From Sphingobacteriaceae bacterium (GTDB taxonomy: Bacteria > Bacteroidota > Bacteroidia > Sphingobacteriales > Sphingobacteriaceae): a stretch of DNA of 64,000 bases. The stretch covers positions 558,001 through 622,000 of the forward strand of contig JAQSWM010000001.1 in the NCBI GenBank assembly GCA_029266635.1. The letters are read 5' to 3'. Below are positions 1 through 64,000 of this stretch, piece by piece. The translations under genes were made by a program, and so were the position numbers. The notes under the pieces are model-generated. The model was not told where the DNA came from, did not search any database, and saw only the letters and a program-made list of their open reading frames with translations. The first letter of the stretch is position 1, and each line of letters starts with the position of its first letter.

Positions 1-19
1 GTGGAAAATCATTAATTGT

Positions 20-412
20 ATGAATATCAGCAAGCAAATCTCGTATGCCATAGGGTTGGCCGTTCTGTTCCTGGCTGTCCATGTTCTGATAGTAAAATTA
101 AACGTCTCGCCTGGTGCTATTGTGGCTTCAATCCTTTTTACCATGATTGTCATTCAGCTTATGGCATATACTATTTTTAAACACAAAGACAGACTGTCAT
201 TCAAGCCAATCTTCAGTTTTTTGGCGCTGACTCAGACCGCTTCCGTGTTGTTGTTAACCTTGTATTCAGCGTTATTTCCTCTTCAAAAAACCCAGCCAAT
301 AAAAGTCGTTGATGTCTTTATTTCTCTTATTATTTTCGGAATCCTTTTGCCTGCTGTTGTAACGTTAGTGATCAATTTTGTTGCTAAGCGCAGAGATAAA
401 GCGTTAAACTAG
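20..412 (+). CDS. Small integral membrane protein, unknown function
   Basis: A 130-residue protein that is almost entirely hydrophobic. Four membrane segments can be read at roughly residues 8-28, 32-53, 63-83 and 98-122, with short basic stretches between them (for example KHKD near 54 and KRRDK near the end), as expected of an inner-membrane protein with a cytoplasmic C terminus. I do not recognise a family and see no catalytic motif. It lies 68 bases before lysS on the same strand, but lysS has its own promoter-like -7 element, so they need not share a transcript. The upstream region is cut by the window edge. Confidence 0.6.
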   Translation: MNISKQISYAIGLAVLFLAVHVLIVKLNVSPGAIVASILFTMIVIQLMAYTIFKHKDRLSFKPIFSFLALTQTASVLLLTLYSALFPLQKTQPIKVVDVFISLIIFGILLPAVVTLVINFVAKRRDKALN

Positions 413-458
413 CTTTCAAAAGCTGCCATCTTCCGTCAGTAATATCCTTCCTAAACGC

Positions 459-466
459 TATTTTTG
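459..466 (+). promoter_or_regulatory. Promoter -7 element for lysS
   Basis: TATTTTTG fits the Bacteroidota -7 consensus TAnnTTTG and lies 14 bases before the lysS ATG. No TTTG -33 element is visible at the usual 19-20 base spacing, so this is a -7-only match. Confidence 0.45.
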
Positions 467-480
467 CAAAAAATTAAAGA

Positions 481-2202
481 ATGAGCATCGGATTATCTGA
501 GCAGGAAATACTACGTCGCGAAGCATTGCAGGAGCTTCGCAGAATTGGCATCAACCCCTACCCTGCCGAGGCGTTTGACATAACCGCGACTTCAGAAGAT
601 ATTTTAAAGAACTTCCCGGCTACACCTGATGCATATCAGAATGTGAGCTTCGCGGGCAGGATCATGAGCCGCCGCATCATGGGCAGCGCATCTTTCGCCG
701 AACTTCAGGATTCCACCGGCCGCATACAGGTTTACCTGAAACGGGATGACATTTGCCCCAGCGAGGACAAAACTCTATACAATACTGTTTTCAAAAAGCT
801 TCTTGACATCGGCGATTTCATTGGGGTGAAAGGTTATGTTTTCACTACCCAAACCGGCGAGACCTCCATTCACGTTCGCGAACTGATTATTTTGTCCAAA
901 TCGCTAAAACCTCTTCCTATTGTTAAACGGGATGACGATGGCAATGTCTACGACGGATTTACAGATCCCGAACTGCGATACCGCCAACGCTATGTTGACT
1001 TAACGGTAAACCCGCAGTTCAAACAGATATTCATCAACCGCTCGAAGGTGATCAACACCATGCGGAGCTACTTTGACGAGCAAGGCTGGATGGAAGTAGA
1101 AACTCCAATCCTTCAGCCCGTCCATGGCGGCGCCGCTGCACGTCCGTTCAACACGCACCACAACACGCTGGATATGCCGCTTTACCTGCGCATCGCCAAC
1201 GAGCTCTACCTGAAGCGCCTTATTGTTGCAGGCTTTGACGGAGTTTATGAGTTTGGTAAGATGTTCCGAAATGAGGGCATGGACCGCACGCACAATCCGG
1301 AGTTTACGTCAATGGAGATCTATGTGGCTTACAAGGACTATGTGTGGATGATGGAGATGGTTGAACAATGCCTTGAAAAAGTGGCATTGGCTATTCACGG
1401 AACGACTAAAGTTCCTGTTGGCAGCTACGAAATTGACTTTGCTGGTCCGTACGAGCGTTTGTCTATGTACGAATCCATTCAAAAATATACGGGCACAGAT
1501 GTTTCAAACATGGATGAAGCTGCTCTCCGCCAGTTCTGTCAGCAGTTGGGAATTGAGGTGGATGCAAGTATGGGCAAGGGCAAGCTGATCGATGAAATTT
1601 TTGGCGAGAAGGTGGAAGCAAATCTTATTCAGCCAACATACATCACCGACTACCCAATTGAGATGACCCCCCTTGCGAAAAAACATCGCAGCAAAGAGGG
1701 TTTGGTTGAGCGATTTGAGCTGTTCGTGAATGGAAAAGAAATCGCCAATGCATATTCTGAATTGAATGATCCGATAGATCAGCGTGAGCGCCTGGAAGAT
1801 CAGCTATTGTTAGCAGGCCGGGGCGATGAAGAAGCCATGGCAATGGACGAGGATTTCCTTAGAGCGCTGGAATATGGAATGCCGCCGACGTCAGGGTTGG
1901 GGATTGGCATTGATCGCCTGGTGATGTTGATGACTAATCAAAGCACTATTCAGGAGGTTCTGTTCTTCCCGCAAATGCGGCCTGAGAAAAAAGCAAAATT
2001 TGCCACTGCAGAAGATTTCATCAATATTGGCGTGCCTGCACAGTGGGTTCCTGTGATTAACAAAATGGGCTTCAACACAGTCGAGGAGCTGAAAGCAGGT
2101 AACCCTAACAAGGTGTTCAACGATCTTGGTGGGATGCGCAAAAAAATGAAGCTGGAGATTACGATGCCGGCAAAAGAGGATGTAATGAATTGGTTTAGTT
2201 AG
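481..2202 (+). CDS. lysS: Lysyl-tRNA synthetase, class II, with C-terminal extension
   Basis: Charges tRNA-Lys with lysine using ATP, in the cytoplasm. An OB-fold anticodon-binding domain occupies about residues 55-150, followed by the class II catalytic core. Motif 2 is visible as [14 protein letters not shown] from residue 262, and motif 3 as GLGIGIDRL around 472-480 with the ATP-binding Arg at 479. At 573 residues it is about 70 longer than the usual bacterial enzyme. The excess follows the normal end (FFPQMRPEK) and resembles a small helical nucleic-acid-binding module, something I associate with Bacteroidota LysS proteins. The start matches the conserved N terminus and lies 14 bases after a -7 element. 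Confidence 0.97.
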
Positions 2203-2221
2203 TTCCACTATGAGAAATAAA

Positions 2222-2256
2222 AAAAGCCCTGCAGACATCAAGTTTGCAGGGCTTTT
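2222..2256. terminator. Bidirectional terminator between lysS and the TPR-like gene
   Basis: AAAAGCCCTGCA (2222-2233) pairs perfectly with TGCAGGGCTTTT (2245-2256) around an 11-base loop. A-rich and T-rich flanks on both sides allow it to serve both convergent genes. Confidence 0.85.
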
Positions 2257-2271
2257 CTGTTAGGGAGACAT

Positions 2272-2814
2272 TTATCTGTAACCGCCTTTGATGATGGTGC
2301 GGTCCATTTGGCCCATCTGTTCTTTCATCATCTTGATCTGATCAGCCAGCAGTTTCTTTGAGTCGGCTTTCCTGGCTTCCTGTAAATACATGGTTGCCTC
2401 ACGTTTATTCCGCCTTGCCATCGCGATGCCTGCTAAGCTAAGCTTAGCCAGGGCAATGTTATGGTCCATCGTCATTCCCAAAGACAAAGAACGCTTAAAG
2501 TATTTTTCAGCCTGCATTGGTGCCTTACGGGATTCTATTAACCCGATAAGCAGGTTATAGTATCCATGCTGGGCACTCACCAACTGGCTTTCGTAGTTTG
2601 TAATTTTCGCTAACCACTGTTCGGCTTTAGCCATGTTATCCTTGCGGAGATAATATTGAGCAATCAGCATATTTTCGTTGAAGAAGAAAGTGACGGCTAC
2701 AACGAGGGCCAAAAAGATGCCCAGAATGCCCCAACCCCAGTATCCAAACCAAAACAGGGCGACGGCAGCTCCCAAAAAAATCCCTGCAACAATTAATCTT
2801 ATGAAATTCGGCAT
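2272..2814 (-). CDS. Membrane-anchored TPR-like protein
   Basis: 180 residues. Two hydrophobic segments near the N terminus (about residues 5-24 and 26-46) anchor the protein. The rest is helical and reads like two or three tetratricopeptide-type repeats: the stretch with AKAEQWLAKI near 61-70, then QAEKYFKRSLSLG near 100-112 and EATMYLQEARKAD near 139-151. Such proteins usually act as scaffolds for protein contacts. No enzyme motif is seen. The gene is convergent with lysS across a shared terminator and divergent from ung, 76 bases away. A specific partner cannot be inferred. Confidence 0.6.
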   Translation of the reverse strand: MPNFIRLIVAGIFLGAAVALFWFGYWGWGILGIFLALVVAVTFFFNENMLIAQYYLRKDNMAKAEQWLAKITNYESQLVSAQHGYYNLLIGLIESRKAPMQAEKYFKRSLSLGMTMDHNIALAKLSLAGIAMARRNKREATMYLQEARKADSKKLLADQIKMMKEQMGQMDRTIIKGGYR

Positions 2815-2890
2815 CGTTAGTTGTATCTGTTAAATTTGACGACCGCAAATATCTGCTTATTTGGCGGCTTAACCAACAGTATCTGGAAAT

Positions 2891-3568
2891 ATGGCAGTAC
2901 AGTTAGAAGCGGAATGGAATGCCGTTCTTGAAGGTGAATTCCATAAAGAATACATGAAAAGCGTGAAAGCTTTTTTGAAAAAAGAAAAGGAGGATGGCCA
3001 TACGGTGTACCCTCCAGCTAATCTCGTGTTTAATGCTTTCAACCATACGCCTTTTGAGAAAGTGAAAGCGGTGATTATCGGACAAGATCCGTATCACGGA
3101 AAAGGGCAAGCACATGGCTTGTCTTTTTCGGTACAGAAAGGCGTTGGGATCCCTCCGTCTTTGCGGAGCATTTATAAAGAATTACAAAACGATATTCCAG
3201 AATTCAAATATCCTACACACGGCGAACTCACCAAGTGGGCAGACCAGGGCGTGCTGTTGCTCAATGCCACCCTTACGGTGCGGGCAGGTGAACCCGGCTC
3301 TCACCAGAAAAAAGGCTGGGAAGTGTTCACAGATCACGCTATTCAGCAGCTATCAGAAAAGCGAAACGGTATTGTGTTCCTGCTCTGGGGCAAGTTTGCT
3401 CAATCTAAAGCTGAATTAATAGACAGCACAAAACATCATATTCTTAAGGCAGCCCATCCTTCGCCCTACTCTGCGGATCACGGCTTTTTCGGATGCCGGC
3501 ATTTCTCTAAGACCAATCAGATTCTAAAAAAAAACGGTGAAAAGGAAATTGACTGGCAGATAGATTAA
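2891..3568 (+). CDS. ung: Uracil-DNA glycosylase, family 1
   Basis: Removes uracil from DNA as the first step of base-excision repair. The 225-residue length is normal. The catalytic water-activating loop GQDPYHG starts at residue 64 (Asp66), and the minor-groove loop HPSPYS starts at residue 189 (His189). Both are diagnostic of family 1 enzymes. The ATG start gives the family's usual short N-terminal region. The stop codon shares bases with that of the convergent Lrp-type regulator (4-base overlap). Confidence 0.97.
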   Translation: MAVQLEAEWNAVLEGEFHKEYMKSVKAFLKKEKEDGHTVYPPANLVFNAFNHTPFEKVKAVIIGQDPYHGKGQAHGLSFSVQKGVGIPPSLRSIYKELQNDIPEFKYPTHGELTKWADQGVLLLNATLTVRAGEPGSHQKKGWEVFTDHAIQQLSEKRNGIVFLLWGKFAQSKAELIDSTKHHILKAAHPSPYSADHGFFGCRHFSKTNQILKKNGEKEIDWQID

Positions 3569-4035
3569 TACTCCAGCGGAACGCTTGGCTCCTTCTTGCT
3601 GGTAGACATGATCATCATGGTCTGAAAGGTTTTTACAACACTGATCTTGCTGATTTTGTCCATAATCAGCCGTTCATAAGCCTTGATATCCTTCACATAA
3701 ACCTTTAGCAGGAAATCACACTGACCGGTCACGTGGTGGCACTCGGTAATCTCCTTGATTTGCCGCACTTCATCCACAAAGGTCTGGATAGTATTATTTT
3801 TATGAAAGTCGAGCTGGATCTGAATAAAAGTCTTGATTCCCAAACCTAAAAGTTCCTCGTCCACCAATGCATGGTAGCTCTTAATGTATCCCGCATTCTC
3901 CAGTTTACGCACCCGCTCGAGCGTTGGAGCAGGCGAAAGCCCAATCTCTGTTGACAATTGCAAATTAGTGATCCTCCCATTTTCCTGAAGGATCTTCAAT
4001 ATCTGGAAGTCTGTTTTGTTGAGTTCGATAGCCAT
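3565..4035 (-). CDS. Lrp/AsnC family transcriptional regulator
   Basis: 156 residues from the chosen start. An N-terminal winged helix-turn-helix (NKTDFQILKILQENGR onward, recognition helix in the SPAPTLERVRKLENAGYI region) is followed by an RAM/AsnC ligand-binding domain with the typical ITECHHVTGQCDFLLKV stretch. These proteins bind DNA as dimers or octamers and respond to amino acids or other small molecules. The frame is open upstream to 4086, but the family start is at MAIELNKTD (4035); a second ATG lies two codons earlier. It is divergent from the metal operon, separated by about 114 bases. The ligand cannot be inferred. Confidence 0.9.
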   Translation of the reverse strand: MAIELNKTDFQILKILQENGRITNLQLSTEIGLSPAPTLERVRKLENAGYIKSYHALVDEELLGLGIKTFIQIQLDFHKNNTIQTFVDEVRQIKEITECHHVTGQCDFLLKVYVKDIKAYERLIMDKISKISVVKTFQTMMIMSTSKKEPSVPLEY

Positions 4036-4100
4036 TACCATACAAAAATAACTATTCGCAGAATTTAATTTCTTGAGCAGAAGCAAAAGTTCAATTAAAT

Positions 4101-4117
4101 TTTTAGTCTAATCTAAA
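4101..4117. promoter_or_regulatory. Candidate MntR/DtxR operator
   Basis: TTTTAGTCTAATCTAAA contains the inverted repeat TTTAG-N6-CTAAA and resembles DtxR-family boxes, which are built from TTAG/CTAA half sites. A second, overlapping inverted repeat AATCTAA (4110-4116) / TTAGATT (4125-4131) runs into the promoter -7 element. The location just upstream of the DtxR-family gene suggests autoregulation. This is pattern inference only. Confidence 0.5.
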
Positions 4118-4133
4118 TTTATAATTAGATTTG
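4103..4133 (+). promoter_or_regulatory. Promoter of the metal-uptake operon
   Basis: TAGATTTG (4126-4133) matches TAnnTTTG exactly. TTAG (4103-4106), one mismatch from the -33 TTTG, lies exactly 19 bases upstream. The ATG follows 16 bases after the -7 element. The candidate DtxR-type operator covers the -33 and spacer. Confidence 0.5.
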
Positions 4134-4149
4134 CTTAAACAATATTTTC

Positions 4150-4803
4150 ATGCACTCGTTAACAGAAGAAAATTATCTGAAGTCTATCTATCATCTAAGT
4201 AATGATGGTGGCACTGCGGTGAGCACCAACAACATTGCGGAGGCGATAAATACGAAAGCATCGTCAGTTACTGATATGCTGAAAAAACTTGCAGAAAAAG
4301 GCCTGATCAACTACATCAAGTATCAGGGCGTAACCCTTACCGATAAGGGAAAAGGCACCGCGATTGACATTGTGCGAAAACACAGGCTGTGGGAAGTTTT
4401 CCTGGTGGAAAAATTGAATTTTAAATGGGATGAAGTGCATGACATCGCCGAAGAGCTTGAACACATTAAATCGGACATTCTGATTGAGAGGCTTGAGGAA
4501 TTTTTAGGCAATCCGAAGGTGGACCCACATGGCGACCTTATTCCTGATAAATACGGAAAGTTCAACAAAAAAGAACTCGTCCGAATATCGAAGATGGAAG
4601 TAGGCCAGTCGGGAACCATTTCGGGAGTAAGCGAACATTCAGCAAGTTTCCTTCAGTACCTGGAGAAAAACGGGCTGACTCTGGGCAAAAAGATAACGGT
4701 GCTGGATGTGATTGAATTCGACAGTTCAGTTATACTGGAAGTAAATAACAAAGAAGCAACCATTAGCAGAGAAGCTGCTAAAAACTTACTGATACTACTA
4801 TGA
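4150..4803 (+). CDS. mntR: Metal-dependent transcriptional repressor, DtxR/MntR family
   Basis: 217 residues in the three-part DtxR layout: N-terminal winged helix about 1-65 (NNIAEAINTKASSVTDMLKKL is the HTH), a metal-binding and dimerisation region about 66-140 (HRLWEVFL and HDIAEELEHIKS carry the usual His/Glu ligands), and a C-terminal FeoA/SH3-like domain from about 148. It should bind Mn(II) or Fe(II) and repress uptake genes. Its stop codon overlaps the start of the NRAMP gene (ATGA, 4 bases), so the two are translationally coupled, which favours manganese control. Whether Mn or Fe is the effector cannot be settled from sequence. Confidence 0.9.
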   Translation: MHSLTEENYLKSIYHLSNDGGTAVSTNNIAEAINTKASSVTDMLKKLAEKGLINYIKYQGVTLTDKGKGTAIDIVRKHRLWEVFLVEKLNFKWDEVHDIAEELEHIKSDILIERLEEFLGNPKVDPHGDLIPDKYGKFNKKELVRISKMEVGQSGTISGVSEHSASFLQYLEKNGLTLGKKITVLDVIEFDSSVILEVNNKEATISREAAKNLLILL

Positions 4804-6668
4804 ACAACTCTTACAACGAGTCACTAAGCGAAGTACATTCAACCGTGTCTACCGCAGGCAAAACTGGCTGGCGGCGGCTGCTTGCGTATATTGGTCCTGC
4901 GTACCTGGTAAGCGTTGGCTACATGGATCCGGGCAACTGGGCTACAGACCTGGCCGGAGGAAGCCAGTTCGGTTATAAGCTGATTTGGGTATTGCTCATG
5001 TCCAACCTTATTGCCCTGCTGCTGCAATCGCTCAGCGCTCGGCTCGGCATTGTGAAGGGCTTGGACCTTGCACAGGCATCCCGCAACGCGTATCCGAAAT
5101 TCATTAACTTTCCGTTATACATCCTCGCACAAATTGCCATAATCGCCTGCGACTTAGCTGAGATCATTGGGATGGCGATTGGCTTGCAACTGCTCTTCGG
5201 GCTGCCCATGATCTGGGGTGTATCGCTCACCATTCTTGACACCTTCCTGCTCCTTTTCCTCCTGAACAAAGGGATGCGCAAAATGGAGAGCTTCATTGTG
5301 TCGATGGTGATGATCATTGGCCTCTCATTTTTGGTGGAGATGTTCATCGTGAAGCCGCAAATCACCGAAGTGCTGTCCGGGTTTAAGCCTTCCCTTCTAT
5401 CAGGAAACGCGTTGTACATTGCTATCGGCATTATAGGAGCGACGGTCATGCCGCACAACTTGTACCTGCACTCATCGCTGGTGCAAACGCGAAAGATAGA
5501 TCGCAGCTTTAAAGGTATAAAAGAGTCTTTAAAGTTCAACCTGATTGATACAACAATTGCTCTTAACCTCGCATTTTTCGTAAATGCCGCCATCCTAATC
5601 CTGGCTGCAACGGCTTTTTATAAAAACGGGCTCCACCAGGTTGCAGAAATACAGGATGCTTACAAACTGTTGCAGAACATCTTCGGCTCTATGGCTCCGA
5701 CGTTGTTCGCCATTGCATTGATTGCATCCGGACAAAGCTCTACCATCACCGGAACTTTGGCAGGTCAGATTATCATGGAAGGCCATTTGAATTTGCGGAT
5801 TGCTCCTTGGCTGCGTAGGCTCATAACCCGTCTTCTGGCAATTCTCCCTGCCATTTTTACTATACTCTATTTCGGCGAAGATGCTTTGGGAGGCTTGTTG
5901 GTGTTGAGCCAGGTTGTGCTGAGCCTGCAGCTCGGATTCGCTATTGTACCGCTAATCCATTTTACTTCAGACAAGGCATCAATGAAGGAGTTTGCTATCA
6001 AAAACTGGGTGAAAATCCTCGCCTGGTTAAGCGCACTCATAATCATCGGGCTCAACATAAAACTGGTGATCGAAACCATCAGCAACTTCCTCGCAGATGC
6101 AAATAATGGTTTAGTTGCTTATCTCGTGATTTTCCCACTCGCTCTGGCAATCTTCCTGCTGTTGATGTATGTGTTGCTCACGCCGGTATTGAAGAAGCAG
6201 GCGGCACGTTCAAATATTCCGCATGGCAATGCCTTGGATATCGAATCAATTGAACATCTCAGTTATAAAAGCATCGGGATACCAGTTGATTTCTCTAAAA
6301 AAGATCTCGAAACCATTCGCCATGCGCTAGTGCAAGGGGGCAAAGATGCGCAGTATTATCTGATCCATATTGTAGAAACCGCAGCGGCACGTTACCACGG
6401 CGATAAGGTTTTAGATCATGAAACCCAGAGCGATATTTTTAATCTCGAAAAATACCGGAAGAACCTGGCAGACCTCGACTATGACGTTTCTGTACTGATT
6501 GGCTACGGGAAAGCTTCAAATGCGATTTCCAAACTGGCAATATCGAAACACATGGACCTGTTGGTGATGGGTGCACACGGGCACAGCGGAATCAGCGACA
6601 TGATCTTCGGCACAACTCTGGATTCTGTGCGGCATCAGGTTAAAATTCCAATTCTGATCATACGATAG
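4800..6668 (+). CDS. mntH: NRAMP divalent metal transporter fused to a universal stress protein domain
   Basis: 622 residues, where a plain NRAMP has about 400-450. Residues about 25-465 are an 11-helix NRAMP proton/metal symporter with the two signature motifs: DPGNW at 43-47 and MPHN at 217-220, whose Asp, Asn and Met residues bind the metal. After a linker, residues about 485-622 form a UspA-type domain that keeps the nucleotide-binding signature G-x2-G-x9-G-T (Gly591, Gly594, Gly604, Thr605). The domain should be cytoplasmic and may bind ATP. The gene overlaps the metal-responsive repressor by 4 bases and is followed after 1 base by an outer-membrane protein gene. Mn(II) is the likely main substrate, by family and context. 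Confidence 0.93.
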   Translation: MNNSYNESLSEVHSTVSTAGKTGWRRLLAYIGPAYLVSVGYMDPGNWATDLAGGSQFGYKLIWVLLMSNLIALLLQSLSARLGIVKGLDLAQASRNAYPKFINFPLYILAQIAIIACDLAEIIGMAIGLQLLFGLPMIWGVSLTILDTFLLLFLLNKGMRKMESFIVSMVMIIGLSFLVEMFIVKPQITEVLSGFKPSLLSGNALYIAIGIIGATVMPHNLYLHSSLVQTRKIDRSFKGIKESLKFNLIDTTIALNLAFFVNAAILILAATAFYKNGLHQVAEIQDAYKLLQNIFGSMAPTLFAIALIASGQSSTITGTLAGQIIMEGHLNLRIAPWLRRLITRLLAILPAIFTILYFGEDALGGLLVLSQVVLSLQLGFAIVPLIHFTSDKASMKEFAIKNWVKILAWLSALIIIGLNIKLVIETISNFLADANNGLVAYLVIFPLALAIFLLLMYVLLTPVLKKQAARSNIPHGNALDIESIEHLSYKSIGIPVDFSKKDLETIRHALVQGGKDAQYYLIHIVETAAARYHGDKVLDHETQSDIFNLEKYRKNLADLDYDVSVLIGYGKASNAISKLAISKHMDLLVMGAHGHSGISDMIFGTTLDSVRHQVKIPILIIR

Positions 6669-6669
6669 C

Positions 6670-7488
6670 ATGCGGAAAATATCGTCGACAATACTTCTAT
6701 GGTCCTGCATATTTGCGGCTCAGGCACAAACGGATTCAATAAAATACAATCTGTTTAATCCTGTGCCAAGGGAGAAGATGCGGGAAATGGCCACCGACCG
6801 ACCTGATGTAACCGAAAGTGCCTACACCCTTGATGCCGGACACTTCCAGATAGAAACTGATTTGCACAAAACCATTAGGAACAAACAAGGTGGGCTTACA
6901 TCAATGGAGAATTACTACAATCTTGCTAATGTGAAGCTCGGGCTGACAAATTCTACCGATTTTCAGGTGGTGCTAAATAGCTACCAGGAAATCGGCGCAA
7001 AGTCTTTGGGCGCCAAATCTTTTGAGGGGAGTTTTTTTAATGATGTTACATTAAGGATTAAACAAAACCTGTGGGGCAACAAGGGAGGCAAAACTGCACT
7101 CAGCATTCTGCCATTTGTAAATCTTCCTTCCAAAGAAGACAGCCGGGCGGACGGCGGCGTCATTTTTCCGCTTGCCGTTGAGCTGTCAGACAAATGGAAC
7201 TTTGGTGCTCAGGCAGAATTTGACCTCACAAAAAACGAAGACAACAAAAAATATCATGGTGAAATTTTGAACTCTTTCACAGTAAACAGAGAATTGTCAA
7301 AGAAGCTGGAGGGCTTTCTCGAGAGCTTTTATACTTATAGCTTTGGCGATAAATCTTTTGAGCTTTACGGCGATGCCGGCTTGATATTCTCACTTTCCGA
7401 CAACTTTAAATTAGATACCGGGTTGAACTATGGACTTACAAAAGGTTCAGATAAGGTGTATTTTGTAGGATTATCTTTCAGATATTAG
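6670..7488 (+). CDS. Outer-membrane beta-barrel protein in the metal operon
   Basis: 272 residues with a Sec signal peptide (cleavage near AAQAQ, residue 20). The start of the mature protein (MATDRPDVTESAYTLDAGHF) and alternating beta-strand pattern resemble the Phenol_MetA_deg-like outer-membrane family, and the chain ends in an aromatic residue (SFRY), as barrels do. It begins one base after the NRAMP-Usp stop codon, so it is almost certainly in the same operon. By context it could carry Mn or Fe across the outer membrane, but this is inference: family members are poorly characterised. It is followed by smpB after 7 bases. Confidence 0.7.
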   Translation: MRKISSTILLWSCIFAAQAQTDSIKYNLFNPVPREKMREMATDRPDVTESAYTLDAGHFQIETDLHKTIRNKQGGLTSMENYYNLANVKLGLTNSTDFQVVLNSYQEIGAKSLGAKSFEGSFFNDVTLRIKQNLWGNKGGKTALSILPFVNLPSKEDSRADGGVIFPLAVELSDKWNFGAQAEFDLTKNEDNKKYHGEILNSFTVNRELSKKLEGFLESFYTYSFGDKSFELYGDAGLIFSLSDNFKLDTGLNYGLTKGSDKVYFVGLSFRY

Positions 7489-7495
7489 CAGGATT

Positions 7496-8026
7496 ATGGC
7501 GGCGGATTTACACATCAAAAACAAAAAAGCATATTTCGAATTTCACATACTGGACAAATACGTGGCTGGTATCAAACTGCTAGGTACTGAGATCAAATCC
7601 ATCCGCGAAGGCAAGGCAAACCTGAACGATGCTTTTTGCACCTTTATGGATGATGGGCTCTATGTGCGGAACATGCACATTGCCGAATATTCGCACGGCT
7701 CTTTTTACAACCATGAACAAAAACGTGATCGTGTGCTGCTGCTCAATAAAAAAGAACTAAAGAAGCTCAGGGAAAAAGGCGAAGAAAAAGGATTCACAAT
7801 TGTGCCTTTGGCGCTCTTCATCAGCGACCGTGGCTTTGCAAAGCTTGAAATCGGTTTGGCGCAGGGCAAGAAAACCTTTGATAAACGAGAAACAATGAAG
7901 GAGCGGGATTCGAAGATCGAGATCCTACCATCCTCAACACAACCCCGCCCAGCGGTGGCAAATCTATCAAGCCGGAGTTCGCTTTTCCGTTCCAGGCTAT
8001 GTCGTCCGCTTTCACGCTTTGTTTAA
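7496..8026 (+). CDS. smpB: SsrA-binding protein SmpB with an atypical C-terminal tail
   Basis: SmpB binds tmRNA and delivers it to stalled ribosomes (trans-translation). Residues 1-140 are clearly SmpB: NKKAYFEF at the N terminus, GTEIKSIREGKANLNDAF, the HGSFYNHEQ-type region, and GKKTFDKRETMKERDSK. The usual ending (roughly RE-D-RA-K and a stop within about 10-15 codons) is absent. The frame instead continues for 36 residues that are antisense to glgB, with an Arg-rich end. The tail normally works in the decoding centre, so function may be altered. The overlap with glgB is 206 bases. A sequencing or assembly error is possible. Confidence 0.88.
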   Translation: MAADLHIKNKKAYFEFHILDKYVAGIKLLGTEIKSIREGKANLNDAFCTFMDDGLYVRNMHIAEYSHGSFYNHEQKRDRVLLLNKKELKKLREKGEEKGFTIVPLALFISDRGFAKLEIGLAQGKKTFDKRETMKERDSKIEILPSSTQPRPAVANLSSRSSLFRSRLCRPLSRFV

Positions 8027-9971
8027 TTGCTACTCCGCTGCCGTAGAAATCTGCTTCATCGGATGAAAAAATGGTTTCCCAGGTAGCTGATTGCGGCAAG
8101 CCAATGCGGTAATTGGACCGTAGTATTGGCGTGAGGTTAATAGCAATTACCAGCTCGTCTCTATAATCCAGTCCCTTTCGGCAATAAACCAGAATTGAAT
8201 TTGCTGCATCACCAACTTCTACCCACTCAAATCCCTCATGCGAAAAGTTCTTCTCGTACAAGGCAGGCTGCGTTTTGTAGAGTTCATTCAAGCTCTTAAC
8301 GATTTTGCTGATGCCCTGGTGAGGTGCATATTCGAGCAAATGCCAATCGAGTGAGAGGTTATAGTTCCATTCCTTGCTTTGGCCGAACTCACAGCCCATA
8401 AACATAAGCTTGTTGCCGGGGTGGGTAAACATATAGAGATACAGGAGCCGGAGATTGGCGTATTTCTGCCAGTCGTCTCCGGGCATTTTGTATAGCAACG
8501 ATTTCTTGCCATGCACCACCTCGTCATGCGAAAACGGCAGCATGAAGTTCTCCGTAAAAGCATAAACCGTGCTGAACGTAATTTTGCCGTGATGATATTT
8601 TCTGTTTATCGGATCTTCCTGGAAGTAGGATAGCGTATCATTCATCCATCCCATCATCCACTTCATCCCGAAGCCTAAACCACCATTAAAAACTGGCCGG
8701 CTAATCCCGGTAAATGAAGTAGATTCTTCTGCAATGGTTTGCACATCGGGGAACATCCCGTACACGGCAATATTGAACTCTTTCAAAAACTCGATAGCTT
8801 CCAGGTTTTCTCTTCCACCAAATTGGTTCGGTATCCACTCCCCGTGCTTCCGCGAATAATCAAGGTACAGCATAGAAGCAACCGCATCTACACGTAAGCC
8901 ATCGATGTGGTAACGATCAAGCCAAAAAATAGCATTGCTGATCAAAAAAGCTTTTACCTCGTTTCGCCCGTAGTTGAAAATGTAAGATTTCCAGTCAGGA
9001 TGAAAGCCCTTTTTCTCGTCGGCATGTTCGTATAAGTGAGTTCCATCGAAACGATAAAGGCCATTATCATCGCCCGGAAAGTGCGAAGGCACCCAATCCA
9101 TGATCACTCCTATCCCACTTTCATGAAACTTCTCGATGAGATACATGAGATCCTGAGGCGTTCCGTATCGGGATGTTGCAGCATAATATCCGCTGATCTG
9201 GTATCCCCACGAAGGATAATATGGATGTTCAGCGAGCGGCATAAACTCCACGTGCGTAAAACCCATTTCCTTAACGTACGGAACAATCTTATCCGCCATC
9301 AGGCGATAGCTGAAGAACTGCTCCGGCGATTCAGGGCTGCGTGCCCAGGACCCGAAATGCACTTCGTAAACAGAGATGGGCTTGTCAAGAGCGTTGTGCT
9401 GATAGCGTTCAGCCATCCAATCTTTATCTTTCCACTCGTACCAGGTGTCCCACACAACAGAAGCCGTTCTGGGCGGCTCTTCCCAGCGGAGCGCAAAAGG
9501 ATCGCCTTTTTGCAAAACTTCACCACTGCTGCTTTGAACTGAATACTTGTAAACTTCGCCGTTGCCAACCTGCGGAATAAAGCCTTCCCAAATACCCGAG
9601 CCATCCCAACGCACAAAAAGCCGGTGCGAATGCCTGTTCCAGCCGTTAAAGTCGCCAATTACCGAAACTTCAGTGGCATTAGGTGCCCACACCGCGAAGT
9701 AAGTACCGGTTACGCCCTTGTGTTCCACCACATGCGAACCCAGTTTCAGGTACAGTTTATAATGCTTGCCTGCCCTAAATAAGCTTATATCAAAATCGGT
9801 AAAAAGGCTGAATGGCTCTATGGAGTTTAGATGAGTCGGCTCCTGTGAAGGCTTTTTAGCTATTTGAGTAATCTTTTCGGAATCAGGGCTAACCTTTTTG
9901 GCACGAGGCTTTTTGGACTTAAGCACCTCATCCAGCGAATTGATTTTATCTGCGGTGGTTTTTTTAGGCAT
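7821..9971 (-). CDS. glgB: 1,4-alpha-glucan branching enzyme
   Basis: GH13 enzyme that introduces alpha-1,6 branches into glycogen. It has a CBM48 domain (GTYFAVWAPNATEVSVIGDF, about residues 80-180), then a TIM barrel with nucleophile Asp362 (GLRVDAV), the acid/base Glu in AEEST (415-416) and the SHDEVVHGK transition-state motif. The first ~50 residues are a Lys-rich, low-complexity extension (KKPRAKK). Family similarity ends at VVLRM near 7929. The frame then runs 36 residues into smpB antisense, so the native stop has been lost or moved. No other glycogen genes are nearby; a GH31 alpha-glucosidase lies upstream on the same strand. Confidence 0.95.
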   Translation of the reverse strand: MPKKTTADKINSLDEVLKSKKPRAKKVSPDSEKITQIAKKPSQEPTHLNSIEPFSLFTDFDISLFRAGKHYKLYLKLGSHVVEHKGVTGTYFAVWAPNATEVSVIGDFNGWNRHSHRLFVRWDGSGIWEGFIPQVGNGEVYKYSVQSSSGEVLQKGDPFALRWEEPPRTASVVWDTWYEWKDKDWMAERYQHNALDKPISVYEVHFGSWARSPESPEQFFSYRLMADKIVPYVKEMGFTHVEFMPLAEHPYYPSWGYQISGYYAATSRYGTPQDLMYLIEKFHESGIGVIMDWVPSHFPGDDNGLYRFDGTHLYEHADEKKGFHPDWKSYIFNYGRNEVKAFLISNAIFWLDRYHIDGLRVDAVASMLYLDYSRKHGEWIPNQFGGRENLEAIEFLKEFNIAVYGMFPDVQTIAEESTSFTGISRPVFNGGLGFGMKWMMGWMNDTLSYFQEDPINRKYHHGKITFSTVYAFTENFMLPFSHDEVVHGKKSLLYKMPGDDWQKYANLRLLYLYMFTHPGNKLMFMGCEFGQSKEWNYNLSLDWHLLEYAPHQGISKIVKSLNELYKTQPALYEKNFSHEGFEWVEVGDAANSILVYCRKGLDYRDELVIAINLTPILRSNYRIGLPQSATWETIFSSDEADFYGSGVAIKQSVKADDIAWNGKANSGLIDLPPLGGVVLRMVGSRSSNPAPSLFLVYQRFSCPAPNRFQALQSHGR

Positions 9972-10056
9972 GGCTTTATTGGCTAAAGATATAGTAAATC
10001 AATTAACAACATGCTCCGATAAATTCCCGGCACTTAACAGTATAGCTATTCATCAA

Positions 10057-11217
10057 TTACAGAGCGTGATTTGTGTGTGGAACCGTCTTAGTCGTTTTGG
10101 TAAAGCTCGAGGAAATAACATCGCGGAACCTACTAAGAACATGATAACCGGCAAGAGCTATTTTTCCGATAAGTGTTAAAGATATTTCGTAATTGAACAT
10201 ATCGTGCTTAAAATCCCTCGACCAAAAGAGCTTATAAGCTTCGCCTCCGGCTCCAAAATCTATATTGAGATGATCCTCTAATACTTCTTTCATCCAAAAG
10301 GTATCAAGCACAAGACCGGGTGAATACTTCGAGTAAATTGTTTCGGAATTGTAGGCTGCAAAAATTAAGTCCACGTGATGTGTATTGAATGCAGCCAACT
10401 TAACTGCGATAGGTACATCCTTGATCAATATCGCAAAAAGCACATATCTCTGAACGTTGGCGGGATCAGTAGTTAACTTGATTAGGTACCGGTGATACTC
10501 CTCTGACGAAAGCCACGGGCCGTTCTTTTTCTTATGACTTGCCCACTGCTGTTTCTGTCCCATCATCCAATCTATAAGCTTGGTGGCCTTATCAGGATCT
10601 TCTGCCGTGTCAATCTTCACAAACCTAAATTCTCCCATTTCTGAAAGCCGCTTCAGCTTCCGATTAAGCTTTCTTCTGGAATTCGCCCCGATCAGCTCAC
10701 AAAACTCAGCCCAGCTATCCTGATCACTGAAATCTGCATACGGCGATGAATCGCAGCCTGTAGCTTCATAAGTTTTGGGGATCCTCCGGCACAAAACAGA
10801 ATTGCTTTTAACATACAGGAGTTTCAATATATCGGCGCCTGATGTGTTGACAACAGCATTCCACGCCAGTTGAGCGTTACTGTCAACATCACTCTCAGGA
10901 TCAACAAGCATGTCGCTCGCCTCACCAGAGTCGGGACCCAGCGATCTTACAATCTTAAACGGGCCTTTAGACGATATGGCCATCGGCCAAACCAGCACCA
11001 GTCTCTTATTTTCCCTGATTGTGACACAGAACAATGACCTGCCCTTAGCTTTTACAATTTCTTCCCAGCTGTGGAGGCAAAAACTATAACTCTGAGAAAA
11101 GGCGGCGCTGGAAACCCGTTGCCACAATTCATTCCACTCTTGCTGCAAAGATTTGAAGTCAGTTTCGTCTGTGATGACAGATGTTTCAATTCGCCCTAAA
11201 TCACCCTCCTCTACCAT
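10057..11217 (-). CDS. CelD/FemAB-like GNAT acyltransferase
   Basis: 386 residues. The layout fits the CelD/BcsL (Acetyltransf_6) group of GNAT-fold proteins, which transfer acyl or aminoacyl groups onto polysaccharides or peptides. Visible features are WNELWQRV near the N terminus, a charged central region with RRKLNRKLKRLSEMG, and the C-terminal VDLIFAAYNSETIYSKYSPG and DFGAGGEAYKLFWSRD segments that are characteristic of the group. No signal peptide is seen, so it is probably cytoplasmic. It lies between glgB and the GH31 gene on the same strand, so a role in polysaccharide modification is possible but unproven. Confidence 0.75.
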   Translation of the reverse strand: MVEEGDLGRIETSVITDETDFKSLQQEWNELWQRVSSAAFSQSYSFCLHSWEEIVKAKGRSLFCVTIRENKRLVLVWPMAISSKGPFKIVRSLGPDSGEASDMLVDPESDVDSNAQLAWNAVVNTSGADILKLLYVKSNSVLCRRIPKTYEATGCDSSPYADFSDQDSWAEFCELIGANSRRKLNRKLKRLSEMGEFRFVKIDTAEDPDKATKLIDWMMGQKQQWASHKKKNGPWLSSEEYHRYLIKLTTDPANVQRYVLFAILIKDVPIAVKLAAFNTHHVDLIFAAYNSETIYSKYSPGLVLDTFWMKEVLEDHLNIDFGAGGEAYKLFWSRDFKHDMFNYEISLTLIGKIALAGYHVLSRFRDVISSSFTKTTKTVPHTNHAL

Positions 11218-11338
11218 GCCGAAAATACTTGTGTTAGAAAGTTCGAGTGCAGGAAAGGAGATTTCAAGACACTGACAACTGATCCTGGCACAAGAGATAA
11301 ACTTATTATTTTTTGGAAAACCATCAGGACACGTTTAC

Positions 11339-11364
11339 AAGGGCTCGCTTAAGCGAGTACCCTT
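11339..11364. terminator. Strong hairpin between the GH31 and acyltransferase genes
   Basis: AAGGG (11339-11343) pairs with CCCTT (11360-11364), and the interior CTCGCTTAAGCGAG is a perfect 14-base palindrome. A short T-run follows on the plus strand (ATTTTT). On the minus strand, the direction of both neighbours, no T-run follows, so classical termination of GH31 transcripts is uncertain. Confidence 0.45.
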
Positions 11365-11437
11365 ATTTTTAACGTTTCCGCAATAAAAGTGTTTTCATTG
11401 CGACACTGTAAATCAATTAAAGGAAATAAGAATTGAC

Positions 11438-13909
11438 TTATGCCAGTATTTGAATAAACCTGAAGTTCTTATTGCAACGGATGCTTACTGTCGTTGGTTC
11501 CTCGCTTGTAAACTCGCCCTGATAATCTTTTCCATCAATTATCACCTTGGTTGGCGTGAATGGCAAACTGATCAGTTTCAGCTCATAAGTTTCGTACGGG
11601 GGAGTAAACAAGCCTTCTACGGATTGCCTCAACGTCATTGAAGTTGCGTCGCCGTTCACTACGAATTTCTTTTCCAAATAGATATCCTGTTCGTAGGCAA
11701 ATGTGTCGCCATGATCTTCAAAGTGGAAAGAATTCACCTCGTAATCTGAATAGTAAATCTGGAATAGCACTTCCGTTACTTCGATTTCACCAACATACTG
11801 CATCAGCGGCGATTCGCCAATCACAGCACCTGCCCGCACAAAAATCGGCAATGTGTCTATGGGAGCGTCAACTGTGTGTTCCTGCCCGCCCTCAAGCAAC
11901 TCGTGTGTCCAGTAGTTGTACCATTTACCTTTAGGCAGATAAACCACTTTTGTAGTAGCGCCAGGCTCACTGACCGGGCTTACCAATATCTTATCGCCGA
12001 AGGTAAATTCGTCCTCGCGGTAGCGGTTACCAACTTCATCCTGTTCTACCATTACTATCGGGCGCAGGATTGGGAAACCGTATTTATGATGCTCCCAAAA
12101 AGCTGAATAGAAATATGGCATAAGCCGATACCGAAGTTCAATAAACTTGCGGTTTATATCTTCGTACTCTTTGCCAAAACTCCAGGGCTCACGCTCTCTG
12201 GTGTCTCCGGCAGAGTGTGCACGCATAAAAGGCGAGAACACACCGAACTGAATCCATCGTGTAAACAACTCGCCATCAGGCTCGCCGCTAAAGCCGCCAA
12301 TGTCTGTTCCGCAAAACGAAATTCCGGAAATAGATAGGCGCTGGCATTGGATGTTACCCAACTTCAAGTGTTCCCACGATGCTACGTTATCCCCTGTCCA
12401 AACAGACGAATAACGCTGAACACCGGCGTAACCGGCACGTGTGATGGTGAAAGGGCGCTTGTTTTTATACTGTTTCTTTAAACCTTCATAGGTTGCACGC
12501 ACCATCTGCATACCGTACACATTGTGTGCTTTGCGGTGCGAGCCGCGATGGCCATCATACTGGTGGCGGACATCGACAGGGAATGTGCCCGAGCCGAATA
12601 CCGCGGGCTCGTTCATATCGTTCCAGACTCCCGCAACGCCAACATCTGTAAGTTCTTTGAAAAGCGTTCCCCACCACTCGCGGACATCAGGGTTGGTAAA
12701 ATCAGGGAACTGGCAGCGCCCGGGCCAAACGTGGCCTTCCATAAAGTAGTCATCGCAGCGGCGGCAGAAGTATTTTTTCTCTTTGCCTTCCTTGAAAACC
12801 CAATAATTGTCGTCGACTTTAATTCCCGGATCAATAATAACCACGAGCTTAAAGCCATCGTTTGCCAGCTCCTTGATCATCCGTTTTGGATCAGGGAAAT
12901 ATTTCTTATTCCAGGTAAAGCAGCGATAGCCATCCATGTAATCAATGTCCAGGTAAATGGCATCGCATGGAATTTTGCGGTCGCGGAAGTTCTGGGCGAT
13001 CTTCTTCACCTTGCTTTCCGGATAGTAGCTCCAGCGGCACTGGTGAAAGCCTAAAGCCCAAAGCGGAGGCATCGGGTGCGTGCCAGTGAGGGTATGGTAG
13101 CGTTTCACCACGTCCATCATGTGAGGGCCGTGGATGTAGTAGTATTGCAACTCGCCGCCATCAGCCCAGAAACTTGTTTTATCAGTCTCCTGATGAGCAA
13201 AATCAAAGTGCGATTTGAAGGTATTATCCATGAAGATACCGTAGCTCACGCCATTGGTTAGCCCAATGTAGAACGGAATTGAACGGTATAAGGGATCCTG
13301 GTGTTTGGCAAAAGAATACGTGTCGGAGTTCCAGTTTACAACCCGCTTGCCACGAAGGTTAAAGTCGGTGGTTTTATCGCCTAAGCCATAAAAGCCTTCG
13401 TCTTCATTAGCCTCTTTAGTGCAATAAACGTAGTAGCCCCCAAAGTCGACGTTCTCTTCCCAGTGCATGGCCATTGCGTCCTGGTTCACTACGATTTCGT
13501 TGTTGTCAACAAATGAGATGAAGAAATTCAGTTTGTTGATAACGCATGTGATGGTATTAGTGGAAACCCGGTAATTATGTTCATCTTCCCGGAAGGAAAA
13601 CACTGTTACACGTTGAACAGGCTTTTCTACGGCGTATGAAAATTCCTCCAGAAAAGCTCCGTGCGGAGCCAGGCGCACCCTGATTATTTCGTCACTAACT
13701 ACCCGTACTTCCACAATAGCTTCGCCATCAGAAAAGTAGAAGTTGTTGTCCTCCTGTTTATATTCTTTAATCTCGGTAAGGTATTTCTTAACGATTGGCG
13801 TAATCCCGACAATGGGATTATTTATGTGCTGTACCCCTTCATCCAATTGCTCAAGGCTAAACTCCGTGGGCAATTGTTCAGGCGAAAGGGTATCTTTTAT
13901 CTCATCCAT
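11438..13909 (-). CDS. Alpha-glucosidase, glycoside hydrolase family 31
   Basis: 823 residues. Hydrolyses terminal alpha-linked glucose from maltose-type oligosaccharides or related substrates. A GH31 N-terminal beta domain precedes the barrel (LGFHQCRWSYYPESKV opens it). The nucleophile is Asp431 in WNDMNEP and the acid/base is Asp507 in WTGDN. C-terminal beta domains follow (about 640-823). No signal peptide is seen, so a cytoplasmic location is likely. It could act with GlgB in alpha-glucan turnover, but the two genes are separated by an acyltransferase gene and a 220-base gap. Exact linkage specificity (alpha-1,4 versus others) cannot be read from the motifs. Confidence 0.94.
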   Translation of the reverse strand: MDEIKDTLSPEQLPTEFSLEQLDEGVQHINNPIVGITPIVKKYLTEIKEYKQEDNNFYFSDGEAIVEVRVVSDEIIRVRLAPHGAFLEEFSYAVEKPVQRVTVFSFREDEHNYRVSTNTITCVINKLNFFISFVDNNEIVVNQDAMAMHWEENVDFGGYYVYCTKEANEDEGFYGLGDKTTDFNLRGKRVVNWNSDTYSFAKHQDPLYRSIPFYIGLTNGVSYGIFMDNTFKSHFDFAHQETDKTSFWADGGELQYYYIHGPHMMDVVKRYHTLTGTHPMPPLWALGFHQCRWSYYPESKVKKIAQNFRDRKIPCDAIYLDIDYMDGYRCFTWNKKYFPDPKRMIKELANDGFKLVVIIDPGIKVDDNYWVFKEGKEKKYFCRRCDDYFMEGHVWPGRCQFPDFTNPDVREWWGTLFKELTDVGVAGVWNDMNEPAVFGSGTFPVDVRHQYDGHRGSHRKAHNVYGMQMVRATYEGLKKQYKNKRPFTITRAGYAGVQRYSSVWTGDNVASWEHLKLGNIQCQRLSISGISFCGTDIGGFSGEPDGELFTRWIQFGVFSPFMRAHSAGDTREREPWSFGKEYEDINRKFIELRYRLMPYFYSAFWEHHKYGFPILRPIVMVEQDEVGNRYREDEFTFGDKILVSPVSEPGATTKVVYLPKGKWYNYWTHELLEGGQEHTVDAPIDTLPIFVRAGAVIGESPLMQYVGEIEVTEVLFQIYYSDYEVNSFHFEDHGDTFAYEQDIYLEKKFVVNGDATSMTLRQSVEGLFTPPYETYELKLISLPFTPTKVIIDGKDYQGEFTSEEPTTVSIRCNKNFRFIQILA

Positions 13910-14058
13910 AGTAAATCAAGTTCGGCATGACACGCCGTTTCAAATAAAGGCAGTACTCATCAGATATGCAACCGCTCTATAACGTAAATATATTTAACGG
14001 AAATATGTTTTAACACCCAAACTTCGCGGGTTGTATTTTGTGCCGAATATCAAAAAAA

Positions 14059-14080
14059 ATCCCCGCTTGCGGGCGGGGAT
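14059..14080 (-). terminator. Terminator of the TonB-receptor gene
   Basis: GCGGGGAT / ATCCCCGC arms (14073-14080 and 14059-14066) with a 6-base loop are followed on the minus strand by seven T. This is a typical intrinsic terminator 26 bases after the receptor stop codon. Confidence 0.85.
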
Positions 14081-14105
14081 TGTAAAAAAGAACCTTTATG
14101 CTGGC

Positions 14106-17006
14106 TTATCGTGAAAACTGATCGAAAGTTAAGGAGATATAATAAATAGCGCCCACCTGCGGATTTCCATAAGAAGTACGATAGTAGTGGTTCAGGATAT
14201 TGGAGCCACCTAATTTAAATGTGGTCTTATAAGTTGGTATCCGATAGCTAACCTGCCCGTCTAAAGTGCTGAATGCCGGCACCTCGCCTGCTGCGAAAGT
14301 GGAAGACCAATTGAATTTATCCTGCCATCTGTAAGCAATATTGAAACCAGTGTTTTTGAATATCTCCCGGTTTGAAAGGCCTACATTGAACCGATATTTT
14401 GGAGTGTTGAATTCATTTTGAAGTGCGCTGTTATTCTCATTCAGCGTGTTGTAAGAAACGTTACCTGATAAATCAAACTTGTTGATCAGATAGTCGAGCC
14501 CCAAAGCAGCTCCCTGCGATGAAACCTTATCGGGATTATTTACAACCGTTGAGAATGTTTTAGCACTGCCCAAGCCTGTTGGATCTGCAGGCGTACTTGC
14601 GCCCGGCTGCAACAGGATCAGTGTAGAAATAAAATCTTTGTACGAGTTGTAGTAATAGTAAGCATCTACAAGCAGCTTGTTGTTTACAAGAGTTTTGTAG
14701 CCGATTTCATATGCCTGTACACTTTCCGGCTTAAAGTCGCCAAAAGTATATTTTTGTAGCTGAGCAGGATTTCCGCTTGCTTTGAAAGCGTTTATGCTTG
14801 ATAAAGTGTAGCCCTTGTTGGTATTCAAAGCATACTTATTGATCAAATCTGGCAAGCCGCCGATCAGGCGCACGCCGCTGCTACCACCAACCTGCAAATC
14901 AATATATTGATTCTGGGTGGTTGGATTGCGGAAACCTGTTTGATAAGATAGCCTTAAATTGCTGTTTGGAGCCACGGTATAAACACCGGAAACACGTGGA
15001 GTGAATCTACCTTCGAAATTTTCATTTTTGTCGTACCTGATTGCACCAGTAAGCTTCAACTTGTCGCTCAACAGCTTTTTGCCCAATTGAGCAAATGCAC
15101 CAAATTCATTGATGGTTAGCTTCTTGCCCAAGTCATCGAAGATGGTTCCATCAGAGCGCAAATCGTAAGTGCGATATGAGCTTCCAACCTGCATTTCAAC
15201 CACATTGTTGAGCATGTTAGAGAAGTTGTACATGCCTTCGTAATGGTAGAGGTTTGATTTGTCATTAAACTTAGCACCACCTCCAGGCCCTATTGTTCTG
15301 TTTGTAATGTCAGCCTTCAGGGTTTCAAACTTTTCAGAGCCTGGCTGAACGCGATTTCTGTCGGCAAACTGGCGGGCAGCAGTATGTGCCTGAGCGTCGG
15401 GTGCACCAGAATTCCTTGCAGTTGCATACGCTGCAGTATAATCCGGGAACCATGCAGACGAAGGATTTGAATATTCGTTGATGTAAGTTCCTAGCAAGGT
15501 TGCATTGTACGCCTGTCCGGAGCGCTCCTGGGTTGTATATCCGCGTAAGAAGAAATCACTTCCTCTTAATTCAAGTTTATACTGGCCAATGTTGAAGTTG
15601 CGCAAAGAATAACGGTCAGATCCGGTGTAAACCGAAGTTCCCGTTCCCCAGTTTGCCTGTGCAATGGCCTCAACGGAGTTTGTAAGCTTATAATGCAATG
15701 CTCCTGATGTCTTGATTGATTTTGTGTTGTAATCAACCAAATCCTGTTCAGCATATCCGGTCCGGGTAACTGAGGAGCTAGGCAGAAATCCGCTACGCGT
15801 AGCAAAATTAAATGGGATAAGATTCTGGATTGTCGGGCGTAGCGCCGCAGGAAAACCTCCCAGGAATGCGCCGATCTGAGCAGAAGAAGCAGTTACCGGC
15901 AATGACGCAGTAAGGATGTTATTAATATTAGGTATCGCACCGCCTGTGGCAGCACTAACCCCTGCGTTTGTCCCGGCAATAACTGCGGCTCCAACACCGG
16001 CCAAAGTTGGGTAGGCAGCATTAGGCTCATCGCCATAAATGTTTACGCCATCGTAACGAGGGTCTGAGTTTCTGTCCCCCGCTTTTGGAGCACCGGCAAA
16101 ACGATCAAAGTTTGAGTAATCCTGAGCCTCCCAGTCGCTTGCAGTGAGATAAGATAGGTTTACCTTAAACGCAAACTTGTTCCACGCCTTTGCATAACGC
16201 ATCGACATATCCTCGTAAGGTGCCTGATTGCGCTGATAGTTGTCAATATGGTTAATCCCAAGCTTGTAAATCATGCTAAAGCCAGGACTTGTGAAAGGGC
16301 TTTTTGAAGTCATCAACAAAGTACCGTTTGTTCCACCTGCACCGTATAACGCAGATGATGCGCCGGGCAGAAGCTCTACGTTATCGGCGTCTAGATCTGA
16401 GATACCCACGATATTTCCGACAGAAAAATTCAATCCCGGAGCCTGGTTGTCCATCCCATCAACATACTGGTTAAAACGAACGTTTCCGTTAGCATTGAAA
16501 CCCCTGGTGTTAATTGAGCGGAAGGTTAAGCTCTGCACACTTGATTCCACGCCCTTTAAATTCGGAATAGATTCGTAAAAAGACGGAGCTGCGCTTTCGC
16601 GGATAGCAGCCTGGCCGATACGCTCTATCGAAACCGGTGATTCCAGAATGCGCTCTGGCGTACGCGACGCCGCCACAACCACTTCCTGCCCCAAAACCAA
16701 ACCTTGCTCAAGGCTGATGTTTAGGTTAGATGTTGAAGATGTAACCACTTGCTCAACCGGCGTGTAGCCTACATAAGTAAAAACAAGGGTTGCCGGCAGC
16801 TTAGATGCCGAGAGTGAAAACCGTCCACTTTCGTCCGTAGATGTGCCTGATGATGCGCCTTTCACAGCTACAGATACCCCGACCAGCGGCTCATTTGTAG
16901 CTTTATCTGTTACTGTACCCGAAATGGCAACATTTTGGGCGTAAGCAGATACGACGGAAAACAGTACTGCGAGCAGAATGCTCGTACGTTTAAAAATCGT
17001 GTTCAT
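14106..17006 (-). CDS. TonB-dependent outer-membrane receptor with carboxypeptidase-like N-terminal domain
   Basis: 966 residues. A signal peptide ends near YAQ (residue 24). Residues about 28-110 are a carboxypeptidase-regulatory-like domain (ISGTVTDKATNEPLVGVSV), residues about 120-240 the plug (RINTRGFNANGNVRFNQYVDGMDNQ), and the rest a large beta barrel. Such receptors import ligands across the outer membrane using TonB energy. No SusD partner, siderophore gene or riboswitch is adjacent, so this is not a SusCD pair and the substrate is unknown. It is transcribed alone: a terminator follows it and a divergent acylase gene lies 153 bases upstream. Confidence 0.92.
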   Translation of the reverse strand: MNTIFKRTSILLAVLFSVVSAYAQNVAISGTVTDKATNEPLVGVSVAVKGASSGTSTDESGRFSLSASKLPATLVFTYVGYTPVEQVVTSSTSNLNISLEQGLVLGQEVVVAASRTPERILESPVSIERIGQAAIRESAAPSFYESIPNLKGVESSVQSLTFRSINTRGFNANGNVRFNQYVDGMDNQAPGLNFSVGNIVGISDLDADNVELLPGASSALYGAGGTNGTLLMTSKSPFTSPGFSMIYKLGINHIDNYQRNQAPYEDMSMRYAKAWNKFAFKVNLSYLTASDWEAQDYSNFDRFAGAPKAGDRNSDPRYDGVNIYGDEPNAAYPTLAGVGAAVIAGTNAGVSAATGGAIPNINNILTASLPVTASSAQIGAFLGGFPAALRPTIQNLIPFNFATRSGFLPSSSVTRTGYAEQDLVDYNTKSIKTSGALHYKLTNSVEAIAQANWGTGTSVYTGSDRYSLRNFNIGQYKLELRGSDFFLRGYTTQERSGQAYNATLLGTYINEYSNPSSAWFPDYTAAYATARNSGAPDAQAHTAARQFADRNRVQPGSEKFETLKADITNRTIGPGGGAKFNDKSNLYHYEGMYNFSNMLNNVVEMQVGSSYRTYDLRSDGTIFDDLGKKLTINEFGAFAQLGKKLLSDKLKLTGAIRYDKNENFEGRFTPRVSGVYTVAPNSNLRLSYQTGFRNPTTQNQYIDLQVGGSSGVRLIGGLPDLINKYALNTNKGYTLSSINAFKASGNPAQLQKYTFGDFKPESVQAYEIGYKTLVNNKLLVDAYYYYNSYKDFISTLILLQPGASTPADPTGLGSAKTFSTVVNNPDKVSSQGAALGLDYLINKFDLSGNVSYNTLNENNSALQNEFNTPKYRFNVGLSNREIFKNTGFNIAYRWQDKFNWSSTFAAGEVPAFSTLDGQVSYRIPTYKTTFKLGGSNILNHYYRTSYGNPQVGAIYYISLTFDQFSR

Positions 17007-17159
17007 AAAATTGGTTTAACTGGATTTAAGGTTAATTTCGAAGATAAACATAAGGTTTATTTCAAATCCTCTACTTTTTTTGTGATTTTATTTTTCCACC
17101 GGTAACTTGATTTTGCTGCCTCCCGATATTTACACATCTTTAATTTTTCAAATTCATAA

Positions 17160-19601
17160 ATGAGATATCTGAAAGCTCTGGGATTTACGCTTATTGCGCT
17201 GATCTTAACAGTAGTTCTAAACACTAAGTTCGGCGATACCCCACCTCTTGGAAAGCTTCTGAATCCCTTTCGCGGATTTTGGCAAAATGCTGAACCTCGC
17301 CACTACGATAAAGAAAACACGTTGAAAATCCGCGGGCTGAAAGGCACCGTTTCTGTGGCTTTCGATGAGCGGATGGTCCCTCACATCTTCGCCAATAATG
17401 ATTATGACTTGTATTTCGCACAAGGCTATATCACTGCGAAGGACCGGCTTTGGCAGATGGATTTCCAGACAAGATTTGCTGCTGGCCGGCTATCTGAAGT
17501 AGTGGGCAGCAAAGCCATTGAGCTTGATAGGTATCAGCGCCGCATGGGAATGGCATACGGTGCCGAAAACATGATCAAAGTTATTGCTGAGAAATATCCC
17601 GAGGTTGGAAAAATTACAGACGCTTACGCGGATGGCGTGAATGCTTACATCAATTCTTTAAGCCCCGCAGAATACCCGATCGAGTTTAAAATACTGGACT
17701 ACAAGCCTGAAAAATGGACAAGCCTGAATTCCGCATTGCTGCTGAAATTAATGTCGGCAACTTTGGCGGGCGGGTCAGACGAGTTCTACATGAGTAATAT
17801 CCTGAAGAAATTCGGTCCCGATGTCACTAAGAACCTCTTTCCGGATTATCCATTCCGCGAAGACCCAATCATCCCGAAGGGAACAGCATGGGATTTTAAG
17901 CCGCTGGAAATTCCAAAAGCACCCGACAATCCAACATCCATGCAGAACAGCAGCATCCGCACTAAACAAAAAGTGGATGGCATTGGCAGCAATAACTGGG
18001 CGGTTTCGGGCAGCAAAAGTGCAAGCGGGTATCCCTTACTTGAAAATGACCCGCACCTTGACCTTACCCTTCCCGCAATCTGGTACCAGATTCAGCTGAA
18101 CGCACCAGGTGTGAATGTGTACGGCGTATCCATCCCGGGCTCGCCTTGTGTGATCATCGGCTATAACCAAAAAGTTGCCTGGGGAGTTACAAACGTGGGT
18201 TCTGATGTGCTTGACTGGTATAACATCCAATTTAAAGACGCATCGCACAAAGAATATTTTTATGATAACAAATGGAATTCGGTAAAGCAACGAATTGAGC
18301 ACATTGCTATCCGCGGAGGCGAAACAGTTGATGATACGGTTTTATACACCCACCACGGACCTGTGGTGTATCTGGATAACAAAAAACCTAAAAAATTCAG
18401 CAAAGCAGCCAATGTGCCAACCGGCCACGCCCTGCGCTGGATTGCCCACGAAGGCTCGCCCGATGTTTACACCTTCCACCTTTTGAATCGTGCTAAAAAC
18501 TACGCCGATTACCGCAAGGCCCTCACCTACTACTACGCACCGGCGCAGAATTTTGCCTTTGCCAGCGTGGACAATTACATCGCGATTACTCCCAATGGCT
18601 ATTTCCCATTGAAGTGGGAAGGCCAAGGCAAGTTCCTGCTTGACGGCAGCAAACCTGAGAACGATTGGCACGGGCGCATCCCGGCAGAGCAAAACCCTAC
18701 CGTAAAAAATCCGCCGCGAGGCTTTATCAGCTCCGCAAATCAGTCATCCACAGATCAGACTTACCCCTATTATTTAAGCTGGGAATTTGGTTCCTACAAT
18801 CGTGGGCACCGCATCAACAAACGCCTTACGGTGATGAACCACGCCACTGTAGACAGCATCCGCAGCTTACAAAATGATAACTACAGCATCCTCGCAGAAG
18901 ACATTTTACCAACGTTGCTACACGCCGTGAATACTGAAAAGCTTTCGGCGACAGAAAATGAGGCTTTCAACCTGGTTAAGGATTGGGATAAATTCTACAA
19001 CGCGGATGCGATTGGCGCAAGCATTTTCGAGATCTGGCAGGCGAAACTTGGCATGGAAATTTGGAACGATGAGTTTGGTGGAGCGGTGCCGATGCGCATG
19101 CCCTCACGCGATCGCACTGTAGAATTGCTGTTAAACGAGCCGAACGCAAAATGGTACGACAATGTGAACACGCCTCAAAAAGAAACGCGGCAGGATTTGG
19201 TGCTGCATTCTTTCAAATTCAGTGTTGACAGCCTGCAGCGCAAGTATGGATCGATTGGGAAGAGCTGGCAATGGGCAAACGTGAAGCACAGCCATGTGCC
19301 GCACCTTGCAAAGATTGCAGGATTTGGATCAAAGACTTTAATGAACGGAGGTTCAAAATCGTCGGTAAATGCGCTGGGCGAAACTAATGGTCCGTCGTGG
19401 CGGATGATTGTAGCGCTAGGCAAGCCGAATAAAGGATTTGGCGTGTTCCCGGGCGGCGAGTCGGGTAATCCTGGCAGCTTCTTTTATGACAATCTGATTG
19501 ACACCTGGACAAACGGAAAACTGAATGAACTGCTGTTCATGAACTCCAAGACGGACCAAAGCAACCATATCAAAAAACGCACAACACTTACAAACAACTA
19601 A
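17160..19601 (+). CDS. Penicillin acylase family hydrolase (peptidase S45)
   Basis: 813 residues. An N-terminal hydrophobic segment (about 8-24) targets the protein to the envelope. The precursor shows the S45 layout: alpha chain to about 270, a short spacer, then the beta chain beginning at Ser277 in GIGSNNWAVSGSKSASG, the residue that becomes the N-terminal nucleophile after autocleavage. ENDPHLDLTLPAIWY and the later conserved Asn/His region support this. Family members cleave amide bonds of beta-lactams, N-acyl-homoserine lactones or acylated peptides; which applies here is unknown. A small membrane-protein gene follows after 1 base. Confidence 0.93.
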   Translation: MRYLKALGFTLIALILTVVLNTKFGDTPPLGKLLNPFRGFWQNAEPRHYDKENTLKIRGLKGTVSVAFDERMVPHIFANNDYDLYFAQGYITAKDRLWQMDFQTRFAAGRLSEVVGSKAIELDRYQRRMGMAYGAENMIKVIAEKYPEVGKITDAYADGVNAYINSLSPAEYPIEFKILDYKPEKWTSLNSALLLKLMSATLAGGSDEFYMSNILKKFGPDVTKNLFPDYPFREDPIIPKGTAWDFKPLEIPKAPDNPTSMQNSSIRTKQKVDGIGSNNWAVSGSKSASGYPLLENDPHLDLTLPAIWYQIQLNAPGVNVYGVSIPGSPCVIIGYNQKVAWGVTNVGSDVLDWYNIQFKDASHKEYFYDNKWNSVKQRIEHIAIRGGETVDDTVLYTHHGPVVYLDNKKPKKFSKAANVPTGHALRWIAHEGSPDVYTFHLLNRAKNYADYRKALTYYYAPAQNFAFASVDNYIAITPNGYFPLKWEGQGKFLLDGSKPENDWHGRIPAEQNPTVKNPPRGFISSANQSSTDQTYPYYLSWEFGSYNRGHRINKRLTVMNHATVDSIRSLQNDNYSILAEDILPTLLHAVNTEKLSATENEAFNLVKDWDKFYNADAIGASIFEIWQAKLGMEIWNDEFGGAVPMRMPSRDRTVELLLNEPNAKWYDNVNTPQKETRQDLVLHSFKFSVDSLQRKYGSIGKSWQWANVKHSHVPHLAKIAGFGSKTLMNGGSKSSVNALGETNGPSWRMIVALGKPNKGFGVFPGGESGNPGSFFYDNLIDTWTNGKLNELLFMNSKTDQSNHIKKRTTLTNN

Positions 19602-19602
19602 C

Positions 19603-19974
19603 ATGCTGATCATATTTATCGCACTAATAAGTTTGCTGCTCCAGTTCTTTTTACCCTGGTGGATAATTGCGCCTGTTGCGTTTGGGCTGGCTTTCTGGAG
19701 AGCTGCAAGCGGCAAACATGCATTCTGGTCGGGATTTTTAGCTCTATTTCTTCTGTGGGCCGTTATGGCATTGTTCAAAACCATTCCGAATGAAAACCTG
19801 CTTGCAAATCGTGTCGGGCAGATGTTCGGGTTCCCAGACTGGGCTTTTAACTGGATTATTATGCTGCTGATTACGGCTCTGGTTGGTGCGCTTGTCAGCG
19901 GCTTTTCTGCCTTGGCAGGATTTTACTGTCGCGAAGCCTTTTTGCCCGAGCCGCAGGAAAGGAAAGCTGTTTAA
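19603..19974 (+). CDS. Small membrane protein downstream of the acylase
   Basis: 123 residues with four hydrophobic segments (about 3-22, 22-37, 45-60, 85-110) and few charges. I do not recognise a family with certainty; similar short, unnamed membrane proteins are common next to envelope hydrolases in this phylum. The ATG lies one base after the acylase stop codon, which suggests translational coupling and possibly a joint role. The next gene begins 13 bases after the stop but has its own promoter-like element. Confidence 0.65.
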   Translation: MLIIFIALISLLLQFFLPWWIIAPVAFGLAFWRAASGKHAFWSGFLALFLLWAVMALFKTIPNENLLANRVGQMFGFPDWAFNWIIMLLITALVGALVSGFSALAGFYCREAFLPEPQERKAV

Positions 19975-19975
19975 T

Positions 19976-19983
19976 TATCTTTG
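19976..19983 (+). promoter_or_regulatory. Promoter -7 element for the LuxE-like gene
   Basis: TATCTTTG matches TAnnTTTG exactly and ends 4 bases before the GTG chosen as start, so the transcript would be nearly leaderless. No -33 TTTG is seen at normal spacing. It overlaps the end of the upstream gene region. Confidence 0.45.
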
Positions 19984-19987
19984 CGGG

Positions 19988-20977
19988 GTGAATCTGCCCA
20001 TTAACGCGAACGACATATTTTCCCTAACATCTGCAACCGAATTCGAGGAAATTGCCTTACAGGTATTTCGCTACCAGGCTGAGGAATGTGCTGTGTACTC
20101 AAAGTTCGTGAAGAGCCTTGGCGTCGAGCCGAAACGAGTGGAGCAACTGCAGCAAATTCCCTTTTTGCCTATAGAATTCTTTAAATCGCAACGCATTGTG
20201 TGCGGCAGTGCAGAAGCTGAAGTTGTCTTTTCAAGTTCCGGCACAACCGGCATGAACCAGAGCAGGCATTATGTAAGTGACGTAAGGCTGTATGAACAGA
20301 GCTTTCGGGAGGGCTTTCGGGAGTTTTATGGCGAAATCTGTAAGTACAACATTCTTGCGCTGCTGCCCTCATACAGCGAACGTGATGGCTCTTCGCTCAT
20401 CTACATGGTTGACGATCTTATCCGCGAAAGCGGGAAGCCGGCAAGTGGCTATTTCCTATATAATCATGACGAGCTATTCCAAACACTGATCAGGCTCCGC
20501 GACCAGGACGAGCCCACAGTTCTTATAGGAGTGACTTTTGCGTTGCTGGATTTTATAGAGAAATATCCAATCGATTTTCCTCAATTGATCGTGATGGAGA
20601 CCGGCGGGATGAAGGGCAGAAGAAAGGAAATGATCCGGGAGGAATTGCATCAGATTTTGTGCAGGGGATTTGGTGTGTTCACAATCCATTCGGAATATGG
20701 AATGACAGAATTACTATCTCAGGCCTACTCTACGGGCGACGGTATTTTCAAGTGCCCGGGCTGGATGAAAGTTCTGATCCGCGATACAAACGATCCCTTC
20801 ACATTGCTGGCTTCGGGGCAAACCGGTGGCATCAACGTAATTGATCTCGCCAACCTGAATTCCTGTTCGTTTATAGCCACACAAGACTTGGGAAAGCTAA
20901 ACGGTAATGGCGGTTTTGAAGTGCTCGGGCGCTTCGACAACAGCGACATCCGCGGCTGCAATCTACTGGTGCAATAA
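19988..20977 (+). CDS. LuxE/PaaK-like acyl-protein synthetase
   Basis: 329 residues from GTG at 19988. The frame is open to 19883, but that part overlaps the preceding gene and has no family resemblance; homology-like sequence starts at LPINANDIFSLTS. The protein belongs to the ANL adenylating superfamily in its LuxE-like branch: the phosphate loop is SSSGTTGMNQSRHY, and HSEYGMTELLSQAY is the later conserved motif. These enzymes activate a carboxylic acid as an acyl-adenylate and pass it to a thiol. No luciferase or fatty-acid reductase genes are present, so bioluminescence is excluded here. The natural acyl substrate is unknown. Confidence 0.82.
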   Translation: MNLPINANDIFSLTSATEFEEIALQVFRYQAEECAVYSKFVKSLGVEPKRVEQLQQIPFLPIEFFKSQRIVCGSAEAEVVFSSSGTTGMNQSRHYVSDVRLYEQSFREGFREFYGEICKYNILALLPSYSERDGSSLIYMVDDLIRESGKPASGYFLYNHDELFQTLIRLRDQDEPTVLIGVTFALLDFIEKYPIDFPQLIVMETGGMKGRRKEMIREELHQILCRGFGVFTIHSEYGMTELLSQAYSTGDGIFKCPGWMKVLIRDTNDPFTLLASGQTGGINVIDLANLNSCSFIATQDLGKLNGNGGFEVLGRFDNSDIRGCNLLVQ

Positions 20978-21031
20978 ATCGGTAACAGACCTGATACATC
21001 GAAGGAAATTTTTTATGTTTACGGTTCACCA

Positions 21032-22189
21032 ATGAACCTGATCAAAAACTTCTCGGCAAGGCCCATTCTGGTAAATCGTTTATTGCTAATTCTCTGGGCT
21101 GCATTATCCATTATCGCAGGTTGTAAACAGTATCTCCGCGACAGCTATAACAACTACAAGATTTTCAAGTACGTTTTTATCAATACAACCAATCAACATC
21201 CGCTTTACGAAGCACAACCAGAGTTCTTTCTAGACATGAACCACTACGGTCCGGTATTTTCTTTGGTGATTGCCCCCTTCGCTCTGTTGCCAAATTGGGC
21301 TGGAATTATCGGCTGGGCCTTGTTTACATCGCTCACGCTTTTTTATGCAATAAACAAATTGCCGCTGAGCCAGGTGCAGCGAAACCTGATCTTGCTCATC
21401 TGCACAAACGAATTATTCACCAGTCTGGTCAACCTTCAAAGCAACTCCTTTATAGCCGCTCTTATAATTTTAACTTTTGTGTATGCGGCTGTTAATGAGC
21501 TTAAATCGGGCTTTTTCATTGCGCTCGGGCTTCTGGTGAAGTTATATGGGATTGTAGGCTTTGCCTTTATCCTCTTTGCCAAAAGCTACTGGAAGTACAT
21601 CGCGGGTTTCCTATTTTTCCTTGTGATTATAGCCAGCTTGCCTGCGGCGATTTCGTCGTTCCATTTCCAGATACAAGCATATCAGGATTGGTTCAGGACG
21701 TTATCCGAGAAGAATGGGCAGAACATCACAGAGATTATGCAGAATATCTCGGCGATAGGGCTTCTTCAACGAACCATTTCTTCTACCATTCCTGTGATTT
21801 GGGTATTGGGAACTGGCCTACTGCTAATGCTGGCCATGGTAGTAGCAAACTTTAAAAGATTTAATAACAGCCGATTTCGTTTCCTGCTGCTCTCTGCTGT
21901 TTTATTGTTTACAGTACTATTTTCCACCGGCTCCGAGTCGTCAACCTACATCATTGCATTTCCTGGTGTAGCAATCTGGTATGTCACAAAAGAGCGGCGC
22001 TTAATGGTTGACCATTTGCTATTCATTTTGGCAATATTTCTAACCAGCCTCTCGCCCACAGATATTTTTCCGCCACAGGCAAGGTTGTTCATCAAACAAT
22101 ATTCGCTAAAAGCCCTCCCTTGTTTATTGATTTGGCTTGAGATTATCCGCGAAAGCATCGCTTTAAGGCTAAAACCGGCACAAGCATGA
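21032..22189 (+). CDS. GT87-like polyprenol-phosphate-dependent glycosyltransferase
   Basis: 385 residues, about ten membrane segments. The pattern fits the GT87 (DUF2029) family: an early periplasmic loop with the acidic stretch near AQPEFFLDMNHYGPVFS after the first helix, then the typical ALFTSLTLFYAINKL helix and the NLQSNSFIAALIILTFV segment. Family members move a sugar from a polyprenyl-phosphate carrier onto a lipid or glycan outside the inner membrane. The 4-base ATGA overlap with a GT2 gene that resembles polyprenyl-phosphate sugar synthases supports a donor-maker/donor-user pair. Acceptor and sugar are unknown. Confidence 0.72.
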   Translation: MNLIKNFSARPILVNRLLLILWAALSIIAGCKQYLRDSYNNYKIFKYVFINTTNQHPLYEAQPEFFLDMNHYGPVFSLVIAPFALLPNWAGIIGWALFTSLTLFYAINKLPLSQVQRNLILLICTNELFTSLVNLQSNSFIAALIILTFVYAAVNELKSGFFIALGLLVKLYGIVGFAFILFAKSYWKYIAGFLFFLVIIASLPAAISSFHFQIQAYQDWFRTLSEKNGQNITEIMQNISAIGLLQRTISSTIPVIWVLGTGLLLMLAMVVANFKRFNNSRFRFLLLSAVLLFTVLFSTGSESSTYIIAFPGVAIWYVTKERRLMVDHLLFILAIFLTSLSPTDIFPPQARLFIKQYSLKALPCLLIWLEIIRESIALRLKPAQA

Positions 22190-23121
22190 GGCGAAAAATA
22201 TCAGTCATCATACCTGCTTACAACGAGGAGGAAAACATTCCGCTTATCGCCGAACGGCTATTTACATTATTCGAAAAGCACCCAACCTATGAGCCCGAAG
22301 TGATTTTCATGAACGACGGGAGCCGCGATGAAAGCCTGGAGGTATTAAAGGCACTTAGCGAAAAATACATGAACCTGTATTACATTGACTTTTCGCGAAA
22401 CTTCGGCCATCAAAATGCTTTGCGGGCAGGCTACGATCATGCCACAGGCGACGCAGTTATCTGCCTCGACGCAGACATGCAACACCCGCCGGAGATGATT
22501 TTCGAACTGATTAAAAAGTGGGAAAATGGCTTCGAGGTTGTGCTTTGTAAAAGGAAAGACAACTCAGAACACGTTGGACGGTTCAAGAAAGCAAGCTCGA
22601 ACAACTTTTACCGGACGCTCTCTTTTCTCACTGACATCAACATAGAGCCGAGCACCGCAGACTTCCGGCTGATTGACAGAAAATTGGTCGATATTATTAA
22701 GTCATTGCCGGAGAAAGACATTTTCTTTAGAGGGATGATTGCGTGGATGGGCTTTAAGCAGACAGTAGTCGAGTACGAACAACAAGCCCGGATTCATGGC
22801 GAAACTAAATATTCGTTCAAGAAAATGATGAGCCTGGCCTTTACAGGGCTCACGAGCTTTAGTGTAAAACCACTGCACACTGCCATTTATCTGGGGCTTT
22901 CCATTTCATGCCTGTCAATTTTGTACATCCCTTATGCGGTGGTCAGCTACCTCAATGGCAGTGCGATCTCGGGCTGGGCTTCGCTGATTGTGACCGTTTC
23001 ATTTTTTGGTGGCTTGCAGCTGCTGATCCTGGGCGTTATAGGGCTGTACTTAGGAAAACTGTTTATGCAGTCAAAGCACAGGCCTGAATATATTGTGAGG
23101 GAAACAAATATCCAATCTTAA
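22186..23121 (+). CDS. GT2 polyprenyl-phosphate glycosyltransferase (GtrB/DPM1-like)
   Basis: 311 residues. The GT-A fold begins at SVIIPAYNEEENIPLI. The metal-binding DXD motif is LDADMQHPPE at about residues 95-104, and FSRNFGHQNALRAGYDHATGDAVI precedes it in two parts. Two C-terminal membrane helices (about 227-255 and 262-290) are diagnostic of the GtrB/dolichyl-phosphate-sugar synthase group, which loads glucose or mannose onto undecaprenyl phosphate on the cytoplasmic face. It overlaps the upstream GT87-like gene by 4 bases. The pair could make a lipid-linked sugar and use it for envelope glycan decoration. Confidence 0.88.
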   Translation: MRRKISVIIPAYNEEENIPLIAERLFTLFEKHPTYEPEVIFMNDGSRDESLEVLKALSEKYMNLYYIDFSRNFGHQNALRAGYDHATGDAVICLDADMQHPPEMIFELIKKWENGFEVVLCKRKDNSEHVGRFKKASSNNFYRTLSFLTDINIEPSTADFRLIDRKLVDIIKSLPEKDIFFRGMIAWMGFKQTVVEYEQQARIHGETKYSFKKMMSLAFTGLTSFSVKPLHTAIYLGLSISCLSILYIPYAVVSYLNGSAISGWASLIVTVSFFGGLQLLILGVIGLYLGKLFMQSKHRPEYIVRETNIQS

Positions 23122-23229
23122 GCCGCGAAAGGGAGCTTTATAGACAGCCTGAAACGTCCCTTCTTGTATTTTCCTAAACAATCATCGAAGCGAGATGTAG
23201 TTTTTATAAACATCATCAAATGCATTATT

Positions 23230-23790
23230 ATGGCAAATTTAAGCAGTAAAAAGATCGCGATTCTCTCTGAGACAGGATTTGAAGAGGTGGAATTGACAAG
23301 TCCCATGGAGGCGTTGAAGCAAGCCGGAGCAACGGTAGAAGTGGTTTCGCCTCAAAAAGAAAAGATCAAAGCGATGAAAGATCATGAATGGTCTATCGAG
23401 ATACCGGTCGATAAACATATTTCAGAAGCAAAAGCGGACGACTATGATGGGCTTGTGCTGCCTGGTGGAGTTATAAACCCTGATCAGTTACGGCTAAATG
23501 ACGAAGCAATCTCTTTTATAAAAGATTTTTTCGAAGCAGGAAAGCCTGTGGCCGCCATTTGCCACGGGCCGCAATCGCTTATCACCGCCGGGGTTGTGGA
23601 AGGGCGGAACCTCACCTCCTATCCTTCCATCAAAACGGATTTGATAAACGCAGGCGCAAACTGGACAGATCAGGAAGTTGTAGTTGACCAGGGCTTGGTG
23701 ACCAGCCGCAATCCGAATGACCTGCCAGCCTTTAACAGGAAAATGTGCGAGGAATTTGCAGAGGGCGTTCACGAAGAACAGAAAGCATAA
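23230..23790 (+). CDS. DJ-1/PfpI superfamily protein
   Basis: 186 residues from the ATG at 23230, the start of the conserved region (SKKIAILSETGFEEVEL). The nucleophile elbow is visible as ICHGPQSLITAG with Cys at the elbow followed by His, and the Glu of GFEEVEL completes the usual triad arrangement. This is the PfpI/YhbO type, associated with stress tolerance and debated deglycase or protease activity. It is a stand-alone gene with a clear terminator immediately downstream. The frame is open upstream to 23164, but those residues do not match the family. Confidence 0.93.
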   Translation: MANLSSKKIAILSETGFEEVELTSPMEALKQAGATVEVVSPQKEKIKAMKDHEWSIEIPVDKHISEAKADDYDGLVLPGGVINPDQLRLNDEAISFIKDFFEAGKPVAAICHGPQSLITAGVVEGRNLTSYPSIKTDLINAGANWTDQEVVVDQGLVTSRNPNDLPAFNRKMCEEFAEGVHEEQKA

Positions 23791-23792
23791 CC

Positions 23793-23824
23793 AAGAAAGC
23801 CTCGCCGGATGGCGAGGCTTTCTT
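23793..23824 (+). terminator. Terminator after the DJ-1/PfpI gene
   Basis: AAGAAAGCCTCGCC (23793-23806) and GGCGAGGCTTTCTT (23811-23824) form a perfect 14-base stem with a 4-base loop, 2 bases after the stop codon. The embedded T-rich end allows intrinsic termination. Confidence 0.9.
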
Positions 23825-23886
23825 ATGAATAGCCATTTCCAATTTACTAAAAATATTAGTAATATTGTGCGCACTAATATTCTCAG

Positions 23887-24516
23887 ATGACAAACAAATT
23901 TCTATTAGATCTTGCAGGACCAGCCTTTGAGCATCTTGCAATCATTTCTCTTCCTAAACATACGAGCACTAAAATCATCGATTTCAAATATGATTTTAAA
24001 AAGTACGGTTGTGAAGACGCGATTCATTCTAAGCCACACGTTACATTATTTAATTTTATACAATCGGGTGGTTCGGGTGATCGGGTCGCAAATCATTTAG
24101 AAAGGCTCCTGAACTCATTTTCTCCCATGGTCGTGAACATGAATGGATTTGGCCAATTTAATTCACATACTTTATTCGTGAATGTCGATAGTAGAGATCC
24201 CATAGCAGAGATCGTTAAGAATATAAGGAGTCGTTTTGGCAGATTGCTAAAAGGTTACGACAAACTGAGTCCAATTTACACACTCAAACCACACATCACT
24301 ATAGCGAAACAAATGTCAAAGGAGCAACACGCAGCGGCCTGGGCTGAGTGGAAAGAGAAGGATTTCACGGATACCTTTGTGGCAGATCAGATCATCTTGT
24401 TAAGGAGACAAGTGTCAATTGACGAACAAAGGAAATGTGAAAACTTCAAAATTCATAGAATCTTTCACCTAAGTGGTTTAGGTAATCAGAATACACAACT
24501 AACGATGTTTAACTAA
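23887..24516 (+). CDS. 2H phosphoesterase / 2'-5' RNA ligase-like protein
   Basis: 209 residues. Two HxT-type motifs spaced as in the 2H phosphoesterase superfamily are visible: KPHVTLF at about residue 50 and KPHITIAK at about residue 138. These His/Thr pairs form the catalytic centre for hydrolysis or ligation of 2',3'-cyclic phosphates. The remainder is not a close match to LigT or ThpR. The gene is more AT-rich than its neighbours and stands alone, with a terminator before it and metF converging 8 bases after it. The substrate is unknown; some relatives act on tRNA or nucleotide signals. Confidence 0.62.
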   Translation: MTNKFLLDLAGPAFEHLAIISLPKHTSTKIIDFKYDFKKYGCEDAIHSKPHVTLFNFIQSGGSGDRVANHLERLLNSFSPMVVNMNGFGQFNSHTLFVNVDSRDPIAEIVKNIRSRFGRLLKGYDKLSPIYTLKPHITIAKQMSKEQHAAAWAEWKEKDFTDTFVADQIILLRRQVSIDEQRKCENFKIHRIFHLSGLGNQNTQLTMFN

Positions 24517-24524
24517 CCTAATCC

Positions 24525-25481
24525 TTAAAAGATAGCTTCCGCAATTTTCCTCGTTGGTCCTGGGTTGCTCATAGTATAAAAATGCAGTACCGGAGCACCT
24601 AACTGGATCAACTCTTTGCATTGATGGATCATCCACTCAATACCCAACTCTTTCACTTCTTTTTCTGATTTGCACTTTTGGATTCCGTCGCTCAAAGCTT
24701 CGGGCATGTCCAGGTGAAATATTTTCGGCAAGCTGATGAGCTGCTTGGATGAGGTGATTGGCTTTAAGCCAGGGATGATTGGGACATCTATACCGTTTTC
24801 GCGACAAAGTTTTACAAAGTCACTATACTTCGTATTATCGAAAAACATCTGAGTAACAATGAACTTAGCACCCATATCTACCTTCTTTTTCAAAAATTTA
24901 AAGTCGGTTTGCATATTTGGAGCTTCGAAATGCTTTTCAGGATATCCGGCCACCCCAATGCAAAAGTCAGTTTTGTAGGACGTGTCGTGATCTTCGTGCA
25001 GATAAATCCCGCTATTCATGTTGCAAACCTGTTCCAATAGCTCGCTTGCATACGCGTGGCCCCCCGGCGTTGGAATGAATGAAGCGTCGGCATGACGTGC
25101 ATCACCGCGAAGCACCAATACATTATCAATACCTAAGAACTGAAGATCAATTAGCGCATTTTCAGTTTCTTCCTTAGTAAAACCTCCGCAGATCAAATGC
25201 GGAACCGCGTCAACCTTGTATCGGTTCATAATGGCGGCACAAATGGCAACTGTCCCAGGCCGTTTGCGATACGAGACCTTTTCAAGCAAACCATTATCGT
25301 GCTGCTTGTAGATATAATCCTCCCGGTGATAAGTCACGTCAATAAACGGTGGCTTAAACTCCATCAAAGGATCAATGGCGTCGTAAATCCCGTGGATGCT
25401 TTTTCCCTTAACAGGCGGAAGAAGTTCGAATGAGAAAAGTGTTTTGCCTTTTGCGTTGGCTATATGGTCGGTTATTTTCAT
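24525..25481 (-). CDS. metF: 5,10-methylenetetrahydrofolate reductase
   Basis: 318 residues. Reduces methylene-THF to 5-methyl-THF, the methyl donor for MetH, with FAD as cofactor. Conserved features are FSFELLPPVKG near the N terminus (Glu for proton transfer), VLVLRGDARH, and QMFFDNTKYSDF in the C-terminal half. The start gives the expected length. It lies 24 bases after the metH stop on the same strand, so metH and metF form an operon that should share the upstream SAM-I riboswitch. Confidence 0.96.
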   Translation of the reverse strand: MKITDHIANAKGKTLFSFELLPPVKGKSIHGIYDAIDPLMEFKPPFIDVTYHREDYIYKQHDNGLLEKVSYRKRPGTVAICAAIMNRYKVDAVPHLICGGFTKEETENALIDLQFLGIDNVLVLRGDARHADASFIPTPGGHAYASELLEQVCNMNSGIYLHEDHDTSYKTDFCIGVAGYPEKHFEAPNMQTDFKFLKKKVDMGAKFIVTQMFFDNTKYSDFVKLCRENGIDVPIIPGLKPITSSKQLISLPKIFHLDMPEALSDGIQKCKSEKEVKELGIEWMIHQCKELIQLGAPVLHFYTMSNPGPTRKIAEAIF

Positions 25482-25505
25482 TGTGGGTTTGGTCGTGAAT
25501 AGATA

Positions 25506-28500
25506 CTAATATGCTAAATTCGGGCTCAACCAACGCTCGGCTTCTTCAAGAGCCATGTTTTTCCTTCTCGCATAGTCCTCCACCTGATCCTTGGTGATTT
25601 TCCCAAGTCCAAAGTAACGGGATTGTGGATGTGCAAAATAGAAACCGCTCACAGCCGCCGCGGGATGCATCGCGAAATTTTCTGTCAACTCTATGCCTGT
25701 GGTTTTCTCTGCTTCCAACAGATTGAACAGAGTACGCTTTTCCGTATGATCCGGACAAGCAGGATAGCCAGGCGCCGGACGGATACCGTGGTACTTTTCT
25801 TTGATTAATTCTTCGTTGCTCAAAGATTCATCCTGAGCATAGCCCCAGTATTCCTTGCGCACAAGCTCGTGCAGGCGCTCGGCGAAAGCTTCTGCCAAGC
25901 GGTCGGCAAGTGCCTTTGCCATGATGCTGTTGTAATCATCAAAGCTCTTATGGAATTCCGCAACGAGTTCATCACAACCCAGTCCAGCTGTAACGGCAAA
26001 CCCGCCCCAATAATCGTTGATACCAGTTTCTTTCTGAGCCACAAAATCCGCTAAAGCATAATAACGCTCATCTTTAACTTTCTCCGCCTGCTGGCGAAGC
26101 GTGTGAATGGTTGTTAGCACTTGAGTGCGACTGTCGTCTGTGTAAAGTTCAATATCATCGCCAATTGCATTGGCGGGCCAGAAGCCAAACACAGCGTTGG
26201 CCTTAAGGAGTTTTTCGTCTATGATACGTTTCAGAAGAGCCTGTGCATCGTCAAACAACTTTTTAGCCTCAATTCCTACAAACTCATCCTCAAAAATCCT
26301 TGGATAGCTACCGCGAAGCTCCCAGGTATGAAAAAATGGTGTCCAGTCGATGTACGGCACCAAATCCGCCAATGGATAGTCCGTAAGCACTTTTGTGCCG
26401 ATGAATTTTGGAGCGGGCGGGACAGAGCCGTTCAGGTTTATTTGAAATTTATCTCTTCGGGCTTCTTGTATGGTCTTAAAACGTTTGTCGTTTTTCTTAC
26501 TTAAATGTGCCTCGCGGGCTTTGGTATATTCTTGACGGATGCCGTCGATGTAATCCTGCCTATTCTCCTCATTGAGAAGATTAGTGCAAACGCCAACGCT
26601 TCTTGAAGCATCTAAAACGTGAACCGTTGCACCCGAATAATTCGGCGCTACTTTTACCGCAGCGTGTATCCGCGAGGTTGTAGCGCCGCCAATGAGCAAT
26701 GGGATTTTCATTCCTTCACGCTCCATTTCCTTGGCGAAATGCACCATCTCATCTAGCGAAGGCGTGATCAATCCGCTTAGACCGATAATATCGACGTTGT
26801 GTTTTCTAGCTTCTTCGAGGATCTTTTGAGCAGGAACCATTACGCCAAGGTCGATCACCTCGAAGTTGTTGCAGGCTAAAACAACACCTACAATGTTTTT
26901 GCCGATGTCATGTACATCACCTTTAACAGTTGCCATTAATATCTTTCCAGCGTTCTTCCTTCCGGCTCCGTCGCCTTCGCCCGAATCAATAACCCGCTGT
27001 TTTTCGAGTTCAATGAACGGAAGCAAGTAAGCAACCGCTTTTTTCATCACGCGGGCAGACTTCACCACCTGGGGCAGGAACATCTTACCGGCGCCAAACA
27101 GATCGCCAACGATATTCATCCCGTCCATCAGCGGACCTTCAATTACCTCCAACGGCTTGGCATATTGCTGACGGGCTTCTTCCACATCCTCATCCAGATA
27201 CTCGATAATGCCTTTCACAAGAGCATGCGAAAGCCTTTCCTGCACTGTACCTTTGCGCCATTCTTCATCACGAACCACCTCTTTGCCTTTGCTTTTTACA
27301 GTTTCCGCAAAGTCCACAAGGCGCTCGGTTGCATCAGCACGACGATTCAACAGCACATCTTCAACCCGTTCCAGCAAGTCTTTCGGGATTTCATTATAAA
27401 CCTCAAGCATCCCCGCGTTCACAATACCCATGTCTAATCCCGCCTGAATTGCGTGGTACAGAAAAGCCGAGTGCATTGCCTCCCGAACGGTGTTATTTCC
27501 GCGGAAAGAAAAAGATATATTACTTACGCCACCGCTCACTTTTGCAAGCGGCAGGTTTTCTTTGATCCACTTTGTTGCCTTAATAAAGTCAACCGCATAG
27601 TTGTTGTGCTCTTCTAAACCAGTCGCAACAGTGAGGATGTTAGGGTCGAAAATGATGTCCTGAGCAGCAAAGCCCACTTCATTCACGAGGATGTCGTACG
27701 AACGTTTACAGATTTCGATCCGTCTTTCATACGAATCTGCCTGTCCCTGCTCATCAAAAGCCATCACTACAACCGCAGCACCATATTGCTTTATCTTTCT
27801 GGCGTACTCCTTAAAGTTTTCTTCGCCTTCTTTGAGCGATATAGAGTTAACCACACTTTTGCCCTGCAGGCATTTCAGTCCGGTTTCAATAACACTCCAT
27901 TTTGAAGAGTCAACCATTATAGGAAGCTTCGCAATGTCTGGCTCAGAAGCGATCAGGTTAAGAAACTTGGTCATTGATGCTTCCGAATCAAGCATCCCCT
28001 CATCCATATTCACATCAATGATCTGAGCGCCGCCTTCTACCTGCTGGCGTGCAACGGTCAGCGCCTCCTCAAAGTTTCCGCCTAAAATCAGCTTAGAGAA
28101 CTTTGGAGAGCCGGTTACGTTCGTGCGCTCGCCAATGTTTACGAAGTTTGTTTCGGGAGTTAATGTGATAGGCTCTAATCCGCTCAGGCGGAGATAAGGC
28201 TCGGGCACAGGCACCGCTCGGGGCGGATGATTGGCAGCCTTTTCGGCGATACATTTAATGTGTTCAGGCGTGGTACCGCAGCAGCCGCCCACAATATTTA
28301 CAAAGCCGTTTTCGATGAAGTCTTCTACGTAATGCGCCGTTTCGTGAGGTACTTCGTCATAGGCACCAAATTCGTTCGGCAAACCAGCGTTGGGATATGC
28401 GGAGATAAAACATCCTGCTTTCTGGGAAAGCTCTTCGATGTGCGGGCGCATTTCTCTTGCACCAAGGGCACAGTTCAATCCGATGCTGAGAATATCTGCG

Positions 28501-29195
28501 TGGCTTACTGAATTTAAAAAAGCTTCTACGGTTTGCCCCGAAAGCGTGCGTCCGCTGGCATCTGTGATTGTGCCGGAGATCATGATCTCAATCTTACGCC
28601 CGATTTCGTTTTCGTAGTTTTTAGCTGCGAAAAGTCCGGCTTTAGTGATCAGTGTATCCGTGATAGTTTCGAATAACAACACGTCAACTCCGCCATCTAT
28701 CAAGCCTTTAATCTGCTCGTAAAAAGCTTCAACAAGCTCGTCAAATGCAACTGCCCGGTAGCCCGGGTCATTCACATCCGGCGACATAGAAGCCATTTTC
28801 GTGGTTGGGCCTAAAGCGCCAGCCACAAAGCGTGGCTTATCAGGGTTGCGTTTTGTATATTCATCAGCAATTTCTCTCGCGATCCTCGCACCTTCATAGC
28901 TCATCTCATACGAAAGATCCTCCATCTGGTAATCAGCCATGGAAATACGCTGGGTGCTGAAAGTGTTTGTTTCGATTATGTCTGCTCCAGCATCCAGGTA
29001 TTCGGCGTGGATAGCCTTGATCACATCTGGGCGTGTGATATTTAGAAGGTCGTTGTTGCCTTTAACATCACATGGGTGGTTTTTGAAGCGTTCGCCACGA
29101 AAATCAGCTTCGGTGAGCTGATACCGCTGAATCATGGTGCCCATTGCACCGTCTATCACTAAAATACGCTTTTGTAATTCTTCTCTGATGCTCAT
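25506..29195 (-). CDS. metH: Cobalamin-dependent methionine synthase
   Basis: 1229 residues, full length with all four modules. A homocysteine-binding barrel (about 1-325) has zinc ligands in GLNCALG and GGCCGTTP. A pterin-binding domain (about 345-610) contains [13 protein letters not shown]. The cobalamin-binding domain has axial His762 in DVHDIG, and the C-terminal activation domain (about 900-1229) contains [15 protein letters not shown], the SAM-binding region used for reductive reactivation. It transfers a methyl group from methyl-THF to homocysteine, so needs B12. It is led by a SAM-I riboswitch about 130 bases upstream and followed by metF. Confidence 0.98.
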
Positions 29196-29223
29196 ATTTC
29201 CTTAATACCAGAACTTAGATGTG

Positions 29224-29284
29224 AGATATGAGAAAGGCACAGCAAAGCAGGCTCATATCTATTGTCTCAAATCTACTGTCTCAA
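29224..29284 (-). repeat. Inverted and tandem repeats in the metH leader
   Basis: AGATATGAG (29224-29232) and CTCATATCT (29252-29260) form a perfect 9-base inverted repeat with a 19-base loop. Directly beside it, ATCTATTGTCTCAA (29257-29270) is followed by ATCTACTGTCTCAA (29271-29284), two 14-base tandem copies differing at one base. These sit between the riboswitch aptamer and metH and may belong to a small intergenic repeat family. Confidence 0.6.
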
Positions 29285-29324
29285 AAAGCTTATCTCGGAA
29301 AGGCCGCAGGAGTACTGACTTTCA

Positions 29325-29421
29325 CTTATCTTTTCCGCAACTAGCGGATAGAATGTAGCACCTTGTAAGCACAGGTTGCTAAGACTTCGCAGGGTCTAAT
29401 CCCTCCGTCTTTCTCAATAAG
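29325..29421 (-). promoter_or_regulatory. SAM-I (S-box) riboswitch upstream of metH-metF
   Basis: Read on the minus strand, the element opens with CTTATTGAGAAAGACGGAGG and closes with GATAAG, giving the P1 helix. In between lie the S-box hallmarks GGAGGGA, GACCC, the TGCGAAGTC segment, AGCAACCTG and AAGGTGCTAC. S-box RNAs bind S-adenosylmethionine and usually turn off methionine genes. It precedes metH by about 130 bases, in the right orientation. The expression platform is less clear: no strong terminator with a T-run is obvious, so control may act on translation or through the downstream repeat hairpin. Confidence 0.93.
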
Positions 29422-29483
29422 CAGCGCAAAGATGCGAAATTAAGAGGAGAAGTGCAAACGGGAGCGACAACACGAATTAGCAC

Positions 29484-29520
29484 AAAAAAAGGGAGAAATC
29501 CTTTTAAAGATCCCCCCTTT
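29484..29520 (-). terminator. Terminator of the Bax-inhibitor-like gene
   Basis: On the minus strand, AAAGGGGGGATC pairs (with small bulges) with GATTTCTCCCTTT, followed by a run of T. It lies about 20 bases past the stop codon of the gene at 29539-30270. Confidence 0.65.
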
Positions 29521-29538
29521 CTGAGAACAACAATTAAA

Positions 29539-30270
29539 TTATTTTCTGCTTCCGAATAGACGAAGCAGCATCAGGAACATATTGATAAAATCAAGATAAA
29601 GCCTTAAAGCTCCCATTACCGCCATCTTTTGCAGCGGAGCTTCTCCATACTCTTCGCCGGAGCCAATGCGCTTTAATTTCTGAACATCGTAAGCAGTTAA
29701 GCCTACAAATACCGCAACTCCCACAAAGCTGATGATGTAATCTAATTGGCCACTGCCGAGGAACATATTGATAACCGAGGCAATTATTATTCCGACCAGG
29801 AACATCATTAAGATTGAGCCAAAATTTGTGAGATCAACGTTTGTGCGATAGCCCGCAACTGCCATTACGCCAAAAAGTGCGCTGGCCGACAGAAAGCAAG
29901 TAAACACAGACGACGCTGTATAAATTAACATGATAAAGCTCAAGCTCATGCCGGTCACCGCCGAATACGCTACAAAAATAATTGCCAGTGCCGAATAGGA
30001 TAATTTATTAAAGCCGAATGACATAGTTAACACAAAAATCAACGGTGCAATCATTGTAACTGTCCCGAGGGTAGTTGGCTGGAGCGTTTCAGGATTCCGC
30101 AACATTGCTAACAACTCATTGTTCTGTGAAAACAGATACGCAAAAGTTGCGGATAAGCCCAGCGCTACGAACATCCAAAGAAAAACACTTCCCATGAATT
30201 TCTTGGTGTTGCTTGCCTCATCGTCTAATTGAATGACGTTTTTGTAAGAATTATCAAAATTAGTCTCCAT
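29539..30270 (-). CDS. Bax inhibitor-1 / YccA family membrane protein
   Basis: 243 residues with seven hydrophobic segments. The family signature is visible: KFMGSVFLWMFVALGLSAT near residue 24, AVTGMSLSFIMLIYT near 104, and TAYDVQKLKRIGSGEEYGE near 187, whose Asp belongs to the pH-sensitive di-aspartyl switch in this family. Relatives leak calcium or interact with the FtsH protease. The gene is followed by its own terminator. Upstream, the intergenic space holds the relic of a duplicated gene end (30312-30380). Confidence 0.9.
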   Translation of the reverse strand: METNFDNSYKNVIQLDDEASNTKKFMGSVFLWMFVALGLSATFAYLFSQNNELLAMLRNPETLQPTTLGTVTMIAPLIFVLTMSFGFNKLSYSALAIIFVAYSAVTGMSLSFIMLIYTASSVFTCFLSASALFGVMAVAGYRTNVDLTNFGSILMMFLVGIIIASVINMFLGSGQLDYIISFVGVAVFVGLTAYDVQKLKRIGSGEEYGEAPLQKMAVMGALRLYLDFINMFLMLLRLFGSRK

Positions 30271-30311
30271 ATAAATTAGTTTTAGGTTCTGAATAAAAAA
30301 TAAATATATAA

Positions 30312-30380
30312 TTAACTAAGCCGCTTTACAAGTTGTTTTTCCACTTTTTTGAATAGTTGGATCGGCTTGAGTTTTCGCCA
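30312..30380 (-). pseudogene. Relic: last 23 codons of a lost paralogue of the 188-residue gene
   Basis: In frame on the minus strand this stretch encodes 22 residues plus stop that match the C terminus of the intact gene at 31417-31983 at 20 of 22 positions (the differences are Asn to Lys and Glu to Lys). Of 69 bases 55 are identical, and most of the 14 changes are silent. Upstream of 30380 the match quickly decays with indels. It therefore looks like the end of a formerly functional second copy that has been deleted or overwritten. Confidence 0.75.
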
Positions 30381-30515
30381 AACACAGTATCATTGAATGA
30401 CAGTGACTGACAAATGTTGACAAGATTATGATTCAATCTACGTACGTTTTTTGATCAGAGTAACCGGTAGTCAAAGGAGTTATGAAGTAGGGTGTGAATT
30501 GCCTGTAAACCATTA

Positions 30516-31415
30516 TCAACTAAAAACATCAACATCTATATTGATCAAAAAATTTGCCGGGTTAGGAGAGCCTGTATCAAACGGCGTCCATCGATAATTA
30601 TATCCAGCCTTTGATTTAATCCATGAGTAGCTTTTGCTCATGGATTCTTTAAAACCAATTCCCGGCAAATTTAAATTATTCCAATACGTTGGGGTAATCC
30701 CTGGCTTAAGCTTTCCTTCGGCTAAGTATTGTTCCTTAGGTAGTGTTTCCATTGCAACAAACAAACCATCATCTTCAAAAACTAAATTATATTTGCTCAA
30801 ATCTACTGTGAACCAACTGTTATTTTTGTCAGCATGTACAAGGATATTTTGGTTGAGTAAATCTTCTCCCGGCATGTTGCTGCTTGGATCTTTTTTATAA
30901 ATTCTTATCCTAAAAAGACCGCGATAGTCGCCTCCAGGGGGTTGTTTAATAAAAAAACTGGCTGATTTAATGTACCCAGTGATTTTCATTGTATTCTCAA
31001 TGAAAAGGGCATATTGCACGTTAGGCCTTGTATGAAAAGATCCTACTAAATTCCGGCTCAAGTTTCCTAGTTTTAAGCTTTTCAGCACTCCATTTGATTG
31101 GTCTATGGCTACCTCTTTTAGTTCGATGAACAATCTCTTGAGTATAACTTTATTAACATCTCTCAATTCTTTATAAGTTACCTTCTTAGAAACAAAGCCA
31201 CCACAAGAAAACAACAAACTATCAGTTAAATTTTCAGGCTTGGCCAATTGAAATTTCCCTTGCAAATCCGAAAACCCTACTACAATATTATTAATGCTTA
31301 TAGTTGCATAGGATACAGGAATAGTATTTTCGGAAATTACATATCCTTCAATAACCTGCGATTTGGCTACCGAAATATGCAAGAAGCACACAAAAAAAAA
31401 TAATAATTTTCTCAT
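30516..31415 (-). CDS. Secreted protein with carboxypeptidase-regulatory-like domain, unknown function
   Basis: 299 residues. A signal peptide ends near AKSQ (residue 20). Residues about 22-95 are a carboxypeptidase-regulatory-like beta-sandwich (VIEGYVISENTIPVSYATI), the same kind of domain found at the N terminus of TonB receptors, but here no plug or barrel follows. Residues 100-299 are beta-rich without a motif I recognise. The gene is AT-rich compared with its surroundings. It starts 1 base after the stop of the 188-residue gene, and a relic of that gene's end lies beyond its own 3' end, so it sits between two copies of the same sequence. Confidence 0.6.
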   Translation of the reverse strand: MRKLLFFFVCFLHISVAKSQVIEGYVISENTIPVSYATISINNIVVGFSDLQGKFQLAKPENLTDSLLFSCGGFVSKKVTYKELRDVNKVILKRLFIELKEVAIDQSNGVLKSLKLGNLSRNLVGSFHTRPNVQYALFIENTMKITGYIKSASFFIKQPPGGDYRGLFRIRIYKKDPSSNMPGEDLLNQNILVHADKNNSWFTVDLSKYNLVFEDDGLFVAMETLPKEQYLAEGKLKPGITPTYWNNLNLPGIGFKESMSKSYSWIKSKAGYNYRWTPFDTGSPNPANFLINIDVDVFS

Positions 31416-31416
31416 A

Positions 31417-31983
31417 TTAACTTAACCTTTTTACAAGTTGCTCCTCTACTTTCTTGAATAACTGTATAGGCTTGAGATTTCGCCAGATTGTCTCGTCCAA
31501 TTGCCCACCAAAATTTATGTAGTAATCAATATTGTTGCCTTTAAACTCGTCAATCACATGTTCGCGGAAGTTGATGCCCGCAATCCAGCCATCCTCCACA
31601 TCCTGAAACCACTCCTCATAATAACAATCATCCGAGGAATGAAAGTTAAGCACGTTCTCTCCTATTAAAATAAACTTCGTGATGCCTTCATCAATCATCA
31701 GCTCAATTATCTCGCGTTTAAGCAGCATAATGTCGTTGTTAATAGCGTCATTCCACTCGCCGATAAATTCAATGATTGAATAGCGTCGGTCATAATCGGC
31801 AAACAACACTTTCATGTAAAGCGTGTTGGAGCCAAAAGAATCCCATTGAGGATGAATGTAGTAGTTATAAACCTGCTTATCGAATTGAAATTCGCTGTAT
31901 TGGGTTTCGTAGAATGGAGATCGCTGGTCTTCTGCTGCGATATAATCATCACGCCAGCGGTAATATGGTTCAATTTCGTGCAT
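31417..31983 (-). CDS. Conserved hypothetical protein, 188 residues
   Basis: An acidic, aromatic-rich soluble protein with no signal peptide or membrane segment. Visible landmarks are YYRWRDDYIAAEDQRSPFYE at the N terminus, FIGEWNDAINNDIMLLKREI in the middle, and a C-terminal WRNLKPIQLFKKVEEQLVKR helix. I do not recognise the family. The paralogue relic at 30312-30380 shows mainly silent differences in its C-terminal helix, so that helix was under selection. The start ATG fits the first conserved-looking residues. It is followed by the secreted-protein gene with 1 base between them. Confidence 0.65.
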   Translation of the reverse strand: MHEIEPYYRWRDDYIAAEDQRSPFYETQYSEFQFDKQVYNYYIHPQWDSFGSNTLYMKVLFADYDRRYSIIEFIGEWNDAINNDIMLLKREIIELMIDEGITKFILIGENVLNFHSSDDCYYEEWFQDVEDGWIAGINFREHVIDEFKGNNIDYYINFGGQLDETIWRNLKPIQLFKKVEEQLVKRLS

Positions 31984-32047
31984 TTATTGCAAATTTTGTC
32001 GGCTTATGGATTGCAATAAACACTGATTAGAAGTGGCTATCTGCACT

Positions 32048-32869
32048 TCAATCCATCTGCACACCTTTATAATTCTCTACAGCCTTGCGTACGCTACCGT
32101 ATTGGTCGAGCAGCTTTTGGGCAGACTCTGCATCAAGCCCTGTGGCTTTAACAACCATATCAACGGCACGCCCCACCAATTTATGATTGGTAAGCTGCAT
32201 GTCGAACATTTTATTTCCTTTCACTCTGCCAAGCTGAATCATCACAGCCGTGCTCACCATGTTCAGCACCAGTTTTTGAGCAGTTCCAGATTTCATTCTT
32301 GTAGAACCGGTCACAAACTCGGGGCCAACCACCACCTCCACCGGGAACTGAGCCTGAGCCGCCACGGGGCTGCCTTCGTTGCATACAATACAGCCCGTCA
32401 CCAATCCCATTTCGTTTGCTTTTTTCAGCCCACCGATTACGTAGGGTGTTGTGCCCGAAGCAGCAAGCCCAACCAATACATCTTTCTTAGTAATATCATA
32501 CTCCTGCAAGTCCGCCCACGCCTGTTCCTCATCGTCTTCCGCAAATTCAACCGCTCTGCGTATCGCAGTATCGCCGCCGGCAATAATCCCGATTACCCAA
32601 TCAAACGGGACACCGTATGTGGGTGGGCATTCTGACGCATCAACCACTCCGAGGCGGCCGCTTGTCCCCGCTCCAATATAAAAAAGCCGCCCGCCAGCTT
32701 TCATCTTCTTTACAACAGCCTCGGCCAATTTCTTTATAGCGGGAATGGACTTTTCTACCGCAAATGCAACCGTCTTATCCTCGTTATTTATGCCTCTGAG
32801 CAGTTCGTCCAGGGACATTTGCTCCAAATTATCGTATGCCGAATCCTGCTCTGTAGTTCTCTTCATCAT
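32048..32869 (-). CDS. murQ: N-acetylmuramic acid 6-phosphate etherase
   Basis: 273 residues from the ATG at 32869. Cleaves the lactyl ether of MurNAc-6-phosphate to GlcNAc-6-phosphate in peptidoglycan recycling. The SIS-fold motifs are clear: FYIGAGTSGRLGVVDASECPP in two halves, the catalytic Glu in VEFAEDDEEQAW, GLAASGTTPYV, and GPEFVTGSTRMKSGTAQK. The frame is open ten codons further (to 32899), but family proteins begin near MKRTTEQDS, so I chose the internal start; 32866 is equally possible. It is divergent from the S41 protease gene. No kinase or transporter for MurNAc is adjacent. Confidence 0.95.
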   Translation of the reverse strand: MMKRTTEQDSAYDNLEQMSLDELLRGINNEDKTVAFAVEKSIPAIKKLAEAVVKKMKAGGRLFYIGAGTSGRLGVVDASECPPTYGVPFDWVIGIIAGGDTAIRRAVEFAEDDEEQAWADLQEYDITKKDVLVGLAASGTTPYVIGGLKKANEMGLVTGCIVCNEGSPVAAQAQFPVEVVVGPEFVTGSTRMKSGTAQKLVLNMVSTAVMIQLGRVKGNKMFDMQLTNHKLVGRAVDMVVKATGLDAESAQKLLDQYGSVRKAVENYKGVQMD

Positions 32870-32999
32870 TAAAAATTTCCCTTCGTGTAAAATTGGCAAT
32901 AATCTTTTATTCTGAAACTATGTTAATTGTAAAATATATTACGTTAACACTTGTAAAAACCGCATCAAAACCAAAGCGTTTAATTATTTTAGCGGTGGA

Positions 33000-34646
33000 A
33001 TGAAGATGCGGACGCGTACCCGGAAAAACCTTATTGTTGCTGCCTGTTATGCCGGTGTTTTTACACTGGGAATGTTTTTTGGACCAAAGTTTTCTAAGGA
33101 GAACGCCTCTACCAAAAACGGATCCTTTTTAACTTCTGATGAACAGGCGGAGAAGGTAAACAAGGTTTTACAAATTATAAGTGATAAATATGTTGACCCG
33201 ATAAAGGTTGACAGCCTCCAAAACCTGGCGATCCAGGATATCCTGAAAAAACTTGATCCGCACTCTGCTTACCTGCCGCCCGCAGATGCCCAAATTATGC
33301 ATGACGATTTGGAAGGGAACTATAATGGGATCGGCATTGAATATTATCTCCTGAAGGATACCCTTGTTGTAACAAGCGTAACGCCCACCGGACCGGCGGA
33401 TAAAGCCGGCTTGAAACGCGGCGATGCTGTTTTGAAGATCAACGGTCAGAATATCGCAGGTGCCGGTATCACAAACCGAAAAATAGTAGAACTCATCCGC
33501 GGAACAAGGGGAAGCAAGCTGCAGTTATTCGCAAAAAGAGGCGGAGATCTAAAAACTTTTGACGTTGTACGCGATAAAATTACAGTTAGCAGCATAGACG
33601 TTGCTTATATGCTTAATCCGCAGACCGGCTATATTAAGATCAGCAAGTTTGGCGGCAAGACAGATGAGGATTTTATTGCTTCGCTTACCAGCTTACAGCA
33701 CAAAGGCATGAAGAACCTCGTGCTTGATCTTCGGAATAATGGCGGAGGTTACCTGAATGCTGCAACTGCACTTGCTGATCAGTTCCTGCCTGATAAAAAG
33801 TTAATAGTGTACACTGAAGGCAAACACGAGCCTCGCACCGACTACCTTGCCACAGCGGACGGACAGTTTGAGCATGGCGGCTTGGTCGTGTTGATAGATG
33901 AAAACACCGCATCGGCGAGCGAGATTTTGGTGGGTGCGATTCAGGATTTGGAGCGTGGGACGGTAATCGGCAGGCGCTCTTTCGGGAAAGGACTGGTGCA
34001 GGAGCAGTTTGACTTTGGCGATGGCTCTGCCATGAACCTTACAATAGCCCGCTATTTCACACCGCTTGGCCGCTCAATTCAGCGTTCTTACAAGCATGGA
34101 TCTGACGCGTACTTTCAGGAAGTCGGCAACCGGTTCAAAGACGGCGAAGTGAATAACAGCACCGGCAAATATGCAGACAGCCTTTATAATAAGGAGAAAG
34201 TATTTAAGACTGTATCTGGAAAGGTGATGTACGGCGGCGGTGGCATCATGCCCGATATCTACGTCCCTATTGACACCACTGGTAACACTGGCTTCTATTA
34301 CGAACTTTCGGGAAAAGGCGTTTTGAATGACTTTGTTTTTTCAAGCTTACTGAAAAACATGACCTTACCAAAATCGCTTAATAGTTTAGTTAAGAACTTC
34401 AGGCTAAGCGACGAACAATATGGCTCATTGTTAGCTATTGCCAAAGGAAGGAACATTAAAGTGACTGATGGTGAAGCACTTAATAGCCGCTCTGTAATAG
34501 ATACCGAATTGAAGGCCCTGATAGCCCGTTATTATTACGGTGATGAGGGATATTACCGCGTGATAAACAGCAATGACAAAGCTCTCGCAAAATCACTACA
34601 GGTTTTTGATGCAGAGAAGAGCGCCGGGCTTATCTCAAAAAAGTAA
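33000..34646 (+). CDS. C-terminal processing protease, S41 family
   Basis: 548 residues. An N-terminal hydrophobic segment (about 12-27) acts as signal or anchor to the periplasm. A PDZ domain spans about residues 95-175 (GIGIEYYLLKD, GPADKAGLKRGDAVLKING). The catalytic Ser/Lys dyad is Ser305 in TASASE and Lys330 in FGKG, 25 residues apart as in Tsp/Prc. These enzymes process or degrade periplasmic proteins by recognising C termini. The C-terminal 150 residues are an extra domain usual in Bacteroidota members. A near-match -7 element (TATTTTAG) lies just upstream. Confidence 0.95.
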   Translation: MKMRTRTRKNLIVAACYAGVFTLGMFFGPKFSKENASTKNGSFLTSDEQAEKVNKVLQIISDKYVDPIKVDSLQNLAIQDILKKLDPHSAYLPPADAQIMHDDLEGNYNGIGIEYYLLKDTLVVTSVTPTGPADKAGLKRGDAVLKINGQNIAGAGITNRKIVELIRGTRGSKLQLFAKRGGDLKTFDVVRDKITVSSIDVAYMLNPQTGYIKISKFGGKTDEDFIASLTSLQHKGMKNLVLDLRNNGGGYLNAATALADQFLPDKKLIVYTEGKHEPRTDYLATADGQFEHGGLVVLIDENTASASEILVGAIQDLERGTVIGRRSFGKGLVQEQFDFGDGSAMNLTIARYFTPLGRSIQRSYKHGSDAYFQEVGNRFKDGEVNNSTGKYADSLYNKEKVFKTVSGKVMYGGGGIMPDIYVPIDTTGNTGFYYELSGKGVLNDFVFSSLLKNMTLPKSLNSLVKNFRLSDEQYGSLLAIAKGRNIKVTDGEALNSRSVIDTELKALIARYYYGDEGYYRVINSNDKALAKSLQVFDAEKSAGLISKK

Positions 34647-34654
34647 GTTGTCCG

Positions 34655-34858
34655 TTACTTTGCCGAGTCCAACTCCGCAGCACCAGCAGCTTTAACCGAA
34701 TCCACACCCAGCGTATCCGTTGCTGCAGCATTAAGCATAGAATCCGCGGCACGTTCCGCAGCTATAGAATCAGCTTTTTCTTTCTCTCTTTCTGATTGTC
34801 CGCTGTTGCAGGCTGCAAAGCTTAGGCATGCAACAACTATTAATAAGGCTTTCTTCAT
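34655..34858 (-). CDS. Small lipoprotein
   Basis: 67 residues. The start MKKALLIVVACLSFAAC gives a type II signal peptide with lipobox FAAC (Cys17), so the mature protein is lipid-anchored. The rest is Ala, Asp, Ser and Glu-rich and probably unstructured (EREKEKADSIAAERAADSML). No family is recognised. The longer open frame to 34996 overlaps der and is not used. It follows der by 13 bases on the same strand and likely shares its transcript, but no shared function is implied. Confidence 0.7.
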   Translation of the reverse strand: MKKALLIVVACLSFAACNSGQSEREKEKADSIAAERAADSMLNAAATDTLGVDSVKAAGAAELDSAK

Positions 34859-34871
34859 ATAATAGGTATTA

Positions 34872-36173
34872 CTATTTCTGCCTGAAGTATATCTGAATCG
34901 GCACTCCCTGGAAATCGAAGTTATCGCGAAGTTTGTTTTCAATAAATCTCCGGTATGATTCCTTAATGTACTGAGGCAAATTACAAAAGAATGCAAACAT
35001 GGGCGAAGAGCCGTTGATTTGCGTGATGAACTTGATCTTTACAAACTTCCCTTTCAGCGCAGGCGGCGGATTGTTTTCAATGATTGGAAGCATAATTTCG
35101 TTCAGTTTCGACGTTGGGATTTTCTTATGCTTATTGTTGTAAACGTGTGCCGCTGCTTCCAGGGCTTTGAAAATCCTCTGCTTTTCAACTACCGATGTAA
35201 AAATGATCGGAACGTCTGTAAACGGAGCAATTTTATCCCTGATCAACTCTTCAAATACTTTGGTGGTCTTGTGATTTTTCTCAACCAAATCCCATTTGTT
35301 CACCAAAATCACCACACCCTTTTTATTCTTTTCCGCCAGATGGAAAATATTGATGTCCTGCGACTCCAAACCTTCCGTAGCATCGATCATCAAGATTACC
35401 ACATCGGCTTCTTCCAGGGCTTTGATGGTGCGCATTACAGAGTAGAACTCGATATTTTCTTTCACCTTGGTCTTCTTCCGCATCCCGGCCGTGTCGATCA
35501 ACATAAACTCATGACCAAACTGGTTGTAGTGAATATGGATAGAATCGCGGGTTGTGCCGGCAATTGGCGTAACGATATTCCGCTCTTTACCTATCAGCGC
35601 ATTGATAAAGCTGGACTTTCCCACGTTCGGACGGCCAACGATCGCGTATTTGGGAAGTGAGTTTTCTTCAAGAGGAATATCTTCAAAGTGGCTCACCACA
35701 TCATCCAGCAGTTCGCCCGTTCCTGAGCCCGTCATCGAAGAAATTAAATAAAGCTCACCTAAGCCGAAGCTGTAGAAAATCGCGGCGTCGTTGCGCTGGC
35801 TGTTGTTATCAACTTTGTTAACCACAACCAATACCGGCTTTTTGCCTCTTCTTAAAATATCAGCAATCTCATCGTCGAGGTCTGTTACGCCTGTAGTCAC
35901 ATCAACCACAAATAAAATTACCGTTGCCTCCTCTATGGCAATCAGCACCTGCTCACGGATAGCTGCTTCAAACACGTCTTCCGAGTGCGCCACATAGCCG
36001 CCTGTATCAATAACGGTAAAAGGCTTGTTGATCCATTCGGCGGCGCCATAATGCCGGTCGCGGGTTACGCCGCTCATATCGTCCACAATCGCCTTGCGGG
36101 ATTCTGTTAAACGATTATATAATGTTGATTTCCCTACGTTCGGGCGCCCTACTATTGCTACTATGTTGCTCAT
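34872..36173 (-). CDS. der: Ribosome-associated GTPase Der (EngA)
   Basis: 433 residues. Two tandem GTPase domains are present, each starting with a P-loop: [12 protein letters not shown] at about residue 8 and [12 protein letters not shown] at about residue 180, with the DTGG and DTAG G3 motifs and NKVD/NKWD G4 motifs. A C-terminal KH-like domain (about 350-433) binds rRNA. Der is needed for 50S subunit assembly. The start is the conserved [16 protein letters not shown]. It follows era on the same strand with a 70-base gap that contains an inverted repeat. Confidence 0.98.
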
Positions 36174-36179
36174 GTTCTT

Positions 36180-36227
36180 AATTATGAGTTGAGAATATGA
36201 TTAAGAGTGTCTGATTAACTCATAATT
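36180..36227. repeat. 11-bp perfect inverted repeat between era and der
   Basis: AATTATGAGTT (36180-36190) and AACTCATAATT (36217-36227) pair perfectly across a 26-base loop. It resembles the AT-rich TATGAG/CTCATA motifs seen in the metH leader. There is no T-run after it in the direction of transcription, so termination is unlikely. Confidence 0.55.
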
Positions 36228-36243
36228 CTGATTTCTAACTCCG

Positions 36244-37140
36244 TTATCCCTCGTACCCGAAGCTTTTCAGATAGTTCTTTTTGTTTCGCCAATCCGGTAT
36301 GACCTTGACGAAGACTTCTAAAAACACTTTTTTATCTAAAAACTCTTCAATATCCTTCCGGGCGTAGGTTCCTACCTTCTTGATCATCTCGCCGCCTTTT
36401 CCTATCAGGATATTTTTCTGAGAATCGCGTTCTACTATAATCTCTGCACTTATCCTGGTAATCTTTGGGTCGTCTTCCTTGAAGGCGGTGATGATTACCT
36501 CAGTGCTGTACGGAATTTCCTTTTCGTAGAGTTTGAATATCTTCTCACGTACTATTTCTGAAACGAAAAACCGTTCCGTCCGATCAGTAAGAGCATCCTT
36601 ATCATAATATGCGGGATGCTCCGGCAACTCATCCAAAATGAACTGCATTACCGCAGGTACATTATGATCATGCAAAGCAGAAACGGCAAAAATCGCTTTC
36701 GGAGTGAGTTTCTCCTGCCAGTACTCGATCTTTGCTTTTACGTATTCCTCGGTAGATTTATCGATCTTGTTAATGATAACCGCTACCGGCGATAAGGTGT
36801 TTTGCAATTTTTCGAGAACATCACCCTCATCATACTTTTCATTGATGTCGGTTACGAAAAGTATCACGTCAGCATCTACTAAAGAACCCTTCACGAAGCT
36901 CATCATAGATTCTTGCAAACCATAGTGAGGCTTGATCACACCGGGCGTGTCTGAGAAAACTATCTGGTATTCAGGCTCGTTAACAATGCCCATAATCCGG
37001 TGCCTTGTGGTTTGTGCCTTGGGGGTGATAATGGATATTTTTTCGCCAACCAAAGCATTCATCAAAGTGGATTTCCCAACATTCGGCTTACCTATCAAAC
37101 TAACAAATCCGGCTTTGTGAGGCATGGAATTTTTTTTCAA
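36244..37140 (-). CDS. era: GTPase Era
   Basis: 298 residues. The GTPase domain has P-loop [12 protein letters not shown] at about residue 17, DTPG for G3 and NKID for G4. The C-terminal KH domain contains GKGGEMIKKVG. Era binds the 3' end of 16S rRNA and helps 30S assembly. The start fits the family (KAGFVSLIGKPNVGKS). Upstream lies a perfect 14-bp inverted repeat that also carries the divergent tRNA promoter. Der follows, so two ribosome-assembly GTPases sit next to each other. Confidence 0.98.
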   Translation of the reverse strand: MKKNSMPHKAGFVSLIGKPNVGKSTLMNALVGEKISIITPKAQTTRHRIMGIVNEPEYQIVFSDTPGVIKPHYGLQESMMSFVKGSLVDADVILFVTDINEKYDEGDVLEKLQNTLSPVAVIINKIDKSTEEYVKAKIEYWQEKLTPKAIFAVSALHDHNVPAVMQFILDELPEHPAYYDKDALTDRTERFFVSEIVREKIFKLYEKEIPYSTEVIITAFKEDDPKITRISAEIIVERDSQKNILIGKGGEMIKKVGTYARKDIEEFLDKKVFLEVFVKVIPDWRNKKNYLKSFGYEG

Positions 37141-37146
37141 AATTTA

Positions 37147-37178
37147 TTTGGACTGCAAAGAAACGAAATATATCTTTG
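37147..37178 (+). promoter_or_regulatory. Promoter of the tRNA-fMet/tRNA-Glu unit
   Basis: TTTG (37147-37150), a 20-base spacer, and TATCTTTG (37171-37178) match the Bacteroidota promoter TTTG-N19/20-TAnnTTTG. The first tRNA begins about 58 bases after the -7 element. The two elements lie at the outer parts of a perfect inverted repeat (37148-37186). Confidence 0.75.
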
Positions 37179-37186
37179 CAGTCCAA
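37148..37186. repeat. 14-bp perfect inverted repeat overlapping the tRNA promoter
   Basis: TTGGACTGCAAAGA (37148-37161) and TCTTTGCAGTCCAA (37173-37186) are exact reverse complements around an 11-base centre. The left arm covers most of the -33 element and the right arm most of the -7 element of the plus-strand tRNA promoter. It also lies in the upstream region of era on the minus strand. Confidence 0.8.
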
Positions 37187-37235
37187 TTTAAGGGGTACGG
37201 AAATAGATTTCAAGCCCTAAAAACTGGAAATAGAG

Positions 37236-37311
<76 letters not shown>

Positions 37312-37314
37312 AAA

Positions 37315-37340
37315 AGAAGTTGAAAGACACTTCTTTTTTT
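37315..37340 (+). terminator. Hairpin with T-run between the two tRNAs
   Basis: AGAAGT (37315-37320) pairs with ACTTCT (37329-37334), followed by T residues. It starts just after the tRNA-fMet CCA and may be a terminator or a processing hairpin, since tRNA-Glu follows at once on the same strand. Confidence 0.45.
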
Positions 37341-37342
37341 AT

Positions 37343-37414
37343 GGCCCGTTCGTCTAGGGGTTAGGACATCAGATTTTCATTCTGGCAACAGGGGTTCGAT
37401 TCCCCTACGGGCTA
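37343..37414 (+). tRNA. tRNA-Glu (TTC)
   Basis: 72 bases up to the discriminator A. Acceptor GGCCCGT pairs with ACGGGCT (one G-T), anticodon stem CAGA/TCTG with loop TTTTCAT giving anticodon TTC, T-arm GGGGT/CCCTA-type pairing around TTCGATT. CCA is not encoded (CGA follows), unlike the upstream tRNA-fMet, so it must be added afterwards. Confidence 0.93.
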
Positions 37415-37416
37415 CG

Positions 37417-37452
37417 AAAGCGCAGTTTCTCAAAAAGAGGCTGCGCTTTTTT
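37417..37452 (+). terminator. Terminator after tRNA-Glu
   Basis: AAAGCGCAG (37417-37425) pairs with CTGCGCTTT (37441-37449) across a 15-base loop and is followed by further T. It begins 3 bases after the tRNA and ends the unit before the convergent ispG. Confidence 0.85.
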
Positions 37453-37490
37453 CTTGTATATAAATTCTATATTATTTTTTGAGAAGTTAA

Positions 37491-39485
37491 TTATTGCTCA
37501 TCAACCCAGTTTCCATCCTGGCGGATGATATCGATAAGCTCATCAAGAGCAGAAGCCGTGTTTACATTCTTCTTCACTACTTCTTTCCCGCGATAAAGGG
37601 TAATCTTTCCTGGACCGGAACCCACATAGCCGTAATCGGCATCAGCCATTTCGCCGGGCCCGTTCACAATGCATCCCATAATGCCAATCTTTAGGCCTTT
37701 AAGATGCGAGGTTCGGCTTCTGATCATCTGAGTGGTTTCCATCAGGTCAAACAAGGTGCGGCCGCAGCTCGGACAGGAAATATACTCGGTTTTTGAGATA
37801 CGTGACCGTGTAGCCTGAAGTATGCCGAAAGCTGTCGATGTTATATTTTTTGCGTTCACAGCGGGAGCATCAATCCAGATTCCATCTCCAAAGCCATCCA
37901 CCAGCAAGCCGCCGAGATCAGTTGCAGCATACAATTGCAGCCTTTCTGTTGCTGTTGCCCTATCGGCCTGGTCAAAATCATAAGACCTTTTGATAATCAC
38001 CGGTGATTCTAATCCGAAGGAAAGCAATTTGAAAAAGAACTCCCGCTGTTCTGCCATTCCATGTTCCGATGTTGCCTCCAGCACAAAAACGAGGCTGTTG
38101 TCGGGCTGTAGGCGAGAAAAATCATCCGAATCTAAATCACAAAGATTAACACGTACAAGATTTAGCGACGGACATCGCGATGCGGCATTTACATATTCAT
38201 TCAAGCTATAAACAGGGTGGCAGTTGACTTTATTTGCGAGTGTTTGCCAGGTTGCATAATTGTACAACTGCTTCAAATTGGCCGGGAAGTTGAACGACGA
38301 CAATTCATCAGCCAGATAGACAAAATCCACCGACTGATCCGCCATGTTGTACTTATCAAGAACCGGAGAATACAGGTATCCGGCATCAGCCAAAATCGCG
38401 GGATCCTTTAAATTAGACTTAGAAAGGTCAAGCACAACCCTGGGAACCATATGCCCGCCAATGAAGGCGTTTGCCTCATAACTATGTCGCTTCTGATACT
38501 CATAAGGAGAAAAACCATCCGGTATGAGGTTATCTGTTACGATGAAAGGAATTGCCGTTGCCGATTTACTTGCTGCTCTTTCTACATATCTGTTTACAAG
38601 ATCAATGGCGACCGGCGCTTCAGCCTCGGGCTCCTCCGTGAGCGAAACCCGTACAGTGTCGCCCAAGCCATCTTCCAGCAAAGTACCTATTCCCAAGGCT
38701 GATTTAATCCTGCCATCTTCTCCATCACCCGCCTCTGTAACACCGAGGTGCAGCGGGTAATTCATACCCTCAGCAACCATAGTTTCAACCAGCAAGCGGT
38801 ACGCCTGCACCATCACCTGCGGGTTGCTGGATTTCATGGAGATTACCAGGTTATAAAAATTCAGGTCTTCGCACATGCGGATGAATTCCATCGCAGATTC
38901 CACCATGCCACGCGGAGTATCGCCGTACTGGCTCATGATGCGGTCCGACAAAGAACCGTGATTAGTACCGATGCGCATCGCCGTTCCGTACTCTTTACAC
39001 ACCTTTACAAGTGGTGAAAACTTCTGATAAATGCGCCCGAGCTCAGCTTCGTACTCGGCAGGAGTATAATTTAGCTGATCGAATTTTTTCTTATCGGCGT
39101 AATTGCCGGGGTTGATCCGCACTTTCTCTACGATACGGGCTGCAACTTCGGCAGCGTTTGGGGTGAAATGGATATCGGCCACCAACGGCACACTGTAGCC
39201 CCGCTTCCGCAACTCGCTTTTAATCACCGCAAGATTATTCGCTTCCTTAATACTTGGAGCCGTGATACGGACATATTCGCAACCAGCCTCCACCATCCGA
39301 ATGGTCTGTTCTACAGTGCCGATGGTGTCCATCGTATCTGTGGTCGTCATGCTTTGGATCCGGATGGGATTTGTTCCTCCCATCGGTACATCGCCAATGG
39401 CAACTTCGCGGGTAAGCCAACGCGAATATGACGTAAGCGAATTGCAATAACGGCCTTTGAGAACTTTGCTAATTTCAGCGTCCAT
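37491..39485 (-). CDS. ispG: (E)-4-hydroxy-3-methylbut-2-enyl-diphosphate synthase, long form
   Basis: 664 residues from ATG 39485. Catalyses the penultimate step of the MEP isoprenoid pathway. The N-terminal TIM barrel includes GGTNPIRIQSMTTTDT and LHLGVTEAGDGEDGRIKSA. A large middle domain (about 290-560), found in plants, Chlamydia and Bacteroidota, follows. The C-terminal 4Fe-4S domain has CPSCGRTLFDL and GIMGCIVNGPGE, giving three Cys and one Glu ligand. The frame is open to 39503 through a TTG, but that TTG is part of an exact TACTTTTG -7 element, so the ATG at 39485 is the start. Confidence 0.96.
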   Translation of the reverse strand: MDAEISKVLKGRYCNSLTSYSRWLTREVAIGDVPMGGTNPIRIQSMTTTDTMDTIGTVEQTIRMVEAGCEYVRITAPSIKEANNLAVIKSELRKRGYSVPLVADIHFTPNAAEVAARIVEKVRINPGNYADKKKFDQLNYTPAEYEAELGRIYQKFSPLVKVCKEYGTAMRIGTNHGSLSDRIMSQYGDTPRGMVESAMEFIRMCEDLNFYNLVISMKSSNPQVMVQAYRLLVETMVAEGMNYPLHLGVTEAGDGEDGRIKSALGIGTLLEDGLGDTVRVSLTEEPEAEAPVAIDLVNRYVERAASKSATAIPFIVTDNLIPDGFSPYEYQKRHSYEANAFIGGHMVPRVVLDLSKSNLKDPAILADAGYLYSPVLDKYNMADQSVDFVYLADELSSFNFPANLKQLYNYATWQTLANKVNCHPVYSLNEYVNAASRCPSLNLVRVNLCDLDSDDFSRLQPDNSLVFVLEATSEHGMAEQREFFFKLLSFGLESPVIIKRSYDFDQADRATATERLQLYAATDLGGLLVDGFGDGIWIDAPAVNAKNITSTAFGILQATRSRISKTEYISCPSCGRTLFDLMETTQMIRSRTSHLKGLKIGIMGCIVNGPGEMADADYGYVGSGPGKITLYRGKEVVKKNVNTASALDELIDIIRQDGNWVDEQ

Positions 39486-39500
39486 GTAGAAGATAATCTG

Positions 39501-39508
39501 CAAAAGTA
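39501..39508 (-). promoter_or_regulatory. Promoter -7 element for ispG
   Basis: On the minus strand, TACTTTTG matches TAnnTTTG exactly and ends 15 bases before the ispG ATG at 39485. No TTTG is seen at the -33 position. Confidence 0.5.
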
Positions 39509-39599
39509 CAGAATTTACTTGTTATGCTAACTAATTCACTGAGGCATTCTTTCGCCCTGGCATCGTGATTAATTATGGTTTGATTTATTAATTTCGATT

Positions 39600-40208
39600 A
39601 TGGAAAATCACGACGAAAGAGTTGATGCTTACATCGCTAAATCTGCCGATTTTGCGAAGCCTATTCTAAATCATATCCGCGAATTGATGCATAAGGCGTG
39701 TCCAGAGATGTGTGAAACTATTAAGTGGGGTATGCCGTTTTTCGACTACAAGGGCCCGATCAGCAATATGGCAGCTTTCAAAGCACACTGCAGTTTCGGG
39801 TTCTGGAAGAGCTCGCTGATGCCAGATGCGCATAACCTCTTAAAGGAAAACACTGTAAGCGCCATGGGGCAAATGGGGAGAATCACGTCAATCAATGATT
39901 TGCCACCGGATAATGTGATGTTAGAGTATATACGTGATGCAGCAAAGCTGAACGAAGCAGGCCTTAAAGTTGTAAAACCCGCTAAATCACGCACGGAACT
40001 GATCATTCCTGATTATTTTGCTTCGGTATTGGCAGAGCACCCGGAGGCTAAAACCACTTTTGACAATTTTAGCTACTCCAATAAAAAGGAGTATGTGCAA
40101 TGGATAATGGAAGCTAAGACGGAGGCTACAAGGGAGAAGCGGATTGCAACTGCCATGGAATGGCTGGCTGAGGGTAAGCCGAGGATGTGGAAATACGAGC
40201 AAAAGTAG
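39600..40208 (+). CDS. YdeI/OmdA-like protein with DUF1801 domain
   Basis: 202 residues. The first half is a DUF1801 domain (ELMHKACPEMCETIKWGMPFF, then AFKAHCSFGFWK), and the second half is an OmdA (bacteriocin-protection) helical domain (TTFDNFSYSNKKEYVQWIME, ATREKRIATAMEWLAEGK). Both are common together in Bacteroidota and other soil bacteria. The cellular role is not well defined; the OmdA name comes from a reported protection against bacteriocins. Its stop codon directly abuts that of the convergent pcm gene. Confidence 0.85.
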   Translation: MENHDERVDAYIAKSADFAKPILNHIRELMHKACPEMCETIKWGMPFFDYKGPISNMAAFKAHCSFGFWKSSLMPDAHNLLKENTVSAMGQMGRITSINDLPPDNVMLEYIRDAAKLNEAGLKVVKPAKSRTELIIPDYFASVLAEHPEAKTTFDNFSYSNKKEYVQWIMEAKTEATREKRIATAMEWLAEGKPRMWKYEQK

Positions 40209-40865
40209 CTACCAGGCCTGATCGCCGACCAACGGCACGAATCGAAAGGTGTCGAGTACAATTTTATCGAATTCGGTTTCGCTTACACGGATCACCGTGA
40301 CCATTTTTTGTTCCTTTTCGTCCCCTACCGGGATAACCAGAATTCCACCAACCTTCAACTGTTTCAATAGAAGATCAGGCACAAAAGGAGCGCCGGCCGT
40401 AACGATAATCCTATCGAAGGGCGCATTTTCGGGCATGCCCTTGGAGCCATCCCCACAAAAAAATTCAGCGTCATAGCCCATGTAAGGCAAAACCTGTATT
40501 GTCCGCTTGTACAGGCTTTCCTGACGCTCAATGGTATAAACTTTGGCTCCGAGCTCCAGCAAAATACAGGTCTGATAACCGCTGCCGGTTCCAATCTCCA
40601 ATACCTTATCACCTTTTTTTATGTGAAGCAACTGCGATTGATAAGCCACAGTGTAAGGCTGGGAAATGGTTTGACCATCCCCTATCGGAAACGCGATGTC
40701 TTTGTATGCCTGAACCCAAAAGGTTTCATCAAAAAAGTAGTGGCGGGGCACTTTGCCTATCGCAGCCAGCACGTTTTCATCCTCTATTCCCCGCTCGCGT
40801 AATTTTTGTACAAGCTTTTTCCGTGCTCCCCGCTCACGATAGTTATCAATAAATTTATATGCCAT
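40209..40865 (-). CDS. pcm: Protein-L-isoaspartate O-methyltransferase
   Basis: 218 residues. Repairs isoaspartyl damage in proteins using SAM. Conserved motifs are PRHYF followed by AYKDIAFPIGDGQTISQPY (substrate loop), the SAM motif I VLEIGTGSGYQT, and later FDRIIVTAGAP and LKVGGILVIPVG. An exact -7 element (TACTTTTG, minus strand, 40889-40896) lies 24 bases before the ATG. It is convergent with the YdeI-like gene, with touching stop codons. Confidence 0.96.
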   Translation of the reverse strand: MAYKFIDNYRERGARKKLVQKLRERGIEDENVLAAIGKVPRHYFFDETFWVQAYKDIAFPIGDGQTISQPYTVAYQSQLLHIKKGDKVLEIGTGSGYQTCILLELGAKVYTIERQESLYKRTIQVLPYMGYDAEFFCGDGSKGMPENAPFDRIIVTAGAPFVPDLLLKQLKVGGILVIPVGDEKEQKMVTVIRVSETEFDKIVLDTFRFVPLVGDQAW

Positions 40866-40888
40866 TAAAATAAGTCTGCACCAGCATT

Positions 40889-40896
40889 CAAAAGTA
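40889..40896 (-). promoter_or_regulatory. Promoter -7 element for pcm
   Basis: TACTTTTG on the minus strand fits TAnnTTTG exactly, 24 bases before the start codon. No matching -33 element is visible. Confidence 0.45.
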
Positions 40897-40958
40897 AATC
40901 AATTCTTGTTCTTACCTGTTACATTTTGCGTTATGGCACTCCGTACACACATTTTTTA

Positions 40959-40966
40959 TACCTTTG
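40959..40966 (+). promoter_or_regulatory. Promoter -7 element for the outer-membrane protein gene at 40983
   Basis: TACCTTTG fits TAnnTTTG exactly and ends 16 bases before the ATG. A TTTG at 40925-40928 is too far away for a standard -33. Confidence 0.45.
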
Positions 40967-40982
40967 AGCCTAATACACAGAT

Positions 40983-41726
40983 ATGAAAAAAACTTTACTG
41001 CTGCTATTTCTATTGTCGATACTTCATTCTGTAAATGCGCAAATAGTACGGATTGACACTGTTAAGCCTACGTTCAAGTATAAGCCAGCTCGCAAATCAG
41101 GCATTCGTGCTGAATACTTGTACTCCATTGGATTAAAATTACTGACGGTACAACAACTCCCGAAATTCCTGAAGCAGGTCGACGCCACAGATTTTTACAG
41201 TTCTTCGCTTACCGGCTTAATGTTGAAAGTAAACGATAATCAGATCAGTTACCGGCTTTTCGCTGATGTTTATAGCAAAAACCACTCGTTCAAAAATGAG
41301 TGTGTTGATTGCGAAATCGTTGATGGAAAGGTTACAGATTACAGCGTCAAAATAGGATTTGAGAAAAAGATAACCTATTCAAGGCTGCAACCATATTTTG
41401 GGTCCGACATAGGTTTCAGATCAACCAGGTTTACCGGCGATTCGAAAAATGCGGGAGCAATAAACTTCACTGCTCCCTATGACGTGACAAATCAGAAAAA
41501 CGGTGGGGTACTAACACCGTTTGTTGGGTTAAAATTCAAACTCAACAGCGAGTTTACCTTAAGTGCCGAAACTGGTGTAGACCTGCTCTACTCCTATGAA
41601 ACACAGGAAAAGATGTATCGCGATCTGGCTCGTACCCGGACTTTCCAAAAGTATAATAAGTGGGAGTTTCTGATTAAACCGCTGAACATTTTGTCGCTTC
41701 AATACAATTTGGGCAGTATTGATTAA
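40983..41726 (+). CDS. Putative outer-membrane protein, unknown function
   Basis: 247 residues. A signal peptide ends near VNAQ (residue 20). The mature protein alternates polar and hydrophobic residues in short beta strands (YRLFADVYSKNH, YSVKIGFEKKITYSRLQPYF, VGLKFKLNSEFTLSAETGVD), as in a small barrel of 8-12 strands. No named family is recognised. Its stop codon overlaps that of priA by 4 bases. It has its own -7 element and no operon partner. Confidence 0.6.
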   Translation: MKKTLLLLFLLSILHSVNAQIVRIDTVKPTFKYKPARKSGIRAEYLYSIGLKLLTVQQLPKFLKQVDATDFYSSSLTGLMLKVNDNQISYRLFADVYSKNHSFKNECVDCEIVDGKVTDYSVKIGFEKKITYSRLQPYFGSDIGFRSTRFTGDSKNAGAINFTAPYDVTNQKNGGVLTPFVGLKFKLNSEFTLSAETGVDLLYSYETQEKMYRDLARTRTFQKYNKWEFLIKPLNILSLQYNLGSID

Positions 41727-44203
41727 TACGGGTCCACGTCAACCCTGACAATCATTCCTTTATTATTTTTATCCACTTCGCACCTGAGAAGTATTTCGGC
41801 AAGCGATTGCTTTACTTTTTGGATGGATATTCCTGAGCGCTCCACCTTAATCATAATGGTTTTTATGTAAAAGTTGCGGATCCGACCCACCAGTGGAAAT
41901 TCCGGCCCTAATATCCGTTCGCCAAAAGCGCCCCTCAGCTCAATTGCAATCCGCTCGGCAATGTAGTTTAACTGCTGAAAATCCTTGTGTTTTACATCCA
42001 GTTGTATCATCCTGAAAAAGGGAGAATATTGAAAGTTCCGTCGTTCCAATACCTCTGTTTTAAACATCTCATCATAATCGTTGCGGATAACCTGGCTTAA
42101 AATTCGATGGTGCACATCATATGCCTGGATGATCACCTTTCCGGGCTTGTCCCGCCTGCCCGCACGCCCCGATACCTGCGACAATAATTGAAAGCTCCGC
42201 TCGTAAGCCCTGAAATCCGGGTAGTTCAGCAAACTATCAGCACTTATGATTCCAATCACAGTGACATGTTCAAAGTCAAGTCCTTTTGTGACCATTTGTG
42301 TCCCGATGAGCACATCAATTTTCCGGTCTTCAAAATCCGAAATCAGTTTCTGAAAGCTGTTTTTGGTGCGAGTAGCATCCAAATCCATCCGGGCAATGGA
42401 AGCTTCGGGGAAGATCATCGCCAGATCATCCTCTATCTTTTCAGTGCCAAAACCCTTTTGCTCAATATGCGCTGAGCCACAGGCCGGGCACACCTGAACC
42501 GGGTCCTGCTTATATCCACAATAATGACAATGCAGTTTAAGCGTACTTTTATGCAACGTGAGGCTCACATCGCAGTTAATACACTTCGGTGAATATCCGC
42601 AGGTACGACAAAGCAAAAACGGGGAATAGCCGCGACGATTCTGAAATAAAATGATCTGCTCCTTCCGCTCAAGCGCCTGCCGCATCTCCCCCACCAGCAC
42701 ACTTGTAAAATGCGCTTGCATGGTCTTCCGCTGAGTTTCCTCGGCGATGCTTACCACTTCAATCTGTGGGAGTTCCGAAGAACCAAACCTTTCTGAAAGC
42801 TGCACCAGTCCGTATTTTTCAGTTTTGGTGTTGTAATAACTCTCCAGGCTAGGCGTGGCTGAGCCGAGAAGTACCTTTGCCTGATGAACATGTGCAAGGT
42901 AGATGGCCGTGTCGCGGGCATGATAACGCGGAGCCGGATCGAATTGCTTGTATGATGTTTCATGTTCTTCATCCACCACAATGAGCCCGAGGTTTGAAAA
43001 GGGCAGCAGCACAGACGAGCGGGCGCCAAGCACTATCTGATATTCACTTTTCAGGATTTTATTCCAGACCTCTGCTCTTTCATTATCACTAAATTTTGAG
43101 TGGTAAATACCTATTGAATTACCGAAATAATGACGAAGCCTGGTGATCAGCTGTGTTGTAAGCGCAATCTCAGGCAGCAGATAAAGCACCTGTTTACCCT
43201 GTGCCAATATTCCCTCAATAAGCCTGATGTAAACCTGCGTTTTTCCAGATGAGGTGATACCGTGCAATAACACCACGTCCTTTTCAACAAATTGCTCATT
43301 TATGGAGCCGTATGCGGATTGCTGCGCCGGACTTAGAGTGAAGTTTTGCAGTAGCTCAAGCTCTTCGTGGCTCAGGCGACTAACCGCTTTTTCCTGCTGA
43401 ACAAAAATCGACTTATCAATGAGGGACTTCAGAGCTGCCTGGCCGCAATTCGTCTCCTCAAGAAGCTCATTTTTAGATATTTCAGGTTTATCCCGTCTAA
43501 GCTTCATGTAGCCCATCAGTGCCTCAAGTTGCTTTGGCGCTCGCTCCAGTACCTCAAATAAGGCTTTGCGATTGTCCGCATCCTCGTATTCTGAATTGAG
43601 AACGATAAAAGCTTTCTTTCGCGGCTTGTACCGCTCCACAATTTCTTCGGAAATATGAATGATATTTTTATCAAAAAGCTGCTTTAGCAGAGGAAATACG
43701 GTTTTTTGGCCAAGTAGCTTGATGATATCGCTGATGCGGAGTTCGGGCTGGATTTCAAGTGCGTCGAGGATGAGATATTGTTTATCACTCAGCTCAGACT
43801 TATCGTACTCAGCATCTTTTAAGAGGGTAATGCGGGTTTCGCTGGCAAGTTTCAGGGCGGCAGGAAGGGCTGCCTGCATTACCTCACCCAAACTGCACAT
43901 GTAATAAGCCGCCACCCACTCCCAAAGTTGCAACTGCTGAGCATTTACAACTCGCTCTTCATCCAGGATATCTAAAATGTATTTCGCTTCATACAGCGCA
44001 GGCGGGTTCTTAGAGATGCCATACACAACGGCAGTATAGATCTTGCTTTTGCCAAACTGAACTACAACCCGCTTGCCAACCGCAACCTGTCCGTTGAGTG
44101 CAAAAGGCACTCGATAGGTGTAAGTTTTGGAAATTGCAAGTGGTAATATTACTTCAACAAAGAAGGTTTCGCGTTGAGTATGATCTTCGTTGAGCTCAAG
44201 CAT
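41723..44203 (-). CDS. priA: Primosomal protein N' (PriA helicase)
   Basis: 826 residues. Restarts stalled replication forks by loading the primosome. The N-terminal DNA-binding domain (VEVILPLAISKTYTYRVP) is followed by a superfamily 2 helicase core: Walker A GITSSGKTQVYIRL, Walker B DEEHETSYKQ, and SATPSLESY. Between the helicase lobes are the zinc-binding Cys pairs (CRTCGYSPKCINC, CHYCGYKQ, CPACG). The C-terminal lobe contains QMVTKGLDFEHV and GRAGRRDKPG. It overlaps DUF423 by one base at its start, so the two are co-transcribed. Confidence 0.98.
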   Translation of the reverse strand: MLELNEDHTQRETFFVEVILPLAISKTYTYRVPFALNGQVAVGKRVVVQFGKSKIYTAVVYGISKNPPALYEAKYILDILDEERVVNAQQLQLWEWVAAYYMCSLGEVMQAALPAALKLASETRITLLKDAEYDKSELSDKQYLILDALEIQPELRISDIIKLLGQKTVFPLLKQLFDKNIIHISEEIVERYKPRKKAFIVLNSEYEDADNRKALFEVLERAPKQLEALMGYMKLRRDKPEISKNELLEETNCGQAALKSLIDKSIFVQQEKAVSRLSHEELELLQNFTLSPAQQSAYGSINEQFVEKDVVLLHGITSSGKTQVYIRLIEGILAQGKQVLYLLPEIALTTQLITRLRHYFGNSIGIYHSKFSDNERAEVWNKILKSEYQIVLGARSSVLLPFSNLGLIVVDEEHETSYKQFDPAPRYHARDTAIYLAHVHQAKVLLGSATPSLESYYNTKTEKYGLVQLSERFGSSELPQIEVVSIAEETQRKTMQAHFTSVLVGEMRQALERKEQIILFQNRRGYSPFLLCRTCGYSPKCINCDVSLTLHKSTLKLHCHYCGYKQDPVQVCPACGSAHIEQKGFGTEKIEDDLAMIFPEASIARMDLDATRTKNSFQKLISDFEDRKIDVLIGTQMVTKGLDFEHVTVIGIISADSLLNYPDFRAYERSFQLLSQVSGRAGRRDKPGKVIIQAYDVHHRILSQVIRNDYDEMFKTEVLERRNFQYSPFFRMIQLDVKHKDFQQLNYIAERIAIELRGAFGERILGPEFPLVGRIRNFYIKTIMIKVERSGISIQKVKQSLAEILLRCEVDKNNKGMIVRVDVDPY

Positions 44204-44586
44204 TATTGTTTTTTAACAGCTGCTACGAGCAGAAATATCCACCCGAGGATAAAAAACAAGCCGCCAAGCGGAGTAATTGGGCCTAATATTTTTCCGGAGA
44301 ACCCGGTAATTGATCTTGTTGCGAGCAAATACAAAGAACCCGAAAAAAGCAATATCCCCAGAACAAAGCAATAGAACGAAGCATTGGCCATTCCACGTGA
44401 TGAAAACGCATAATTGGCGAGGAACAGCAAGGCCAGCGTGTGATAGAACTGGTAGCTCACCGCTGTTTTCCAATTCTCCAAATCGCCTAAGCTGATCTTG
44501 TCTTTTAAACCGTGTGCACCAAAGGCACCGAGTATAACAGCGATGATGCCGAATACAGCGGCGGTTACTACAATTTGCCTGTTCAT
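44203..44586 (-). CDS. DUF423 (YgdD-like) inner-membrane protein
   Basis: 127 residues with four membrane helices. The family signature is AVILGAFGAHGLKDKIS after the first helix, WKTAVSYQFYHTLALLF in the second, and GSLYLLATRSITGFSGKILGPITPLGG later. The function of DUF423 proteins is unknown. The stop codon overlaps the priA start by one base, so it is the first gene of a two-gene unit. Confidence 0.9.
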   Translation of the reverse strand: MNRQIVVTAAVFGIIAVILGAFGAHGLKDKISLGDLENWKTAVSYQFYHTLALLFLANYAFSSRGMANASFYCFVLGILLFSGSLYLLATRSITGFSGKILGPITPLGGLFFILGWIFLLVAAVKKQ

Positions 44587-44646
44587 ATTGTGGATTTATG
44601 CTGCTAAATTAACAAACAGCAGCTCATATTCTTTGGCTTAAAAGGT

Positions 44647-44654
44647 TAATTTTG
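44647..44654 (+). promoter_or_regulatory. Promoter -7 element for the gene at 44667
   Basis: TAATTTTG fits TAnnTTTG exactly, ending 12 bases before the ATG at 44667. The TTG within it could be mistaken for a start codon. Confidence 0.5.
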
Positions 44655-44666
44655 CTCAGAGCTTTG

Positions 44667-46271
44667 ATGAAAAGGACTATAATTTACATCTGTGTTTTAC
44701 TGGTTGCTGTAATTGCTGGGGCTGTAATGTATTTTTCAAAGCTCAACCTTGATCAGCGCAGCAGTGACAAGGCTCTTTCGCTGATTCCGGCAGATGCAGC
44801 GGCTGTTTTAGAATTCACTAACGACAAGTCGTTCCAAGAGATTTTTAAGGGCTATCCCATATTCGAAGCTGTGATAGGAAAAACGGAATCAGATGGGTTG
44901 ACTGGTGTACAGCAGTTGATAACCCGTCTGGAACTGCTCGCCAATACGGAACGGAATGAAACATATCTAAGTTTTCATCACAGCAAAACTAAGGCCGAAG
45001 TAGGTTTACTATGGCTCATGACGCTACCCAAGAGCCTGAATAAAGAAGACATTTACGATGCTCTTTTATCCAAAAGCCCTAATTATTCTTCTCGCAAGAT
45101 CAGCCTTTCTAATGCAGATGGGATTGAAATAAGTTTCAGCAAAACTCAAAAGCCATTTTACTTTTCCATCCAGAACAATACAGCTGTGGGGAGCTTTTCA
45201 GAACCGCTGTTGCGGGATTGCTTAGGCACGGGTGCAAAGATCAATGATGCCTTCGCAGCAGAAATCATATCGGGAACTCAGAACAACCACAACTCATTGG
45301 TTAACCTGTTTTTGAACCACGCAGGCGCAGCGGGTTTTTTCGAAAGGTTTTTTAGCAGAGGTTTATCCGGGTATTCGTCTCTTCTGAAGCAAGCCAGCGG
45401 TTATTCAACGCTAAACCTGAATTTTAAAAGCGATGCTCTGATGTTTAACGGAATAGCAACCGTTGATACCACCACTCTCAGATACTTCAATTTATTCAGG
45501 CACCAAAAGCCGGTTAGCACAACCATTATCCGTGCATTTCCCGAATCAACAGCTAACTATACCGCCTTTGCGGTTTCAGATTATAAGCAGTTTAATACCG
45601 GATTAAACAGGCTTCTGAATACACGAAATGAGTTGAAGAAGCTTCAGCATCAGTTTGATTTGTTGCGAGCTTCAAGCGGAATTGATATAGATGAGGACGT
45701 AAAAAAATATTACGGCAACGAGTTCGCTGTTCTTGAACTTTCAGGACAACAAAAGCTTGCCGTTATTAAACTCACCAACGGCGCTAACATGAGCCGGGTG
45801 CTCAACCTGATAAGCCGTCCGGTCACCGAACAAATAAGTGAGTTGAATAATGCAAACATCTTTTATTATTCATTCGGCGATCCGATGCTTGGCTTTCCAC
45901 GCCCATTTTTCATCACGGTGGACAACTACCTTGTGCTTGCCAACGCACAGTCAACTTTACAGCAATTCCTTTTTAATTACCTGAGCGAAAACCTGCTTGT
46001 AAAAACACCGGCGTTTGCAAACTTCAATCAATACATCGCCAACCAAAGCAACATCTCGTACTTTGTACAAATAGAAAAATCTAAAGGCGTTTTCAATTCA
46101 GTCTTTAAATCAAATTTCGCCAACAAGTTTAAAGCCGAGACGTTTGGATTAGATAAGTTCTACGGGCTTTCTTATCAGTGGAGTGCTGATGGAGGGCATT
46201 TCTTCACCAACATTTATGCGAATCTCGCCGACACTACGCAAACCGAAACCACAGTCCCATCTGACTTATGA
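44667..46271 (+). CDS. Membrane-anchored envelope protein, unknown function
   Basis: 534 residues from ATG 44667. A single N-terminal membrane helix (about 4-23) is followed by a large extracytoplasmic domain without Cys-rich or catalytic motifs. The start SLIPADAAAVLEFTNDKSFQEIF suggests the kind of fold that measures or binds another envelope protein, but I do not recognise the family. The open frame begins at a TTG (44652) that lies inside the promoter -7 element, so the ATG is preferred. It overlaps the next gene by 4 bases (ATGA), so the two are translationally coupled. Confidence 0.65.
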   Translation: MKRTIIYICVLLVAVIAGAVMYFSKLNLDQRSSDKALSLIPADAAAVLEFTNDKSFQEIFKGYPIFEAVIGKTESDGLTGVQQLITRLELLANTERNETYLSFHHSKTKAEVGLLWLMTLPKSLNKEDIYDALLSKSPNYSSRKISLSNADGIEISFSKTQKPFYFSIQNNTAVGSFSEPLLRDCLGTGAKINDAFAAEIISGTQNNHNSLVNLFLNHAGAAGFFERFFSRGLSGYSSLLKQASGYSTLNLNFKSDALMFNGIATVDTTTLRYFNLFRHQKPVSTTIIRAFPESTANYTAFAVSDYKQFNTGLNRLLNTRNELKKLQHQFDLLRASSGIDIDEDVKKYYGNEFAVLELSGQQKLAVIKLTNGANMSRVLNLISRPVTEQISELNNANIFYYSFGDPMLGFPRPFFITVDNYLVLANAQSTLQQFLFNYLSENLLVKTPAFANFNQYIANQSNISYFVQIEKSKGVFNSVFKSNFANKFKAETFGLDKFYGLSYQWSADGGHFFTNIYANLADTTQTETTVPSDL

Positions 46272-47671
46272 GATTTAAAGCCGCATTGCTCGTTTTTGTT
46301 TTTTATGCTTTGGCGATATTAAAAGCCGATGCTCAATTCTCGCTTTACAACTCTAAAACCCTGTATGATTCGTTTGAGAATCCGGTTGTAAAGGCGTTTA
46401 AAACAGATACCACCCGCAAATTCGCATTCAACTTCTTTATACCCAACTTCAGCACAAACCTGGCAGCCAGCGGCGATGCCCAGTTCACCTTTAAGACGTT
46501 GCTCGCCAAACAGGCTTACACCGCACAAAACCTGACTCTTGGAGAAAATAGAATAAATACGATACTATTTAATACCAATGTTTATCTGCTGATGTTCAGG
46601 CTGCATAAAACTGTGCAGTACGACCGTGAAATGGGTTTTGCATGGCAGGTCAGGTCTGACACTCGCATGGATGTGACCAACGAAACGTTGGGCTTGCTTG
46701 ATGACACGCGTCGTTTCACTGCCGACCGGTATAGCGATCTGTTTAACAACAAAGGCGTAAACCAGAACTATCATCAGTTCAGTTTTACCTATCGGGAAGA
46801 CTACAACAGCAGGCTAGGTTTTGGCGTAAAGCTGAGCTACATCAGCGGCATCGCCTATAACAAACTTAAAATAGATTCTTCAGCTATTTCTATCAACAGG
46901 GAATCCAACAGCTACAACTTGTTCCTGGATGGACAGTTCAGGTCTAATTTGGCTTATGATAACGTAAGCAAGAAAACTGCCTATCCGGGTTTCAAAAACC
47001 CCGGCTTTGCCATCACAGCCAGCGCTGCGGTGCGCCCCGGCAACAACTGGTATATTTTAGGGAACCTGAAGGATATCGGATTTATTAAGTGGAGCAAAAA
47101 CTCGTATGTATACAAGTTCCACAACAGCATAAAAGCCACTAACGCGAACACCGGCGACAAGATAGACAGCCTTGTAACCTCCAATTTCCAACAAAAAAGT
47201 TTCACCTCTTTACTGAACGGGAAAGCCGAAATACTTGTCAATAAAAACCTCGGAGCTTATCAGCCGAACTTCTTTATTTCTAAGAATCTGTTTTATCGAA
47301 GTGCAGACATCGGGCTTATCAACAACCTGACGTTCGGGCGCTTCAATGGGAGCATTTCCACGGTATATAACACCGACGACATTTTCCAGTTTGGCGGGAT
47401 GGGGATGTTAAGATGGCCAAACTTCGAGTTTTACCTGGGCACCGATCAACTTTTCAAAACCTACCGTACAACAAAGGCTGTATTACAGTCTAACAATGTG
47501 TTTGGCAGCGGATATACAGGTGCTTCGGTCTATTTAGGATTTTCTGTCAAGTTCGGCCCGGATATGGAACATCCTGCAAATGCCAATACTATTCCGGGCG
47601 TTGAAATAATTAGCGACGGACAACAACGTCCCGGCTTCTTTGGGCGTTTGTTCGGGAGAAGATCTAAATAA
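46268..47671 (+). CDS. DUF5723-like outer-membrane protein
   Basis: 467 residues. A signal peptide ends near ADAQ (residue 22). The mature chain is rich in short beta strands and Asn/Phe/Tyr, as in a large barrel. It resembles the Bacteroidota DUF5723 group, judging by NFFIPNFSTNLAASGDAQFTF near the start and the long central barrel, but I am not certain of that assignment. A basic tail (FFGRLFGRRSK) ends the protein. Overlap with the upstream membrane-anchored gene suggests they act together in the envelope. It is convergent with tsaB, overlapping it by 8 bases. Confidence 0.55.
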   Translation: MRFKAALLVFVFYALAILKADAQFSLYNSKTLYDSFENPVVKAFKTDTTRKFAFNFFIPNFSTNLAASGDAQFTFKTLLAKQAYTAQNLTLGENRINTILFNTNVYLLMFRLHKTVQYDREMGFAWQVRSDTRMDVTNETLGLLDDTRRFTADRYSDLFNNKGVNQNYHQFSFTYREDYNSRLGFGVKLSYISGIAYNKLKIDSSAISINRESNSYNLFLDGQFRSNLAYDNVSKKTAYPGFKNPGFAITASAAVRPGNNWYILGNLKDIGFIKWSKNSYVYKFHNSIKATNANTGDKIDSLVTSNFQQKSFTSLLNGKAEILVNKNLGAYQPNFFISKNLFYRSADIGLINNLTFGRFNGSISTVYNTDDIFQFGGMGMLRWPNFEFYLGTDQLFKTYRTTKAVLQSNNVFGSGYTGASVYLGFSVKFGPDMEHPANANTIPGVEIISDGQQRPGFFGRLFGRRSK

Positions 47672-48347
47672 GGCTTTTCTTCGGCAGAGCGATGAAGTCT
47701 TTCAGATAAAAAGGCTCAAAGTATGCAACATCTTCAAACGCTGAAGATTCATATTTCTTCAAAGCCAGAGCGGTTAAATGTGCGGCAGAGTTTTCGAAAC
47801 TACTTATCACTTCAGCGTTTGGATGCGTTAGTACCTCCCTGCACTTCTCTGCACCATCGCCAAAAAACACAATCTGATGTTGTTTTAACAAGTCTGAAAA
47901 AGAATCAGCATCAATGATCTTAGCCTGCACTGGTACGATTGGGTTTAAGTCTGGATCGTAAACTGCCAGGTACACCTCCATGCGACGGGCATCGATCATT
48001 GGGCAGTAAAACTTCGGCGGATTTAGCTGGCTTGCCTTTGCCGATGCCATCGCTTCAAGCGTATTCACAGCGATGAGCGGAATTTCGAGGGCGTAGCACA
48101 AGCCTTTGGCTGTAGAAACGCCTATGCGCAGCCCGGTGTACGAGCCCGGCCCCATGCTCACAGCCACTGCATCCAGCTCCTTAAGGCTTTTTCCGGCTGC
48201 CGCCATCACCTCCTCAATGAACAAAGTAATATGGCTGGCGTGGATATTCCTTTCGGTGAGTTCTTTAAGCGCAACTACTTCGCCGTCTAGGGCAAGCGTA
48301 ACCGAGCAGGAAGTAGTGGCAGTTTCAATCTGTAGGATGAGAGGCAT
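47664..48347 (-). CDS. tsaB: tRNA threonylcarbamoyladenosine biosynthesis protein TsaB
   Basis: 227 residues. Partner of TsaD and TsaE in making the t6A modification at position 37 of ANN-decoding tRNAs. Visible features are LILQIETATTSCSVTL, HASHITLFIEEV, and VSMGPGSYTGLRIGVSTAKGL in part. TsaB has the fold of TsaD but lacks its metal site. It is the last gene of the rpmH-rnpA-yidD-tsaB series on the minus strand, 32 bases after yidD. Confidence 0.95.
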   Translation of the reverse strand: MPLILQIETATTSCSVTLALDGEVVALKELTERNIHASHITLFIEEVMAAAGKSLKELDAVAVSMGPGSYTGLRIGVSTAKGLCYALEIPLIAVNTLEAMASAKASQLNPPKFYCPMIDARRMEVYLAVYDPDLNPIVPVQAKIIDADSFSDLLKQHQIVFFGDGAEKCREVLTHPNAEVISSFENSAAHLTALALKKYESSAFEDVAYFEPFYLKDFIALPKKSLI

Positions 48348-48379
48348 AAGGCTGACAAATTAACGAAAAGTAAACTGCA

Positions 48380-48622
48380 TCAGGGAACAGGATCGTGCCC
48401 ATGGCTGCCCCAGGGATGGCAACGCCCAATACGTTTTAAAGTTAGCCAACCACCTTTAAACGGCCCGTATTTTTGGATGGCTTCTATCCCATACTGCGAG
48501 CAAGTGGGTGTGTAGCGGCAAGACGCCCCAAGCAACGGTGATAATAAATACTGGTATGCTTTTATAAGGATCAGGAATAATTTACCAATCAGCCATTTCA
48601 TGCCGCTCCACAACTTATCCAT
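48380..48622 (-). CDS. yidD: Membrane protein insertion efficiency factor YidD
   Basis: 80 residues. The family signature is fully visible: [20 protein letters not shown], then [21 protein letters not shown], with three conserved Cys. YidD is a small peripheral protein that assists the YidC insertase. The start overlaps the end of rnpA by 8 bases, the usual coupling in bacteria. In many genomes yidC follows; here tsaB follows instead. Confidence 0.95.
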
Positions 48623-48992
48623 TGCACAATTCAGTTAAACGAACTAAAGCAGCCTTAAGACGCTTCTCTAGGAACTCAAATTCCTCAATCTCTTTGCCCA
48701 CATAAGTTAGAGAAAGCAGAATTTGAGAATTGTTATCCTGAAGGAATGGGTAAAGAATGTCCCCTTTGTTGAGCCGATAAGCTTCGCGGATGCGGCGTTT
48801 AAGAAGGTTCCGATCAACCGCTCTTTTAAATTTGCGTTTGGGAACGCTGATTACCACCTGAGCCGGCACAAGCAATGGCTCTTTAAGCCATACAACTCTG
48901 AAGGGATATAAAAGAAAAGAAGAACGGCTATGAAAAAGCTTTTCTAAAAGCTTATGACTACATAACCGTTCTTCTTTTTTAAAAGTGTACAT
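48615..48992 (-). CDS. rnpA: Ribonuclease P protein component
   Basis: 125 residues. Assists the RNase P RNA in cutting tRNA 5' leaders. The conserved RNR motif is present as [20 protein letters not shown], and [17 protein letters not shown] is the usual N-terminal region. It follows rpmH by 75 bases on the same strand, the near-universal rpmH-rnpA order, and overlaps yidD. Confidence 0.96.
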
Positions 48993-49067
48993 TTTGATTG
49001 CTTTTTAGCCTTCAGCAGATTTTTGCCTGCGTACCAACCTCAAGGGCAGGCATGGCTGCAATCAAAA

Positions 49068-49226
49068 TTATGCTTTATGACGACGCTCGTCTGATACGCT
49101 TAATCTTTTTCTGCCTTTAGCTCTTCTTGAAGCCAAAACCCTTCTTCCGTTTGCAGTGCTCATGCGCTCTCTGAACCCATGCTTATTTCTTCTTTTTCTC
49201 TGAGAAGGTTGAAATGTTCTTTTCAT
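49068..49226 (-). CDS. rpmH: 50S ribosomal protein L34
   Basis: 52 residues, very basic, starting [20 protein letters not shown] and continuing with the conserved [19 protein letters not shown]. This is unmistakably L34. Rapid coupling with rnpA downstream is conserved in bacteria. A full TTTG-N19-TAnnTTTG promoter lies upstream, so this is the probable first gene of the rpmH-rnpA-yidD-tsaB unit. Confidence 0.98.
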
Positions 49227-49261
49227 GACGTTTTGCTGTTTGCTTTAAAAAAACAAGAGCG

Positions 49262-49292
49262 CAAATATAGGAGCTTTTTTCCTGATTTCAAA
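49262..49292 (-). promoter_or_regulatory. Promoter of the rpmH-rnpA-yidD-tsaB unit
   Basis: On the minus strand TTTG (49292-49289), a 19-base spacer and TATATTTG (49269-49262) give a perfect match to the Bacteroidota primary-sigma consensus. The rpmH ATG follows 35 bases later. Confidence 0.85.
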
Positions 49293-49326
49293 TAGAACCT
49301 CGAAAAATAAAGCTGCCAGATAAGCG

Positions 49327-49743
49327 CTATCCGACGTTCTTAGTTTTAATTGCATCGCGAATTTCCATAAGCAATTGCTGGTCTGGAGTGGGCGCAGGTG
49401 CTACGGTTGGAACAGCCTCTTCTTTGCGCCTCAGAGAGTTGATCAGTTTAACCATTAAAAATATTGCAAAAGCAATAATGGCAAACTGGATGATATTATT
49501 GATGAAATTGCCATACTTGATAGATACTTCTGAAATCTTCTGCGCCTCATTGCCTTCACGCAAAACAGCCTTCAACTTAGAAAAATCTATACCATTTGTG
49601 ATGTAACCAATTGGCGGCATAACGATATCTTCAACAAAAGAAGTAACAATTTTTCCAAAGGCAGCGCCGATAATCACACCGACTGCCAAGTCTACCACAT
49701 TTCCTTTAATGGCAAACTCCTTAAATTCTTTGATCATACTCAT
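49327..49743 (-). CDS. mscL: Large-conductance mechanosensitive channel
   Basis: 138 residues from [10 protein letters not shown] at 49743. Opens under membrane tension to release solutes on osmotic downshock. The first helix [20 protein letters not shown] and the [15 protein letters not shown] region are diagnostic, followed by the second helix (about 75-98) and a basic, Pro-rich C-terminal helix. The frame is open to 49809, but those residues are not family-like. A start two codons later (49737) is also possible. It is divergent from rpoN. Confidence 0.95.
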
Positions 49744-49854
49744 TGGTATAAATATTAAGTTTAAAGAAACACTATTAATAATTGCTAAATGTAATATTTT
49801 CTTTCGCAAACAGAACTTTTGATGTTTTGCCCTGTTTCCTCGTAGATATTAGTG

Positions 49855-49862
49855 TAATTTTG
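49855..49862 (+). promoter_or_regulatory. Promoter -7 element for rpoN
   Basis: TAATTTTG fits TAnnTTTG exactly and ends 17 bases before the rpoN ATG. No matching -33 element is seen at normal spacing. Confidence 0.45.
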
Positions 49863-49879
49863 ATCCATTTCAAGGCAGT

Positions 49880-51352
49880 ATGCTCAAACAGAACCTTCAG
49901 CAAAAGCTCTTACAAAAACTTTCTCCACAACAAATTCAGTTCATTAAATTGTTGCAGGTGCCTACCGTGATGTTAGACACACGTATCAAGGAAGAGCTGG
50001 AGGAAAACCCCGCTTTAGAAGACTTGAGCCTGGCTAACATGAACGAGCCTGCGGAGGACTATCCCGACAAGGACCCGGAAGAAAACTTTGATAAAGATGA
50101 AAGCAACGAAGATTTTGATGAGTTTAACGTAGACGAATATATTCAGGATGACAGCATCAGCGATTATGGTTCAAAATATGATCAGAATGGAGATGATGAT
50201 GAGGAGCGCAAAGAAATACCGATAGCTGTACAAAATTCTTTTTTTGAGAACCTGGAGCAGCAACTGAACCTTGTGCCTCTTTCTGATAAAGATTTTCATG
50301 TTGGGATGCAGATTATTGGCAGCCTGGATGATGATGGCTATCTCCGCCGGCCTATTAGCTCATTGGTAGACGATCTTGCCTTTTCGCAAAATGTATTTGC
50401 GGATGAAGCTGAGATCGAGGAAATGCTTAAGCTGATACAATCCTTTGATCCTGCCGGCGTCGGCGCCCGCGATCTGCAGGAATGCCTGCTCATCCAATTG
50501 CGCAAACGCGATATCAGCAACCCGGTTATTCAAAAAGCCATTGTTATCGTAGAAGAATATCTTGATGAATTTACCCGCAAGCATTACGACAAACTAGAGC
50601 GGCTGCTGAACATTGATTCGGAAGAGTTGAAGGAAATTGTGGCTGAAATCTTAAAGCTAAACCCAAAACCCGGCGATGCGAGTGCCCAAACCACCAAACA
50701 ACTGCAGGTAATACCGGATTTCCACATCACCAACAACGATGGCACGCTGATTCTCACTCTTAACTCCAAGAACGCACCAGAACTTCGCGTTAGCCGCTCT
50801 TACCAGGAGATGTTTGAGCATTATGATAAAGCTTCTGCGAAGGACAAAAAACTTAAAGAAGCTGTTCAGTTTGTGAAGCAAAAGCTTGATTCCGCGAAGT
50901 GGTTTATTGATGCGATCAAGCAGCGCCAGCAAACACTGCTGAAAACCATGAATGCCATCATGAACTACCAGTATGAGTATTTCATCACCGGCGATGAACG
51001 CAACTTGCGTCCAATGATTTTGAAAGATATTGCCGATAAAATCGGGATGGATATTTCAACAGTATCGCGGGTGGCTAACTCAAAATATGTACAAACAGAG
51101 TTTGGAACATTCCTGCTGAAATCATTTTTCTCTGAAGCTATTCAAACCGAGAGTGGCGAGGAAGTATCAAACAAAGAGGTAAAAAAGATTCTGGAAGATT
51201 GTATTGGTAGTGAAGACAAGCATCGGCCACTTGCTGATGAAAAGCTCACAGAAATCCTTAAAGAAAAAGGCTACAATATTGCCCGCCGCACCGTGGCCAA
51301 ATACCGCGAGGCTATGAACATCCCGGTAGCAAGGCTGCGAAAAGAGCTGTAA
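49880..51352 (+). CDS. rpoN: RNA polymerase sigma-54 factor
   Basis: 490 residues. Region I is Gln/Leu-rich (QNLQQKLLQKLSPQQIQFI), which contacts enhancer-binding activators. An acidic region II (about 60-115) follows, then the core-binding region and the C-terminal DNA-binding part with the RpoN box ARRTVAKYREAMNIP near the end. Sigma-54 directs transcription of genes controlled by AAA+ activators. No activator gene is in the window. Its stop codon abuts that of the PorP/SprF gene. Confidence 0.97.
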   Translation: MLKQNLQQKLLQKLSPQQIQFIKLLQVPTVMLDTRIKEELEENPALEDLSLANMNEPAEDYPDKDPEENFDKDESNEDFDEFNVDEYIQDDSISDYGSKYDQNGDDDEERKEIPIAVQNSFFENLEQQLNLVPLSDKDFHVGMQIIGSLDDDGYLRRPISSLVDDLAFSQNVFADEAEIEEMLKLIQSFDPAGVGARDLQECLLIQLRKRDISNPVIQKAIVIVEEYLDEFTRKHYDKLERLLNIDSEELKEIVAEILKLNPKPGDASAQTTKQLQVIPDFHITNNDGTLILTLNSKNAPELRVSRSYQEMFEHYDKASAKDKKLKEAVQFVKQKLDSAKWFIDAIKQRQQTLLKTMNAIMNYQYEYFITGDERNLRPMILKDIADKIGMDISTVSRVANSKYVQTEFGTFLLKSFFSEAIQTESGEEVSNKEVKKILEDCIGSEDKHRPLADEKLTEILKEKGYNIARRTVAKYREAMNIPVARLRKEL

Positions 51353-52363
51353 TTAGAAAGTTTTTTGGGGACAAGTAACCTTGTACCGGTTGTTGAGCAA
51401 AAGGCTGAGCACTATCTCATGTGAGCCATCGCTCACCGAACGCAGTTCCGAAGTTGTGAAATCGTACGAATAGCTCAGGCCAAACAACGAGCTCACATTA
51501 AATCCTGCCAGAGCAGAAAACGAATCATTCTTCCGATAGCTTCCTCCAATCCAGAACCTGTCGCGGAAGGCAAACTTCATATTCAGGTCAAGAGATGTTG
51601 GGGCTGGTGAAACGTATTTCACCATTATAGAAGGAATGGCAGCAATATCTTCGCCAAGGAACAGCTTTATGCCAGCCGTCGCAAAAATATGCGGCACCTG
51701 CTTTCCCTGATCATATTTATTATCGTTGGTGAAACTGATACTTTGCCCCAATAGCTGCTGAGCGGAAATTCCCGCAAAGTACCGGGGGCCATATACCCAA
51801 ATACCTGCGCTGGCATCGGGCTTCATTCTATTATTTTGATCTGCAATGATAGCCGGATCCACACTATTCTCAAGCGTAATCTTGCTGACATCCAAATCGA
51901 TTTTTGACAATCCAACTGCAACTCCAACTGCTACATTCAGCGTGCTGGTTAAGCCCAGGTGATAGGCATAGGTTGCGTTAAGGTCAGTACGGCTCAATGG
52001 TCCGGTTTTGTCAATCACAGCATGAAAACCTATTCCGTGGTGCGGCTCTGAAGCCATATAATCCTGCACATAGCTCCGGCTCATAGGATTGTTGCCTGCT
52101 CCGGGAGTGGACGTAGCGTTTCCGTAAATGAAGTCTTTTCCTATCGGAGCGTTGATTGAAAAGTAGGTTGTCACGGGAGCCCCCTCTAAGCCATGCCATT
52201 GGTTACGATAACCAGCCTTTACGTCGGTGTAGTTCTCAATGCCGCTAAGGGCGGGATTAAGAAGATAGTTATTGAAAATGTATTGGGTGTATTGCGGCCG
52301 CTGCTGGCCAAATGCCAGAACAAAGCTGCACATTGCTAATGCGCAAAGTATCCCTCTCTTCAT
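51353..52363 (-). CDS. PorP/SprF family type IX secretion outer-membrane protein
   Basis: 336 residues from MKRGILCALAMCSF at 52363 (the longer open frame to 52402 adds residues without signal character). The signal peptide ends near AFGQ. The family hallmark QRPQYTQYIFNNYLLNPAL follows at once, then GYRNQWHGLEGAPVTTYFS, and a beta barrel to the end. PorP/SprF proteins are needed for secretion or surface attachment of particular type IX substrates, usually encoded next door. Here the upstream gene, 98 bases away, encodes such a protein with a gliding-type C-terminal domain. Confidence 0.93.
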   Translation of the reverse strand: MKRGILCALAMCSFVLAFGQQRPQYTQYIFNNYLLNPALSGIENYTDVKAGYRNQWHGLEGAPVTTYFSINAPIGKDFIYGNATSTPGAGNNPMSRSYVQDYMASEPHHGIGFHAVIDKTGPLSRTDLNATYAYHLGLTSTLNVAVGVAVGLSKIDLDVSKITLENSVDPAIIADQNNRMKPDASAGIWVYGPRYFAGISAQQLLGQSISFTNDNKYDQGKQVPHIFATAGIKLFLGEDIAAIPSIMVKYVSPAPTSLDLNMKFAFRDRFWIGGSYRKNDSFSALAGFNVSSLFGLSYSYDFTTSELRSVSDGSHEIVLSLLLNNRYKVTCPQKTF

Positions 52364-52461
52364 AATCTTAAGCGTTGTGCAGCGGTCATAATCGATAAGC
52401 AATTATACATAAATTGACTTAAACGAGCATGGGCTTGATAAATTATGCTTTTAAACGATTG

Positions 52462-55182
52462 TTATCTGATAATAGTTACAGAACCCGAAAATAATCTAAG
52501 TCCGTGACCCGGCCTGATCAGGTAATAGTATGTGCCTACGGGCAAACTCCCTCCCCTGTATGTGCCATCCCATGGATTGGCATACCCAACCGACCTAAAA
52601 AGCTGTTCCCCGTAGCGATTGAAAATAGCCACTTCAGCATCGGCGTAGCTGTCAAGGTACAGAATGTTCCACACGTCGTTAACCCCATCACCATTCGGCG
52701 TAAAGGTATTGGGGACAACAAAATTCTCAACCACCTTGATTGTTAGTTCATCTGTTAGCTGGCAGCCCTCCTGTGTAGTAATTGTAAGTACGTATTTTGT
52801 ATCCGTCGTGGGGGATGCAAAAGGATTTTTGATGTTATCCGCACTGAGCCCAATAGATGGCGACCATTTGTAAGTTATGCCGTTGCCTTTAACCGCGGGG
52901 TCTAAGGTTATTCCGCCGCCAACTAATATCGTGCGATCGGCTCCCACTTCCAGCGAAGGTGCGAACACTTCAACGGTTGAGATAAGAGGTTTGCTTTCGC
53001 AGCCATTGCTGTTTATCACGGTCAGCTTGACATTATAAGTACCGTAGCCGGGAAACGCATGCTCAAACGGCTCTCCGGATGTACGCTCAATTACGGTCTC
53101 ATCATCAAAATCCCAAATCCACCTCACCAATGTACCGTCAGAGCCATCGGAATTATTGGTGAAAATCAGCGAGTAGTTATCGCAATTCCCTATCGGAGCT
53201 GTAAAACTGGCTACCGGCTGCGGCCTCACATTGATGCTTTGCATAAACACATTGCTGGCACAGCCAGTACCATTATCAACGCTCAGCTTTACGTTGTAAG
53301 CTCCGGAAACGGAATAAGAATGTTCGGGATTTTGATCTGACGAGAAGGTACCATCGCCAAAATCCCAAATCCACTTGGTGATTGGCTTACCGTTTGAAAC
53401 GCTTTGATCAGTGAATTTAACGGCAGTAAGCGGACAAGTGCTTGTTGGTGCGGTGAATTTCGCTTCCGGTGGATCGTAAACATCGAAAACAAGATTAATC
53501 TCCTGCTCAGTGCTATAGCAGGTATTAGCCGACGGAAAAGATGCAAGCACTTTGATACTGCGCTGTCCTGGTGTTTGAAATATCTGCGGTTTAGGGTAGA
53601 AATATTCGTATAAAGTTTTGCCGTTTCGGGTTACAGCTGTGAAAGAGGGATTATTTTCAATAATCGGTGGTTCACTTTCAAATTGCCAGTTGAGCTGGTT
53701 GGCGATATCAGGAAGCACCAGCTTAAACTCAAAATTCTCTTTCGTACACGCATTGGTAACTTCCTCAGTCCGATTGTTTTTTACGGCAGTGATAAACTGG
53801 CTCGATGCCAGGTTAGTACCCGCAGAATACGCATATGATTCATGATCGCCAAATCCATACGCTATTGCATTAAAGCCTTCATCAGCAGATAAAACGAAAT
53901 TTTGGGTACCGAACTTATTAACGTTCAGTTGGAGATATGAATAGGTGGAATTAAGGGCTTTAAATCCGCCCACCGCAGATCCGTTAATTTTAAAGCTGGG
54001 CACACCGCTGGTTTTCATCAGAATATTGATGTACTGTTCAGAAATATTCTCCTCGCTTGAGGAATAAACTGTGATGTTCTTGATGTTGTATTCGATTGGG
54101 TTTAAGATAACCATGTCGGGATCGCCCACCCCCGGACCTCCCTGGCAAGTTTGGGAGAGCGCATACTGCGCAACAGCAATCGGTTTGTTGGACACAATAA
54201 GGCTGGGCGTAGTAGATGGCGAAAGTGGCTGGTAGTACTGGCCTGAATTGAGGTTTATAACGGTGGTACCATTAATGGTAACCTGGGTGCCATTGTCTTT
54301 TGCTAATATCCGATAGTAGCTTCCGGCAGTGCGGGTTGCTGCACCAGATACGCTCACGGAACTGAACGGGACAAAGCCGTAGGTTGTGCCCCAACTTTCC
54401 ACCGGATAATTCTGCTGATACAAAGGATCAGAACCCTGAATATTTTGAGGGTCACAGGTATTAGTATTGATAAGCACATTGGTAACGCCCGAGAAAACAG
54501 CGAAACGCTTACAGCTAGACGTTGCCGGGTCAGCTACTAGCTCCATACCAGTCAAATCTCCCGAGTTGGAAAGGTATTCATATACATCTCCTGCTTTTTG
54601 AAGATTTATGGTTAGGATGGTTGAGCCACTTCGGCGCATGAAGACTTTGGTGTTATCCTCAGTGGCAACTACTATGATGAAATTATCGCCTCCTCCATTT
54701 GGGTAGTTCACATAGTTGAAGCTAAAGTATTGTTGCCCCATTGCTTCCTTGGGCAAAATGAGAGATGCGGCAGATCGGGCACCTGCAAAAATATGCCCGT
54801 AAACAACAACCTTAGGCTGGCCCACATCTACAACCACATGAATGGCACGATTAGAGAGTACCGTCCCAGCTTCAAAATCAGAAATATACGCTGCGTTTCG
54901 GGGTATGTTTACCGGGGTAACCACATTGGCTGTAACAGAAACGCGTTGCGAGAAATTACCTACGCTCACCGTCGCAGTTGAATTCTGTTTGCCTGTTATA
55001 AAGATGGTGTAGTTGGCCAGCTGTTGCTGAGCAGGCACGTGCGTTGGAAAAACGGCATAAAAATCTGTCCCTTCATTAGATATGCTCTGCCCCTGTGCGT
55101 TTTGCACAACAAAGCACCCCAGCAAGCCTAACAGGCTGGAAATGATAATCCTTACATAAGCATTGTAAAAAGGGATCACCAA
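52462..55182 (-). CDS. Secreted IgGFc-binding/PKD protein with gliding-motility C-terminal domain
   Basis: 906 residues. A signal peptide ends near NAQG (residue 31). Residues about 35-460 resemble the bacterial IgGFc_binding domain (GTDFYAVFPTHVPAQQ, IVVATEDNTKVFMR). Two PKD domains follow (WIWDFGDGTFSSDQNPEHSY near 605 and WIWDFDDETV near 690). The last ~90 residues are a type B type-IX-secretion signal: VPNTFTPNGDGVNDVWNI, FNRYGEQLF, WDGTYRGGSLPVGTYYYLI. It should be exported and displayed on the surface or released. The neighbouring PorP/SprF protein is the probable dedicated partner. Ligand unknown; the IgGFc name need not reflect function. Confidence 0.9.
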   Translation of the reverse strand: MVIPFYNAYVRIIISSLLGLLGCFVVQNAQGQSISNEGTDFYAVFPTHVPAQQQLANYTIFITGKQNSTATVSVGNFSQRVSVTANVVTPVNIPRNAAYISDFEAGTVLSNRAIHVVVDVGQPKVVVYGHIFAGARSAASLILPKEAMGQQYFSFNYVNYPNGGGDNFIIVVATEDNTKVFMRRSGSTILTINLQKAGDVYEYLSNSGDLTGMELVADPATSSCKRFAVFSGVTNVLINTNTCDPQNIQGSDPLYQQNYPVESWGTTYGFVPFSSVSVSGAATRTAGSYYRILAKDNGTQVTINGTTVINLNSGQYYQPLSPSTTPSLIVSNKPIAVAQYALSQTCQGGPGVGDPDMVILNPIEYNIKNITVYSSSEENISEQYINILMKTSGVPSFKINGSAVGGFKALNSTYSYLQLNVNKFGTQNFVLSADEGFNAIAYGFGDHESYAYSAGTNLASSQFITAVKNNRTEEVTNACTKENFEFKLVLPDIANQLNWQFESEPPIIENNPSFTAVTRNGKTLYEYFYPKPQIFQTPGQRSIKVLASFPSANTCYSTEQEINLVFDVYDPPEAKFTAPTSTCPLTAVKFTDQSVSNGKPITKWIWDFGDGTFSSDQNPEHSYSVSGAYNVKLSVDNGTGCASNVFMQSINVRPQPVASFTAPIGNCDNYSLIFTNNSDGSDGTLVRWIWDFDDETVIERTSGEPFEHAFPGYGTYNVKLTVINSNGCESKPLISTVEVFAPSLEVGADRTILVGGGITLDPAVKGNGITYKWSPSIGLSADNIKNPFASPTTDTKYVLTITTQEGCQLTDELTIKVVENFVVPNTFTPNGDGVNDVWNILYLDSYADAEVAIFNRYGEQLFRSVGYANPWDGTYRGGSLPVGTYYYLIRPGHGLRLFSGSVTIIR

Positions 55183-55278
55183 ATGGAATTGTTTTTAGCT
55201 GTAACGTAGTTTGCATGAAATACGTTTACCAAATAATAAAATTATTCCATCTAAATGAAAAGATAATGAAATAAAAGA

Positions 55279-56184
55279 TCAGGAACTCTGCTTTTCCGTT
55301 CTTCTCAGCTCCCGTTGCATTACCCTTGCAGTCTTGCTTGATCCATCATGGCTCCAGCCGGGTGGATAAAATATATACTTGAGCTTGTCGGCAGGATGCT
55401 CCACTAATTTGAGGTCCTTTGAGATGGCAAAGAACTCATGAAAAATGATATTTACGAAGCCCACGTCCTCAGGCTGTTTGGTTAAGCCGTATTTCACTTT
55501 TTCCTGAGGTATCTCTTCCTGAAAAGTGCCAAACAGCCGATCCCAGAGTATGAGCATCATCCCCATATTCCTGTCTAAATAACGCACATTGCTTGCATGA
55601 TGAACCCGGTGGTGCGAAGGCGTTACAAAAATATATTCAATAACAGGATGGAGCTTTTTTACAGATTGTGTGTGCACGATGTTTCCGTACATCTGAGTTA
55701 TCAGGTAACAAAATAAAATGTCTACTGCAGTAAAGCCCATCAGCGCAAGCGGTGCATAAAAAAACATCCTGTAAAGCGGCTCGAATACGGTAGAACGAAA
55801 ACCGGTAGTAAGATTAAAATGTTCTGATGAATGATGCGTAACGTGGATGGCCCAAAAAAATCGTGAAAAATGCCCCAGTGCATGCAGTGCCCAATATAGG
55901 AAATCCTCCGCAATTACCAGCACCAGCCAGTAAAGAAATACATTCTCAATGGTAAAGAACCTGAACTGGTACGTATACTCTAACAACAGAAAAGTAGCCG
56001 TTTTAGTAGCCAGGTTCATCAGAAAAGCCATGCCCATCAGGTACACGTTTGTCCAGGTATCCTGCTTCTGATAGTACTTCCTATCATGATAATAGCTGAA
56101 GAACATTTCTACAAATGCCAGCAAAATCACGAAACTGAAAAGAATAACTACCGCCGAATCACGACCTGTAAACGTGGCTTCCAT
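55279..56184 (-). CDS. Sterol desaturase / fatty acid hydroxylase family membrane protein
   Basis: 301 residues. Several membrane helices in the N-terminal two-thirds. The di-iron histidine clusters are all visible: HALGHFSRFFWAIHVTHHSSEH and HHRVHHASN. These enzymes hydroxylate or desaturate lipid substrates using O2 and electrons from a redox partner. Bacteroidota are not known for sterols, so a fatty acid, hopanoid or carotenoid-type lipid is more likely. The start overlaps the end of aroB by one base, which suggests co-transcription but not a shared pathway. Confidence 0.88.
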   Translation of the reverse strand: MEATFTGRDSAVVILFSFVILLAFVEMFFSYYHDRKYYQKQDTWTNVYLMGMAFLMNLATKTATFLLLEYTYQFRFFTIENVFLYWLVLVIAEDFLYWALHALGHFSRFFWAIHVTHHSSEHFNLTTGFRSTVFEPLYRMFFYAPLALMGFTAVDILFCYLITQMYGNIVHTQSVKKLHPVIEYIFVTPSHHRVHHASNVRYLDRNMGMMLILWDRLFGTFQEEIPQEKVKYGLTKQPEDVGFVNIIFHEFFAISKDLKLVEHPADKLKYIFYPPGWSHDGSSKTARVMQRELRRTEKQSS

Positions 56185-57242
56185 TATAGATCAACGTAGA
56201 AATCCAGGCATTCTTTTATCTGCGCCTCGTCCAGGTAGTGGTTGAAGGTGCAGGTGCCAATGCCTGAGAGCAGGGAAAATCCAATATTCCCCTGATCGTT
56301 CTTTTTGTCATTATGCATGTAGCCGAACAAATCCGGATATATCTTATTTGAAAACCTGTAATCAGGAAAAGCGCTTTTTATGTAGCCTGTAATTTCGTCC
56401 AGGGCAGCGCCACTCAGCTTATTGTGCTTGTATGACAGATACGTTTCACAGATCATCCCGATAGCGATTGCCTCACCATGCAACAAGGGGCTTTTATCAT
56501 TAGCCAGTGAATAGCTTTCAATGGCATGACCGATAGTGTGGCCAAAGTTGAGGATCTTGCGCAGGCCTTTCTCGAAGGGATCAGAGGTTACTACTTCGTT
56601 TTTAATTTCAACAGAGCGGTGGATGAGCTCAGGGCTAACGGTTGTTGGAGCTATTGTTTTCAGCGCACCAAAATAGGCGCTATCGTAGATCAGCCCGTGT
56701 TTTACCACTTCCGCAAAACCAGACACAAGCTGCCGCTCATCAAGTGTTTTTAAGAAATCTGTACAAATAAAAACGGCTTTTGGCTGCGTAAACGTTCCGA
56801 TGATATTCTTCACCCCCGCCATGTCAATGCCTGTCTTCCCGCCCACTGACGCATCCACCTGCGAAAGCAGGGTCGTTGGCACCTGTACAAAATCAATCCC
56901 GCGTTTAAAGGTTGATGCTGCGAAACCGCCCATATCCGTTACCACACCACCGCCCACATTAATCAGCAGGCTGTTGCGGTCGGCACCAAAATCCAGGAGC
57001 ATTCGCCAAATACCAATACAGTAATCTATATTCTTATTTTCCTCGCCGGGATCAACCTCAATGATGTTATAATCAGAAAGCGAGGGAACAGCCTCTGTGA
57101 GCAAAGGAAGGCACTTTTCCTGGGTGTGTACATCAACAAGGAAAAACACTTTTGAATACCTGTTTTCTGAAACGAATTGTGAAAGAGCGGAAAAGCTATT
57201 ATCGAAATAAACGGAATAACCGTTGCTTACTACGGTTTGCAT
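56184..57242 (-). CDS. aroB: 3-dehydroquinate synthase
   Basis: 352 residues from MQTVVSNGY at 57242. Second step of the shikimate pathway: converts DAHP to 3-dehydroquinate with NAD and a divalent metal. Conserved motifs are NVGGGVVTDMGGFAAST, VPTTLLSQVDASVGGKTG, and NFGHTIGHAIES carrying the metal ligands. The frame is open four codons further (57254), which would overlap the S4-protein gene by 11 bases; the internal ATG leaves a 1-base gap and fits family length. Confidence 0.96.
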   Translation of the reverse strand: MQTVVSNGYSVYFDNSFSALSQFVSENRYSKVFFLVDVHTQEKCLPLLTEAVPSLSDYNIIEVDPGEENKNIDYCIGIWRMLLDFGADRNSLLINVGGGVVTDMGGFAASTFKRGIDFVQVPTTLLSQVDASVGGKTGIDMAGVKNIIGTFTQPKAVFICTDFLKTLDERQLVSGFAEVVKHGLIYDSAYFGALKTIAPTTVSPELIHRSVEIKNEVVTSDPFEKGLRKILNFGHTIGHAIESYSLANDKSPLLHGEAIAIGMICETYLSYKHNKLSGAALDEITGYIKSAFPDYRFSNKIYPDLFGYMHNDKKNDQGNIGFSLLSGIGTCTFNHYLDEAQIKECLDFYVDL

Positions 57243-57243
57243 G

Positions 57244-57450
57244 TTATTGTACAACTATTTTCTGGCCTTCAAACTCGACTACGTCGCCACGCTTCACTTT
57301 CAATCTTTTTCTGTAATCCACTTCTCCATTATAAAACACCAGCCCATCGGCTACAATGTTCTGTGCCTCCCCTCCGGTTTGGACAAGATTAGTAGCTTTT
57401 AAAAGCTGGATAAGTGGGATAAACTCGCCTTCGAGCTTGAAATTAATCAT
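57244..57450 (-). CDS. S4-domain RNA-binding protein (YaaA/RlbA-like)
   Basis: 68 residues, almost entirely one S4 RNA-binding domain. The motif FIPLIQLLKATNLVQTGGEA and the later NGEVDYRKRLKVKRGDVVEF are characteristic of small stand-alone S4 proteins. These probably bind rRNA or tRNA. The gene precedes aroB by 1 base on the same strand, so S4-aroB-desaturase reads as one operon. Confidence 0.9.
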   Translation of the reverse strand: MINFKLEGEFIPLIQLLKATNLVQTGGEAQNIVADGLVFYNGEVDYRKRLKVKRGDVVEFEGQKIVVQ

Positions 57451-57555
57451 GAGGCGAAGTTACAAAATAAGGTTGTGCTTGCCAGTTTAAAGATTTGTTG
57501 TTGCATTTGGAGTATTCATAAAGGAAAAGATCAGATGCAGTAGCCAGAGAAAATC

Positions 57556-57563
57556 TACTTTTG
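57556..57563 (+). promoter_or_regulatory. Promoter -7 element for the SRPBCC gene
   Basis: TACTTTTG matches TAnnTTTG exactly, 53 bases before the chosen start. No -33 element at usual spacing. Confidence 0.35.
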
Positions 57564-57616
57564 GACAAAGCTCGTACATTTAAGCATCCTGAGTGGCTCA
57601 TCAGGAAAACAGAACG

Positions 57617-58066
57617 ATGAAGACGTTAAAACGCACGCAATTTCTGCCCATCAGCCTGGACGAAGCCTGGGAGTTTTTCAGCACCCCAAAAAATCTCAAC
57701 GAGATCACCCCTCCCAACATGACTTTCACTATTACATCCGAGCTCCCGGAAAAGATGTATGAAGGATTGATGATCACCTACCGTATAACGCCCATCCTGA
57801 ACATTCCTATAGAATGGTGTACTGAGATCACGAAAATCAAAGATCATCAATATTTCATAGACGAACAGCGCAAAGGGCCTTACCGCATCTGGCACCATGA
57901 GCATCATTTTAAAGAAGTTGAAAACGGCATCATCATGACAGATATCCTTTATTATGAGATAGGCTTCTCTTTTTTAGGAACTCTGGCGGGAAGGCTTTTC
58001 GTCGACAAGAAAATTGCCTCCATATTTGACTACAGGCATCAAATACTCGCTGATCGTTTTTTTTAA
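57617..58066 (+). CDS. SRPBCC (START-like) superfamily protein
   Basis: 149 residues from MKTLKRTQFLPISLDEAW at 57617. The helix-grip fold is suggested by SLDEAWEFFSTPKNLNEITPP at the start, the central WCTEITKIKDHQYFIDEQ and PYRIWHHEHHF strands, and a final long helix. Related SRPBCC proteins bind hydrophobic ligands; a specific ligand cannot be inferred. The open frame extends eight codons further upstream without family support. It is convergent with the lipocalin gene. Confidence 0.8.
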   Translation: MKTLKRTQFLPISLDEAWEFFSTPKNLNEITPPNMTFTITSELPEKMYEGLMITYRITPILNIPIEWCTEITKIKDHQYFIDEQRKGPYRIWHHEHHFKEVENGIIMTDILYYEIGFSFLGTLAGRLFVDKKIASIFDYRHQILADRFF

Positions 58067-58082
58067 ACCCGGCAACTTATTT

Positions 58083-58640
58083 CTACTGTTCGAACGGGCT
58101 CTTCCTATCGTGTTTCACCCAAATCAGCTTCGAAGTGTCATAGCCAATTTCCTGCGCCAGCGTTAAATACCTGGCTCTGATTTCGTCAGGTATAGCCTTC
58201 TCTCGCGATAATATCCACAAGTAGTCGAGGTTTTTCCCGGCTATCAAAGCATATTTATAATCTTCATCCAGAGCAATTACGTTGTAGCCCGAGTAGAACG
58301 GCCCGAAGAAACTCACCTTCAGTTCAGCTACAGTTTTATCTCCCCTGAACTTTGCAGTGCCCTTCGCTTTGGTCCACTCATTCTTCTTGAAATTATATCC
58401 GCTGTTTAGCACATCCACATTGCCGTCATCTTTAAGGCTGTATTGCGCCATGGTATTGTCCAGGTTCTTTTCAAACCGGAAGTCAAAACGAGCTATCTCG
58501 TACCAGGTGCCCAAATACCGGTTAATGTCAAAGTTGCTGACGGCTCTTGCCCTTTTCGGGATGTTTGCGCAAGAAGAAGATAACACCGCCAAGGCCCCTA
58601 ATGACAGCACCACCCCAATTGCCTGATATCGCATTTTCAT
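58083..58640 (-). CDS. Lipocalin family lipoprotein (Blc-like)
   Basis: 185 residues. A lipobox-like LSSSCA (Cys24) marks an outer-membrane lipoprotein. The lipocalin signature NRYLGTWYEIARFDFRFEK follows, and YKYALIAGKNLDYLWILSR is the second conserved block. Bacterial Blc binds lysophospholipids and is often stress-induced. The start could also be the second Met (58634). It stands beside the stress-protein cluster, divergent from it. Confidence 0.92.
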   Translation of the reverse strand: MKMRYQAIGVVLSLGALAVLSSSCANIPKRARAVSNFDINRYLGTWYEIARFDFRFEKNLDNTMAQYSLKDDGNVDVLNSGYNFKKNEWTKAKGTAKFRGDKTVAELKVSFFGPFYSGYNVIALDEDYKYALIAGKNLDYLWILSREKAIPDEIRARYLTLAQEIGYDTSKLIWVKHDRKSPFEQ

Positions 58641-58954
58641 AGTTTTTGGTATTGTTTCATTACATGTTACAACAAATACTGCTCCGAATCAGCGAGGCTA
58701 AATTAATCGCGAATATCGTACGGCACATCATCCCGCAATTGCATTCCATGCCAAAGCCCGCTCATCTTGCCTTTTATTCTGTCCAACTGAACGGATATAA
58801 CTACACAGCTTAGATCAAACTGCACCGGCAATATTTCCGTCCTGGCACATTTCAGATAGTAATAGGATAAAATACTCTTCACTTAGTTAAATTCTTTTTA
58901 ATCTGAGCTTTTTCCACGGTTTGGCTTTGAATGTGAGACATTACCAACAAAAAT
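58641..58954. other. Intergenic region before the stress-protein cluster
   Basis: 314 bases without a gene. I see no RNA gene, riboswitch or clear repeat. The last 60 bases before the cluster contain no exact TAnnTTTG element (the nearest is GGCTTTGA at about 58921-58930), so the cluster may use an alternative sigma factor. Confidence 0.4.
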
Positions 58955-59386
58955 ATGCACATGGAAGCAGAGATTTTAAACAATCGTCAAAACGCTTTCG
59001 CGGATGAAAATAATGACGGGCGTAAAGTAATCCAGGTACTGGAAGAAAAGGTAGCAGTAGAAAAGGAGATTGTAGAAACAGGCAAGATCATCCTGACCAA
59101 GAAAGTTCATATCGAAGATGAGGTGATAAATATCCCGCTCGTAGAAGATCATGTAAATGTAGAACGTGTTGCCGTCAACCAGTACGTAGAGTCGGCACCT
59201 TCCATGCGGCTTGAGGGAGACAAAACCATTATCCCGGTTCTGAAGGAAGTTTTAGTTGTACAAAAACGGCTAATGCTTGTTGAAGAGCTCCATATCACCC
59301 GAACCTCTACCGAAACAACACAGACCAAACACATCCCCGTTAAACGCGAGGAAATAAAGATAGACCGAAACCGGACCCACGAATAG
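58955..59386 (+). CDS. DUF2382 domain stress protein
   Basis: 143 residues, highly charged, soluble. The DUF2382 (YsnF/AvaK) domain covers about residues 25-140 in alternating segments: VLEEKVAVEKEIVETGKIIL, DHVNVERVAVNQYVE, and VVQKRLMLVEELHITR. DUF2382 proteins are linked to general stress responses and often occur with PRC-barrel domains. A start at the third codon (Met3) is equally possible. It is the first gene of a plus-strand cluster that includes two longer DUF2382 proteins and an OmpA-like protein. Confidence 0.85.
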   Translation: MHMEAEILNNRQNAFADENNDGRKVIQVLEEKVAVEKEIVETGKIILTKKVHIEDEVINIPLVEDHVNVERVAVNQYVESAPSMRLEGDKTIIPVLKEVLVVQKRLMLVEELHITRTSTETTQTKHIPVKREEIKIDRNRTHE

Positions 59387-59423
59387 CAGTTAACAAATTC
59401 ATTTACCAAAAAAGAGAAACATT

Positions 59424-60338
59424 ATGTCACAGACCGTAATCGGAATCTTCGAAAACCCAAGGGAGGCAAACGAAGCAGTACAGAATTTAGTGAATCAGGG
59501 CTTTAATCGTGAAGATATTGACCTTGCGCAGAACAGCAGCAGCTCAGCCAGCAGCACAAGCCATCACGACGATGATGAAGGTTTTGGAAGCAGTATTTCC
59601 AATTTTTTCAAGAACCTGTTTGATGACGATGATGATCGTGCAAACAATTACTCTGAAGTAGCAAAACGTTGCAGCACCATAACTGTCCACACACGCTCTG
59701 AAGACCAGGCGGAAAGGGCAGCAGACATTCTGGACAACTGCGGAGCCGTAGATGTGGATGAAAAAGCAAGCCAGTACCGCAGCAACAATTTCACGGGAGC
59801 ATCAGATATGTCGGATCGTTCTGATTATAACACCGACGAAACAAACGTCCGCTCTGATTACAACCGCGACGAAACCACCAACCGCTCAATTCCGGTTATT
59901 GAAGAAAACATGGAAGTAGGCAAACGTGAGGTTGAGAATGGTGGGGTGCGTGTGAGAAGCCATATCGTAGAAAAGCCCGTTGAAGAGAGCGTTAGATTGC
60001 GTTCAGAACATGTAAATGTAGAACGGAATCCGGTAAACCGCGAAGCTTCTTCAGCTGACTTTGACGCCTTTGAAGAAGGCACTATTGAGATGACTGAGCA
60101 CAAGGAAGTTCCTGTTGTAAATAAGCAAGCCTGGGTTAAAGAAGAAATCTCTTTAAACAAGGAAGTGGAAGAACGCGAAGAAACCATCCACGATACTGTT
60201 CGCAAAACAGAGGTAGACATTGACAACATCGACGAGCACGACGATGTTAGCTCAAGGCCGAATTTCTACAACGAAAATACAGACATGGACGACGACGATA
60301 ACGACACCTCTAACAGGGATCGCAATCGCGACATCTAA
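59424..60338 (+). CDS. General stress protein with N-terminal 17M-like and C-terminal DUF2382 domains
   Basis: 304 residues, very acidic. Residues about 1-115 resemble the YflT/general-stress-17M domain (TVIGIFENPREANEAVQNLV). A low-complexity, Ser/Asp-rich stretch follows (about 35-75 and 120-160), then a DUF2382 domain from about 160 (IPVIEENMEVGKREVENGGV, SEHVNVERNPVNRE, ISLNKEVEEREETIHDTVRK). The tail is Asp-rich. The DUF2382 part is closely related to that of the protein at 61323-62243, so one is a duplicate of the other. It probably acts in the cytoplasm or envelope under osmotic or desiccation stress. Confidence 0.85.
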   Translation: MSQTVIGIFENPREANEAVQNLVNQGFNREDIDLAQNSSSSASSTSHHDDDEGFGSSISNFFKNLFDDDDDRANNYSEVAKRCSTITVHTRSEDQAERAADILDNCGAVDVDEKASQYRSNNFTGASDMSDRSDYNTDETNVRSDYNRDETTNRSIPVIEENMEVGKREVENGGVRVRSHIVEKPVEESVRLRSEHVNVERNPVNREASSADFDAFEEGTIEMTEHKEVPVVNKQAWVKEEISLNKEVEEREETIHDTVRKTEVDIDNIDEHDDVSSRPNFYNENTDMDDDDNDTSNRDRNRDI

Positions 60339-60374
60339 AACAATATCTAAGCGGTGGCAATTGCTACCGCTTAT

Positions 60375-60566
60375 TTATTGAAATGGCTGTAAACTCTGGT
60401 AGCTCAAAGCATCAAAAAGCGCCTGGCAGGCAACGTAGTCTTCTTTCGCTTCCAGTGCCTTCAATGTTTTTTCTACCAATTTAATACGGCCGTTCTTAAT
60501 GTCAGTATCCGCACCGATCCTAAACACAATGTAGTGCTTAGAAACTCTAATATCATTACTCATCAT
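60375..60566 (-). CDS. Small hypothetical protein
   Basis: 63 residues from the Met at 60566; the frame is open eight codons further. Soluble and slightly basic, with RVSKHYIVFRIGADTDIKNG and a Lys/Glu helix (KLVEKTLKALEAKEDYVACQ). No family is recognised. It lies on the opposite strand within the plus-strand stress cluster. Coding bias and an ordered-looking sequence support a real gene, but this is a weak call. Confidence 0.4.
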   Translation of the reverse strand: MMSNDIRVSKHYIVFRIGADTDIKNGRIKLVEKTLKALEAKEDYVACQALFDALSYQSLQPFQ

Positions 60567-60664
60567 ATCTAAAATCCGTGTTTGGGTCAACGGAATTCCT
60601 GAGAAAGGAATTTTACTTAAAAATAAGGATCAAATTTTATTTAACAAAACACAATCTATAAATA

Positions 60665-61300
60665 ATGGCACAATTAGATGTAGAACCTAAAAAAAGCAAC
60701 TCGTGGTGGCTATGGCTGCTTATTGCTTTGATTGCTCTTGCATTATTGTTTTTTCTGGCAAGGGGCTGCAACGATGATAAAGTTGCATTGACAGACACTG
60801 ATTCAAGTTCAACCATGGCGTCGAACGCTGACGACAATAATGGCGTCCATCCGATGAGTGACGACTGGAGCACTGTTGACCACAATGCCGGCAACGCCAA
60901 CTACGACGAGATTACCGACCGGGATATTGAAGTGCGTGGCAATGACGAGTATGCGGTGTACAGCGTTGATGAAACCATTCTTTTCGATGAAGGAAAAAGC
61001 ACGCTAAGACCTGGAGCTGAAGACAAGCTTAAGCAAATAGCAGGATCGGCAGAAAAGCGTTTTTCTAATGGAAAGATCAGAATCTATGGCTACACAGACG
61101 CAGTAGGCTCCGCAGCTTCAAATAAAGAATTAGCAGAGCAGAGAGCCGAAGCGGTGAGCAACTGGCTTAAATCAAATGCAAACGTAGCTGAAGACCGCCT
61201 GTCTATAAATCCAGTTGGTGAAAGCCAGCCTGTGGCATCTAACGCTACCGAAGAAGGCAGACAAAAGAACAGGCGTGTAGAGATAGCAGTGAAAAAGTAA
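60665..61300 (+). CDS. OmpA-like protein with single membrane anchor
   Basis: 211 residues. One membrane helix (about 15-34) anchors the protein, followed by an acidic linker (about 38-85). Residues about 100-211 are an OmpA peptidoglycan-binding domain: ILFDEGKSTLRPGAEDKLKQ, IRIYGYTDAVGSAASNKELA, RAEAVSNWL and QKNRRVEIAV. The Asp and Arg residues that bind diaminopimelate are conserved. The domain lies in the periplasm. It sits between two DUF2382 genes and ends 22 bases before the second. Confidence 0.92.
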   Translation: MAQLDVEPKKSNSWWLWLLIALIALALLFFLARGCNDDKVALTDTDSSSTMASNADDNNGVHPMSDDWSTVDHNAGNANYDEITDRDIEVRGNDEYAVYSVDETILFDEGKSTLRPGAEDKLKQIAGSAEKRFSNGKIRIYGYTDAVGSAASNKELAEQRAEAVSNWLKSNANVAEDRLSINPVGESQPVASNATEEGRQKNRRVEIAVKK

Positions 61301-61322
61301 ACTAATAAAAGGAGAAACAGAG

Positions 61323-62243
61323 ATGGCTTATAACGAAGAATCAAATACAAACACCCGTCTGCAGGAGCTTGGCGGAAGTGATTTTAAAATTGTAGATGGC
61401 CAGCCTGACATAAAAGGCTGGAAAGTAAAAGATCGCGAAGGGCGCACCGTTGGAGAAGTGGATGAGCTGATATTCGATGCGGAGTCGAGAAAGGTGCGTT
61501 ACATTGTCCTCGATATGGATGGAAATGATCTTGACCTCGAAGAGCATGATGTGCTTATCCCGATAGGCTTGGCAGAATTACATGAAGATGATGACGACGT
61601 GATTCTAACAAACGTCACTACAGAGCAGCTTGCAGCTTTACCTGAATATGACGGCGACATCAATTCGGAGCATGAAGGAAATGTGCGGAATGCATTTGCC
61701 GGTGCGGGAGTTGCAGGGCTGGCTGCAGGAGATCGGTCATTCTACGATCATGAGCATTTTAACGACGACAACCTGTATCAGCGCCGCCGCGGCATGTCCG
61801 ACACTTTTGCCGACTCAGTGCCCGACACTGAAAATAAAATCCAGGTAATGGAAGAAGATTTGGATGTGAGCAAGCGAAATGTTCAAAGCGGAGGAGTGCG
61901 CATTGAGAGCAGGATAAGAGAGGAAGAGGTTCAGGAAGATATCAATCTTAAATCTGAGCATGTCAACATTGAACGCAATCCTGTGAACAGGCCAGCCACC
62001 GAAGCTGATCTTGAGAACATGGACGACGTGGATATGGAGTTAAGAACGCATGAAGAAGTGCCGGTTGTCCACAAGGATGCCCGCGTAGTGGAAGAAATCT
62101 CTTTGAACAAAACCGTAGAAGAGAATGATGAAACCATCCACGACACAGTCAGGAAAACTGAGGTAGACATAGACCGGATTGACAGTGATGACGACGCGGA
62201 ATCGGACGTTGACGATGACGACGAATTGCGTAGAAGAGTTTAG
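61323..62243 (+). CDS. PRC-barrel and DUF2382 stress protein
   Basis: 306 residues. Residues about 15-100 form a PRC-barrel (DGQPDIKGWKVKDREGRTVG, VRYIVLDMDGNDLDLEEHDV). A linker with a short Gly/Ala-rich stretch follows (AFAGAGVAGLAAGD). The C-terminal DUF2382 domain starts near 170 and mirrors the one at 59424-60338 (EHVNIERNPVNR, ISLNKTVEENDETIHDTVRK). The tail is Asp-rich. The PRC/DUF2382 combination is typical of stress proteins in soil bacteria. A perfect terminator follows. Confidence 0.93.
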   Translation: MAYNEESNTNTRLQELGGSDFKIVDGQPDIKGWKVKDREGRTVGEVDELIFDAESRKVRYIVLDMDGNDLDLEEHDVLIPIGLAELHEDDDDVILTNVTTEQLAALPEYDGDINSEHEGNVRNAFAGAGVAGLAAGDRSFYDHEHFNDDNLYQRRRGMSDTFADSVPDTENKIQVMEEDLDVSKRNVQSGGVRIESRIREEEVQEDINLKSEHVNIERNPVNRPATEADLENMDDVDMELRTHEEVPVVHKDARVVEEISLNKTVEENDETIHDTVRKTEVDIDRIDSDDDAESDVDDDDELRRRV

Positions 62244-62275
62244 TTAATCGCCCCGAAAGCAGTAGGCTTTCATTT

Positions 62276-62320
62276 GCAAACAACCCGCCGCCTGATAAAA
62301 GCAGCGGGTTGTTTGCTTTA
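62276..62320 (+). terminator. Terminator of the stress-protein cluster
   Basis: GCAAACAACCCGC (62276-62288) and GCGGGTTGTTTGC (62304-62316) form a perfect 13-bp stem with a 15-base loop, followed by TTTA. It lies 33 bases after the PRC/DUF2382 stop codon. Confidence 0.85.
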
Positions 62321-62500
62321 CAGTCCTCCAATCATCGCTGGACATTCCTGCTCAAGACGTATGCTCCTTCCTCCCTCCCTTCACAAGTGAATTAGCTATC
62401 TTCGCTTGTCAATTCCCAGACGTTCAACTTTCGGAAGAGCGATTCGGATTTAGAAAAGGGCACTCGATCTGCAACAGCTGTTGCGTCAATATAACACTTC

Positions 62501-63220
62501 ATGTTTCGGCACCACGGAATACAAAGGACATTTAAACATAACATGGATATTGCGTCGCTGCTGTCTTTCGTGGCGGGCATTGTGAATGTTGCCGGTTTTT
62601 TGTCAGTCCAGCGCCTGACCACAAACGTAACCGGGCATTTCGCCTATTTTGTGGATGAAGTGTTCAAATTGGATCCTCTGAAAGGCCTGATTTACTTCCT
62701 GTACATCTTCTTCTTTTTTTTCGGCTCATTTGTGTCGAGCTTTATGGTTGAGTTGATCTCAAAAAGAGCCGACAGGTACGTTTATGTAATTCCCACCATT
62801 TTTGAAAGTACCATTCTGTTTTCAGTAGCATTCTCCGGGAACCAGCTTATCGCAAAGTATCCCGACATACTTGCGTTTTGCCTGTTGTTCGCGATGGGGC
62901 TTCAAAACTCACTAGTCACAAAGATTTCAAATGCTCGGGTTCGGACAACCCATTTGACCGGGCTCTTCACCGATTTAGGAATTGAACTGGCGCAACTTTT
63001 CTTTTATAAGCAAAGAAAACAGGCAGGCAAACTCTGGTCGTCTATAAAGCTGCGGCTAACTATTATCGGGTTCTTCTTTCTCGGAGGTATTGCCGGTGGC
63101 ATCCTGTATTCAATGATCGGTATTTACGTATTGTCTATTGCCGGGGCGATTTTACTCCTTGGGATAATAGCTGATGAGATAAAATTGAGCCGGTTTCTGA
63201 AGCGAGAAACCACAGATTGA
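62501..63220 (+). CDS. DUF1275 (YoaK) family membrane protein
   Basis: 239 residues with six membrane segments. The family signature is SLLSFVAGIVNVAGFLSVQR, VTGHFAYFVDE, and later LLFAMGLQNSLVTKISNARV with RTTHLTGLFTDLGIEL. Functions are mostly unknown; some members are linked to transport. It stands alone downstream of the stress-cluster terminator. The short N-terminal FRHHGIQRTFKHN stretch fits the family start. Confidence 0.9.
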   Translation: MFRHHGIQRTFKHNMDIASLLSFVAGIVNVAGFLSVQRLTTNVTGHFAYFVDEVFKLDPLKGLIYFLYIFFFFFGSFVSSFMVELISKRADRYVYVIPTIFESTILFSVAFSGNQLIAKYPDILAFCLLFAMGLQNSLVTKISNARVRTTHLTGLFTDLGIELAQLFFYKQRKQAGKLWSSIKLRLTIIGFFFLGGIAGGILYSMIGIYVLSIAGAILLLGIIADEIKLSRFLKRETTD

Positions 63221-63465
63221 GAACAGAGGTTTACACGGTCTCAAGACAACTGACGTAATATGGTGACGTGGTATGGACGGGGTGGAGCACAGTTTGGAAA
63301 TCAAACAAGCTGTATATTTTGATAGAGCTTGATTGTTTAATTGTCGCAAATAACAGCAGCCGGGGGCATCGCTACATACTTGTGCCCAACACAGCCACAC
63401 GCCGCTTGGAGGAAATTTACTGAGGACAAAATTGTAATTTGGCACTATTTCTACCGGCACTGGAT

Positions 63466-64000
63466 ATGATAAACCCATTTAGAAATATAACCCTAAGCAT
63501 TGTATGTTTAACATTTCTCCTGGCTTGTGGTTCCAGTGAACGGCTTTATAGAACACGCGACAATCTGAGTATTGCAACAGGAACCTTAGCCGATTCTACT
63601 TACAATTCTTTGCGGCAACTTTTATCCAATAAAATAGTTTCGCCAATAAAAGACACTATTATTATTAAATACGATTACAACAATGAAAGCTGTTGGAATT
63701 TATTAGACCAGCAGGATGACAGCTATATTCAAGGCTTCCTAACAAGAAGCAAAGAAAGAGCACAAACATTATTACTGACAAGGCCAAATGCTTCGGTGCT
63801 TAACTTCCGCGAGCCGGGCAATAATCTTAATAAATTAAAGAAGTGGGATAGTACGATCATTATTGACGATTCAAAACAGCTAATGAACTTGCTTTTCAAA
63901 GACAAAGCTACGTGTGGCAATTCCATCATTGTCGTTCCCGACAAAAGATTTGTTTTCATACGCTCTGACTCACATTTCATGGCTTCATATCTAGCTCAAG
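63466..64000 (+). CDS. Lipoprotein of unknown function, cut by the window end
   Basis: At least 178 codons without a stop. The start MINPFRNITLSIVCLTFLLAC ends in a lipobox-like LLAC (Cys21), so it is an outer-membrane or periplasmic lipoprotein. The mature part is AT-rich and mostly polar (IIIKYDYNNESCWNLL, SIIVVPDKRFVFIRSD) and not a family I recognise. It has no visible partner; the DUF1275 gene lies 245 bases upstream on the same strand. Confidence 0.6.
   Translation, partial: MINPFRNITLSIVCLTFLLACGSSERLYRTRDNLSIATGTLADSTYNSLRQLLSNKIVSPIKDTIIIKYDYNNESCWNLLDQQDDSYIQGFLTRSKERAQTLLLTRPNASVLNFREPGNNLNKLKKWDSTIIIDDSKQLMNLLFKDKATCGNSIIVVPDKRFVFIRSDSHFMASYLAQ

Follow-up and report, generated by a model that had tools for sequence, protein, structure and literature searches.

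In Escherichia coli, the element e14 inserted in icd duplicates 165 bp with 12 base changes and 2 residue changes, as described in PMC11148124, and in the T6SS clusters and Rhs loci of Vibrio the 3′ parts are displaced by foreign modules, a process for which homology-facilitated illegitimate recombination (HFIR) is proposed in PMC5361080. HFIR of linear DNA, homologous at one end and illegitimate at the other, is described from laboratory crosses in PMC3240628. The locus presented here, that of the protein we call D188, shares with e14/icd the doubling of the 3′ end of a housekeeping gene with mostly silent differences between the two copies (PMC11148124, in its account of icd), and it is against these systems that its anatomy can best be read.

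On the minus strand of the window (the whole stretch of 64,000 nucleotides that was analyzed), the order is as follows: murQ (32048-32899), which also lies upstream of D188 in relatives; the intact D188 gene (31417-31983), whose product of 188 aa has no Pfam or NCBIfam match at cut-off; S299 (30516-31415), the cargo gene of an islet, encoding 299 aa with a start that by eye resembles that of secreted proteins and with a CarboxypepD_reg-like domain; a non-coding stretch of 135 bases (30381-30515) that separates the S299 stop from the relic; the relic of D188 itself (30312-30380); 41 bases; the gene for the membrane protein BI-1 (Bax1-I; 29539-30270), the native downstream neighbor of D188 in most relatives; and, after it, a gene that we take to be metH, its translation resembling the protein of the relatives. 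Ahead of the latter there is a SAM riboswitch (RF00162, 72.4 bits; 29323-29423, minus strand). S299 starts one base past the D188 stop, and the order D188, S299, relic confirms that the intact gene and the relic flank the 299-residue gene, as the initial annotation of this DNA had held.

The relic consists of 22 codons of D188 plus a stop, has no start codon, and is closed in its upstream frame. On the minus strand it translates to WRKLKPIQLFKKVEKQLVKRLS followed by the stop, and the present 3′ end of the intact gene (31417-31485, minus strand) to WRNLKPIQLFKKVEEQLVKRLS, likewise followed by the stop; the two are alike, without gaps, at 55 of 69 bases and 20 of 22 residues, and the coordinates, the strand and both of these counts agree with those first reported. 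Differences affect 12 of the 23 codons, silently in 10, and the 14 differing bases lie at third (10) or first (4) positions; a Nei-Gojobori count gives 11 silent and 3 non-silent differences, which upholds the earlier remark that most of them are silent. The similarity starts at a TGG codon and stops one base past the stop (70 bases, 80%), and outside this block identity falls at once to background on both sides, with nothing D188-like remaining directly upstream of the relic. A D188 search of the organism's own genome recovered the relic independently (E = 8e-6), and no D188 piece besides it and the gene.

A match by chance is excluded, because the relic is unique of its kind among the 767 ORF segments (464 kb) of its own genome. 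When the last 22 residues of each ORF segment of at least 100 aa were scanned for matches at 12 or more of the 22, D188 and the relic were the sole pair in the window together with 80 loci of relatives (940 segments, 705 kb); in the own genome the other matches were complete tandem paralogues and one glycine-rich repeat, and no second gene end was found repeated there as a bare relic.

Within the family, D188 is strongly conserved and nearly universal, found in 396 of 399 genomes (the own included), and it is a single-copy protein: a search of the other 398 family genomes brought up no second copy, full-length or tail. Second matches at E≤0.1 in 10 of these were considered as extra copies and rejected, being weak (E 0.007-0.099), outside the tail, and in several cases carrying stops. 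For the surroundings of the gene, the set comprised loci with a D188 match at E<1e-30; the organisms that a GTDB scan names belong for the most part to Mucilaginibacter, Pedobacter and Daejeonella (Sphingobacteriaceae). Relatives whose D188 genes are identical entered the set a single time, which left 133 unique genes with the own among them, and two own-genome loci that represent the same place as L001 (L031 and L053) were left out of the relatives' counts. BI-1 follows next on the same strand in 82 of the 132 unique non-own genes, all from other genera, while 46 have no BI-1 in the flank examined and four have flanks too short; the gap from the D188 stop to BI-1 has a median of 57 nt and is at most 200 nt in 78 of the 81 measurable cases. 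The synteny comparison that had been proposed as a check on a lost paralogue therefore shows, in these other genera, D188 directly before BI-1 and without the islet. The corresponding distance at the present locus is 1146 nt, and that from the relic stop to the start of BI-1 is 41 nt. No repeat of the D188 tail at 10 or more of 22 residues was seen in the relatives' D188 loci; one match of 9/22, at chance level, lies upstream at L074. In a Mucilaginibacter MAG (L111), another gene, in the opposite orientation, occupies the gap between D188 and BI-1 (1183 bases), with no repeat of the D188 end.

The divergence between the two ends tells something of their history. Silent sites are saturated (pS 0.81, beyond correction) and non-silent ones little changed (pN 0.057), and in a neutral simulation 7 changes falling in the relic left at most two residue changes in just 2% of runs, and 10 changes in 0.1%. 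These values bear out the earlier claim that the lost copy was once under selection, and they support the conclusion that the source copy of the relic was under selection at the protein level until recently. Since a freely decaying relic would, according to the simulation, soon have changed residues, almost all of the divergence arose while both ends were coding, and the stranding is comparatively recent. Comparison with 131 distinct tails of relatives (those with a placeable WR anchor) showed that, at silent sites, 15 of them lie no farther from the intact end than the relic does, and 26 no farther from the relic than the intact end does; thus, the two ends differ from each other about as different genera do. 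By total bases, 75 of the 131 relatives are nearer the intact end and 37 nearer the relic, by third positions 38 and 66, respectively, the repeat being too short for either end to be assigned to a donor lineage; GC3 is equal in both.

What lies between the two ends appears, from its composition and distribution, to be a foreign segment with a single gene. The GC content of S299 is 35.0%, compared with a mean of 45.7% (sd 2.4%) for the larger ORFs of its own genome, which places it at the 0.4th percentile of the 244 own-genome ORF segments of at least 250 aa; the 135-base stretch has a GC content of 36%, no unusual fold, and no second copy in the genome. S299 is distributed in patches: at E≤1e-20 it occurs in 12 of the 399 genomes of the family, and at E≤1e-30 in 6 of 400 genomes sampled from the order and 2 of 395 sampled from the class (the own counted in each), and its nearest homologue, in another genus, is 41% identical. 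On plasmids there is one match of 27%, and in viral contigs none. No other locus examined has S299 beside D188, nor was a donor carrying D188 and then S299 found among the relatives' loci or in the family, order and class samples. Around the S299 homologues of 11 other genomes, no gene-end repeat resembling the D188/relic pair was seen, the repeats there involving S299-like genes, further long or tandem copies, and antisense frames of these. The nearest S299 homologue (L191, genome G107) has ahead of it the tail of a further S299-like gene, with 17 of the last 22 residues alike, and the two seem to form a tandem pair that the end of the contig has truncated.

We infer which of the two D188 ends is the newcomer, and by what route it came, from the layout of the locus. 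Because the relic is 41 bases from BI-1, where the median in relatives is 57, it sits at the position of the native D188 end, so that S299 and the present D188 end are most simply the intruder. In other words, the relic is probably the native 3′ end of D188, displaced by a foreign, diverged D188 end together with S299. The flanking genes are adjacent and without an insert in the relatives (other genera only), and the insert is of foreign make-up, in its GC content as in the patchiness of S299, both of which are to be expected of a displaced end. The foreign segment would have contained S299, the 135 bases and, ahead of them, no fewer than the last 22 codons and the stop of a diverged D188; it would have been joined into D188 in such a way that the reading frame ran on into the incoming end, and the native end would have been left 1.1 kb downstream by BI-1, severed from its gene. 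Among all the routes considered HFIR is the most likely, somewhat short of an even chance when every reading is taken into account, and would have consisted of a homologous exchange within D188 and an illegitimate join just ahead of the 22nd-last native codon. An S299 start a single base past the D188 stop would suit a donor with the two genes side by side, but none such was found in the loci and samples examined; this lack, the missing recombinase in the islet and the equal GC3 of the two ends weigh against the displacement. The body of D188, for its part, shows no sign of foreign origin in trees of the 78 genes, among the 133, for which D188, murQ and BI-1 are all present in the data: the own D188 groups with the Daejeonella side with weak support (74) and the own murQ with the same side with firm support (99), a placement beside Mucilaginibacter is not rejected for either gene (p-AU 0.65 for D188 and 0.24 for murQ), and the two genes are without conflict.

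A second route, which by analogy with the entry of e14 into icd may be considered, although only tentatively, is recombination at a short site in the gene end. The islet would then be what is left of an element, or a small relative of one, that uses a copy of the 3′ end of D188 as its attachment site; integration of the element would rebuild the gene, and the old end would stay as the other attachment site. This possibility draws on the exact resumption of frame and stop with differences that are mostly silent, on the short ungapped repeat on either side of a foreign islet, and on the parallel with e14 itself. However, there is no recombinase gene in the 1.1-kb islet, which between its repeats holds just S299 and the 135 non-coding bases; no like repeat was found at D188 in other loci, nor other insertions with the same border; a D188-like end was found neither in viral contigs, searched with a degenerate pattern, nor in phage records, where D188 itself is also absent; and the S299 start, so close to the D188 stop, is likewise unfavorable. 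The lack of a recombinase, of islets with the same border, and of phage or viral D188 ends speaks mildly against this kind of insertion.

Somewhat less likely again is that a second D188 copy, a paralogue or a whole xenologue, once stood after S299 and lost its first 166 codons by deletion. The silent-site divergence does imply that both ends come from genes under selection, and this history, including that of a xenologue trimmed later, predicts an anatomy identical to the present one; but it needs an extra deletion ending inside the gene, no D188-like remains lie directly ahead of the relic, and the 399 family genomes, the own relic aside, yield no further match to the whole gene or its tail. 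Thus, of what would be expected from the remnant of a tandem duplicate, purifying selection on the copy is found, whereas the relatives searched show no second copy and nothing of the gene is left beyond the tail. Moreover, because the tails have diverged about as much as those of different genera, a paralogue would require a long coexistence of two copies, which is nowhere seen. The original description of the segment as the relic of a lost paralogue is therefore supported in that the copy was under selection, but not in making it a paralogue of this lineage, given the absence of any second copy and the native position of the relic, and it is not the best reading.

Very improbable, finally, is the retention of the segment as a regulatory site, for instance as part of the BI-1 promoter: a promoter-like pair, TTG-N-TATATT, does overlap the relic end and the 41-base leader, and boxes of the Bacteroidetes consensus TAnnTTTG are enriched from the D188 tail to BI-1 (in 20 of 77 relatives, against 4.3 expected), mostly in the gap, with three starting within the tail; but relaxed promoter pairs starting in the tail show no enrichment (7, against 8.8 expected), strict ones are very few there (2, against 0.2), the last 22 codons are of average conservation at silent sites (in the 106 genes with a length of exactly 188 codons, 69% of windows are as conserved or more), and no fold is better than those of shuffled sequences. 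A conserved regulatory site was the finding named at the outset as contrary to a lost gene, and with neither extra silent-site conservation nor a clear enrichment of promoters in the tail, a regulatory role for the whole 69-base segment is unlikely. It would be equally bold to suppose that the D188 3′ end is a favored landing site for small integrase-free islets in unsampled Sphingobacteriaceae, each islet bringing its own synonymous gene end.

Returning to the displacement of the native end by the islet, the D188/S299 scar is a new instance of an already known kind of scar of bacterial DNA exchange. With e14 and icd, in the terms in which PMC11148124 describes the icdC relic, it would also share a newcomer that rebuilds the gene and an old end stranded past the insert; unlike e14, which is a cryptic prophage with an integrase, the insert here is of 1.1 kb, with one gene, no recombinase and a repeat of 69 bases. 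With the Vibrio T6SS and Rhs loci, as PMC5361080 presents them, it would share a foreign module with homology at one border and an illegitimate join at the other, and the native 3′ part moved downstream; there, however, the module is one of effector and immunity with variable 3′ domains, whereas here an unrelated cargo gene accompanies the end of a conserved gene, with a protein sequence almost equal to that of the old end. In the crosses of PMC3240628 HFIR was shown experimentally, while at D188 it is read from the scar alone. In summary, a short gene end with silent differences does not by itself prove a lost paralogue, as it may be the host's own end, displaced by a borrowed one, and beside the larger systems mentioned the D188/S299 locus offers a clean and small example in which a single accessory gene has probably been added between conserved genes.
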